Virus record (IMG/VR): IMGVR_UViG_3300012930_000021
Coordinates: 1-34,933 of that record
Strand: one strand, 5' to 3'
Origin: a virus
Length of the DNA: 34,933 nucleotides
Part shown: one piece after another, positions 1 to 34,933 of the stretch
How the letters are laid out: each line of letters opens with the position of its first letter
Position numbering within the stretch: position 1 is the stretch's first letter
The notes under the pieces: model-generated
Told to the model about the DNA's origin: nothing
Seen by the model: only the letters and a program-made list of their open reading frames with translations
Database searches by the model: none
Program-made: the position numbers and the translations under genes

Positions 1-689
1 ATAACCCACATATCGTCAGCTTGTCTTTCTTTAAGAAATGTCATCATGTCAACAACCCCTGCTCGATATTCTGCAAGATATCTCGCTGCTGCTGCCTCTT
101 CTTGTTGCCCTTTCCTTAAGAGCTGGGCAGCTGCTCTCAAAGAAACGAGATAGGAAAATCTATCCGCATAAGGAATATTCACATTATCTGTCGTATTAAC
201 TAGATCTGTTGGTAACGCAACTCCCCATACGGATATAGACTTACCCGTTGTATCTCCTGGTTGACTTGGCACAGGGATAAAACCAATGACTTGTGATCCT
301 ACCGAACCATTGAGGTAATATCCTGCTGAGAAGAAAGAGCCTGATGCATTATTCGTATTTGCCAGGTTTGAACGTATCTCGTCCATCTTAATTGGAATAG
401 CACGAGAAGGGGTTGATCCACTCACTGTTGGGTTATAGTTAATCTCAACACGGGTGACTTTAATAAGCGAAGTGTCGATCGCGTACTCCTGTTGATTTGT
501 TACCACAGCGTACGTAAAAGGGGTGGTTGTATTGTAGAAGTTTTCATACACTTCAATAACAAACCCAATTGTCTCATGGTATCCGCGATTGATTGCGATA
601 AGTACTTCACTATCTAAGAAGTCTGTTTGTGTTGCCTCATCAAGATAAATACGTGTCTCTTGCTGGAGGTTGCTTAACTGTTTTGCCAT
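1..689 (-). CDS. Head-tail adaptor-like structural protein (partial, cut by left edge)
   Basis: Open frame reading left from an ATG at 689 and running off the window; about 229 codons are visible without a stop. The N-terminus (MAKQLSNLQQETRIYLDEA) and the following acidic helical region, FLDSEVLIAINRGYHE, resemble the helical start of phage head-tail adaptor/connector proteins, which form a ring under the portal. This fits its place downstream of portal, scaffold and capsid genes in the same leftward operon. The rest is beta-rich and then helical (ADRFSYLVSLRAAAQLL). The preceding gene ends only 3 nt upstream of the start, so translation is probably coupled. Product assignment rests on gene order and general sequence character, so another head-completion or tail protein remains possible. 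Confidence 0.6.
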   Translation of the reverse strand, partial: MAKQLSNLQQETRIYLDEATQTDFLDSEVLIAINRGYHETIGFVIEVYENFYNTTTPFTYAVVTNQQEYAIDTSLIKVTRVEINYNPTVSGSTPSRAIPIKMDEIRSNLANTNNASGSFFSAGYYLNGSVGSQVIGFIPVPSQPGDTTGKSISVWGVALPTDLVNTTDNVNIPYADRFSYLVSLRAAAQLLRKGQQEEAAAARYLAEYRAGVVDMMTFLKERQADDMWV

Positions 690-692
690 AGA

Positions 693-983
693 TTATCCAC
701 AAATAACGATTATATAGACCGTTGCTGTTCCTGTGACTGCTTGTATATAAAGATTTGTCATTAACCCCATTTCTAACTCAACAACCGTCGGTGCTGTATT
801 TGATGCGAAGAGTCGAAATGATGTTGTTGGTGCAACTGGTTGATCAAAGTCAACATAAACATCATTTGTCATGTTCTGTAAGACAACTTTTTTAACACCA
901 CCAAGAAAGATTGGTATTACTCCGCTTGTTGTCGTCGCTGCTACTTGTCGACAAACAATTTGTTTTAAAACATCTGCTGCCAT
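693..983 (-). CDS. Small virion-associated protein, unknown
   Basis: A 96-residue protein (MAADVLKQIVCRQV...) rich in Val/Thr/Ala with alternating hydrophobic residues, suggesting a small beta-sandwich. The start has a good ribosome site (AGGAGG in front of an AT-rich gap). It sits between the capsid-proximal genes and the adaptor in the late operon, so a capsid decoration, head-fibre or head-completion role is plausible by position. I do not recognise a family. Confidence 0.75.
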   Translation of the reverse strand: MAADVLKQIVCRQVAATTTSGVIPIFLGGVKKVVLQNMTNDVYVDFDQPVAPTTSFRLFASNTAPTVVELEMGLMTNLYIQAVTGTATVYIIVICG

Positions 984-1057
984 ATTTATCCTCCTTTCTT
1001 ATTTCTATATGTCTGTCAGGTAGCTTAACGCCTGACAGAGATGTAGTAATAAAATTA

Positions 1058-1435
1058 CTATGCTTCTGGTAAATCCCAAAGAACGGTTACCTGCATTGCT
1101 GAACTTGTAACAATTGATCCCCCACCTTGGAGAACCATACCATCAACTTGTGAAGCAGAAGCTGCTTGCTCACCTGAAGTAAACGTGAAATTATCTACTG
1201 CTGGAGTTCCAGCTCCAAATGTTGGGTACGTATACTTAAAAGCAATCGTTGTGGTGTTGTTCGCAAGTGCATTATTGTTATTAAAAACAACAAGGCTTGC
1301 ACCAGCAACTGGTTTCCCAACAAAGATTTTCTTAATCACACGATCTCCGTCGTCACCAACAGCCTGACCTGCATCAATAGCAACTGCTGGAGTTGTTCCA
1401 CTTGTTGCCGCATCTGTGTATAAAAGTCTTGCCAT
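1058..1435 (-). CDS. Small virion-associated protein, unknown
   Basis: A 125-residue protein starting MARLLYTDAATSG. The ATG at 1435 is chosen over an in-frame GTG 12 nt upstream because GAGGGGGTGAA lies at ideal distance from this ATG, the same leader style as the major capsid gene. Composition is Ala/Thr/Gly/Asn-rich and beta-prone (VVFNNNNALANNTTTIAF, then a Gly-rich stretch), typical of small structural or decoration proteins. It may be related in style to the 96-residue protein next door. No family is recognised; the structural role is inferred from operon position. Confidence 0.72.
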   Translation of the reverse strand: MARLLYTDAATSGTTPAVAIDAGQAVGDDGDRVIKKIFVGKPVAGASLVVFNNNNALANNTTTIAFKYTYPTFGAGTPAVDNFTFTSGEQAASASQVDGMVLQGGGSIVTSSAMQVTVLWDLPEA

Positions 1436-1453
1436 ATTTCTATTCACCCCCTC

Positions 1454-1753
1454 TCACTTTTGAGCTAAAATGTATACCCGTAATGTTCCTGCTTCTCTGG
1501 CCATCATGTATAGATGTGTTATACGTTCTTTGCTGAGCCCTTTCATGTTGTCGTGTGGCTTAAGTAACATTGCATTTGTTGGCGTAAATTCTTCTGGGCT
1601 ACCATAATCCCATCCAAAGAGAATTTCTCCATCTGGACTTGAGATAATTAAGTCTTCAATTTGCTTTAGAAACTTAATACACACTGGCTCATCCCCAAGA
1701 TCAACAACATGGAATTCATCATCAGTGAGAGACTTACCTTCAATTACAATCAT
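1454..1753 (-). CDS. Small protein of the late operon, unknown
   Basis: A 99-residue protein (MIVIEGKSLTDDEFHVVD...) with mixed acidic and hydrophobic segments and no transmembrane helix. The start overlaps the stop of the upstream glycosyltransferase gene in an ATGA arrangement, so the two are translationally coupled. The C-terminus (LRVYILAQK) ends on a beta-like strand. The position between capsid and adaptor genes suggests a virion or assembly role, but no family is recognised. Confidence 0.7.
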   Translation of the reverse strand: MIVIEGKSLTDDEFHVVDLGDEPVCIKFLKQIEDLIISSPDGEILFGWDYGSPEEFTPTNAMLLKPHDNMKGLSKERITHLYMMAREAGTLRVYILAQK

Positions 1754-2382
1754 AATGTTTGATAGTGTGAAATCATCGGTTTTTGTTTGATTAAATGTAA
1801 TCCATTATTGATCTCTTTTCTTCCAACGTCAACTAGTTGCAAATGCTGACACTCTCCCGCAACCTGTTGTATATAAAATCCTGCTGCTCTTGCCTGCATA
1901 CCAAAGTAAATATCTTGTCCCCCATATGCTTGTTTTCCTGGATTGATCCAATGCACTTCTGGCCAGTGATTGAGAAGGAGTGCTTGATCTGTCCGAAAGT
2001 ATGGTTTTTCTAATCGATCGAGCACATATCTCTGCACAAGCGTACAGCCAAGACCACACCAGAGAATTTCATTTGTTTTTTTATCTTTCGTGATACAACT
2101 ATAGCCAGAGACACCATAATCGATACATGCAATGTCCGCTTTTGCTTCTAATAATCTCTTGAATCCACCTTCTGGCATGACCGTGTCTTCCTCAACAAAG
2201 AGAAACATCCCGCATCCATCACGTAAGGCCTGCTCGACTAACATGTTCTGACAATCAGGAATTTGTAAATCCCATGATCGATACACATGATAATTGTACC
2301 CCTGCAAGTTACTTTGCAACGCATCTTCTACTTGTGCAAAGATCAAACCACGTGATGGCAAGATAACCCCTATTTTTTCCAT
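1750..2382 (-). CDS. GT-A-fold glycosyltransferase inside the capsid operon
   Basis: A 210-residue protein starting MEKIGVILPSRGLIFAQVED. The EED triplet in FLFVEEDTVMPEGG, about 65 residues in, fits the metal/nucleotide-sugar-binding DxD-like motif of GT-A (family 2-like) glycosyltransferases. Later QAYGGQDIYFGMQARAAGF matches the acceptor-side region of such enzymes. The ATG at 2382 is preferred: the longer frame begins in the capsid gene, and its extra codons span a CTCGGG/CCCGAG hairpin just upstream of this ATG. It lies directly after the major capsid gene, so glycosylation of a virion protein is a reasonable inference, but the substrate is unknown. It overlaps the next gene by 4 nt. Confidence 0.72.
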   Translation of the reverse strand: MEKIGVILPSRGLIFAQVEDALQSNLQGYNYHVYRSWDLQIPDCQNMLVEQALRDGCGMFLFVEEDTVMPEGGFKRLLEAKADIACIDYGVSGYSCITKDKKTNEILWCGLGCTLVQRYVLDRLEKPYFRTDQALLLNHWPEVHWINPGKQAYGGQDIYFGMQARAAGFYIQQVAGECQHLQLVDVGRKEINNGLHLIKQKPMISHYQTL

Positions 2383-2452
2383 TGTACTCGGGTAAAGATA
2401 CGATCTCTCCCGAGTGAAAGCTATTCCAGTTAGCCTCAAACTGTGACGAAGA

Positions 2453-3325
2453 TTATGAACGGATTTCAACCCCGCCAGTTAAGCGAAGTGCAGTAAATCC
2501 ATAAATAGTATCGACAATGACTCTCCAACCAAGCGAGACTAACCAATACGCTGCTTGCAGACGTGGTGCCTGTTGCAGTGCTAATGCGATTGCTTCTTTA
2601 TGCAAAAGCATATTGTGATACTGGTTTGGTGTTGCAGCGGTTACTGGAAGGTTATTTGTGTAATACACACGAATACCATAGATTTCTCCCCAGACATACC
2701 GACTGTTTGGTCCCATCTTCACTGGAGTTGCGTTTTGGTATTGTCCCAAATAGTCAGCTTTCACGAATTTATCGATCTTCATGATGGCTGATAGTTGTTT
2801 TGGATGGATAATGAACGCACGATCTTCGAGCGGCATGTCAGCCACATTCAATGCTTCATTTGCAGCTACTAAGACTGCATCTCCGATATCAATACCGTAA
2901 GTTCCAACTGCTGTGTTTGTCCAAGATGAGTAGTTACTCATCACATCGGTGTCAACCTGCTTTGCGATTGAATATCCTGCTTTTTGTGAATACTCAGTTC
3001 TCAAATCATATTGAGATTGCACAGAAACGATATCTTCGATAATAAATGAATTGTAGTACCATTTATTGATCTGGATTTGTGTTTGTGTTTCTGTAACTGC
3101 ATCGTCAGTAACGTCAGAATTCTGTGTTTTCGCTCTTGCAGTAAACGCATTACTCACGTTAGGGATATTGATCGTTTGACCTCTGGATTTAACCAGATAA
3201 TCATACCGTTTAATAAGACCTGCTGCGACTAAAGCATTTTCAGTTGCACGAAGCGTTTCGTTACTCCAAATGGTAGGCAGAAAGACTGCCGATGTTGTTG
3301 TTGTAAATCCTGTATATGTTGCCAT
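2453..3325 (-). CDS. Major capsid protein (HK97-fold type, likely)
   Basis: A 290-residue protein starting MATYTGFTTTTSAVFLPTIW. N-terminal SNETLRATENALVAAGLI, the central WYYNSFIIEDIVSVQSQYDL segment and the C-terminal IYGFTALRLTGGVEIRS resemble major capsid proteins of uncultured podovirus-like phages with HK97-type coats. Length is normal for that class. The start has a strong ribosome site (GAGAGGGGGTGAA, about 9 nt upstream). A terminator-like hairpin and a second small AT-rich hairpin precede it, separating it from the scaffold gene. Position directly after a scaffold-like gene supports the call. Family assignment is by resemblance, not by search. Confidence 0.85.
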   Translation of the reverse strand: MATYTGFTTTTSAVFLPTIWSNETLRATENALVAAGLIKRYDYLVKSRGQTINIPNVSNAFTARAKTQNSDVTDDAVTETQTQIQINKWYYNSFIIEDIVSVQSQYDLRTEYSQKAGYSIAKQVDTDVMSNYSSWTNTAVGTYGIDIGDAVLVAANEALNVADMPLEDRAFIIHPKQLSAIMKIDKFVKADYLGQYQNATPVKMGPNSRYVWGEIYGIRVYYTNNLPVTAATPNQYHNMLLHKEAIALALQQAPRLQAAYWLVSLGWRVIVDTIYGFTALRLTGGVEIRS

Positions 3326-3368
3326 AAGTTTTATTCACCCCCTCTCAAACAAAAAGTTTGTTTTCCAT

Positions 3369-3414
3369 AAAAAAATCACTCCCTTGTAGCACGTGCTGTT
3401 ACGAAGAGAGTGAT
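3369..3414 (-). terminator. Rho-independent terminator between scaffold and capsid genes
   Basis: Reading leftward, ATCACTC (3414-3408) pairs with GAGTGAT (3381-3375) and is followed by a run of seven T. The loop contains the palindrome AGCACGTGCT. Placed between scaffold and capsid genes, it could set their ratio by partial termination. A second small hairpin (3347-3363, AAACAAA/TTTGTTT) lies between it and the capsid ribosome site. Confidence 0.7.
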
Positions 3415-3438
3415 CTAAAAATCAATCAGTGATTTGTT

Positions 3439-4185
3439 TTACCCTTGCATTTGGGAGAGTACTTTATCTATTTGAGACCTGTGGGCCTCTTGCCATTCTA
3501 ATGCATCAGGATACTTTTTCAGATCTGTGCGATCTGCAATAAACTCAGGGGTAAGCGTGTCATCTCGTACTTGTGCTTTTGTTGGACGAAGCGTTGTACT
3601 TTGTCCTGTTCTGGAGCCTTGCTTTGTTAGATCTAAGTTATGAAACTCTGATCGAAACATATGATCTCGAAAAACATCTTCTGCTGCATACCCTCTATAT
3701 TGAGGATGTGACGAAATAAATTCTTCGACTTCTTCACGAACGTATGATGGTTCGCTGTTTGCTCCAGTGTACTTTGATTCAAGACGCTGTTGTTCTGTTT
3801 CCCAACGGAGGAGATTTAGTTTCTCGTCTAATTTCCTTTCAACCTTTTCATCGGTTGCAATACCAACATCTGAAAGTCGTTGAACCGCATTTGTGATATC
3901 TGGTGTTTGGAAATTACTTCCTGGAGCTGGGGGAACTTGTGATCCATTTCCAGCTAACCGTTCGAGATTTACTAATCTCTCAGAAAGTTCACGTTTCTCT
4001 CGTGCTAACCTTCGGATTCTGTCCTGAGTTGAACCACTGAGACTGTTAAATTCAATCTCTTCTGGATTCTGTTGCGCAGCTGGGTTTTTGCCCTGACCTG
4101 CGTCAGTATCTTGATCATCAATTTGGCCTTGTGAGGCGGGGACTTGATCTGATCCTTGAAGCATGGCATCTAATTCATCAGCCAT
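3439..4185 (-). CDS. Scaffold-like capsid assembly protein
   Basis: A 248-residue, highly charged protein (MADELDAMLQGSDQVPASQG). The N-terminal third is Gln/Asp/Gly-rich and disordered-looking. A coiled-coil segment follows (RIRRLAREKRELSERLVNLE, about residues 56-75), then acidic and helical regions. A low-complexity N-terminus plus coiled coil plus basic C-terminus, immediately upstream of the major capsid gene, is the standard profile of phage scaffolding proteins, which guide capsid assembly and are then removed. No protease motif is visible. The ribosome site is AAGGAAGGTGAG. The exact family is not recognised. Confidence 0.72.
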   Translation of the reverse strand: MADELDAMLQGSDQVPASQGQIDDQDTDAGQGKNPAAQQNPEEIEFNSLSGSTQDRIRRLAREKRELSERLVNLERLAGNGSQVPPAPGSNFQTPDITNAVQRLSDVGIATDEKVERKLDEKLNLLRWETEQQRLESKYTGANSEPSYVREEVEEFISSHPQYRGYAAEDVFRDHMFRSEFHNLDLTKQGSRTGQSTTLRPTKAQVRDDTLTPEFIADRTDLKKYPDALEWQEAHRSQIDKVLSQMQG

Positions 4186-4297
4186 AATCTTCTCACCTTC
4201 CTTTCTGCCGTTTACGTCGGATCGAGATCGAGTATTTTAGGACATACCTGCCATCAGCGTAACGGTGTACTGATCCCGATGCTACTTATCTCTTTTT

Positions 4298-4334
4298 CTT
4301 CCGATAAACTCTCCTGCCCTTGATTCATCGGAAG
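4298..4334. repeat. Inverted repeat upstream of scaffold gene
   Basis: CTTCCGAT (4298-4305) and ATCGGAAG (4327-4334) form an 8-bp stem with a 21-nt loop in the 159-nt gap between the 97-residue gene and the scaffold gene. Neither strand has a T-run in the right place, so a mRNA processing or regulatory hairpin is likelier than a terminator. Confidence 0.45.
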
Positions 4335-4344
4335 GAAAAGACTA

Positions 4345-4638
4345 CTAGCCTTTGTTCACGTCAAATGGGTTGCTTATACCCAAATCTGTCGGAACAAAGT
4401 TTTGTGGTCCAGCATATGATGCACCTCGTAGGTTAAAGGGCTTTTGATCACTTGGGGTTGCTGGATTTACGTATGTGGTTCCGCCACCCATAACGTTTAG
4501 ATTCTTTCCGCCACCTTCTCCACCACTGATTAAACCTTTGTCTTCTGGCTCACTACTAATAGAAAGACCGATAACAGGCCCTTCACCGTGATTAAATGTT
4601 CCGTCTAAATCTTTTCCTTTAAAGTTATTAACTGCCAT
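4345..4638 (-). CDS. Gly/Asn-rich small protein, unknown
   Basis: A 97-residue protein (MAVNNFKGKDLDGTFNHGEG) unusually rich in Gly, Asn and Pro, with GGEGGGKN and GGGTTYVNP stretches, so it is probably flexible. The ribosome site is strong (TAGGAGGTGAA). It sits in the run of small genes between portal and scaffold. Function is unknown; a minor virion component is possible by location. Confidence 0.72.
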   Translation of the reverse strand: MAVNNFKGKDLDGTFNHGEGPVIGLSISSEPEDKGLISGGEGGGKNLNVMGGGTTYVNPATPSDQKPFNLRGASYAGPQNFVPTDLGISNPFDVNKG

Positions 4639-4655
4639 ACATTTTCACCTCCTAC

Positions 4656-4802
4656 TTATATTTTTCCGTGTCTTCCAGTAAGATTAAACTTCTTTTTTGC
4701 TTTCTTGCTTGCTGTTTTTGCTTGTGAAGCTCCAATAAAGGGTACTTTTGCTCCACGAAGATAGTTATATTTTTGCTTTGTCTTTGTTTTTTTGGTTGCC
4801 AT
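4656..4802 (-). CDS. Tiny basic protein (48 residues), unknown
   Basis: ATG at 4802 with TAGGAGA upstream opens a 48-residue frame starting MATKKTKTKQKYNYLRGA and ending KKFNLTGRHGKI. Roughly a third of residues are Lys or Arg, and there are almost no acidic residues. It ends 18 nt before the next gene. Composition suggests nucleic-acid binding or a capsid-interior role, but this is inference only. It is the fifth and last of a run of tiny genes downstream of the portal gene. Confidence 0.62.
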   Translation of the reverse strand: MATKKTKTKQKYNYLRGAKVPFIGASQAKTASKKAKKKFNLTGRHGKI

Positions 4803-4804
4803 AG

Positions 4805-5002
4805 CTATTCTCCTAAGCCAAAACGTCTGCGAATAGTATATTGCGCTTTGTTGATTCCGTTTGGATCTCCTTTTTCGATGATTGCTCCGCCATTTATTCC
4901 AACAGGGATAACTTCAGTATAGAATTGCTTTAATTCAACTACTTTATTTGGTTCGTTATAATATTTATTAGAGTCCAAAAGACACGTTGTATCCTTATTC
5001 AT
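4805..5002 (-). CDS. Small protein (65 residues), unknown
   Basis: A 65-residue protein starting MNKDTTCLLDSNKYYNEPNK with a basic C-terminus (YTIRRRFGLGE). AAAGGT precedes the ATG, and the start overlaps the stop of the next upstream tiny gene as ATGA, indicating coupled translation. Unlike its neighbours it is not strongly basic. No family is recognised. Confidence 0.62.
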   Translation of the reverse strand: MNKDTTCLLDSNKYYNEPNKVVELKQFYTEVIPVGINGGAIIEKGDPNGINKAQYTIRRRFGLGE

Positions 5003-5157
5003 ACCTTTATTTTAGACATTGATACTTTCTTTATCTTTGGGATTTTAATTTTTGCCATAGACATCTTCATGCTTGGAGCTTTTGGTATCTTCATCAGAGG
5101 AGTTTTACTAAATGAAGATCTTCGTGATGCAACTCGAGTTGGTTTAAATAGTTTCAT
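4999..5157 (-). CDS. Tiny basic Met/Lys/Ser-rich protein (52 residues)
   Basis: The frame from ATG at 5157 gives MKLFKPTRVASRRSSFSK followed by a repetitive Lys/Met/Pro/Ser tail with MK- and IKIPK-like units. It is very basic with no acidic residues visible. Its start overlaps the stop of the preceding gene by 1 nt (TAATG) and its stop overlaps the next start (ATGA). This chain of overlaps is the main evidence that it is translated. It could bind packaged DNA; that is inference. Confidence 0.55.
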   Translation of the reverse strand: MKLFKPTRVASRRSSFSKTPLMKIPKAPSMKMSMAKIKIPKIKKVSMSKIKV

Positions 5158-5327
5158 TATCTTGATTTTAGTTTATTTACCTTGACTGGACTTCTTTGAA
5201 GTGAACCTGTTTTTAATGGCCTCACAGTCCTATTACTTACTGGTACTCTTGGGCCAACTCTACTAGGAGCAGGCATAGATCTCATTTTTTGTTTTGGCAA
5301 TGGAGCTGATGTTACTAACCTGTTCAT
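5157..5327 (-). CDS. Tiny basic Pro/Arg-rich protein (56 residues)
   Basis: The frame from ATG at 5327 gives MNRLVTSAPLPKQKMRSMPA and a tail rich in Pro, Arg, Ser and Val (RVGPRVPVSNRTVRP). No acidic residues are visible and it is probably unstructured. It overlaps the downstream gene by 1 nt and begins 2 nt after the preceding stop. Basic composition and location parallel its neighbours. No family is recognised. Confidence 0.55.
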   Translation of the reverse strand: MNRLVTSAPLPKQKMRSMPAPSRVGPRVPVSNRTVRPLKTGSLQRSPVKVNKLKSR

Positions 5328-5328
5328 G

Positions 5329-5508
5329 TTATTTTTTCTTTTTTAAATCTTTTAAATGTTTTACTGTATGTCCTTCTTTACTTGCTGTCTTTATTCCTTT
5401 TTGAAAGGCCTTACTTCCTTTATTCTCCATTCCGAAGTAAACAGACGTGCCCTTTTTCTTTCCGTATGTTCCCCGTAACTTCTTAATCAGCGATACGTTT
5501 ACTGGCAT
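5329..5508 (-). CDS. Tiny basic protein (59 residues)
   Basis: The frame from ATG at 5508 gives MPVNVSLIKKLRGTYGKKKG with a Lys-rich tail ending in HLKDLKKKK. The middle (TSVYFGMENKGSKAFQKGI) looks folded. No strong ribosome site is seen; weakly GAAAAG-like bases lie upstream. It is the first of five tiny genes that follow the portal gene in transcription order. Function unknown. Confidence 0.58.
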   Translation of the reverse strand: MPVNVSLIKKLRGTYGKKKGTSVYFGMENKGSKAFQKGIKTASKEGHTVKHLKDLKKKK

Positions 5509-5567
5509 GTATTTCTTTTCGTTATCTACAGTTGTAAATCATACTCCCGCTTTTGTCAAGAGAACCC

Positions 5568-7712
5568 TTATTGCAAACCTTGCGGAGGCATGCCAGTTGG
5601 TGGTTGTCCTTGTGGTTGTGGGGGTTGCTGCTGCTGTTGCACCTGCTGCATTCGTTGTATATCTGCTGGGTTAATCGCTCCCCCACCTTGCCCAGGTACT
5701 CCTTGTGGAGGTTGTTGTTGCTGTTGTTGTGAAAGATCCACTGGTTGATCAGGAGCCTGCCCTTCATAAACTAAATGCGCTTGGATATGAGCCCCGACAA
5801 GATCATCTCGTCCTTTGCCTAATGCCTGTTGGTGAATTGCAACGTGTACCCAATGGTCGTCATGTTGATCTGGCATCACGGGCTTTCCCTCCAGAACCAT
5901 CATGTCATTTTCAACGTTTGGATCAACCTTTTGCACATCACTCTTTTGTCCAAGTTGGGATCTAAAGAGATGCTCGATACGGGTTTGCTCAACTATTTGG
6001 GCAACGTTACCAAACTCCCAGAGACGCAAGAATGTTGCAAGATCTATCGCTCCGAGTTGGAGAAGCTTGATTGTTTTTTCTTGCATCATTTCCTTGGTAT
6101 ACCCAAGCCAACTACCAATCGTCACACGGACATTATTGTCATCTCCGATTCTTAGAATATCTAACCAGTCGGGGCCAATTTTCACTTGATGCTCATGGCC
6201 TGGAATAGTATCTGCCTTTTTCTTATAACTCTTGTCACCAACCACAGCGAAATATTTTGCATCTTCTTCTCGATAGCCAAGGTCTTGGACAACCTTAACT
6301 CGATCATAGTTCTTGGCAATCTTTCGAAGCATCTTCCCACCAACGAGGGAGAGAAAATCTTCAAGATTGTCCACTAAATCATCCTGAGAAGTAGCGTCTG
6401 CTTGTTTCAGCTCCGCAACGCCAATACCAGATTTGACTCCTGCTGGGACACGACCCAAGGAAGCATCGTGTGCGCCACCAACGTCTTCGATATACCGACT
6501 AATACGATCTATCTGAGACGCAACAGCAATCGGCAGTGGAGGCATATCCATTGCTTGGACTCTTGCGCCACGATTAGCAGAGATGATTTCTCCATGTGTA
6601 TTGTGTACTGCCCGAACGCCAGAGTCACGGTCAACGATGATGCGACCCTTCGCTACCTTGTAGTTGTAATCAAAGACTGAAGACTCTAATGAATTGAGGA
6701 CACGGTTAAGTGGCATGACATGTTTAAACCAAGACTCGCCATAGATTTCTTTGGGGTTAAGATCTGCCTGGTAGATGACAAAGTCATATTCGTTTGTATC
6801 AAGATCTTCGTAGATGAGGGGGATTTGATTCTGGTCCGTCCAGACAACTTTTCGCAGATGCGCTTTGCCTGTCTCCTTGTTTCGGACACGGAAGTATCCC
6901 TCAAAGAGGATAACTGTTGGTGCTTCTTCCCGATTAAACTGCGTAACATACTTGAGTGCTTGAAGCATGAACTGTTTATATTCTGAAACAGCGAGTCGTG
7001 CTTCTCCTCCTGTAACCTCCCGCCTCGCAAGACGATTGTATTCCTGGTTATAGATAATGTCATAGAGGGGACGGCGGACTGCTTTAATGCAATATTCTGC
7101 ATCATCTAATTCTTCAGCTAAGGGATCAAAATAGAAGTCGAAAGGATCGACAAGCCAGACATCTATTTCTTTCTTTTCTTCATCATAGATGATCTGCCAG
7201 GGGCCACCAACGGAATACATCAGTCCTTGGATAACTGTTTCTTTTATCTTCTTCTTTAAGTTAAGGTGGTCATGATAGTAGTCAAGGAGTTTTCCTGCAT
7301 AGCGCGCTTGGCTTTGTGATTCTTCTGTTGTGTGGTTAGGCATCACTTCAAACTTAGGACGAAAAGAGGTAACTTGGTTTCGGATAGAGCGCATCTGCGC
7401 TAAGGTGATGTTAATAGGGATACGTGCGGTTTGTCGTGAGGCGAGGACAACAGTCTGGGTTGTTGGTTGGTACCTGGAGAACTGATACCCTCTTCGGAAG
7501 AGATCGCGAACCATCCACTCATAGTCGTAGCGTCGTCTGGCATCAGAGGCGTGAGTTAAAGAAAGTTTGGCAGTACCAGAGAGAAACTCACGTTGCTCCA
7601 TGAGTTTTTCCACTTCTTTTCGCTCTTCTTCTGTTAATGCAGGTTTATCCTGATCAATCGAAGAGACAACATTATAGGGGTTGGGACTAATATCGAGTGC
7701 TTGGATTGGCAT
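5568..7712 (-). CDS. Portal protein (P22-like)
   Basis: A 714-residue protein that forms the dodecameric DNA channel at one capsid vertex, docks the terminase and connects to the adaptor. The N-terminal helical region, the WQIIYDEEKKEIDVWLVDPF segment (about residues 172-191) and the later region around AHDASLGRVPAGVKSGIG match P22/T7-like portals of about 700 residues. The C-terminal 60 or so residues are a Gln/Pro/Gly-rich tail with poly-Gln runs, probably flexible. The gene starts at the stop of the upstream membrane-protein gene (1-nt overlap), so translation is likely coupled; no clear ribosome site is visible. Its place after terminase is standard. Confidence 0.92.
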   Translation of the reverse strand: MPIQALDISPNPYNVVSSIDQDKPALTEEERKEVEKLMEQREFLSGTAKLSLTHASDARRRYDYEWMVRDLFRRGYQFSRYQPTTQTVVLASRQTARIPINITLAQMRSIRNQVTSFRPKFEVMPNHTTEESQSQARYAGKLLDYYHDHLNLKKKIKETVIQGLMYSVGGPWQIIYDEEKKEIDVWLVDPFDFYFDPLAEELDDAEYCIKAVRRPLYDIIYNQEYNRLARREVTGGEARLAVSEYKQFMLQALKYVTQFNREEAPTVILFEGYFRVRNKETGKAHLRKVVWTDQNQIPLIYEDLDTNEYDFVIYQADLNPKEIYGESWFKHVMPLNRVLNSLESSVFDYNYKVAKGRIIVDRDSGVRAVHNTHGEIISANRGARVQAMDMPPLPIAVASQIDRISRYIEDVGGAHDASLGRVPAGVKSGIGVAELKQADATSQDDLVDNLEDFLSLVGGKMLRKIAKNYDRVKVVQDLGYREEDAKYFAVVGDKSYKKKADTIPGHEHQVKIGPDWLDILRIGDDNNVRVTIGSWLGYTKEMMQEKTIKLLQLGAIDLATFLRLWEFGNVAQIVEQTRIEHLFRSQLGQKSDVQKVDPNVENDMMVLEGKPVMPDQHDDHWVHVAIHQQALGKGRDDLVGAHIQAHLVYEGQAPDQPVDLSQQQQQQPPQGVPGQGGGAINPADIQRMQQVQQQQQPPQPQGQPPTGMPPQGLQ

Positions 7713-8191
7713 TATTGATAGTCAGAGAGGATTTGTTCATCATCTTCAAATTTAATATTCAAACTGTTTATGTTTGGAATACGTCCAATCTCTGATAATG
7801 GCACATCTGCAATCTCTTCTTTCTCTATACTATTCTTTTCTTGCTGGTTGTCAAGAAGGTGCGGGCCAAGACTTAAGGGAACAGCTTGTGGAGTCTCTTT
7901 GAGTACTTGAATAAAATCTGTCATTGCTGAGAGAAAGTCTTTCGTTTGTTTCTCTAAGATAGTTAATTGCTTACTACTTGTCTTCTCGAGTTGTTCAAAG
8001 TGTTTTGTTTCTACCTTTGTCACTTCTTGCATAAACGTTGTACTCGTCTTTTCAAGGGAGGAGATGTGTGTGGCAAGCAGACTATTTAACCGAGACTTCT
8101 CATCCTTATCCTTACTACTTAAGAGGTAGATAAAATAGTATAACATTCCTGTCTGTACAATAAGAACAACGCTTAAAAGTATAATTTCCAT
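7712..8191 (-). CDS. Membrane-anchored coiled-coil protein
   Basis: A 159-residue protein. Residues 1-24 (MEIILLSVVLIVQTGMLYYF) are a hydrophobic helix, presumably a membrane anchor. A long charged helix with heptad-like spacing follows (SLEKTSTTFMQEVTKVETKH, then FEQLEKTSSKQLTILEKQTK), and an acidic tail ends it. It lies between terminase and portal genes. Proteins of this shape are common in phage late operons but have no established role; it could act as a membrane-tethered assembly or lysis accessory. The function is not known. Confidence 0.7.
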   Translation of the reverse strand: MEIILLSVVLIVQTGMLYYFIYLLSSKDKDEKSRLNSLLATHISSLEKTSTTFMQEVTKVETKHFEQLEKTSSKQLTILEKQTKDFLSAMTDFIQVLKETPQAVPLSLGPHLLDNQQEKNSIEKEEIADVPLSEIGRIPNINSLNIKFEDDEQILSDYQ

Positions 8192-8194
8192 AGA

Positions 8195-9892
8195 TTAAAA
8201 TTCGTCCATGTTAACGCCTCCACCCCCACCCATTTGATCGGGGGAAGTTGGCATCCCTTTACTGTTAAATGAAATACCATCCATGTAAAAGCCTTTGCTT
8301 TCGTTTAATATATCTTCATCGCTCTGCTCTATTGCATTCCCTCGTGCCGAGACTTTGGCTCGTTGTAACATACGAAGGCCAATAAGAAAAGACATTACCC
8401 GATCATCATACGCGCTCTTTGCTGCTCTGGCTTTTCCGTCAGAGTCCCGAATAAATGACATCATCTCTCCCACCGTCGCGTCGTCGTAAAGGAGTAACCG
8501 CTTATCCCGAAGCAGATTGGTTGCGTCAGAAATAAGAGATTCCTTTGAAATACTATCTGTTACCCAACCGAGTTCGGCAGTTATCTTCTCAACGATCATA
8601 CCAAACTTTTCGCGATAATACAGATTAGGATAATTGAGATCTCGCAAAACAACAAGAGGGGTAATGCCCACGGCATTTCTCTCAACCCCAATAAAGGCGT
8701 CATTGTAATAACGTCCCAGTAGATCAAGCTGACGACCAAGCAAGTCAGGATCAATTCGACCATGCCAACATGCTACTTGCTCATAGGTTGTTTTGTCAAA
8801 TACCTGGGCGCATGATGCATCACGCTCTCTTCCACCCTGCCCTGTTTCTGATACAACTTTTCCTTCAGAGACATCTACCCCGATTGCATAGGTGTGAAAT
8901 TCTTCAGGTTGTTTCCAGATTTTTAAGTATCCTTTTTCATTTGGTTCGATACTAATTGGTTGATACCCACGGAGGTTGCCAACGAGTAAAGGTTTCTGGC
9001 AATGGGTAAGATAATGCTTCATTAGCATTGGAGACCAGACGGGGTTTCCTGAAACGATAAAGGCTTCTTCTGCATTGGAAGGAAACTCTTGATTGAAAGA
9101 ATCCCAAGAGCCAGGGTCTCGATAGTCACCACCCATTTGGGAAATCTTCCAACGACGCCAACTAATCTGCTCATGAGAGAGTCGATATCTATTCATGAGA
9201 TTCTTCTCCTCATCAGTTAATTCTAAAGGGACTGTCCCGACAGGAAAGACATAGTTGGGTAATTCAAACCAGGGAAGGAAGTGGGTACGAAACGCACTAT
9301 CTCCTTCACGTGAGCGAATCCAGAGTTTGTAGAAGTAGTCCCCGATACCATTAGCGGTACTCTCGATCACTATACGTCCGTCTTTCGGGACGGCTTGGAG
9401 GAGTCCTATCATCAAACGTTCTTGATCTGGCCACAGTGCTAACTCTGATATATGGAGATTATTTATCGTATCCCCACGACCGAATGCCTTTGCACCCGCA
9501 GTACCGATATAGAAGACAGAGTTCTTCTGGGTATTAACTAGCTCATGGCGGGAGTTGTATTTGAGGGTAAAGGGGAGTTCTCCAGGGAATGTCTTTTTCA
9601 TACTCTCTAAGAAATATTTCACCCGATCAAAGAGACGCTGGGTTGCCTTATCTTCATGCGAAATAACCACACAGCGTATATTCTCAACCGTTATAAAATC
9701 TATGGCAAACATGGCGAGGATCAAACTACTAATACCCTCCTGGCGTGCCTTGAGGATAATGTCCATGTTGGCTAACTCTTTAAGTACCCGTACTTGGGGA
9801 ACGTTTAAAACAAACGGGATAGATTCCATGTCAGTGTTAATGATATGGAATAATTTACTAATAGCCTTTTGGTAATACCCTGCATCATGCAT
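8195..9892 (-). CDS. Terminase large subunit
   Basis: A 565-residue packaging motor: an N-terminal ATPase pumps DNA into the prohead and a C-terminal RNase H-fold nuclease cuts the concatemer. Visible motifs: a Walker-A-like KARQEGISS near residue 47, a Walker-B-like LHISELALW near 146, the coupling motif VIESTANG near 175, and nuclease acidic residues in AIGVDVSEG (about 338), FIGVERNAVG (about 395) and AYDDRVMSF (about 506). The C-terminus is Gly-rich. The small-subunit gene lies just upstream and the portal downstream, as usual. The start at 9892 overlaps the previous gene by 8 nt. Confidence 0.95.
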   Translation of the reverse strand: MHDAGYYQKAISKLFHIINTDMESIPFVLNVPQVRVLKELANMDIILKARQEGISSLILAMFAIDFITVENIRCVVISHEDKATQRLFDRVKYFLESMKKTFPGELPFTLKYNSRHELVNTQKNSVFYIGTAGAKAFGRGDTINNLHISELALWPDQERLMIGLLQAVPKDGRIVIESTANGIGDYFYKLWIRSREGDSAFRTHFLPWFELPNYVFPVGTVPLELTDEEKNLMNRYRLSHEQISWRRWKISQMGGDYRDPGSWDSFNQEFPSNAEEAFIVSGNPVWSPMLMKHYLTHCQKPLLVGNLRGYQPISIEPNEKGYLKIWKQPEEFHTYAIGVDVSEGKVVSETGQGGRERDASCAQVFDKTTYEQVACWHGRIDPDLLGRQLDLLGRYYNDAFIGVERNAVGITPLVVLRDLNYPNLYYREKFGMIVEKITAELGWVTDSISKESLISDATNLLRDKRLLLYDDATVGEMMSFIRDSDGKARAAKSAYDDRVMSFLIGLRMLQRAKVSARGNAIEQSDEDILNESKGFYMDGISFNSKGMPTSPDQMGGGGGVNMDEF

Positions 9893-10130
9893 ATGTTGTC
9901 CCTACTGTTACTAGATTCCTATTATTTACCTCGTTGCTGTACCAATATATATTTGGCTGAGAGTATGGGATATATTGTTGTGGATGACATTGATAGCACG
10001 TACAGTGACCATGACCTTGCACATAGTAAGGATATGGTTGTACGACCACCGTTTTCTGCTCTGTTAGTTTCTTTTCTAATTCCTCTATCTTTTTAAGTAG
10101 ATCTTCATTAGTTACTGTTTTCCTTTTCAT
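9885..10130 (-). CDS. Small protein with CxCYxC motif, unknown
   Basis: An 81-residue protein. The N-terminal half is a charged coiled-coil helix (LLKKIEELEKKLTEQKTVVV), and the C-terminal half is Tyr/Pro/Gln-rich with a Cys/His cluster, GHGHCTCYQCHPQQ, about residue 40. The CxCYxC triad recurs in two unrelated small proteins of this window (23.2 and 23.6 kb), suggesting a shared metal-binding knuckle. The ribosome site is GAGAAGGTGA and the stop overlaps the terminase start. Placed between small and large terminase genes; function unknown. Confidence 0.72.
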   Translation of the reverse strand: MKRKTVTNEDLLKKIEELEKKLTEQKTVVVQPYPYYVQGHGHCTCYQCHPQQYIPYSQPNIYWYSNEVNNRNLVTVGTTYA

Positions 10131-10291
10131 CTTTGATCACCTTCTCTCCCCTGATATGGACTCAGTCTATCTCCTTTAATAATAAACCTCCCACGTTGGA
10201 AATATAATCTCTCTGAGATAACAACATGTGGATCATTCTTTACCTTATGCTGTATCTCTGGATGTATCCGTATGGGTTCCCGCTCACTCAT
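10127..10291 (-). CDS. Small protein (54 residues), unknown
   Basis: The frame from ATG at 10291 gives MSEREPIRIHPEIQHKVKND and ends SPYQGREGDQR. The central VVISERLYFQRGRFIIKGD looks like beta strands. The start overlaps the end of the small-terminase gene, and the stop overlaps the next start (ATGA), filling the gap completely; the tight overlaps are the chief evidence. No family is recognised. Confidence 0.62.
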   Translation of the reverse strand: MSEREPIRIHPEIQHKVKNDPHVVISERLYFQRGRFIIKGDRLSPYQGREGDQR

Positions 10292-10730
10292 CTAAGAATT
10301 CCTCTAACGTTATCTTACGTTTTACTTTCCCTGTATTCCCTGGTGCTTGATCATCCATGATTTTCTTCCACCGATCATATCCAGCTAATTGTGTTTGATA
10401 ATCTGGTACGACTCTATCTGGTTCTGTGGGACTATTATTTACCTTCGTTGCTTCTAACCATTCCTTAAACTTATCAACCATGTATTTATTGTGTAATCCT
10501 GCATCCTGTAACTCTCCTGCCATACCAGCGAGGAGATCTCTTACACCTCTTGATTTCATTAACACTCGAGTACTACTTGTTCTTGCAGTAACATCACTAT
10601 ACCCTGCCTTTAACATAGCCTGTCTCTGTGACATCCCTTGGTTAATATACTGAATAGCCTTTATTTGTTTTACCGTAGGTTGTTTCTTCCTTCTTCGTAT
10701 TACTTTCTCCTGAGGTTGTATATCTTCCAT
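10284..10730 (-). CDS. Terminase small subunit (DNA recognition)
   Basis: A 148-residue protein that would recognise the packaging site and load the large subunit. After a basic start (VIRRRKKQPTVKQIKAIQYI) comes a typical small-terminase helix-turn-helix, INQGMSQRQAMLKAGYSD, about residues 29-46, in which 'AxxxAGYS' is characteristic. The middle is helical (oligomerisation) and the C-terminus acidic/basic mixed (KRKITLEEFLDE). Position two small genes before the large subunit supports it. The overall fold is inferred from the motif and gene order. Confidence 0.82.
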   Translation of the reverse strand: MEDIQPQEKVIRRRKKQPTVKQIKAIQYINQGMSQRQAMLKAGYSDVTARTSSTRVLMKSRGVRDLLAGMAGELQDAGLHNKYMVDKFKEWLEATKVNNSPTEPDRVVPDYQTQLAGYDRWKKIMDDQAPGNTGKVKRKITLEEFLDE

Positions 10731-10739
10731 ACATTACTT

Positions 10740-11039
10740 TTATAAACTGTGTCTTTCTTCCCCTTTATAACTTCTAATTATATTCGTGAACATGTCGGGA
10801 TCAAGACCGTGGGTGCTTTTAATATGGAATAAGTATTCACCTGAAAACATACTCTCTAAAGGGACTATTTGTTTTGGATGTTTTCTTAATATACCTTTAG
10901 GGAATCTTGTTTTACAACTAGAATAGTGACAGTTCTTTAATTGAGAGAACATGAGTAATAATTGTGCTAAAGGTTTCTTAGCAATTTCATCCCAGAACTT
11001 GGGATTATCTTTATACGTGGGAAGCTTTCCTCTTTCCAT
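10740..11039 (-). CDS. First gene of the late block, unknown
   Basis: A 99-residue protein (MERGKLPTYKDNPKFWDEIA) with two Cys (CHYSSCKTRF) and a helical C-terminus. It is the promoter-proximal gene of the leftward late operon, preceded by the control region at 11.04-11.59 kb. GGAAAGC-like bases lie close to the ATG but no strong ribosome site is present. No family is recognised; a regulatory role cannot be excluded given the location. Confidence 0.65.
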   Translation of the reverse strand: MERGKLPTYKDNPKFWDEIAKKPLAQLLLMFSQLKNCHYSSCKTRFPKGILRKHPKQIVPLESMFSGEYLFHIKSTHGLDPDMFTNIIRSYKGEERHSL

Positions 11040-11560
11040 ACTCTACTCTTATACACTAAACTTCTCTTCTAGACAATACTGTGTGACATATTATTTTATT
11101 TTACAAATTAAACACATAGGTTGATTAGAACACACACAATCGTAAACTAATACCTTTACCCCCACAAGACACTCTCTCAGTCACATTAGGTACTTAAACA
11201 TGGGAATTAGTATAAATAGTGTGTTAATTAGTCTTATTTATAACAAAATTAGATTAAATACCTACATTTTTACTATAAAAAGAGTCATTACTATTACTCC
11301 TATTCCTATTCTTATCCATCTAATATACTAATAACTTATAGTAGATCAGTAGAGAGAAGCTTTAGCTTCTTAACCAATACCCTGTCTACTAGCGTGTACT
11401 AGATAGAATGCTTTAGATATAGATATAGTATACGTATACCAACGTACATTGTGTATCCGTTCTATGTTTACCTGTAGCAGACCAAGACAAATACTAGGTC
11501 TTGTAGGTGGTACCCAGCGATAGCTTTGATTAGAGTGTTACTATTGAACGCTGTTATCTT
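11040..11560. other. AT-rich control region, candidate origin/late leader
   Basis: About 520 nt with no convincing gene on either strand. It holds the perfect palindrome GTATACGTATAC (11428-11439), a hairpin AGAAGC-TTTA-GCTTCT (11355-11370), a hairpin CAAGAC/GTCTTG (11483-11503), and short AT-rich direct repeats (GATATA, CTATT). It separates leftward late genes from the rightward gene at 11593. If the minus-strand promoter at its right end is used, it would be a leader of about 515 nt. A replication origin is possible but unproven. Confidence 0.5.
11237..11245 (-). promoter_or_regulatory. Extended -10 promoter candidate for late genes
   Basis: On the minus strand TG-T-TATAAA forms an extended -10 element about 200 nt upstream of the first late gene. 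The same TTTGTTATAA word appears on the plus strand at 11559. There is no clear -35, so this is a candidate only. Confidence 0.35.
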
Positions 11561-11569
11561 TGTTATAAT
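11561..11569 (+). promoter_or_regulatory. Extended -10 promoter for the gene at 11593
   Basis: TG-T-TATAAT on the plus strand, with a weak TTGAAC 14 nt upstream of the hexamer. Expected start near 11576 leaves a leader of about 17 nt before ATG 11593, including a GGAG. Confidence 0.5.
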
Positions 11570-11591
11570 CTGTTTGGAGATATGTTGTCAA
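11562..11591 (-). promoter_or_regulatory. Leftward promoter overlapping the rightward one
   Basis: On the minus strand TTGACA (11591-11586) is followed after 18 nt by TATAAC (11567-11562). The -10 shares its bases with the plus-strand -10, so the two promoters should compete. It would read leftward into the late block. Confidence 0.5.
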
Positions 11592-11592
11592 T

Positions 11593-11784
11593 ATGAGTAG
11601 GGAAGTATTAAAGAGTAATGAGAGTTATGATGCATTCTTGTCTATTCCTGAGCCGTTGCGTTCTATTGGGTATTTTGAGAAGACGATGAGAGAGGCTACG
11701 TTGCATCCTTTTTATCAGAAGGCACTTTCTGAGATGATTCTACGGGCAAAGGGGATATCGTGTGATAAGGGGGAGGATAAGTAG
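11593..11784 (+). CDS. Small protein (63 residues), unknown
   Basis: Starts MSREVLKSNESYDAFLSIPE; predicted mainly helical, no Cys pairs, no membrane segment. It has its own extended -10 promoter and a GGAG 13 nt upstream of the ATG. An alternative ATG at 11582 is out of frame and stops after four codons. It is the only rightward gene between 0 and 17.8 kb and ends tail-to-tail against the next leftward gene. This isolation plus its own promoter suggests separate, perhaps early, expression. No family is recognised. Confidence 0.6.
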   Translation: MSREVLKSNESYDAFLSIPEPLRSIGYFEKTMREATLHPFYQKALSEMILRAKGISCDKGEDK

Positions 11785-11952
11785 TTATTCTCTGCCACGT
11801 TTACCAAAGCTTGTGAATGATTTGCTACTACACTTTGTTTCTCTGCAATAGAATTTGTCTGCGCCCCACTTGGTTCGTTGTCTCCAGTTATAGTAATCCT
11901 TTTCAAAAGACTTACCACAATTAGCGCAGGTGAGTGTCACTGTTTTACTCAT
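11785..11952 (-). CDS. Small zinc-ribbon protein (55 residues)
   Basis: The frame from ATG at 11952 gives MSKTVTLTCANCGKSFEKDY and, later, KFYCRETKCSSKSF. The CxxC at residues 9-12 and the later C-(5)-C fit a treble-clef or ribbon zinc site. Its start overlaps the stop of the upstream gene (ATGA) and its stop abuts the oppositely oriented gene at 11784. Such mini zinc proteins often accompany HNH-type genes in phages, but the role is not known. Confidence 0.68.
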   Translation of the reverse strand: MSKTVTLTCANCGKSFEKDYYNWRQRTKWGADKFYCRETKCSSKSFTSFGKRGRE

Positions 11953-12188
11953 ATATCTTCTATATTCTCTATAAGTCTCTTATAAAAGAGTCTTTTGAGA
12001 TCGTTGACTAGCCGTCCTGCGGGATCGCCTGCAAATCGCTTTCCTTCCCGAACTTCTTTCATGAGTTTAGTAACGAGGTGTACTTCGTCCATGTATATAT
12101 GATATCGCTTCTTCATAGGTTGCTTACCTGTCTCTACCTGCACATAGCAGGTTTTAAAGGTGTCGTAATTCCATACATCATCTTTCAT
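11949..12188 (-). CDS. Small helical protein (79 residues), unknown
   Basis: Starts MKDDVWNYDTFKTCYVQVET; the second half is amphipathic and basic (LVNDLKRLFYKRLIENIEDI). GGAG lies 6 nt before the ATG. It follows the RNA ligase gene by 2 nt and overlaps the zinc-ribbon gene, so it is in the ligase operon. A ligase accessory role is possible only by position. Confidence 0.62.
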   Translation of the reverse strand: MKDDVWNYDTFKTCYVQVETGKQPMKKRYHIYMDEVHLVTKLMKEVREGKRFAGDPAGRLVNDLKRLFYKRLIENIEDI

Positions 12189-12190
12189 AG

Positions 12191-13219
12191 TTACTCCTTA
12201 TTCTTTAACAGATACTCTGGGTTAATTACTTTAAAGGAGAGTCTGCCTATCTTCTCATCTCTTTGTTCTATCATTGGTCGAAAGACAAGACCTTCGAGTA
12301 GGACTTGGTTGTTAACAACTGAATTCCTCGTTGCTAATGCTACTAACTCGGCTATCGTTTCAGGGATATGGGAGAGCATTACGATAATTGGAACTGTCTC
12401 TAGTTTAAGTGTTTGGAATAGTTCTTTATACTGCGAGTAGCTAAGATATTCTCTTTCGATAAAATCATAGGCATTAAAGAAGAGGATCTTTTTTCCTTTT
12501 ATTCCCAATCTATTATCCTGTATCTTTTCTCCGATAACCTCTCCTTGTATCGCGAAACGTTCTTCACCAAGGCTACGCAGCTTCTCTTCTATCTTAAGCT
12601 CACGGGCTAGTTTCCAGAGGAGATTGCCTGGATCTTCTATGAGATCCCAGTTGCGGGATGAAACGTGTAGTTCATCGTTTTTGAGACAAAAGGTGCAGGA
12701 TGATCCGTCTACCTTTTCGGTGGCAAAGAAAGGAACATCCTTGTACTTCGTTACCAACCAAGGAAATGCCTGCACTCTTGGTTCGTCGGTCTTGGGGATA
12801 AACCCTGGAAAGTTTCCTCGTACTTTGCCTGCGAGTTGGGCGTTGACGGGGAGTTCATATTTTGTCACACCAATAAGATTAGTGACGTCTTTCCCTTCTG
12901 CAAAGTTATAGACAGCAGTCTCTCGATGATCAAATTCGTAACGGAGTCCGTTAAGGATAGAGAGAGGGAAACAAATGCCCTGACTAATCTGTCCGCGTAA
13001 CCGTATCGTCTTAATGCGAAAGTGTGGCTGAAGAAAAGAAAACTCGGGGCGTGGGGGCATGATAGAGTCTATCTCACAATAGACACAGAGGTCGCCGACT
13101 TTAAATTCACCTTTTTTAATAACGACCTGCCAGCCAAGCACGGTTGCCACTTCGATAGCATCCGCATTTGGTATCGGTTGTATAGCTATAATCTTTTGTA
13201 TACTCGCTAATTGTCTCAT
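12191..13219 (-). CDS. RNA ligase, Rnl5 (Deinococcus DraRnl-like) type
   Basis: A 342-residue ATP-dependent ligase that seals nicks in RNA through a lysyl-AMP intermediate. An N-terminal OB-like domain (about residues 1-110, starting MRQLASIQKIIAIQPIPNAD) precedes the nucleotidyltransferase domain. The motif-I lysine is in ATEKVDGSSCTF (about 166-177), motif III-like residues in KKILFFNAYDF, motif IV in EGLVFRP and motif V in LSFKVINPEYL near the C-terminus. The N-terminal module plus KxDG domain is the layout of the Rnl5 family. No ribosome site is seen; the start codon lies in a long hairpin (13218-13285) just downstream of a tRNA-like RNA. Substrate unknown; repair of cleaved tRNA is one possibility. 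Confidence 0.88.
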   Translation of the reverse strand: MRQLASIQKIIAIQPIPNADAIEVATVLGWQVVIKKGEFKVGDLCVYCEIDSIMPPRPEFSFLQPHFRIKTIRLRGQISQGICFPLSILNGLRYEFDHRETAVYNFAEGKDVTNLIGVTKYELPVNAQLAGKVRGNFPGFIPKTDEPRVQAFPWLVTKYKDVPFFATEKVDGSSCTFCLKNDELHVSSRNWDLIEDPGNLLWKLARELKIEEKLRSLGEERFAIQGEVIGEKIQDNRLGIKGKKILFFNAYDFIEREYLSYSQYKELFQTLKLETVPIIVMLSHIPETIAELVALATRNSVVNNQVLLEGLVFRPMIEQRDEKIGRLSFKVINPEYLLKNKE

Positions 13220-13285
13220 GATAGTTCAGTTGAAATATGGACGCAAAGACGTCTCGATACATCCATATCTCTTCTCAATTATCAT
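13218..13285 (-). promoter_or_regulatory. Leader hairpin covering the RNA ligase start
   Basis: Imperfect long hairpin on the minus strand: ATGATA/TATCAT (13285-13280 with 13223-13218), TTGA/TCAA (13278-13275 with 13233-13230) and ATATGGA/TCCATAT (13268-13262 with 13241-13235). The last arm includes the first two bases of the ligase ATG, so it could limit initiation. Confidence 0.5.
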
Positions 13286-13293
13286 AATTCAAT

Positions 13294-13500
13294 GGTGAGA
13301 GCAAGGATTTGCCGAGACGAAGATCTGGCTACGCTTACCGCCATTATCCCAGGTCGGTTTCATTGACTCGTATAGTCACCTTGCATACTTGCATCTCACT
13401 GGACTGTTATAGCTTTAACATTTCGGTTACTAACCATATCCTCAGCAAGCTACGCTCAAGAAGGGTCTACTTCAGCGTCTACCTTTTCCGCCATCTCACC
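13294..13500 (-). ncRNA. tRNA-Leu-like structured RNA with large insertions
   Basis: Read leftward from 13500, the RNA begins GGTGAGA-TG-GCGG and a D-loop containing AAAAGGTAGA closed by CGC, the D-arm of bacterial tRNA-Leu. It ends CCTTGC-TCTCACC-A at 13293. The last seven bases pair perfectly with the first seven (acceptor), and A is the Leu discriminator base. CCTTGC pairs with GCAAGG (13384-13379), as a T-stem would. Instead of a 7-nt T-loop, 72 nt intervene, ending CAAAT as T-loops do. Instead of anticodon plus variable arms there are about 90 nt. No anticodon could be placed. It may be a tRNA with introns, a tRNA mimic or a decayed tRNA; I could not fit a group I core. It sits directly 5' of the RNA ligase gene. 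Confidence 0.6.
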
Positions 13501-13513
13501 ATTCTTAACTATC

Positions 13514-13608
13514 ATAGTAGCTTAAAGCAGGAGGCTGTGGCCTTCCGATTATGTTGTATTAGCAATTACGATTAAGTAAAAACAACACCCCCTGCTTTAA
13601 GCTACTAT
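13514..13608 (-). repeat. 18-bp perfect inverted repeat, probable RNA hairpin
   Basis: ATAGTAGCTTAAAGCAGG (13514-13531) is repeated inverted and perfect at 13591-13608 with 59 nt between. The loop holds two smaller stems on the minus strand (TGTTGT/ACAACA and GGC/GCC), so the RNA would be a three-way junction. There is no T-run on either side, so it is not a simple terminator. It starts 5 nt after the stop of the gene at 13613 and lies 13 nt before the tRNA-like RNA; RNase III-type processing or a shared structured transcript is possible. Confidence 0.65.
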
Positions 13609-13612
13609 TTCT

Positions 13613-13894
13613 CTAATCATACAATTTATATTTAATATCGAGACATTTAGTGCAATAGAAATTAGCAGCGGGGTTAGAATACCATAAAATTCTCCAGTTA
13701 TGACTACAAACTTTATCGTTAGTATCTAATCCAAGATGTTTTTCAATAATCTTAATGGCCCATTCGAGTGCGCCTATTTCTGCTTTGTCAAAACTAAAAT
13801 CTTTATCATCAGTCCCCTGTTGATATGTTCTCGTTCTGAGCCAATTGAGTCGTCTTTCTAATCGTTTTAGTCGTTCGTTATCGTGCGCTGTCAT
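13613..13894 (-). CDS. Small zinc-binding protein (93 residues)
   Basis: The N-terminal half is helical and charged (ERLKRLERRLNWLRTRTYQQ). The C-terminal half has KVCSHNWRILWY followed by NFYCTKCLDIKY, a C-H...CxxC zinc site. The same arrangement (CxHxW...CxxC) ends another protein here (17.04 kb). The start overlaps the upstream gene's stop. DNA or RNA binding is plausible from the domain type; no family name is recognised. Confidence 0.68.
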   Translation of the reverse strand: MTAHDNERLKRLERRLNWLRTRTYQQGTDDKDFSFDKAEIGALEWAIKIIEKHLGLDTNDKVCSHNWRILWYSNPAANFYCTKCLDIKYKLYD

Positions 13895-14175
13895 ACTTTT
13901 AGTTTCTCCAATTTATGACGAAATTCATCAATTGCTTGGTTTCTACCCTCTATCTTTTTAGTAGTATAGAAATATCTATTCATTGAATCATCTTCTATTT
14001 TATCTGGCTTCAACTCCTCCGCAAACTCGATGAAGAGGGATTGTAACATATCTGCTACCTTCTCAAGTTGTGGTCTAATATCCTCAATCTTATGATTATC
14101 CAATGGAGGATGGAGAAAAGGTAATGCAATAGTATTTCTAATACTTAATTTTAGTTCTTCTTTAGTCAGGGTCAT
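13891..14175 (-). CDS. Small helical protein (94 residues), unknown
   Basis: The ATG at 14175 (MTLTKEELKLSIRNTIALPF) is preferred over a longer frame because the preceding gene stops 2 nt upstream. The protein is rich in Lys/Glu and predicted all-helical (IRPQLEKVADMLQSLFIEFA), without Cys or membrane segment. No ribosome site is visible, so re-initiation from the upstream gene is likely. It overlaps the next gene by 4 nt. No family is recognised. Confidence 0.6.
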   Translation of the reverse strand: MTLTKEELKLSIRNTIALPFLHPPLDNHKIEDIRPQLEKVADMLQSLFIEFAEELKPDKIEDDSMNRYFYTTKKIEGRNQAIDEFRHKLEKLKV

Positions 14176-14176
14176 A

Positions 14177-14335
14177 TTATTTAATTGGATATTTATATTT
14201 GTTAATAATAGCTGCCATTTTCTCAAGCTCATCTAACATGGCGTGTGCAGCCCAATCTGATAAGCTATCGTTTTCAGTCATGATAGTTAGTCGGCCAATC
14301 GAAATCATCATTTCTTTTATATCTTCAACTTCCAT
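14177..14335 (-). CDS. Small protein (52 residues), unknown
   Basis: The frame from ATG at 14335 gives MEVEDIKEMMISIGRLTIMT and ends INKYKYPIK. GAAGGAA lies 5 nt before the start, a good ribosome site. The protein is Met-rich and helical. It ends just before the next gene's ATG. No family is recognised, but site, spacing and frame make it likely real. Confidence 0.58.
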   Translation of the reverse strand: MEVEDIKEMMISIGRLTIMTENDSLSDWAAHAMLDELEKMAAIINKYKYPIK

Positions 14336-14374
14336 CTTTATTCCTTCTTCCATTGTGGACAGTGTGATTTCATA

Positions 14375-14683
14375 TTATTTAAAATCTAATTTGTACTGCT
14401 TACGCTCTTCTAAAGTAACCTCTCGTTCAGCATCGCACATATTACATCTCATTCTGGACAATGACTTTGGATATGTATGAGTTAATTTATAATCATGTTC
14501 TTCTCCATTTAGACAATTTGCCTGTTCTGCATGATAATTAAAGGTGGTATAAGTAGTATAAACGAAAGTTTTATTACAACTCCCACATTCCTGCCTAAAG
14601 GTCTGGCCTTCGTCATACCCATATCCGTCATCATGATTTATGTCTTGTAATGCTTCACAATAAGGACACTCTATATCTTTCGT
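14375..14683 (-). CDS. Zinc-ribbon protein with uncertain start
   Basis: An open frame encodes a clear zinc-ribbon protein: near its start IECPYCEALQD, later FRQECGSCNKTF, and near the end RMRCNMCDAERE. These three CxxC pairs with conventional spacing cannot be chance. No ATG, GTG or TTG is in frame before the first CxxC. The best site is AAAGGAG with an ACG codon 5 nt later (14683), inside the end of the upstream gene; a CTG further up is the alternative. It may start at a non-standard codon or carry a sequence error. Coordinates of the 5' end are provisional. Confidence 0.55.
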   Translation of the reverse strand, partial: TKDIECPYCEALQDINHDDGYGYDEGQTFRQECGSCNKTFVYTTYTTFNYHAEQANCLNGEEHDYKLTHTYPKSLSRMRCNMCDAEREVTLEERKQYKLDFK

Positions 14684-15429
14684 TCTTTCTCCTTTTCTTC
14701 TTTCTGTACCATATTCGTGATGACACGAAAATGGTCTACTTGACAGTGTTTATGATGTTTCCCTCCTGATAATGCTTCAAGACAATGACATTCATGGTCT
14801 ATATGCATTTCTTTAAAATGAGCTAGATGATCATCTATTTCTTTTTCAGCAACCTCTATCTTTTTACCTAACTTCGGATTTTTCTTTACCATCTCTGCTA
14901 TATGTTTATCAAATCCCGTCTGTTTGCTAGTGACATTAGTGTCACCCTCAACTGTCTTAGGCTTGATAAATTGTTCGATTACTTCTCGTTTTATATACTC
15001 ATCTCCTGTCTGACGTGTTTCCCCTGAAACACCTTCTACGGGTACTGTCTGCGCTTGCGGTGTTGCGAGCTTATCTAGCCATTGTTTTTTGTATAAAGGT
15101 AGTTCTTCTCTATTTAAAGAAAATGACTCACAGCGTAGTATTCCCATTTGATGCTCGATAGATTTAACAACATTATCAATCGCTTCCTCTCTGCTTGCCT
15201 GCTTCGCTTCCACTACCTTTTGTTCGATTCTATTCTTCCAATAGAGACGTTGTCTGATCATCTTTTTATCATCTTTGTCTCTTTGTCTCTCATCTTCGTC
15301 TCTTACTGCCTGTGCCACACGGGCCAGGCCTTGATGAAGATATCGTACTACATTAAAAGTAATATTACTTGAATATAACTTATCAAAATGATTTAAAATT
15401 TCTTCAATAATCGCTTCTGTTTTAGTCAT
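14671..15429 (-). CDS. Charged helical protein with Cys/His cluster, unknown
   Basis: A 252-residue protein starting MTKTEAIIEEILNHFDKLYS. The first half is highly charged and helical (ARVAQAVRDEDERQRDKDDK), the middle is polar linker, and a C-terminal cluster HIDHECHCLEALSGGKHHKH could bind metal. The ribosome site AAAAAGGAGG is inside the upstream gene and encodes its KKEG residues. It is the largest unknown gene of the early block. No family is recognised. Confidence 0.65.
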   Translation of the reverse strand: MTKTEAIIEEILNHFDKLYSSNITFNVVRYLHQGLARVAQAVRDEDERQRDKDDKKMIRQRLYWKNRIEQKVVEAKQASREEAIDNVVKSIEHQMGILRCESFSLNREELPLYKKQWLDKLATPQAQTVPVEGVSGETRQTGDEYIKREVIEQFIKPKTVEGDTNVTSKQTGFDKHIAEMVKKNPKLGKKIEVAEKEIDDHLAHFKEMHIDHECHCLEALSGGKHHKHCQVDHFRVITNMVQKEEKEKERKI

Positions 15430-15809
15430 AATAGTCCCTCCTTTTTGAGATATAACCCTTCCCGCATTGCTTTATTACCTCTACGAGATACACATGATTG
15501 ACTACAAAGTATCTGTTTTTTTCTGTTAGCATGGAATTTATTAGAACAGTCCAAACATATACGTTCTCGATTTATTCTATTTCCTTTATTCCAAGCAATA
15601 TATCCTATCCGTTCGATATCATATTTCTTATGACAGGAATAACACATCATTTTCCAATCCGAACGATCCTGCTTATATTCTCCAGATATATTTGCCCATG
15701 CAAATGTTCTCTTTTTACTATCAATAACATCTTTTAGTAAACAGGTCTCGCATCTGTCTGCTTTTCCGTATGTCTTTCTCATCCATTCATGGATATAACT
15801 ATAATTCAA
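15426..15809 (-). CDS. HNH-like zinc protein (127 residues)
   Basis: Starts with TTG at 15809 (MNYSYIHEWMRKTYGKADRC); no ATG fits, and AGGAGG lies 8 nt upstream. Cys pairs are in RCETCLLKDV, WKMMCYSCHKKYD, RICLDCSNKF and ILCSQSC, giving two zinc sites. The FAWANISGEYKQDRSDWKMM stretch between the first pairs resembles HNH-like small proteins of phages, but a full catalytic His-Asn-His set is not clear, so nuclease activity is uncertain. Its C-terminus, LYLKKEGLL, is identical to that of the next upstream gene. Confidence 0.7.
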   Translation of the reverse strand: MNYSYIHEWMRKTYGKADRCETCLLKDVIDSKKRTFAWANISGEYKQDRSDWKMMCYSCHKKYDIERIGYIAWNKGNRINRERICLDCSNKFHANRKKQILCSQSCVSRRGNKAMREGLYLKKEGLL

Positions 15810-16198
15810 AGTAAACCCTCCTTTTTAAGGTAAAGCCAACACTTTGCTGTTGCATCGGCTAGAGAATTACCCCATCTTTTTGCAATAGAAATCTCTTCAT
15901 CACGAGAAGGCAAAGAATTAGTATATCTTATACCCCATTTTTCATTATCTATTTTTTCAATAAATAAATTATAAAATTGATCCTTATCTATATTATCTGG
16001 CAACTGATCTAATATCTCATCAGCGGTGGGAGAGGCATATTTAGGATGATCAGGCAATAAATGGTCATATTGACATAAAGACCATCGAGAAGTTTCTCTA
16101 CCTTTATCCATTTCTACAGCCCAAAACCAATAAGTATTCTCTTGTGGATATCCAGCTTCTTCCAATTGTTCACTCAATCCTCTATTTACAGTTTTCAT
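15806..16198 (-). CDS. Conserved phage-type protein (130 residues), unknown
   Basis: Starts MKTVNRGLSEQLEEAGYPQE. The order 'LSEQLEEAGYPQ', an acidic 'TADEILDQLPD' segment and 'GNSLADATAKCWLYLKKE' is one I recognise as a recurrent phage/bacterial hypothetical protein whose role is unknown. The last residues (KKEGLL) are encoded by the ribosome site of the downstream gene. The start overlaps nothing and no strong ribosome site is seen. Confidence 0.68.
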   Translation of the reverse strand: MKTVNRGLSEQLEEAGYPQENTYWFWAVEMDKGRETSRWSLCQYDHLLPDHPKYASPTADEILDQLPDNIDKDQFYNLFIEKIDNEKWGIRYTNSLPSRDEEISIAKRWGNSLADATAKCWLYLKKEGLL

Positions 16199-16216
16199 AT
16201 CATAGTCTTTTTTAAC

Positions 16217-16402
16217 TCAAAACTCCTTATCTTCTTGGCCCAAATAAAAATATTTAATACCTGCCCATAAGTCATCCAAACCTAATTCTTCAGATACATA
16301 TAGTGGAAACCACGCAGCTAAGACGGTGATAAGACTGATAGGTAAAAGTACCCAGAAGAATATCAATCTTATTATCTTTTTCCTTTTCATAGTATTTCTC
16401 AT
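16217..16402 (-). CDS. Small single-pass membrane protein
   Basis: A 61-residue protein: a basic N-terminus (RNTMKRKKIIR), a hydrophobic helix IFFWVLLPISLITVLAAWF, then an acidic tail (YFYLGQEDKEF). The positive-inside rule predicts the N-terminus in the cytoplasm. The start overlaps the upstream zinc-protein stop (ATGA). Function is unknown; host membrane targeting is possible. Confidence 0.66.
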   Translation of the reverse strand: MRNTMKRKKIIRLIFFWVLLPISLITVLAAWFPLYVSEELGLDDLWAGIKYFYLGQEDKEF

Positions 16403-16608
16403 ATCAAATCCTGTACTTTATCGTCTGCTTCTATCTTTTTATTGCTATAGATCCCAAAATCATGGGGAGCAGAGGCACAAGGAACATCTTTTATCCCACA
16501 GATATCACACGTGTCTGTCCAAGTACCAAAAACTCCCTTGTTCTTTCTATCCCGTGCTTGGCCACAGGGCAAACAACAAACTAATATAACTTTCTCTTTC
16601 TTTTTCAT
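16399..16608 (-). CDS. Small zinc protein (69 residues), phage-type
   Basis: Starts MKKKEKVILVCCLPCGQARD and continues TWTDTCDICGIKDVPCASAP, then HDFGIY. The CxxCG and CDxCG pairs spaced by about 20 residues, with a downstream PHDFG, form a pattern I know from recurrent small phage zinc proteins of unknown function. No ribosome site is visible before the ATG. Coupled to the membrane-protein gene by a 4-nt overlap. Confidence 0.72.
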   Translation of the reverse strand: MKKKEKVILVCCLPCGQARDRKNKGVFGTWTDTCDICGIKDVPCASAPHDFGIYSNKKIEADDKVQDLI

Positions 16609-16660
16609 TGATAAAAATAGAGTAATAATAAAAAGGCACTAGCTATAATAAAGATATATC

Positions 16661-17035
16661 TCATGAAAGATGCTCCACTTCAATACTCCCGATTGGATCA
16701 TCTGTCCAATATTTATACGTATTGAGATGCCAAACAACTGAATCATCCTCTAAAAATGCGTCCAAAAAACCTTTCTCCAAATTGTCTATATCAGGCTTCT
16801 GTTGATGGGGTTCATACTCCATTGCTGATCTTTTCTTCTTCCCCCAAGAAATAGGCATTGGTATATAGAAAATTAGACGCATAGATCCGCAAGGAGAAAA
16901 ATGATTCGCCAATGCCAGATTGCCTAAATCATCTTTATAGCTCCAGTATGAATCTGTGACTTTCCGTTTCCTCCACTTGTCAGATTGGGTCATACGAGGC
17001 TTACCCATGGGTCTAACAGGAAATATATATTTCAT
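16661..17035 (-). CDS. RusA-like Holliday junction resolvase
   Basis: A 124-residue endonuclease that would cut four-way junctions during recombination or before packaging. MKYIFPVRPMGKPRMTQSDK carries the family's N-terminal 'GKPRM' motif. LIFYIPMPISWGKKKR is the central strand, and KPDIDNLEKGFLDAFLEDDS carries the catalytic Asp residues (KPDxDNL...DD). The ATG at 17035 is chosen because family members begin a few residues before the GKPR motif and the upstream gene stops 3 nt earlier. No ribosome site is seen, so coupling is likely. Confidence 0.88.
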   Translation of the reverse strand: MKYIFPVRPMGKPRMTQSDKWRKRKVTDSYWSYKDDLGNLALANHFSPCGSMRLIFYIPMPISWGKKKRSAMEYEPHQQKPDIDNLEKGFLDAFLEDDSVVWHLNTYKYWTDDPIGSIEVEHLS

Positions 17036-17037
17036 AG

Positions 17038-17394
17038 TTATTGCCAACTTATAAATGAACCGCAATCGAGACAGGTATTATAATATCTCCCTTTGTTCTC
17101 AGGTTTACTTCTACCGCTTGATTGCTTGGTTGTGATGTGTTCATGGACACAGTCGTTTTTATCCAGTTTGGGGGCATTCTGTGGCCTTACAGCAGGGGTA
17201 GATGCCTGCTTGTTAGTATCTTCATTCCAGCTTGGCTTGAGTCCCTGTTCGATGGCCCAGTCAATAGAGGTCATTGCATCGGTGAGAAGTGGCATGACTT
17301 TAATGTCTGAGTCACGTTTAGTCAAGAGAATAGAGAACCCTTTATAATAAAATTGCGTTGTGACTGATTGTGGGGATTCTGCATTAGTATTCAT
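17038..17394 (-). CDS. Protein with C-terminal zinc site, unknown
   Basis: A 118-residue protein. Residues 1-55 (MNTNAESPQSVTTQFYYKGF) include beta-like and helical parts; the middle is polar linker (TPAVRPQNAPKLDKNDC). The C-terminus has CVHEH and, after about 25 residues, YYNTCLDCGSFISWQ, a CxH...CxxC zinc site like that of the gene at 13.61 kb. The ribosome site GGAGG is inside the preceding gene. It lies beside the RusA gene, so a DNA-metabolism link is possible. Confidence 0.64.
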   Translation of the reverse strand: MNTNAESPQSVTTQFYYKGFSILLTKRDSDIKVMPLLTDAMTSIDWAIEQGLKPSWNEDTNKQASTPAVRPQNAPKLDKNDCVHEHITTKQSSGRSKPENKGRYYNTCLDCGSFISWQ

Positions 17395-17561
17395 ACATTT
17401 TCCTCCAACAGAAGTAATTCTTTTGCAAGTACCGTTCGTAGATGCTTAAGAAACATCGAGCGAATACTTCCCATTTGTGTCTCGGTATATCCTAACTCCT
17501 CCATAGTCTCCTGGAATGCCTGTATAAAAAAACTCAACTGTTTTGCGCTAATGTCTTTCAT
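17391..17561 (-). CDS. Small helical protein (56 residues), unknown
   Basis: The frame from ATG at 17561 gives MKDISAKQLSFFIQAFQETM and ends KELLLLEENV; all-helical, Leu/Met-rich. It starts 1 nt after the HTH gene's stop and overlaps the next start (ATGA). It is the second gene of the leftward early operon. No family is recognised. Confidence 0.62.
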   Translation of the reverse strand: MKDISAKQLSFFIQAFQETMEELGYTETQMGSIRSMFLKHLRTVLAKELLLLEENV

Positions 17562-17562
17562 A

Positions 17563-17745
17563 TTATGCTCTCATCGATTTGACATAGATCTCAACATCTT
17601 CTTTCTTATATCGTCTTTGTCCAGAACTATGGTCAGTAAAGCGCAATCGGAAGCTTGGTAATTTCCCTTCTTTCTCTAATTTCAGTAGTGTTTCTCGACT
17701 CACACTCAACATCTTTCTGACTGCTCTTGGCGTTAATAAGTCCAT
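17563..17745 (-). CDS. MerR/excisionase-type HTH regulator
   Basis: A 60-residue DNA-binding protein: LTPRAVRKMLSVSRETLLKL is the helix-turn-helix, LEKEGKLPSFRLRF the linker/wing, and RRYKKEDVEIYVKSM the last helix. This is the layout of excisionase/MerR-like 'HTH_17' proteins. It is the first gene of the leftward block and faces the rightward gene at 17827 across an 81-nt intergenic region with a repeated 17-nt sequence, so it probably regulates both. The ATG is at the predicted transcription start, so its mRNA may be leaderless. Confidence 0.8.
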   Translation of the reverse strand: MDLLTPRAVRKMLSVSRETLLKLEKEGKLPSFRLRFTDHSSGQRRYKKEDVEIYVKSMRA

Positions 17746-17751
17746 CGATCA

Positions 17752-17780
17752 ATGATACTAAATCTATGGTTATCTGTCAA
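17752..17780 (-). promoter_or_regulatory. Leftward early promoter, probably leaderless
   Basis: Minus strand TTGACA (17780-17775), 17-nt spacer, TATCAT (17757-17752). Expected start falls on or next to the A of the HTH gene's ATG (17745). Both hexamers are near consensus. Confidence 0.72.
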
Positions 17781-17807
17781 TATCTATTGTAATCTATGGT
17801 TATCTGT
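17761..17807. promoter_or_regulatory. Duplicated 17-nt operator
   Basis: AATCTATGGTTATCTGT occurs exactly at 17761-17777 and again at 17791-17807, 30 bp apart. The first copy fills the spacer of the leftward promoter and the second the spacer of the rightward promoter, so one regulator could block both. Confidence 0.7.
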
Positions 17808-17815
17808 GATATAGT
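17787..17815 (+). promoter_or_regulatory. Rightward early promoter
   Basis: TTGTAA (17787-17792), 17-nt spacer, TATAGT (17810-17815). Expected start near 17822 leaves only about 5 nt before ATG 17827. Confidence 0.6.
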
Positions 17816-17826
17816 TTGCTCTTGAT

Positions 17827-18507
17827 ATGGCAATATTTGACGAGCTTAAAACTGATTATGAGGTGGGTGAAGCCATAAATGGCCTTGTCGATAGTACGTA
17901 TAAGCAATTATCGGATAGGTTATGGATGACACGAGAAGAACATATGTCAAAATATTATTTCCCATCATCATATTTCGATGGATGGATACAGACCAGGTGG
18001 GACCCAGATGGTACGGTGAAAGGAGGTGAGAATGATATGCAGAATACAAGTGATTTCAAAATAGGAGATAAGCTTGTCTTAAAAAAGGAAGGCGGTGGTT
18101 ATCTTAACTCTACTTGTGGCAACCTCGATAATGATTTCGAAGACGATAGAGTATCTTACATCATTGTGAGAGCCAAAGGTAGTAATGATAATTACATCTC
18201 CCGATGGGACGCATATGATAGTAACAACGAGCTCGTTAGATCAACTTGTTGTGGAGTTTACTCTCAATATTTTGAAAAAATCTCTTCTGCACAAAGTTTT
18301 ATGCAAACACTCAATATTTTAGCAAAGAAACTCCTTGATGCTGATACAAAAGCATTAGTAAAAGCAGGAGTTTTAGATGATTGCCTGAAAGTGAAAGATA
18401 CTGAATTTATCCTTTCTTTTTTGGTTAATCTTTACAAGAAAGACCTCGCAGCAGAAGCTCGAGCACTCTTGAAAGAACAAGAAGACCAAACAGATGCGAA
18501 AGCATAA
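17827..18507 (+). CDS. First rightward early gene, unknown
   Basis: A 226-residue protein (MAIFDELKTDYEVGEAINGL). It has no membrane segment; a Cys pair lies in RSTCCGVYSQ, and the C-terminus is a charged helix (EARALLKEQEDQTDAKA). There is no ribosome site at the first ATG, which lies about 5 nt from the predicted transcription start. A very strong site (AAAGGAGGTGAG) precedes an in-frame ATG at 18037 (MQNTSDFKIGDKLVLKKEGG). So a second, 156-residue product is likely, or only the short form is made. No family is recognised. Confidence 0.66.
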   Translation: MAIFDELKTDYEVGEAINGLVDSTYKQLSDRLWMTREEHMSKYYFPSSYFDGWIQTRWDPDGTVKGGENDMQNTSDFKIGDKLVLKKEGGGYLNSTCGNLDNDFEDDRVSYIIVRAKGSNDNYISRWDAYDSNNELVRSTCCGVYSQYFEKISSAQSFMQTLNILAKKLLDADTKALVKAGVLDDCLKVKDTEFILSFLVNLYKKDLAAEARALLKEQEDQTDAKA

Positions 18508-18572
18508 TCTTGGTTTCTCGTTAGAGTCTATCCTCCCAGGTAGGCTCTTGCGAGGAAACGGAGGTGAAATAT

Positions 18573-19168
18573 ATGACAAAGGTTACTATGGAAGAAACAA
18601 CCAATTACGACCAGTTTTCCTTTTTGAAAGGGAATCGGACGTTATCGATGGACAACATCGTCTCATGGTTGCAAAGCAAAATAAGCTTCCTATCTTTTAT
18701 ATCGTTAATCCCCTGGCAACACTTGAGGAGGTTCGTATTCAAAACACGTACACGAAGAGCTGGAAGGCAACTGATTTTATTCAATCATTTGCAACGTTAG
18801 GAAAAAGTGATTATCTGTGGCTCTGGGAAACAATGCAGAATAATCGATTTTCTCTTTCAACAGTTCTTATCTTTATGTACTCCTATCGAACTGGCCACCA
18901 ATCACCAAGGATCAAGCATGGTGAGTTTAGTGCTACAGCGTTTGAGAAGGATCGAGCAGAGAAACGTATTAAAAAGATGGAGAGTATTCGTCCCTATATC
19001 AATGTGAAAGGGGGATATAATAGATCGTTTTTAACTGAGATGATGCGGATCATCGACGAAAAAGCGTTTGATGTCTTTGTAGAAAACATCGAGCAAAGTG
19101 GGAAGACATATCAGCAACCAAACAACTCGGACGAAGTACAACGATTTGTTCAGAAACTGCTGAAATAA
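18573..19168 (+). pseudogene. DGQHR (ParB-like) protein gene, broken by internal deletion
   Basis: A strong site (GGAGGTGAAAT) precedes ATG 18573, opening MTKVTMEETTNYDQFSFLKG-NR, which matches the start of phage DGQHR/ParB-like proteins ('TTxYxxFxFLKGNR'). The next bases continue the family only in another frame: VIDGQHRLMVAKQNKLPIFY from 18641, then RIQNTYTKSWKATDFIQSF and on to the stop at 19168. Family members normally have roughly 45 residues between GNR and DGQHR; here they are adjacent and out of frame. A deletion near 18636-18641 is the simplest reading. The downstream frame is open back to ATG 18494, but without a ribosome site. Could be an assembly error. Confidence 0.6.
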
Positions 19169-19205
19169 GAGTTTGGATAACTCACCGAGAGGAGGTGAAC
19201 AATTT

Positions 19206-19814
19206 ATGGCACAAGAACTAAAAATAGAAATACCAGCACCAAATATTCAGTTGATTAAGGTCAAAATTATTGGCACGTCTCCACTCATTTATCATAAATG
19301 GGATGAGAAGGCAATTAAAATGATTGAGGATAAACAGCAAAAGAAAGCGACCAAAGGTCGTGAAGCTCGTGATCCTGATGCTGAATACAAGAATAGCTTT
19401 TATTATGATTCTGAAGGGAATATTGCTTTCCCTGCTCGAAACATTAAACAGGCTATCGTCGGGTCAGCTCGCTTCTTACAAGATGTGAAGATGACTATTT
19501 TGCGTGGAGCAGTCTTTGTGAAAGGTGATAAGGATAATATGATTCCTGTTATCTACAAAGAGAAAGATAAGCATATGCGAAAAGACATGGTAACTGTTGG
19601 TATGGGATCTGCTGATGTTCGCTATCGAGGAGAACTTCGAGAGTGGAGCATGGAATTTATCATCGAATACGATGGTGATCTCATGTCTGCTTCTCAAGTT
19701 GTTAATCTTTTACAACGCGCAGGGTTTTCTCAGGGTTTGGGAGAATGGCGTCCAGAAAAGAATGGCGACAACGGGACATTCGAGGTAGAGACTGAAGCAG
19801 GAGGAAAGAAGTAA
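19206..19814 (+). CDS. Conserved phage protein of unknown function (GLGEWRPEK family)
   Basis: A 202-residue protein. The ATG at 19206 has GAGGAGGTGAA 6 nt upstream and is chosen over a TTG at 19173. Hallmarks: IIGTSPLIYHKWDEKAIKMI near the start, a Lys/Arg-rich segment, IAFPARNIKQAIVGSARF in the middle, MVTVGMGSADVRYRGELREW, and a C-terminal Gly loop FSQGLGEWRPEKNGDNGTFE. I recognise this order from many phage genomes, where it is uncharacterised; the Gly-rich loop and alternating strands recall RAMP-like RNA-binding folds, but that is inference. It directly precedes the 5-nt-periodic array. Confidence 0.75.
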   Translation: MAQELKIEIPAPNIQLIKVKIIGTSPLIYHKWDEKAIKMIEDKQQKKATKGREARDPDAEYKNSFYYDSEGNIAFPARNIKQAIVGSARFLQDVKMTILRGAVFVKGDKDNMIPVIYKEKDKHMRKDMVTVGMGSADVRYRGELREWSMEFIIEYDGDLMSASQVVNLLQRAGFSQGLGEWRPEKNGDNGTFEVETEAGGKK

Positions 19815-19820
19815 CAAACA

Positions 19821-19841
19821 AATCCTGCCCATTTGTTTATG
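19821..19841 (+). repeat. Leader-like repeat, copy 1
   Basis: AATCCTGCCCATTTGTTT followed by ATG, 6 nt after a stop codon. A near-identical copy (one extra T) lies at 28098-28119, also 3-4 nt after a stop codon and directly in front of the glycosyltransferase ATG. Here the ATG opens only eight codons (MEWYSNAR) before a stop, where the pentamer array begins. Confidence 0.65.
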
Positions 19842-19842
19842 G

Positions 19843-20574
19843 AATGGTATAGCAACGCACGGTAAGTTCAGGAAAGGCTTGCAATTCTTGGCAGTAATGG
19901 AGAGAACGGGTGGGTTGAGGTGCTGTAAGTTACGTTTCGGATTTGAGAGTTAAGTCAGGGCAGTACGGGATTGGAACGCTGTGTTTCGTACAGGTGAGTT
20001 ATTGTGGGTTCAGGATTGGCTCTTTTGGCAGTATTGGATCGGAGGGCTGTGTATAGGTTTGTCGAGGTTAGTACCGTTATAGCAGGGGAAATGGGGTACG
20101 CTAAGGAATAAATTGTTTGGTTATGGCAGTATTGGTGGGTTTCGGTGTTTTGTGGTAGCGCAGGGAGGACTTGGGTTCGACTTGGCAGTCGAGGAGGGGT
20201 AAGGGTGATGAGAGCAATGAGGATTGGAGTGGCAGTCGCGGAGTGTAATGGATAGTTTTTATCGGTAGTGGTTCGTCACGGTGAGTTGAGGACAGGTAGT
20301 ATGTGGCAGTAGCGGCTTGAGAGGAATGGTCAGTCGGCGTTAGGCTTATAAAGGCAGTCAGGGAGGATTTCGGAATCGTGAGTTAGGTTGCGTTGCGAAC
20401 TATTTGGCAGTTGGGGTCAGGTACGGAGAGTTTTTGTCGGTTAGGGTATGGAAAGGCAGTCGGGGCGAGGATCGGTAAGTTAGGGGGAGCTGGGTTGTGG
20501 TACGGAAAGATTTGGCAGTAAGGGTCAGGTAAGGCAATAAACGGTATGTCAGGGAGCGTTTAGGATAGGAGAGG
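19843..20574 (+). ncRNA. Pentamer-periodic G-rich array (HNNGK)n with CAGT punctuation
   Basis: About 730 nt with no usable frame, C-poor and G-rich on the plus strand. Cut into 5-nt words, G is at word position 4 in about 108 of 129 words (counted by eye), position 5 is mostly G or T, and position 1 is almost never G. Typical words are TAAGT, TCAGG, ATTGG, CAGGG and TGAGT, each used several times. Every 24-98 nt the phase is reset by the 4-mer CAGT (12 copies: 19892, 19961, 20029, 20127, 20186, 20233, 20307, 20331, 20355, 20408, 20457, 20516), 11 of them as GGCAGT. It is transcribed with its neighbours if at all and ends 4 nt before tRNA-Asn. No known family matches. Confidence 0.72.
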
Positions 20575-20578
20575 CTTT

Positions 20579-20650
20579 TGGCGAATAGCTCAACGGTAGA
20601 GCAATGCACTGTTAATGCATCGGTTCTAGGTTCGAATCCTAGTTCGCCAG
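20579..20650 (+). tRNA. tRNA-Asn (GTT anticodon)
   Basis: Cloverleaf read directly: acceptor TGGCGAA/TTCGCCA, D-arm GCTC-AACGGTA-GAGC, anticodon arm ATGCA-CTGTTAA-TGCAT with anticodon GTT, variable CGGTT, T-arm CTAGG-TTCGAAT-CCTAG, discriminator G. CCA is not fully encoded (GCAAA follows), so host CCA addition is needed. It lies 4 nt after the pentamer array and 23 nt before the next gene, so RNase P would cut at the array's 3' end. Confidence 0.95.
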
Positions 20651-20673
20651 CAAAGATAAGGAGGTGAAATAAT

Positions 20674-21141
20674 ATGAAGAAAATACGAAAAGTAGGACTA
20701 CAAAAAGTCAAGGAACCAAAATATGTTGCAGTCTTAAAGCAGATTGAGGAAGATCATGGCATCATTACACCATATATGGTCGTTGAAGCTGCTAAAAAAG
20801 CAGACTCGCCATTACATAATGCGTTTGAATGGGATGATACGAAGGCTGCGGAGAAGTTTCGTATCGTGCAGGCTCGTATGCTTATCAATAGTGTACGTGT
20901 AGAAATCATGGGACAGAAAACAGAAGGATACATTAACGCAATCGTTCATGTAGATAACGTCGCTTCACGAGGGTATGTCTCAACAGAAGTAGCGATGAAT
21001 GATGATTTTATCTATAAACAGGTGTTAAAGAATGCAACTCGAGAACTCGAGTACTGGCAGAAAAAGTACCGAATGCTTAAAGACTTACAGGGAATAGTTA
21101 ATGAAGAGAAAGTAGAAGAATTGAGACGGAAGATTAGCTAA
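20674..21141 (+). CDS. Conserved phage protein of unknown function
   Basis: A 155-residue protein with AAGGAGGTGAA well placed before the ATG. The segment SPLHNAFEWDDTKAAEKFRI (about residues 45-64), followed by VQARMLINSVRV, is a combination seen repeatedly in phage hypothetical proteins. The second half is helical and charged (ATRELEYWQKKYRMLKDL). In many phages this type of protein is found near the GLGEWRPEK-type protein; here the array and tRNA lie between them. Function is unknown; it may act in DNA metabolism. Confidence 0.75.
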   Translation: MKKIRKVGLQKVKEPKYVAVLKQIEEDHGIITPYMVVEAAKKADSPLHNAFEWDDTKAAEKFRIVQARMLINSVRVEIMGQKTEGYINAIVHVDNVASRGYVSTEVAMNDDFIYKQVLKNATRELEYWQKKYRMLKDLQGIVNEEKVEELRRKIS

Positions 21142-21422
21142 AACAGAGGAAGCTGCCCTAAGTCTTCTTGTCTCTTGATGATAATGTCATGAATATTCTG
21201 TATAAGTTGTTTTCGTATGAATTGGTCTATCGTCTGACACTTATCCCCACACCAACGGTGACGGAATAACTTATGTGAAGCGATAGTAGCAACACGCATA
21301 ACATCCTCTGGATGACGTAACTGCCAACGCCAGAGAAGATAGGGATAAGCCATGAGAGACTTTAATGAATTCTTTTCTTCTGCATCAGCATATCTCTGTT
21401 CTTGATAAAACGGAACTTTCAT
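21138..21422 (-). CDS. Small protein (94 residues), unknown
   Basis: Starts MKVPFYQEQRYADAEEKNSL; aromatic-rich (YPYLLWRWQLRHPEDVMRV) and helical, ends RQEDLGQLPLF. It converges on the rightward gene at 21141 with a 4-nt overlap of ends. The ATG has AAGTTCC-like bases upstream on its strand but no strong ribosome site. No family is recognised. Confidence 0.6.
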   Translation of the reverse strand: MKVPFYQEQRYADAEEKNSLKSLMAYPYLLWRWQLRHPEDVMRVATIASHKLFRHRWCGDKCQTIDQFIRKQLIQNIHDIIIKRQEDLGQLPLF

Positions 21423-21732
21423 TGTTTATGATATCTACTTATAACCAATAGTTTATAAACTGATCTAACATACTATAGTTTAGTACTAGTTATATTAAAT
21501 AACTAGAAGACGCTACTAGCTTAGGCCTACGGCCTCCCTAAGACATTCCCCCTAGCCTAGATCTTCCCTCCGTCTCCCTCGCTCCTCCTCCGCAGTAGTT
21601 TCTCTGGGGACAGCTCTGTTAATAGTTGGGATCTATATCTAGTGTTACCTAACTACCAGTGAGAGCTCGCTCTCTAGATCTACTTGCGTTGTCGTCGCTT
21701 CGGTCGTCGTGCCATATTGTTATGCTACTCCT
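21423..21732. other. Intergenic region, hairpins, no clear gene
   Basis: About 310 nt. Contains CTTAGGCC-TACGG-CCTCCCTAAG (21520-21542, hairpin), GAGAGC/GCTCTC palindrome (21660-21674) and a C/T-rich stretch. The only short frame worth noting is an 11-codon one on the minus strand (21680-21715, MARRPKRRQRK) with GGAG upstream; too short to judge. Confidence 0.4.
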
Positions 21733-22077
21733 CTAATCAAAGAGTGTAGATGGGTAATGGCTCCCCGTCCCTTTAAATAAATTAGTAGTTGTCAAACCGA
21801 GATGTTTTTTAACGGCATATTTTAATAGAGCAAATCTGGAGTGGTGATTATTATTTTTAAAAACGAGTATTCCAGATCTAAATAACTCGTGAGATAAGAA
21901 ATGACAACGCTTACATAAAACTCGGAGATCAGAAGTAGAAACATTAAATAGATTCCCATAATTTAAATGATGGGTATGGAGAACTTCATTAGTTGCACAA
22001 ACCGCACATCGTCTATTTTTCTTTTGAGCTCTTAGATTCTTCCAGTGACTGGTTTGTAAATATTCTTTATATTCCAT
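21733..22077 (-). CDS. HNH endonuclease-like protein
   Basis: A 114-residue protein. MEYKEYLQTSHWKNLRAQKK is a typical N-terminus ('YLxSxHWxxLR') of small HNH proteins. RRCAVCATNEVLHTHHLNYG carries the first Cys pair and HxHH-like catalytic region, and LRVLCKRCHFLSHELFR carries the second Cys pair and final His residues. These give the zinc-stabilised beta-beta-alpha-metal nuclease core. The start is at 22077. It could be a free-standing homing-type nuclease or a phage nicking enzyme; no intron is evident beside it. Confidence 0.85.
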   Translation of the reverse strand: MEYKEYLQTSHWKNLRAQKKNRRCAVCATNEVLHTHHLNYGNLFNVSTSDLRVLCKRCHFLSHELFRSGILVFKNNNHHSRFALLKYAVKKHLGLTTTNLFKGTGSHYPSTLFD

Positions 22078-22097
22078 GATATCGGGTGCCTTCTCTG

Positions 22098-22418
22098 CTA
22101 TCCTTTTGCTACTAAAATAGTATCTCGTAATTCTTCGGGGAAATATTTATGTTTTGTTATATCTAGTTGGGGAAATAATTCTCTTGCAACATTCCATTCG
22201 ATTTTAGCACCATTAGCTGCGATATACTGAGCATCAGTCTCTTGATTTTCTCCACCATGAATAGCAAAATGATTGCCAACTTCTATTGCCTCTATATAAT
22301 CTGGAACGTATCCTACAACGCTATTCCATTCTCCATCCGTAAAACTCTCATAGGCAACAAATCCTACTGTGTGTAAAGAAGATCTCCATTCAACTGCAAG
22401 TATTTTATACTTTTTCAT
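22098..22418 (-). CDS. Protein of unknown function (106 residues)
   Basis: Starts MKKYKILAVEWRSSLHTVGF; alternating strands and one helix, with AHxH-type residues absent but HFAIHGGENQETDAQYIAAN in the middle. Likely a small alpha/beta domain. The start overlaps the stop of the preceding gene by 4 nt, so the two are coupled. No family is recognised. Confidence 0.62.
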   Translation of the reverse strand: MKKYKILAVEWRSSLHTVGFVAYESFTDGEWNSVVGYVPDYIEAIEVGNHFAIHGGENQETDAQYIAANGAKIEWNVARELFPQLDITKHKYFPEELRDTILVAKG

Positions 22419-22705
22419 GATTTCTTTAATAAATCCATCAAACGTTTTGCTTCTTCTGGAGAAGGAGATTCATCGTCATATGCTCCTTGTTGCATTTTTT
22501 TGTCTAATTCATCCAGTCCCAGACTCAGGAGGTCTTTGTGAAGTTGCATCTTGGGAGCTGCTAATTCTGTTTCAAAATCATGATAATAACCACGTTGTGC
22601 CCGAGAGATCATCTTATCAATGGCTTCGACTTTTTCTTCTGAATAGTATTCTTCGACCATTTTTACTTTTAAATCTCTTACTAAATCAACTTTTGTATTT
22701 CCCAT
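22415..22705 (-). CDS. Helical protein (96 residues) with sequestered ribosome site
   Basis: The ATG at 22705 (MGNTKVDLVRDLKVKMVEEY) is preferred to a longer frame because the bases before it form a hairpin that carries AGGGGGA as ribosome site and end in seven T directly at the ATG. The protein is acidic and all-helical, with KMQLHKDLLSLGLDELDKKM and a C-terminal SPSPEEAKRLMDLLKKS. No family is recognised. Regulation by the leader hairpin is likely. Confidence 0.66.
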   Translation of the reverse strand: MGNTKVDLVRDLKVKMVEEYYSEEKVEAIDKMISRAQRGYYHDFETELAAPKMQLHKDLLSLGLDELDKKMQQGAYDDESPSPEEAKRLMDLLKKS

Positions 22706-22772
22706 AAAAAAATCCCCCTGCGTGAGTTGCAACTGGCTCGACTAGACAAAAGCCAAACCCACACAAGGGGAT
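22706..22772 (-). terminator. Terminator-like hairpin overlapping a ribosome site
   Basis: On the minus strand ATCCCC (22772-22767) pairs with GGGGAT (22717-22712), followed by seven T and immediately the ATG at 22705. The 3' arm is also the ribosome site of that gene, so hairpin formation would both favour termination and hide the site. Confidence 0.6.
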
Positions 22773-22802
22773 CTTAAGTCCAGTCAAATTTGTTGCTTCT
22801 GG

Positions 22803-22831
22803 ATTATAGCACTGTTGTCAAATTTGTCTAG
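22803..22831 (-). promoter_or_regulatory. Leftward promoter with flanking repeats
   Basis: Minus strand TAGACA, about 16-nt spacer, TG-C-TATAAT (extended -10, hexamer 22808-22803). GTCAAATTTGT is repeated directly at 22783-22793 and 22817-22827, and CTAGACAAA (22742-22749) is inverted at 22822-22830, flanking the start region: likely operator sites. Confidence 0.6.
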
Positions 22832-22834
22832 TAG

Positions 22835-23089
22835 CTATTTATATTTTCTATGACTTCGCTTATATGCATTACTCCAGAGCTCGTAGCGTAAATTATAATA
22901 GCCATTAAAGAAAAACCTTGGTTTATAATACTCCTCTTGTTTCCCTTTGTCAGTTGTGTATGTTACAGGCTTATGGAAAGGTGCAACATAATACCAGTAG
23001 CGTAACCCTCCATACAGAGGTATTTTACTGAGTATTTTATCTTTTCGTGAAGCTTCATCATAATTCCAATTTGGTACTTCTTTTGCCAT
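22835..23089 (-). CDS. Tyr-rich small protein (84 residues), unknown
   Basis: The ATG at 23089 (MAKEVPNWNYDEASRKDKIL) is preferred; the longer upstream frame runs through a strong hairpin and is unlikely. The protein is rich in Tyr, Trp and Phe (YGGLRYWYYVAPFHKP, FFFNGYYNLRYELW) and basic. No ribosome site is visible. No family is recognised. Confidence 0.6.
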   Translation of the reverse strand: MAKEVPNWNYDEASRKDKILSKIPLYGGLRYWYYVAPFHKPVTYTTDKGKQEEYYKPRFFFNGYYNLRYELWSNAYKRSHRKYK

Positions 23090-23100
23090 AGTGTGTAAAC

Positions 23101-23144
23101 GCGGGGACGGCTGAAAAGCAGTCAGATGAGGCAGTCGCCCCCGC
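23101..23144. terminator. GC-rich hairpin
   Basis: GCGGGG (23101-23106) pairs with CCCCGC (23139-23144), extended by CGGCTG/CAGTCG. On the plus strand it is followed by ATTGTTTTT, a terminator-like tail, though no rightward gene ends nearby. On the minus strand it is in the leader of the gene starting at 23089. Confidence 0.5.
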
Positions 23145-23202
23145 ATTGTTTTTGGTAGACCAGTCGTCCCACTATTGCCCGCGCATGCGGGCTTGGAAGA
23201 GA

Positions 23203-23415
23203 CTAGTCTGTGTCCCTTGGTCGTTGCCACCCACAATAGGTGCAGGAGCTCCGTTGATGGTCATACGGGCACCTGGCCTCAAGTGCCTGGCGTTGCGCAT
23301 AAGGGTCTGCCCCTGGCATGCGAGATGCTCGCTTGTCGATCTGGTTCTCCAGCTTGCGCTTTTGCCGACAATCATAGCAGTTGCATCCGTGATGGCCGAA
23401 TCCCAAAAAGCTCAT
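23203..23415 (-). CDS. Small Cys-rich protein with CxCYxC motif
   Basis: A 70-residue protein with GAGGAGG 7 nt before the ATG. It begins MSFLGFGHHGCNCYDCRQKR; a charged helix follows, then ARCPYDHQRSSCTYCGWQ, so there are two Cys clusters. The CNCYDC triad matches those at 10.1 kb and 23.7 kb. Probably metal-binding. It has its own TTGACA/TATAAG promoter. GC content here is higher than in the surroundings. Confidence 0.72.
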   Translation of the reverse strand: MSFLGFGHHGCNCYDCRQKRKLENQIDKRASRMPGADPYAQRQALEARCPYDHQRSSCTYCGWQRPRDTD

Positions 23416-23463
23416 GATGGCCTCCTCAAATGTGTTAAAGATCTGCTCTTTTACCTCATACGT

Positions 23464-23492
23464 CTTATAGCATACATTAGCTCACCTGTCAA
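23464..23492 (-). promoter_or_regulatory. Leftward promoter for the gene at 23415
   Basis: Minus strand TTGACA (23492-23487), 17-nt spacer, TATAAG (23469-23464). Expected start near 23457 gives a leader of about 42 nt with a strong ribosome site. Confidence 0.6.
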
Positions 23493-23628
23493 TACTATGA
23501 GACTTAGGATAACAGCATTGGCAAGGACTATCAGATACGATAAGACGGAGAAAAAGAACTACTGGAAGTAGGAGAAAGAAGAGAAGGATAGCACAGGAGC
23601 AGACGACTGTCTCAATGAGCGTGTTCAT
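23482..23628 (-). CDS. Tiny membrane protein with CQCC tail (48 residues)
   Basis: The frame from ATG at 23628 gives MNTLIETVVCSCAILLFFLL, a clear hydrophobic helix, then LRLIVSDSPCQCCYPKSH. The start overlaps the stop of the upstream gene as ATGA, and the frame is intact to 23482. The Cys-rich tail echoes the cysteine motifs of its neighbours. Function unknown; possibly anchors a partner at the membrane. Confidence 0.58.
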   Translation of the reverse strand: MNTLIETVVCSCAILLFFLLLPVVLFLRLIVSDSPCQCCYPKSHSIDR

Positions 23629-23831
23629 GGCGATTTATAAAAGCGATTCGTCCGAGCAAGACTTGCTAGACACTGGTAACAGTGACAGTTTTCATAGGCA
23701 TGTGAAGCTTCCGCGACGTCTCGTAGTCCTTTTCGTGAGACAACCTCCCGTGCCTGATCAACGACCGACCTAGTAGCAACAACAGGAGCTCGTGGATAAT
23801 GGATCTTTACCTCAATCATCCGTTCTTTCAT
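23625..23831 (-). CDS. Small protein with C-terminal CxCYxC motif
   Basis: ATG at 23831 (MKERMIEVKIHYPRAPVVAT) or 23819 could be the start; neither has a good ribosome site. The middle is a helix (VVDQAREVVSRKGLRDVAEA) and the C-terminus is YENCHCYQCLASLARTN. The CHCYQC triad matches those at 10.1 and 23.2 kb. It is first in a leftward trio with the membrane peptide and the CNCYDC protein, suggesting one functional set. Confidence 0.62.
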   Translation of the reverse strand: MKERMIEVKIHYPRAPVVATRSVVDQAREVVSRKGLRDVAEASHAYENCHCYQCLASLARTNRFYKSP

Positions 23832-23843
23832 AAAAAGTATCGC

Positions 23844-23948
23844 AGCCAACCCTACTTGTACGCTTCTGTAAGGTTGACTTCAGCAAACGGAAGCGACGCT
23901 TGTATCTAGAAACATCCTTACTAGTCACAAACTATTTCAGGGTTGGCT
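23844..23948. promoter_or_regulatory. Divergent intergenic region bounded by an inverted repeat
   Basis: AGCCAACCCT (23844-23853) and its inverse AGGGTTGGCT (23939-23948) flank 85 nt between the leftward gene at 23831 and the rightward gene near 24021. A smaller hairpin CAACC/GGTTG lies at the left arm. Likely operator or transcript-structure elements for divergent expression. Confidence 0.45.
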
Positions 23949-24029
23949 ACTGTTTATTGGTGTGAACTCTCTGACCTAACGAGAGTATATCCTTCAGCTA
24001 GTTTGTTTGTAAAGAGGAAGATGGGATCG

Positions 24030-24058
24030 TTGACAACTATACCCATCTTGTCTATTAT
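24030..24058 (+). promoter_or_regulatory. Rightward promoter, leaderless type (copy 1)
   Basis: TTGACA (24030-24035), 17-nt spacer, TATTAT (24053-24058). The sequence TTGACAACTATACC is repeated at 24309. Expected start is at ATG 24066. Confidence 0.62.
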
Positions 24059-24065
24059 GTACCAA

Positions 24066-24305
24066 ATGAATCAAGTTGATCCAAATCGTGAATATACTCC
24101 TATGCAGCTCTGGAAAATGGGTACCTTCTTCTCCTTTACAGGAAGTAATGAGACAAAAGCAGCCTACCACCTGCTTCTCCGTCTTATCCATAAAGGGAAG
24201 ATACCTGCAAGAGACGATGGCGTTGGCTCGATACACCCTCGCTGGAAGATCAAGGGAGAAGACTTTATTGCATACATAAACTCTCGGGGAAAGACAAGTA
24301 GCTAG
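24066..24305 (+). CDS. Probable winged-HTH DNA-binding protein
   Basis: An 79-residue protein if started at ATG 24066 (MNQVDPNREYTPMQLWKMGT), where transcription from the promoter at 24030 should begin; ATG 24021 is a longer alternative but would put that promoter inside the gene. AAYHLLLRLIHKGKIPARDD followed by HPRWKIKGEDFIAYI is the 'helix, K-x-P-A, W-x-I, helix' layout of excisionase/HTH_17-like proteins. It is the first gene of the long rightward operon, so it may regulate it. A short family member; confidence in DNA binding is moderate. Confidence 0.68.
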   Translation: MNQVDPNREYTPMQLWKMGTFFSFTGSNETKAAYHLLLRLIHKGKIPARDDGVGSIHPRWKIKGEDFIAYINSRGKTSS

Positions 24306-24308
24306 GTA

Positions 24309-24337
24309 TTGACAACTATACCAAGCTAGACTATCAT
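24309..24337 (+). promoter_or_regulatory. Rightward promoter, leaderless type (copy 2)
   Basis: TTGACA (24309-24314), 17-nt spacer, TATCAT (24332-24337). Expected start is at ATG 24345. Shares 14 identical bases with the promoter at 24030. Confidence 0.65.
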
Positions 24338-24344
24338 CATGCCT

Positions 24345-24536
24345 ATGACTACCGAGAGTTTTGAGCCAGAAGAATACCAAGAGCTAGAAGGACTAGAAGA
24401 ATCATACGTCCATTGTCCAAAGTGTTTGACAGAAGAAAAGTACGTCAAAATGGTTATCTTGCAAAAAGGAAATACAACCGACGACTTTGTGACTATTCTT
24501 ATTTGCCCAATTTGTTATCACCAAGAGAGAGAATAA
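24345..24536 (+). CDS. Small zinc-ribbon protein (63 residues)
   Basis: Starts MTTESFEPEEYQELEGLEES, very acidic, then YVHCPKCLTEEKY and, after about 28 residues, LICPICYHQERE: two CxxC pairs forming a zinc ribbon with a hydrophobic strand between. ATG 24345 lies where transcription should begin; ATG 24339 (two residues longer) is an alternative. No ribosome site exists. Followed 1 nt later by the next gene. Confidence 0.7.
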   Translation: MTTESFEPEEYQELEGLEESYVHCPKCLTEEKYVKMVILQKGNTTDDFVTILICPICYHQERE

Positions 24537-24537
24537 T

Positions 24538-24738
24538 ATGCGCGCCTTTTTTATCATCGATACTACTCGAAAAGAAGTTCTCGACACTTTTGTCTCATTT
24601 GAAGAGGGGGAAAAGATTATGATTGAAACAGACGGGCATAAAGTGTCATATACCATTACGAGTGCAAAGAAAGTACTGCAAGAAGTTGGGGGGAAATATG
24701 ATGTCTCCCTTGAGTATCATCTTTTACAACAAACATGA
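24538..24738 (+). CDS. Small protein (66 residues), unknown
   Basis: Starts MRAFFIIDTTRKEVLDTFVS; a compact alternating strand/helix pattern, ending with YDVSLEYHLLQQT. It follows the zinc-ribbon gene by 1 nt and overlaps the next start (ATGA). GAGAGA lies upstream of the ATG. No family is recognised. Confidence 0.62.
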   Translation: MRAFFIIDTTRKEVLDTFVSFEEGEKIMIETDGHKVSYTITSAKKVLQEVGGKYDVSLEYHLLQQT

Positions 24739-24959
24739 ACATCGATAAGCATGTCCAGATATATATGATTGGCGTTGACGGCGGTCTTCGCATCATCCCT
24801 GGATATCTTAGCGACGGTCTTAAACAACAAGGATGGAAGATAATCAATAATCCAAAGCGAACATATTATCCTGAATACGACCGCACAAGTCCCCACTATA
24901 AAGATCGAGAAGAAAAACTAAATGTTGATAGTGAATTTCTGACGATAGAAGTTCTTTAA
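24735..24959 (+). CDS. Small protein (74 residues), unknown
   Basis: Starts MNIDKHVQIYMIGVDGGLRI; mixed strands and a basic, Tyr-rich segment (NNPKRTYYPEYDRTSPHYK). It overlaps the preceding gene by 4 nt and ends 7 nt before the glycosyltransferase gene. No family is recognised. Confidence 0.58.
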   Translation: MNIDKHVQIYMIGVDGGLRIIPGYLSDGLKQQGWKIINNPKRTYYPEYDRTSPHYKDREEKLNVDSEFLTIEVL

Positions 24960-24966
24960 AGGTATT

Positions 24967-26085
24967 ATGTTACACGTCAAGTACGTCTCTGCATGGGGAG
25001 ACCCTTCAGGCTATGGTGCTGCTGCACGAAGTTTTATTAACGCGCTCTACATTGCTGGAGTGAATATCACGCTTGAAACAATTGCGCAAATGCCAGAATC
25101 AACCCAACAAGGAGTCACAGAGCGAATCTGTCGAGCACTGCAAAATAGGAGTATTCCGTATACAACAGTCATTATTCATCTAACTCCTGACGCTTACCCG
25201 ATTTATAGAGAGAAGAACAAATATAACATTGGCCACTTATTCTGGGAGACGGATAGATTACCAAAAGAGTGGATCACCCCCTGTAATCAAATGGATGAGA
25301 TATGGACAGCTTCAGAGCAACAAGCAGAGATGATACGAAAGAGTGGTGTCACTATCCCCATTTATGCGTTTCCCCAACCAATCGACGCCATAAAAGGCTT
25401 TGAGACAGTCGCGCCGTATAGAACGAATCCTCTTGCTGGTTTTATCTTCTATAGTATCTTTCAATGGATTCTTCGGAAAAACCCAAAAGTGTTACTCTCC
25501 GCCTATTGGAAAGAGTTTACTGGAAAAGAAGACGTGGCGTTATTACTAAAAACATATAGAATTACCTATGTTGAGCAAGAGTTTGACCTTATTAAGGATG
25601 ATATTAGGGCTTGGAAGAAAGAATTAAAGCTTGATCACTACCCAAAGATATTTTTATCACCGAGTCTGTTAACCGATGCGGAGATGCTTCGCTTACACGT
25701 AACGGGAGACTGCTACGTGAATAGTTCATCGGGCGAGGGTTGGAGTCGCCCGATGCAAGAAGCAATGCTTTTGGGTAGGCCTGTTGTTTCAGGCAATAAT
25801 GGGGGAATAACAGATTATCTCTCAGAAACACAGTATTTTCCCGTAGAGAGCCATTCAGTTATAGCAGAAACAGCCAGCTGGATTCCTTGGTATACAACAG
25901 ACATGTCCTGGAGAGCGTTAGATGAAGATGCGCTAAGAAAACAAATGCGCTATGTATACGATAATACAAAACAAGCTACGTTGACAGGCAGAAAAGCGCA
26001 GACGTTTATCGTGGATAATTTTTCTTACCAAACAGTCGGAGAAAAACTAAAGCAACGATTAAGTGAAATAGTTCTACCAAAATAG
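24967..26085 (+). CDS. GT-B glycosyltransferase (family 4-like)
   Basis: A 372-residue enzyme that would transfer a sugar from a nucleotide donor. The N-terminal domain starts MLHVKYVSAWGDPSGYGAAA, whose GxG loop is typical. GHLFWETDRLPKEW is the characteristic segment of this subgroup. The C-terminal domain has YVNSSSGEGWSRPMQEAMLL, the GT4 'E-x7-E' donor-binding motif, followed by GRPVVSGNNGG. Length and domain order are complete. It is the first of a sugar-modification set that continues at 28.1 kb. Acceptor unknown. Confidence 0.86.
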   Translation: MLHVKYVSAWGDPSGYGAAARSFINALYIAGVNITLETIAQMPESTQQGVTERICRALQNRSIPYTTVIIHLTPDAYPIYREKNKYNIGHLFWETDRLPKEWITPCNQMDEIWTASEQQAEMIRKSGVTIPIYAFPQPIDAIKGFETVAPYRTNPLAGFIFYSIFQWILRKNPKVLLSAYWKEFTGKEDVALLLKTYRITYVEQEFDLIKDDIRAWKKELKLDHYPKIFLSPSLLTDAEMLRLHVTGDCYVNSSSGEGWSRPMQEAMLLGRPVVSGNNGGITDYLSETQYFPVESHSVIAETASWIPWYTTDMSWRALDEDALRKQMRYVYDNTKQATLTGRKAQTFIVDNFSYQTVGEKLKQRLSEIVLPK

Positions 26086-26109
26086 GAAAATATATGCTAT
26101 TCTCTTGTA

Positions 26110-26334
26110 ATGAGAACTAAAGTACCAGTAACTTGCTATAAGTGTCAAGCAGAGGTACTTCAGAATCAGGGGATGCGAATTATACAAATAGATACAGAAG
26201 AAGACCTGTTTTTCTGTAGATCTTGTCTAAAAGGAGCAATGCACCAGTTGAGTGTCAAAGGAAGTAAAAAGAAAGATGAAGTTGACCTCCTTCGAAAAAT
26301 ACGAACCTTTTTAAAAAATGAAGAAAAAAACTAG
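26110..26334 (+). CDS. Small zinc protein (74 residues)
   Basis: Starts MRTKVPVTCYKCQAEVLQNQ, then LFFCRSCLKGAMHQLS and a basic tail (GSKKKDEVDLLRKIRTFLKN). CxxC pairs about 25 residues apart form a zinc ribbon. No ribosome site is evident. It overlaps the following tiny gene by 17 nt. Function unknown. Confidence 0.64.
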   Translation: MRTKVPVTCYKCQAEVLQNQGMRIIQIDTEEDLFFCRSCLKGAMHQLSVKGSKKKDEVDLLRKIRTFLKNEEKN

Positions 26335-26458
26335 TCATCAACATAAGTATGAACGCTGTGTGGATTATAATATAGACAGTTACTTTATGAATAAAGGCTG
26401 GCCTAGGATTATTTGTCAATGTTCATGCGGGGAATTTTTATTAAAAAAATATGACTAA
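26318..26458 (+). CDS. Tiny Cys-containing protein (46 residues)
   Basis: The frame from ATG 26318 gives MKKKTSHQHKYERCVDYNID and ends RIICQCSCGEFLLKKYD. A single Cys plus a CQCSCG cluster could bind metal. It overlaps genes on both sides (17 and 8 nt), typical of this operon. No family is recognised. Confidence 0.52.
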   Translation: MKKKTSHQHKYERCVDYNIDSYFMNKGWPRIICQCSCGEFLLKKYD

Positions 26459-26882
26459 TAAAATTGACCTTGTTAAAAAGATAGAAGCAAATACAGTCGC
26501 GATTGCGGACAGTGACGTCTTGCCTCCAGAGCTCATGAAAGCATTAGAGGATAAGATGCCAGAGTTTGTTAAGGAATACGAGGCAGACGGGAGCGCGGTA
26601 CTCCGCTGGACACATGAATATCTCATTCTCATGGAAGAGATCTTGCGCCTAGACTTTGGTTTTACTGAAGACGATATGGTAAAAATAGAGCAACGCATTA
26701 AGGATATGTTGCCTATTCTACATACGATGAAATTAGAGGATACAAGACTTTTGCGAAAACATGACTTTGCAGTTGTTCGAGACATGGTAGAAAGAAATAA
26801 GATTCTCTTTAAAGCAGAAAAAGCAGGGATAACTTTGCCAGGAAAAGATACACAAAAAGCCCTAAGAAAGAAAGGAGAGTAA
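26451..26882 (+). CDS. Helical protein (143 residues), unknown
   Basis: Starts MTNKIDLVKKIEANTVAIAD; all-helical and acidic, with an aromatic patch (WTHEYLILMEEILRLDFGF) and a basic C-terminus (KDTQKALRKKGE). No Cys motif, no membrane segment. It overlaps the previous gene by 8 nt. No family is recognised. Confidence 0.65.
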   Translation: MTNKIDLVKKIEANTVAIADSDVLPPELMKALEDKMPEFVKEYEADGSAVLRWTHEYLILMEEILRLDFGFTEDDMVKIEQRIKDMLPILHTMKLEDTRLLRKHDFAVVRDMVERNKILFKAEKAGITLPGKDTQKALRKKGE

Positions 26883-26888
26883 TACATT

Positions 26889-27266
26889 ATGAACAACAAC
26901 ATAACCGTATCAATGCTAAGTGTCTTTTTAGTTAGCGTATCTATATTAACTATCATTGGTTGGCATATTATAGTTGGAAGCATCCACTACAGTGCGGGAA
27001 CAAGAGTTGGTGAAATAGTGAAATTTTCACAACGAGGATTTTTCATAAAGAATTGGTGTGGAGAAATGAGCGTTGGAGGACAAGGCCAAGCAGGGTACTT
27101 GTTTGATTTTGGTATCGATAGAAATGCAAATAACGCATCGTTAGTACAAAAACTGTCTGACTTACAGGGACAAAAAGTTGAAGTCACCTACGATCAAAGA
27201 GGAGCAAATAACCCATTTAATGGATGTTCCGATTATTTAGTAACAAACGTAAAGGTGATTAAATAA
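26889..27266 (+). CDS. Membrane-anchored protein with small beta domain
   Basis: A 125-residue protein: the N-terminal hydrophobic helix VSMLSVFLVSVSILTIIGWH is followed by IHYSAGTRVGEIVKFSQRGF and a beta-rich domain ending YLVTNVKVIK. This 'TM + RVGxIxxFSxRGxFxKxW' layout is a recurrent phage/bacterial protein of unknown function; I recall it often being mis-annotated as an enzyme. AAAGGAGAG lies upstream. Probably exported or facing the periplasm. Confidence 0.72.
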   Translation: MNNNITVSMLSVFLVSVSILTIIGWHIIVGSIHYSAGTRVGEIVKFSQRGFFIKNWCGEMSVGGQGQAGYLFDFGIDRNANNASLVQKLSDLQGQKVEVTYDQRGANNPFNGCSDYLVTNVKVIK

Positions 27267-27277
27267 TAGAAGGTGCC

Positions 27278-27727
27278 ATGAAGTTTATTACGAAAGATGA
27301 TGATTGGGGAATAAGAATAACATTAAAAGAAATATTTTTTGGAAAACAAAAAGAGTGCTCAAAAGATGCTTTCTTTGAATTTGATTTATTCTTTAATCAA
27401 TATATGCCACCAGCATATTATGAGACAAAGAGTACAATCTTACGTCATCTCGATGAAATACGAGAATTGCTAGAGCGTTTCCATAAGGAATATAAAATTG
27501 GTCTTAATAAATGCATGTGGATTGAAAAGAGCGGACAGTATCAATGCGCAATAATTACAGATGATCTATTAAGGCAATTAAAATCAGGGCTGATCAGATT
27601 ACCAACCTACTTGGAGATAGAAGAAGAGAAGAAGAGGTGGCAAAATACACTAGGGTACAATAAGGAACAAGGATTTAGTGATCCAATTAAAGAAGAGATG
27701 ATACAACTTAATTTTAAAAGGAGGTGA
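27278..27727 (+). CDS. Protein of unknown function (149 residues)
   Basis: Starts MKFITKDDDWGIRITLKEIF; Glu/Lys-rich with long helices (LRHLDEIRELLERFHKEYKI) and two Cys (NKCMWIEKSGQYQCAII). AAGGTG precedes the ATG. It ends just before the next gene, whose ribosome site (AAAAGGAGGTGAG) overlaps its last codons. No family is recognised. Confidence 0.66.
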   Translation: MKFITKDDDWGIRITLKEIFFGKQKECSKDAFFEFDLFFNQYMPPAYYETKSTILRHLDEIRELLERFHKEYKIGLNKCMWIEKSGQYQCAIITDDLLRQLKSGLIRLPTYLEIEEEKKRWQNTLGYNKEQGFSDPIKEEMIQLNFKRR

Positions 27728-27731
27728 GTAT

Positions 27732-28094
27732 ATGAAGAATAATTTTGATTTAGCAACAGTAAAAAAGTCACTAACGACAGGAGCTGCAAACTTTCTGAAA
27801 GACCTGCAAGGTGAAATTGTGCAAGAAGAGCAAGATGCTTTAAAAGACTTTGTGAAAGGAGCATACCGCTTCTCTCTTGAAAAAGAACGAGAAATTGAAA
27901 GATTGCAAAAAGAGGTCACACAAATCAAAGAATCATTAGAGAAAGCAAACACAGGGGACTGGGAACAACTTTCTACTATTAAGATTCCTGCACGATTCTT
28001 TGAAGAATCAACACTAAGAAAACATGGAAAGTCACTTATCTCAGGTTCGCAAGAAGTGAGATTTGTTGATTTATACGTCCCAGACGGGGAATAA
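27732..28094 (+). CDS. Coiled-coil protein (120 residues), unknown
   Basis: Starts MKNNFDLATVKKSLTTGAAN, with a coiled-coil middle (SLEKEREIERLQKEVTQIKE) and a mixed C-terminus (VRFVDLYVPDGE). The ribosome site AGGAGGTGAG is one of the strongest in the operon. It is followed by the repeated leader-like sequence in front of the next gene. No family is recognised. Confidence 0.66.
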   Translation: MKNNFDLATVKKSLTTGAANFLKDLQGEIVQEEQDALKDFVKGAYRFSLEKEREIERLQKEVTQIKESLEKANTGDWEQLSTIKIPARFFEESTLRKHGKSLISGSQEVRFVDLYVPDGE

Positions 28095-28097
28095 TTA

Positions 28098-28119
28098 AAT
28101 CCTGCCCATTTTGTTTATG
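28098..28119 (+). repeat. Leader-like repeat, copy 2
   Basis: AATCCTGCCCATTTTGTTT followed by the ATG of the glycosyltransferase gene; matches 19821-19841 with one extra T. Both copies follow a stop codon directly. Confidence 0.65.
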
Positions 28120-29133
28120 AAAATTTTATATTTAGGTGTCCACGAAGTACTCGAACGAGACGAGCTCGCTCTTTTGTCAGAATTGGGACATGACGTCTTC
28201 TCCTACCAAGGGGCATATATGTATCCACAGGGTCACCCTACTCTTAAGAGACCAGGCATAGAGAATATGACAGTACATCCTGATTTAGCAGAAGAAGCTA
28301 TAAAATATGCGAAAACAAAGATTCCACAATCTTTCTTTGATAAGTTTGACGCAATTATGGTTATGCATGACCCAAATATCATAGTGGAGAATTGGGATCG
28401 TATGAAGCATAAGCAGGTCATGTGGCGTTCTATTGGGCAATCAACTCCACACGTTGAGAATATGATCCGACGAATGCGCTATGATGGAATGAAGATAGTC
28501 CGTATGTCACCACAAGAAGAAAAGATTACTGGATATCTTGGTGCAGATGCAGTTATTCGTTTCCATAAAGATCCCGATGATTGGAAAGATTGGAATGGGG
28601 ACACAAAGCGAGTAATTAACTTTACGCAATCACTTAAGGGAAGACGCGTTGATTGTCACTACGATGCGATTATGCAGTCAGTTGAAGGATTTCCCGCACT
28701 TATCTACGGAAGTGGGAATACCGACCTTGCTGGACTTGATGGAGGAGAGCTGACCTATGATCTCCAACGCGGAGCCTTACGGGATAATCGAGCTTTTCTC
28801 TATGGAGGGACATGGCCGAGTCCCTATACGCTATCCTTCGAGGAAGCAATGATGACGGGAATTCCTATGGTTTGTATCGGTAAGAAACTTGCAGAAGAAA
28901 TTCATGCACAAGCAGATTATATTGATTACTATGAAATTCCTGCTATCATCGAAAATGAGAAGAACGGTTTTATTTCAGATAATATTAACGAGGTTCGCGA
29001 CTATATCCATAAGCTTTTAGAGGATCATGCATTAGCAAGAAATATTTCAGAACAAGGGAGAAAGACCGCCATTCGTTTGTTTGGAAAAGAGAAAATACAA
29101 AAAGAATGGGGAGACTTCTTTCATAGTTTATGA
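28117..29133 (+). CDS. GT-B glycosyltransferase
   Basis: A 338-residue protein starting at ATG 28117 (MKILYLGVHEVLERDELALL); a TTG two codons upstream is less likely. The N-terminal domain shows a Rossmann-like start and FDAIMVMHDPNIIVENWD. The C-terminal domain has WPSPYTLSFEEAMMTGIPMV, the 'SFxEAMxxGxP' donor-binding motif of family 4-type enzymes, and ends IRLFGKEKIQKEWGDFF. Instead of a standard ribosome site it is preceded by the repeated leader sequence. It overlaps the next gene by 4 nt. Acceptor unknown. Confidence 0.82.
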   Translation: MKILYLGVHEVLERDELALLSELGHDVFSYQGAYMYPQGHPTLKRPGIENMTVHPDLAEEAIKYAKTKIPQSFFDKFDAIMVMHDPNIIVENWDRMKHKQVMWRSIGQSTPHVENMIRRMRYDGMKIVRMSPQEEKITGYLGADAVIRFHKDPDDWKDWNGDTKRVINFTQSLKGRRVDCHYDAIMQSVEGFPALIYGSGNTDLAGLDGGELTYDLQRGALRDNRAFLYGGTWPSPYTLSFEEAMMTGIPMVCIGKKLAEEIHAQADYIDYYEIPAIIENEKNGFISDNINEVRDYIHKLLEDHALARNISEQGRKTAIRLFGKEKIQKEWGDFFHSL

Positions 29134-29576
29134 AAAAAATAATTAAAAAAGTAACAAAGATCGGATTTCGATTACAAACGGATGATATGAAAGATCATCG
29201 CTATCAAAGCATTGATGATTGGACAGATCCAGAGAAAGTGAAAAATTTAGTGAAAGGAGAAACATCACTCGTTTTCCCTATTCAAACAGCGGATATGGGA
29301 GAGAGAAAGTATAATTTTCTTACCTTACTCCATGCGCTTATCGAATCATATATGTGCTTTGAGCATGGAATAAGTGATGACCAAGTAAGTGGCTATGACA
29401 TGGCGCATACGCACTGTGATGACCCTGGAAGCCACCAGGATGCCCCATATCACGACGAACATCAATTAGCGACTGACGTTGAGGCAATGGTATCAGTTGC
29501 TCTTGGGGTTGACTGGATAAAATACGGGAAGGTAACGGATAAAACCTTAGCGAAATATCCTAAGAAGAAAAAATGA
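29130..29576 (+). CDS. Conserved phage-type His/Asp-rich protein, unknown
   Basis: A 148-residue protein. The basic N-terminus (MKKIIKKVTKIGFRLQTDD) is followed by YNFLTLLHALIESYMCFEHG, and then by THCDDPGSHQDAPYHDEHQL, about residue 95-114. This 'DxPGSxxDAPYxxEH' signature recurs in phage hypothetical proteins of no known role and is full of potential metal ligands (His/Asp/Glu). It overlaps both neighbours by 4 nt. An enzyme activity is possible but unproven. Confidence 0.68.
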   Translation: MKKIIKKVTKIGFRLQTDDMKDHRYQSIDDWTDPEKVKNLVKGETSLVFPIQTADMGERKYNFLTLLHALIESYMCFEHGISDDQVSGYDMAHTHCDDPGSHQDAPYHDEHQLATDVEAMVSVALGVDWIKYGKVTDKTLAKYPKKKK

Positions 29577-30229
29577 GCAATACAACAGATTATTTATTTG
29601 AACGAGCTGGAAGCATTATTCAACGACTCCCTGAAGTGCGTGATGATGGGAGAAAATACGAGATGGCTGATGATGGGGGAGTTGAATTAGAGGTGGGAGA
29701 ATTCATGCACGGTTTAGTTCGAATAATTAAACCGAACCGCGTATTAACAACAGGTATCTACACTGGCATCTCCGACATGTACGTTGCGCAAGCACTCAAA
29801 GAAAACGGTTATGGAAAGATAACTGCACTTGAATTTGAACCAACACATTTAAATAGAGCACGAGACTTATGGCATAAGACAGATGTCATTAGTGTTATAG
29901 ATTCTCAGTTAATTAGCTCATTAGACTTCCAACCAGAAGGGGCATACGAATTATTCTTCTTAGACACAGAGCCAGATATTCGCTTCAAAGAATTAGTAAA
30001 ATTTTATCCATATCTTGCTCCAGGTGGTTTTGTCTTCCTGCACGACCTACACCATCATTTGGGACAAGAAACTATACCAGGTCAGGTAGAAAACTGGCCA
30101 TGGGGGAAGATGCCAGATGAAATAAATAACTGGATAAAGACTGGAGAGTTAAAGCCTTGGCATTTCCCTAACCCTCGTGGATTAGCAGGATTCCAGAAGC
30201 GAAAGGACGGAGATTATGAACCTAAATAA
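29573..30229 (+). CDS. SAM-dependent methyltransferase-like protein
   Basis: A 218-residue protein. NRVLTTGIYTGISDMYVAQA (about residues 55-74) is the SAM-binding motif I strand and loop, ITALEFEPTHLNRARDL the acidic ribose-binding region, and LFFLDTEPDIRFKELVKFYP plus LAPGGFVFLHDLHHH the later core strands. Resembles O-methyltransferase/FkbM-type proteins. It lies beside another methyltransferase-like gene and glycosyltransferases, so sugar methylation is a reasonable guess. The TGI in place of the usual ExG is unusual. Overlaps the next gene by 14 nt. Confidence 0.74.
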   Translation: MSNTTDYLFERAGSIIQRLPEVRDDGRKYEMADDGGVELEVGEFMHGLVRIIKPNRVLTTGIYTGISDMYVAQALKENGYGKITALEFEPTHLNRARDLWHKTDVISVIDSQLISSLDFQPEGAYELFFLDTEPDIRFKELVKFYPYLAPGGFVFLHDLHHHLGQETIPGQVENWPWGKMPDEINNWIKTGELKPWHFPNPRGLAGFQKRKDGDYEPK

Positions 30230-30767
30230 AATTGCTGAAGAATCAAGAGCTTCTATTGAACACGATGACCTCAAGACGTTATTACCGATAATAGCATCAA
30301 TAAATCCTAAAAATATTCTTGAAATTGGCACATGGAAAGGATATTCTGCTGAGACATGGATCAGGGCATTTAACCCAATTCAGCTTTTCACCCTAGAAAA
30401 AGATAGTGTATCTATCATAGATTACACAATTCCTCGAGGAAGAAATCCAGAATTTGAATTCTTATACAATAGTGACTCTCACGACGAAAAGATACTAGAA
30501 AGAATAAAAAGAGATCTAGAAGAAGTGGATTTCTTATTCATTGACGGAGATCATTCAGAAGAAGGGGTAAGGAAAGATTTTGAGATGTACTCCCCCCTTG
30601 TCCGTAAAGGCGGTGTCATCGTATTCCACGATGTTGTTTATACTTCCCCTGACCCACTCAGTCCTGTCATGGTTAAGCCGTTATGGGATGAATTGAAACT
30701 ACAATATCCCTATGTTGAAATAAAGGCTGGAAAGAATAGTACGGGGATTGGTTTGATTTGGGTATGA
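30216..30767 (+). CDS. Class I methyltransferase (Methyltransf_24-like)
   Basis: A 183-residue protein. NPKNILEIGTWKGYSAETWI is motif I (ExGxxxG), TLEKDSVSIIDYTI the acidic loop, VDFLFIDGDHSEEGVRKDFE the metal/SAM 'IDGDHxxxxVxxD' motif, and LVRKGGVIVFHDV the next strand. This set is typical of sugar and antibiotic O-methyltransferases related to CmcI. Compact and complete. Overlaps the previous gene by 14 nt and the next by 4 nt, so it is co-translated with the preceding methyltransferase-like gene. Confidence 0.84.
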   Translation: MNLNKIAEESRASIEHDDLKTLLPIIASINPKNILEIGTWKGYSAETWIRAFNPIQLFTLEKDSVSIIDYTIPRGRNPEFEFLYNSDSHDEKILERIKRDLEEVDFLFIDGDHSEEGVRKDFEMYSPLVRKGGVIVFHDVVYTSPDPLSPVMVKPLWDELKLQYPYVEIKAGKNSTGIGLIWV

Positions 30768-31222
30768 AAATATTAGTTGCAAAAAACTTATATGTTGCAG
30801 ACGATTCAGAGCTCTGTCACATTGGCAAAGAAAATCAAGTGATTGTCCACGCTTGTAAATATCCGTGTCATAAACTAGCGGTGGGTTATGATACTAAAAT
30901 AGATCCAAGTCACCCAAACTATTTATACAAAGAGATGGAGAGAGATTTATATTTAAATATGATAGATCCACAAGTACCTATGTTTAGATTAGAATTGTTT
31001 GTCAAAGCAAAAGAGTTTATTAAGAAACATATTGACAATAATGTTGTGGTTATTCACTGCAATGCAGGACAGTCACGAAGCCCAATGTTAGCGATGTTAT
31101 ACATAAATACAGAAGATGACTATGAGAAAGCAAAAGCCTCATTTAAAGGTATTTATCCGCATTTTTCTCCAACAACAGGAATAGACACATTTGTGAGAGA
31201 TAACTGGGGGACATTAAAATAA
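30764..31222 (+). CDS. Dual-specificity protein phosphatase-like protein
   Basis: A 152-residue protein (MKILVAKNLYVADDSELCHI). VVVIHCNAGQSRSPMLAMLY contains the Cys-x5-Arg phosphate-binding loop (HCNAGQSRS, about residue 100) of Cys-based phosphatases. The upstream Asp acid is probably in the preceding DPQVPMFRLELF region. The substrate could be a phosphosugar, RNA 5' end or protein; the neighbours suggest sugar metabolism. It overlaps the next gene by 1 nt. Confidence 0.78.
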   Translation: MKILVAKNLYVADDSELCHIGKENQVIVHACKYPCHKLAVGYDTKIDPSHPNYLYKEMERDLYLNMIDPQVPMFRLELFVKAKEFIKKHIDNNVVVIHCNAGQSRSPMLAMLYINTEDDYEKAKASFKGIYPHFSPTTGIDTFVRDNWGTLK

Positions 31223-31593
31223 TGAAAAAGATATTATTTGTTGGTGATTTCACATATATTCAGAATAGAGATAGTGTAGAATGGATATTGAAAGAGATCT
31301 GGCCAGACATAAAGTTAGGTGCCCCAAAAGGAGAAGAATTACGACTCTGGATTGTTGGAAGAAAGATACCAAAGAGTATTCGTAAGCTAGCAAAGAATGA
31401 CCCCTGGGTTATCTTTGACGAAGACGTTACGGATACTGCAAAGATGTATCATGAAGCATGGATTCTTTTAGCACCAATACGAGTTGGTGGAGGGACAAAT
31501 ATAAAGATACTTGAAGCGATGGCGTGTGGGACACCTGTTGTCACCACAGATCTGGGTATCGCTGGACTAAATGTAAATCCTTTACGCATATGA
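31222..31593 (+). CDS. Truncated GT-B glycosyltransferase (C-terminal domain only)
   Basis: A 123-residue protein starting MKKILFVGDFTYIQNRDSVE. It carries YHEAWILLAPIRVGGGTNIK then ILEAMACGTPVVTTDLGIAG, the donor-binding half of family 4 enzymes. The N-terminal acceptor domain and the last helices of a full enzyme (normally about 350 residues) are absent: the frame stops at GLNVNPLRI, right where the epimerase begins. It is probably a remnant or single-domain accessory. The stop overlaps the next start as ATGA. Confidence 0.68.
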   Translation: MKKILFVGDFTYIQNRDSVEWILKEIWPDIKLGAPKGEELRLWIVGRKIPKSIRKLAKNDPWVIFDEDVTDTAKMYHEAWILLAPIRVGGGTNIKILEAMACGTPVVTTDLGIAGLNVNPLRI

Positions 31594-32678
31594 AGAAATT
31601 ACTTATTACAGGAGCAGTTGGCCATATCGGAAGTAATATTACTATAGAGGCAATCAAACGAGGTTGGCATGTTGTTGGTATGGACAATCTCCATAGGCAA
31701 GAGGTCATAAATAATCTTCGTTACCTTCAGTTTACTTTTCCACAAGAATTTGAGTTTGTTTGGGGAGATGTTCGTAATCAAGACGACTTTGATCGAGTAC
31801 CACAAGTTGATGCAATTATTCATCTTGCTGCAAATCCTGGTATCCCTTGGTCAATTAAATGGCCACTCTATGATTTTGAGACAAACGCCAGAGGTACCCT
31901 CAACACCCTAGAATTCGCTAAGAAGTGCGGCAATGTCCCTTTTGTCTATGCATCAACTAATAAGACATTTTCAGATATTATAAATACGCTACCAACGGTA
32001 GAAACGGAGACAAGATATAAATGGGCCCAGAATCCATTTTGGGGTAAACAAGCTGGAGAAATAGACTCAATATATTCTGGGATAGACTTTGATCAAGGAG
32101 TTGCATCATCGATCAATCAAAACTTTCCGACAATGGGTTTTGGTAAATATGGACATTCCATGTACGGTGTCTCGAAATTGACTGGAGAACTTTATGCTAC
32201 CGAATACCATTGTCAGTATGGATTGCCTGTTGTTATCAATAAGATGTCATGTATCTTTGGTCTCTTCCAAAAAGGAGCTGTAGAACAGGGGTGGATTTCT
32301 CACTTTATTCATATGATTCAAGAAGATAAGCCAATTACCTTCTTTGGAACAGGAAAACAGGTGAGGGATATATTGGATGCACGGGATGTCGCACGACTTT
32401 ACATGGACGAGATTGAACAAATAGATAAGTGTAATGGTGAAGTATTTACTGTAGGTGGGGGAGCTAATAATACACTTTCTCTCATAGAGGCAGTTAATGA
32501 AATAGAGCAACAACTTGGTAAAAAAGCGGTTGTTAGTCATGCAGAAAAACGTCCTGCTGATCAAGATATTTATATTTCTAGCCTCAGAAGGGTTGAAGAA
32601 ATACTAGGCTGGAAGCCAGAGATTTCATACAAAGAAACAATTTCAGATATGATTGCTGAAACTTCTGGAGAAATATGA
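31590..32678 (+). CDS. NAD-dependent epimerase/dehydratase (CDP-paratose 2-epimerase-like)
   Basis: A 362-residue enzyme of the short-chain dehydrogenase type acting on nucleotide sugars. MKKLLITGAVGHIGSNITIE holds the GxxGxxG NAD motif; AIIHLAANPGIPWSIKWPLY the substrate loop; MYGVSKLTGELYATE the catalytic YxxxK. FVYASTNKTFSDIINTLPTV and ETETRYKW match the CDP-paratose/tyvelose epimerase subgroup. ATG 31590 is chosen because the Rossmann start begins there. It supplies an activated sugar to the neighbouring glycosyltransferases, by inference. Confidence 0.85.
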   Translation: MKKLLITGAVGHIGSNITIEAIKRGWHVVGMDNLHRQEVINNLRYLQFTFPQEFEFVWGDVRNQDDFDRVPQVDAIIHLAANPGIPWSIKWPLYDFETNARGTLNTLEFAKKCGNVPFVYASTNKTFSDIINTLPTVETETRYKWAQNPFWGKQAGEIDSIYSGIDFDQGVASSINQNFPTMGFGKYGHSMYGVSKLTGELYATEYHCQYGLPVVINKMSCIFGLFQKGAVEQGWISHFIHMIQEDKPITFFGTGKQVRDILDARDVARLYMDEIEQIDKCNGEVFTVGGGANNTLSLIEAVNEIEQQLGKKAVVSHAEKRPADQDIYISSLRRVEEILGWKPEISYKETISDMIAETSGEI

Positions 32679-33622
32679 CACGTGCAATTGTTGTGGCCTT
32701 CCATAAATACACGCCTTTTGGTGGAGAATTTTACGAGCCGATATTAGACTTCTTCTTACAGCAAATGAAGAAATATAAGGATGAGTTCGACAGATTGTAT
32801 ATCGTTGATAGTAATTGGAATATCGATCCCCTCAAGCTTGTTGATATTCAATCATCCGTTATAAAAGTAAATCCTCATTTAAGATACTACGATGCATATA
32901 AAGAAGTGTTGCCCCAAATCAAAGAAGATATCGTGCTTTTTGTGGACAACGACATGGTTGTATATAAAAAAGGAGTTATTGAAGAAACTTTTGATTTGTT
33001 AGAAGGCGATAAGCCGAGTCACGATCCAGATACACAAACGCTTGATGCTTATGATGTTGTATCGACTTACGACACTATTGGTGAATATAAGACAGACAAA
33101 CTAAATGGGAAAAATAAGTTTTGCCCTTATTGGTTTGCAACTCATAAAGATCTTCTTATGAAATATCGTGATATAGATTGGGGATCGAATATGCCTCAAT
33201 ACGAAACTCTTGGTAAATTAACTGAAGTAATGTTAAATGACGGAACAAAACCGTATGAATGGGAAGAAGATAAAACAAGTATCAACTTTAATGGAAGCTA
33301 CCAATATCCTGACACTACAGCAATTATAGATAAAGATGGTAATTATAAGAGTAAAGACCTTGGCTATTATCATATTCGTGCAGGGAGTACGCCAGCATAT
33401 CTACTCGCAACGAGAAAAGAGGGGAGCACAGTTACTTATTGGGAATATATTCGTAATCAACCAAAGAACGAATATCTAAGACAGCTCGCCTGGTACTGGT
33501 GCATGTGTGCAGAAACAAAAAATATGGTTATTGATGTAACTCCTCTGTTGCGAGATGCAGAAGTTCCATTGCAAGCATTTATTGCATATATAGAGAAATT
33601 TAGAGCCTATCATGGTTTATGA
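32675..33622 (+). CDS. GT-A-like glycosyltransferase
   Basis: A 315-residue protein. MTRAIVVAFHKYTPFGGEFY is followed by the GT-A donor region IKEDIVLFVDNDMVVYKKGV (about residues 87-106), whose VDND fits the DxD metal site. The rest (CPYWFATHKDLLMKYRDIDW; a Tyr/Trp-rich C-terminus) is atypical for family 2. Overlaps both neighbours by 4 nt. The substrate is unknown. Confidence 0.72.
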   Translation: MTRAIVVAFHKYTPFGGEFYEPILDFFLQQMKKYKDEFDRLYIVDSNWNIDPLKLVDIQSSVIKVNPHLRYYDAYKEVLPQIKEDIVLFVDNDMVVYKKGVIEETFDLLEGDKPSHDPDTQTLDAYDVVSTYDTIGEYKTDKLNGKNKFCPYWFATHKDLLMKYRDIDWGSNMPQYETLGKLTEVMLNDGTKPYEWEEDKTSINFNGSYQYPDTTAIIDKDGNYKSKDLGYYHIRAGSTPAYLLATRKEGSTVTYWEYIRNQPKNEYLRQLAWYWCMCAETKNMVIDVTPLLRDAEVPLQAFIAYIEKFRAYHGL

Positions 33623-33810
33623 GAAAATCGATCGCTGAACTTATTGATGAACTTTCTGTAACGAACATTAAAATTGCTCTTATCCTTGAGAAAGGTAAGC
33701 TAGCAAGCTTGGAAGAACTACAAAAAGTGCAAGATCTGAACAAATATCGTAGTCAAATAAAAAATGCCATCAATCTCCAATTTGGGGAAAGACAAGAAAT
33801 AAAAGTATGA
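33619..33810 (+). CDS. Small helical protein (63 residues), unknown
   Basis: Starts MRKSIAELIDELSVTNIKIA; all-helical, Lys/Leu-rich, ending NLQFGERQEIKV. Overlaps genes on both sides by 4 nt. Short helical hairpin proteins of the form 'ELIDELSxTNIKI' are found in phages with unknown role. The operon overlaps support it being translated. Confidence 0.62.
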   Translation: MRKSIAELIDELSVTNIKIALILEKGKLASLEELQKVQDLNKYRSQIKNAINLQFGERQEIKV

Positions 33811-34025
33811 GATATAAACTTGAAATAGAAAAACTAACTTGTAAGCAAAAAACGGACATTATTGAGTATCTAATTGGAACAAACAAAGAGACACTTAGTG
33901 ACTTATTGCAGGTAAAAGAAATACGAGAAATCTTGCAAAAAAAAGGATTTGACTTAGATAAAAAAATATTTGTAAGTTATGAATTACCAGACTTAACATA
34001 TGTGTATGAACAAATAAAGACATGA
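33807..34025 (+). CDS. Small protein (72 residues), unknown
   Basis: Starts MRYKLEIEKLTCKQKTDIIE; mostly helical and basic/acidic mixed, ending LPDLTYVYEQIKT. Overlaps both neighbours by 4 nt. No family is recognised. Confidence 0.6.
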   Translation: MRYKLEIEKLTCKQKTDIIEYLIGTNKETLSDLLQVKEIREILQKKGFDLDKKIFVSYELPDLTYVYEQIKT

Positions 34026-34933
34026 CAAAAGCAGTCTTTCTATCAGCGGGTGGAGACCCATTTATTGCGTCTCTTGTTTTAAAACTCTGGAAAGAGCGAT
34101 GGTATGATGAGGTAGACAAATTCTATATTTGCTACAACAATCATGCTGGAGTCCCTGTTAATGTTGCATCAGAGTTTATCGCCGAAGCAGTCAAAGATCC
34201 AAAGGTTCATCTTATCTATCACCCAACAGGTATTGGTAACGGGATGCCTATAACAGAAATGGCGCAGATAGCTAAAGAAGATCTGATTATGCTCATTGAG
34301 GATGATGGCTTTATTTTCTCTTCAGGAATGGTGAAATGGTGCTTCCAGCAAATTGAATCTGATCTTACTGATATTGTCGGCTCTCCACGAGGATCATGCG
34401 GACCAGAAATCTGGGAAGCGTCAAAGGTAAAATACGGTCTTGATTATTCAGGTTATGGTGACGTTGGACCAAACTGGTGGCCAAACTTTTTCTTCTGTAA
34501 ACGATCTGACCTCTTGAAGACTGATTTAAATTTTGGTAGTATCACTTTCACGCCTGGACAATATTGTAAAGAACTTGATTATGAATTCAAAGAAGTCAAT
34601 CATGGAGACACGTTTGTTTGGGCGTGTATCCAATTGAGAGCGTTGGGGCTTCGTTCTCTTGCTGTTCCACAGTACCACGCACATCCTCATGATATAGAAT
34701 ATGCAAAAACAAAACAGCAATCTTTCGCTTTTGACGGGCAGGCAAAATGGATTCACGGAGGAAGTCTTTCTGCTGGGTGGGGAGGATACCTCTCTGGAAG
34801 GCTACCTGATGTGAGTACTGATATAGCAAAACAGGAGATAGAAACACGTGTGGCATTTTGGTATATCGCAGTTGGGGAAGCACGAGGATTTGTCGATTTT
34901 ACAGTTAATTATTTACAAGGAATAGAAGACTTA
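34022..34933 (+). CDS. GT-A-like glycosyltransferase (partial, cut by right edge)
   Basis: Open frame from ATG 34022 (overlapping the previous stop as ATGA) to the window end, 304 codons visible. MTKAVFLSAGGDPFIASLVL opens the protein; DLIMLIEDDGFIFSSGMVKW has the EDD metal/donor site, as in GT-A enzymes. FKEVNHGDTFVWACIQLRAL carries the later acidic and His positions. The following conserved-looking stretch (VPQYHAHPHDIEYAKT) is unlike standard family 2. It continues the modification operon. Confidence 0.7.
   Translation, partial: MTKAVFLSAGGDPFIASLVLKLWKERWYDEVDKFYICYNNHAGVPVNVASEFIAEAVKDPKVHLIYHPTGIGNGMPITEMAQIAKEDLIMLIEDDGFIFSSGMVKWCFQQIESDLTDIVGSPRGSCGPEIWEASKVKYGLDYSGYGDVGPNWWPNFFFCKRSDLLKTDLNFGSITFTPGQYCKELDYEFKEVNHGDTFVWACIQLRALGLRSLAVPQYHAHPHDIEYAKTKQQSFAFDGQAKWIHGGSLSAGWGGYLSGRLPDVSTDIAKQEIETRVAFWYIAVGEARGFVDFTVNYLQGIEDL

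Follow-up and report, generated by a model that had tools for sequence, protein, structure and literature searches.

A phage locus harboring an array of five-nucleotide words that most probably represents a loosely spelled VIPR guide-RNA system

Layout of the array and its flanking genes

The window analyzed here, a 34,933-nt stretch of viral DNA (IMG/VR record IMGVR_UViG_3300012930_000021), harbors an array of five-letter words that is preceded by a gene for a RAMP/Cas7-like protein, Vipr, and followed by tRNA-Asn(GTT) and a candidate vipr-accessory gene (Table 1). Directly upstream of vipr lies a ParB/DGQHR-like gene (positions 18494 to 19168; PHROG 12305, E = 3e-20), which is missing from all 72 related loci considered below and is, on that account, probably not part of the same system. 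A short HNH-endonuclease-like gene (PHROG matches, E = 1e-4) occupies the minus strand at positions 21733 to 22077.

The array was originally predicted to be a noncoding region with a strict 5-nt period, in which G holds the fourth position of approximately 108 of 129 words and copies of CAGT reset the phase, and each of these properties was borne out. The autocorrelation of G across positions 19843 to 20574 amounted to 0.198, 0.243, 0.141, and 0.212 at lags of 5, 10, 15, and 20, respectively, compared with a mean of about 0 (standard deviation, 0.036 to 0.039) and a maximum of 0.10 among 500 dinucleotide-preserving shuffles, and the strongest lag-5 signal of the entire 34.9 kb was obtained from the segments covering the array (from position 19701 on). 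A fitted 5-state segmentation resolved 132 words of the form HNNGK, of which 111 had G at position 4 and 118 had G or T at position 5, T alone accounting for about 30% of the latter position, and position 1 was occupied by A in about a third (35%) and by G in about 1%; these percentages are slightly flattered because the segmentation was fitted to the array data, a bias of which the autocorrelation test is free. The predicted count of twelve CAGT copies, 11 of which are followed by GG at downstream bases 4 and 5, was reproduced exactly, and these copies open units U1 to U12 (Table 1).

Between 9 and 14 clean words were found in 7 of the 12 units, the remainder (U3, U5, U7, U8, and U9) being short or phase slipped, and part of the array may, for this reason, be decayed. 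Ordinary tandem repeats were not detected in the array region, the array RNA was predicted to fold no better than its shuffles (z = 0.54), and a promoter and terminator scan returned nothing above chance near the array. The tRNA was the sole match in an Rfam search, and blastn of the array region against known phages likewise returned matches to the tRNA only. The first base of this tRNA, which lacks an encoded CCA, is located 4 nt past the final array word; an array-adjacent tRNA was absent from 47 related loci, rendering the window unique among the 48 examined. RNase P cleavage at the tRNA might possibly generate the 3′ terminus of the array RNA.

Table 1. Positions of the vipr gene, the array with its constituent units, and the downstream features within the window
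Feature	Position	Strand	Basis
vipr gene, 202 aa, RAMP/Cas7-like Vipr protein, PHROG 4652	19206..19814	+	Profile and fold matches
Putative vrRNA array, tandem HNNGK words, units separated by 4-nt CAGT	19838..20578	+	Autocorrelation, segmentation; neighboring vipr on the same strand in almost every related locus
U0, words leading up to first CAGT	19843..19891	+	Segmentation
U1, CAGT + 13 words	19892..19960	+	Segmentation
U2, CAGT + 11 words, then broken end	19961..20028	+	Segmentation
U3, CAGT + 11 words, phase slip, 7 further words	20029..20126	+	Segmentation
U4, CAGT + 11 words	20127..20185	+	Segmentation
U5, irregular, two phase slips	20186..20232	+	Segmentation
U6, CAGT + 14 words; serine recombinase catalytic motif by 1-nt skip	20233..20306	+	Decoding, pattern searches
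U7 + U8, two short 24-nt CAGT units (CAGT at 20307, 20331)	20307..20354	+	CAGT positions, segmentation
U9	20355..20407	+	Segmentation
U10, CAGT + 9 words	20408..20456	+	Segmentation
U11, CAGT + 11 words	20457..20515	+	Segmentation
U12, CAGT + 11 words	20516..20574	+	Segmentation
tRNA-Asn(GTT), immediately 3′ of array	20579..20651	+	72.8 bits
Candidate vipr-accessory gene, 155 aa, PHROG 15946	20674..21141	+	Homolog adjoins vipr in 66/72 loci

Relationship of the locus to VIPR systems

VIPR is a CRISPR-like weapon of phages against rival phages, described in a 2026 preprint (PMC13142463). Its Vipr proteins are ancestral RAMPs, and its vrRNAs consist of 9 to 16 YNNGG repeats, whose NN letters recognize double-stranded DNA in which one nucleotide is skipped after each pair, and the targets are mainly phage genes; for SUSP1, RNA expression, RNP formation, DNA binding, and repression have all been shown (PMC13142463). 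The statement in the original prediction that no element of this form had been described was overtaken by this report of alternating GGY/NN guide RNAs, besides which a literature search for VIPR-type arrays retrieved no second report.

The protein encoded upstream of the array is readily linked to this system. A profile built from 51 homologs matched PDB entry 36pp_D, “SUSP1 Vipr protein,” with an E value of 3.2e-16 (8.6e-8 for the single sequence), and in the reverse search the window-family profile recovered the SUSP1 vipr with an E value of 1.8e-19. The AF2 model of the window protein (pLDDT 89.5) showed the RAMP fold with its RRM core, the best PDB matches being RAMPs of the Csm3/Cas7 kind (VIA Z 12.1, rmsd 3.5, 158 residues; Foldseek E = 1e-6), and a C-terminal GxGEWRPEKNG segment is near-invariant in the family alignment; Pfam returned no informative match for either this protein or the accessory protein. 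As a yardstick, the array model was applied to SUSP1, where it reproduced the published layout, with a single array ahead of vipr and three behind it. Because the window Vipr matches the solved SUSP1 protein, its model matches Csm3/Cas7, and the yardstick agrees, we propose, with a probability of about 0.95, that the locus constitutes a phage-borne VIPR system with a vrRNA guide array. Real and striking as this finding is, its kind has already been described, the window representing a loosely spelled VIPR dialect.

Retrieval of 72 viral loci with the gene upstream of the array (positions 19206 to 19814, PHROG 4652) placed the window among a large group of similarly organized relatives. A 5-nt G period was the top short-period signal in most of these vipr-family loci and was situated close to vipr in nearly every locus with enough flank; the words vary among related phages and the period stays, a pattern which the original prediction had put forward for scrutiny. 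The arrays may lie on either side of vipr and differ greatly in length, the longest reaching 1.6 kb. A strict grammar is seen in GC-rich phages, with CNNGG words joined by the 4-nt CAGG, and DNA patterns derived from this grammar alone were employed in a blind search which identified 149 further loci. Vipr was encoded in 119 of these (48 of 52 where at least 2.5 kb was available on both sides), in all 119 cases on the same strand as the array and at a median distance of 73 nt. The 4-nt joining word was CAGG 1,337 times and CAGT 152 times, and the commonest unit size was 9 or 10 words.

The word consensus of the window is weaker than that of most loci. Approximately 24 other, mostly AT-rich loci use CAGT instead of CAGG, and in the majority of these T is frequent at position 5; locus GC content correlates with C at position 1 (r = 0.62) and G at position 5 (r = 0.54). 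The frequency of A at position 1 in the window is approached by L006 (31%) and is similar in L002, the nearest relative by protein, albeit in a short array. Among the other arrays, that of L043 (positions 7156 to 8726) adjoins vipr and comprises 323 words (1.57 kb), and L067, L068, L073, and L030 each carry two period-5 arrays, which flank vipr on both sides in the first three. Vipr and arrays were also observed in bacterial genomes (L075, L079, L085, L087, L096, and other genome contigs), e.g., those of Mycobacterium szulgai, Bradyrhizobium lablabi, Aureimonas, and Streptomyces, and these are likely to represent prophages or host-borne VIPR systems.

The accessory protein (positions 20674 to 21141) gave no significant match in a PDB fold search, the best weak matches being PadR/MarR winged-helix DNA-binding proteins (Z 5.5); such a predicted fold would fit the preprint's account of several vap genes, which encode DNA-binding proteins (PMC13142463). 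Since SUSP1 gave no match to the accessory-gene profile (its 30- to 60-kb region being examined by tblastn only), the studied SUSP1 type probably has a different accessory gene.

It may be argued that the VIPR locus is no longer active, its loose words and its short or slipped units being the remains of a decaying array. Such a scenario, for which the irregular units and the weak consensus would speak, is considered improbable, as vipr and the accessory gene are intact, the majority of units remain clean, U6 throughout its 14 words, and the CAGT spelling is common to the other loci mentioned above and looks, as a consequence, like a maintained dialect.

Candidate targets of the guide units

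Application of the published 1-nt-skip rule, whereby the NN letters at positions 2 and 3 are read as codons of the form NNx, provided an interpretable product for U6. Its letters (GC GT AT TA TT CG GT TC AC GA GA CA AG GT) correspond to the codons A V I/M Y F/L R V S T D/E D/E H/Q R/S V and thus spell AVIYLRVSTEEQSV, the catalytic motif of serine integrases; the decoded peptide, AVIYLRVST(D/E)(D/E)(Q/H)SV, matched PF00239 only in Pfam (positions 1 to 13, E = 0.096), and eight shuffled U6 peptides produced zero matches. When words 3 to 10 were used as a pattern, eight viral stretches were retrieved, six of which were serine recombinases (assigned by motif and flanking sequence), the match falling on the N-terminal catalytic motif and its frame being the wobble-aligned one. 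Words 7 to 14 retrieved 11 stretches, including two serine recombinases, again at the catalytic motif in that frame, in which the unused left six words matched 8 of 12 letters (3 expected); one of these two, a large serine integrase in the prophage of an isolate (MKAIYVRVSTEEQSV...), matched 11 of the 14 U6 words.

A tblastn search of known phages with the U6 peptide returned 11 records, mostly from Listeria and Anoxybacillus phages, nine of which carried an integrase, recombinase, or invertase annotation and two of which had none. The integrase of Listeria A118 matched 22 of the 28 U6 letters, exceeding all 20,000 word shuffles, which is to be read as support rather than as an independent test because this integrase was picked via the decoded peptide; serine recombinases fetched without reference to U6 matched 13 to 16 of 28 letters (permutation P = 0.0004 to 0.016). 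The best targets found reached 24 of 28 letters, none being full length, and no self-target was seen, as the window record lacks a PF00239 gene. As judged from these matches, the probable target of U6 is an integrase gene carried by a rival temperate phage.

The skip rule was further assessed with 895 units from all loci, which were searched against 5.4 Mb on both strands of a sequence set enriched in VIPR loci. Matches with an E value below 0.001 numbered 0, 6, 0, and 0 for skips of 0, 1, 2, and 3 nt, respectively; one of the six skip-1 matches was the window's own U6, a selected unit, and the other five were unselected. A unit of L027 matched the accessory gene of L024 (positions 5229 to 5258) at 19 of 20 letters, and one of L208 matched the vipr gene of L029 (position 6349) at 20 of 22 letters, both with a 1-nt skip, and these units would represent VIPR aimed at VIPR. 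VIPR genes of other phages were, accordingly, the targets in two of the five unselected matches, a share which means little given the enrichment of the searched sequence in VIPR loci.

Target scans with U1, U2, U11, and U12 retrieved matches in which the pattern letters agreed and the words outside the pattern matched at chance level. A terminase Walker-A-like reading of U1 and a holin-like reading of U12 are not claimed for this reason, their unused words being at chance, and an attempt to interpret U12 as a tyrosine-recombinase guide was unsupported. The U11 pattern matches (L224 to L245) derived mostly from one conserved phage sequence, which reads VTPSLFDS in antisense, present in most of the 22 contigs and at chance outside the pattern.

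The decoded units also bear on the nature of the array itself. TRAP, whose sites are spaced about 5 nt apart, illustrates how a strict 5-nt period and a multimeric partner might equally characterize an RNA which guides nothing and whose variable letters are meaningless, serving instead as a sponge, decoy, or structural scaffold for some RNA-binding protein of the phage or its host. This alternative is highly unlikely, since the companion gene of the array encodes a RAMP homologous to SUSP1 Vipr rather than TRAP, a serine-integrase motif emerges from the variable letters of U6 in a single frame and at a single skip, and units of other loci give strong DNA matches at skip 1 only. The originally suggested multimeric RNA-binding protein with one site per 5 nt fits the published Vipr subunits on YNNGG repeats, and it is a role as sponge or scaffold only that is not supported. 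The further suggestion of a DNA-level element, i.e., a G-quadruplex or R-loop locus, a replication origin, or a packaging or partition site, for which the G-rich strand and the ParB-like upstream gene could be cited, is given next to no credence, as the array adjoins vipr on the same strand across unrelated phages and prophages, varies widely in length and side, is unaccompanied by the ParB-like gene in every related locus, and has published counterparts, the vrRNAs, which are expressed RNAs (PMC13142463).

Proposed mode of action and comparison with known systems

In the proposed VIPR system, the array would be transcribed from the strand of vipr, and copies of the Vipr RAMP would coat the RNA, each occupying one 5-nt word, holding on to its fixed G(K) letters and exposing the variable pair at positions 2 and 3. 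The exposed dinucleotides are predicted to pair jointly with double-stranded DNA as NNxNNxNNx, in which the skipped x is usually the codon wobble base, and guide binding would repress the target gene. Individual guides may correspond to CAGT-to-CAGT stretches, mostly of 9 to 14 words, their ends being presumably marked by CAGT because this 4-nt word breaks the 5-nt register. The U6 guide would, in this manner, direct repression of a serine integrase gene in a competing temperate phage.

We tentatively propose, as a possibility that falls well short of being probable, that the window exemplifies a tail-less VIPR dialect in which the 4-nt CAGT/CAGG, being one variable letter short, would break the filament register and mark guide ends, the pyrimidine rule at position 1 would have been lost (HNNGK), and the tRNA-Asn fused to the array would allow RNase P to produce the 3′ end of the precursor. 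The locus offers independent support, from an AT-rich phage with Bacillota-like features, for the noncontiguous RNA-guide code of the recent preprint, which, as the locus suggests, is readable with looser fixed letters. It also provides a compact rule for the splitting of continuous VIPR arrays, i.e., CAGK-delimited units of most commonly 9 to 10 words, by which large numbers of guides could be matched to their targets, and indicates integrases as a target in phage-phage conflict.

Class 1 CRISPR-Cas systems (type III Csm3/Cas7 on crRNA) share with the window the RAMP fold and the general logic of a guide RNA that is coated by a protein filament and left unpaired at regular intervals. The window differs in its period of 5 rather than 6, in its interrupted guide letters, in possessing a single RAMP plus one accessory gene, and in having no CRISPR repeats; identical repeats of about 25 to 40 nt with spacers are absent, the common element being one 4-nt word. 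The window may also be comparable with the VIPR types designated “staggered arrays with overlapping vrRNAs” and “related consensus” (figures S17 and S18 of the preprint), continuous arrays and a looser consensus being mentioned there among seven types (PMC13142463). In SUSP1 VIPR (type II; PMC13142463, PDB 36pp), four separate vrRNAs have repeat tracts of about 56 to 77 nt, each followed by a nonrepeat tail, which in type II is conserved, structured, and 3′, whereas the window has one continuous, tail-less array of about 12 CAGT-joined units, HNNGK rather than YNNGG words, a different accessory gene, and a tRNA at its 3′ end. The two nevertheless resemble each other in their homologous Vipr RAMPs, in their same-strand arrays of 5-nt words beside vipr, in NN letters that appear to be read with a 1-nt skip, and in guides that would be aimed at competing mobile elements.
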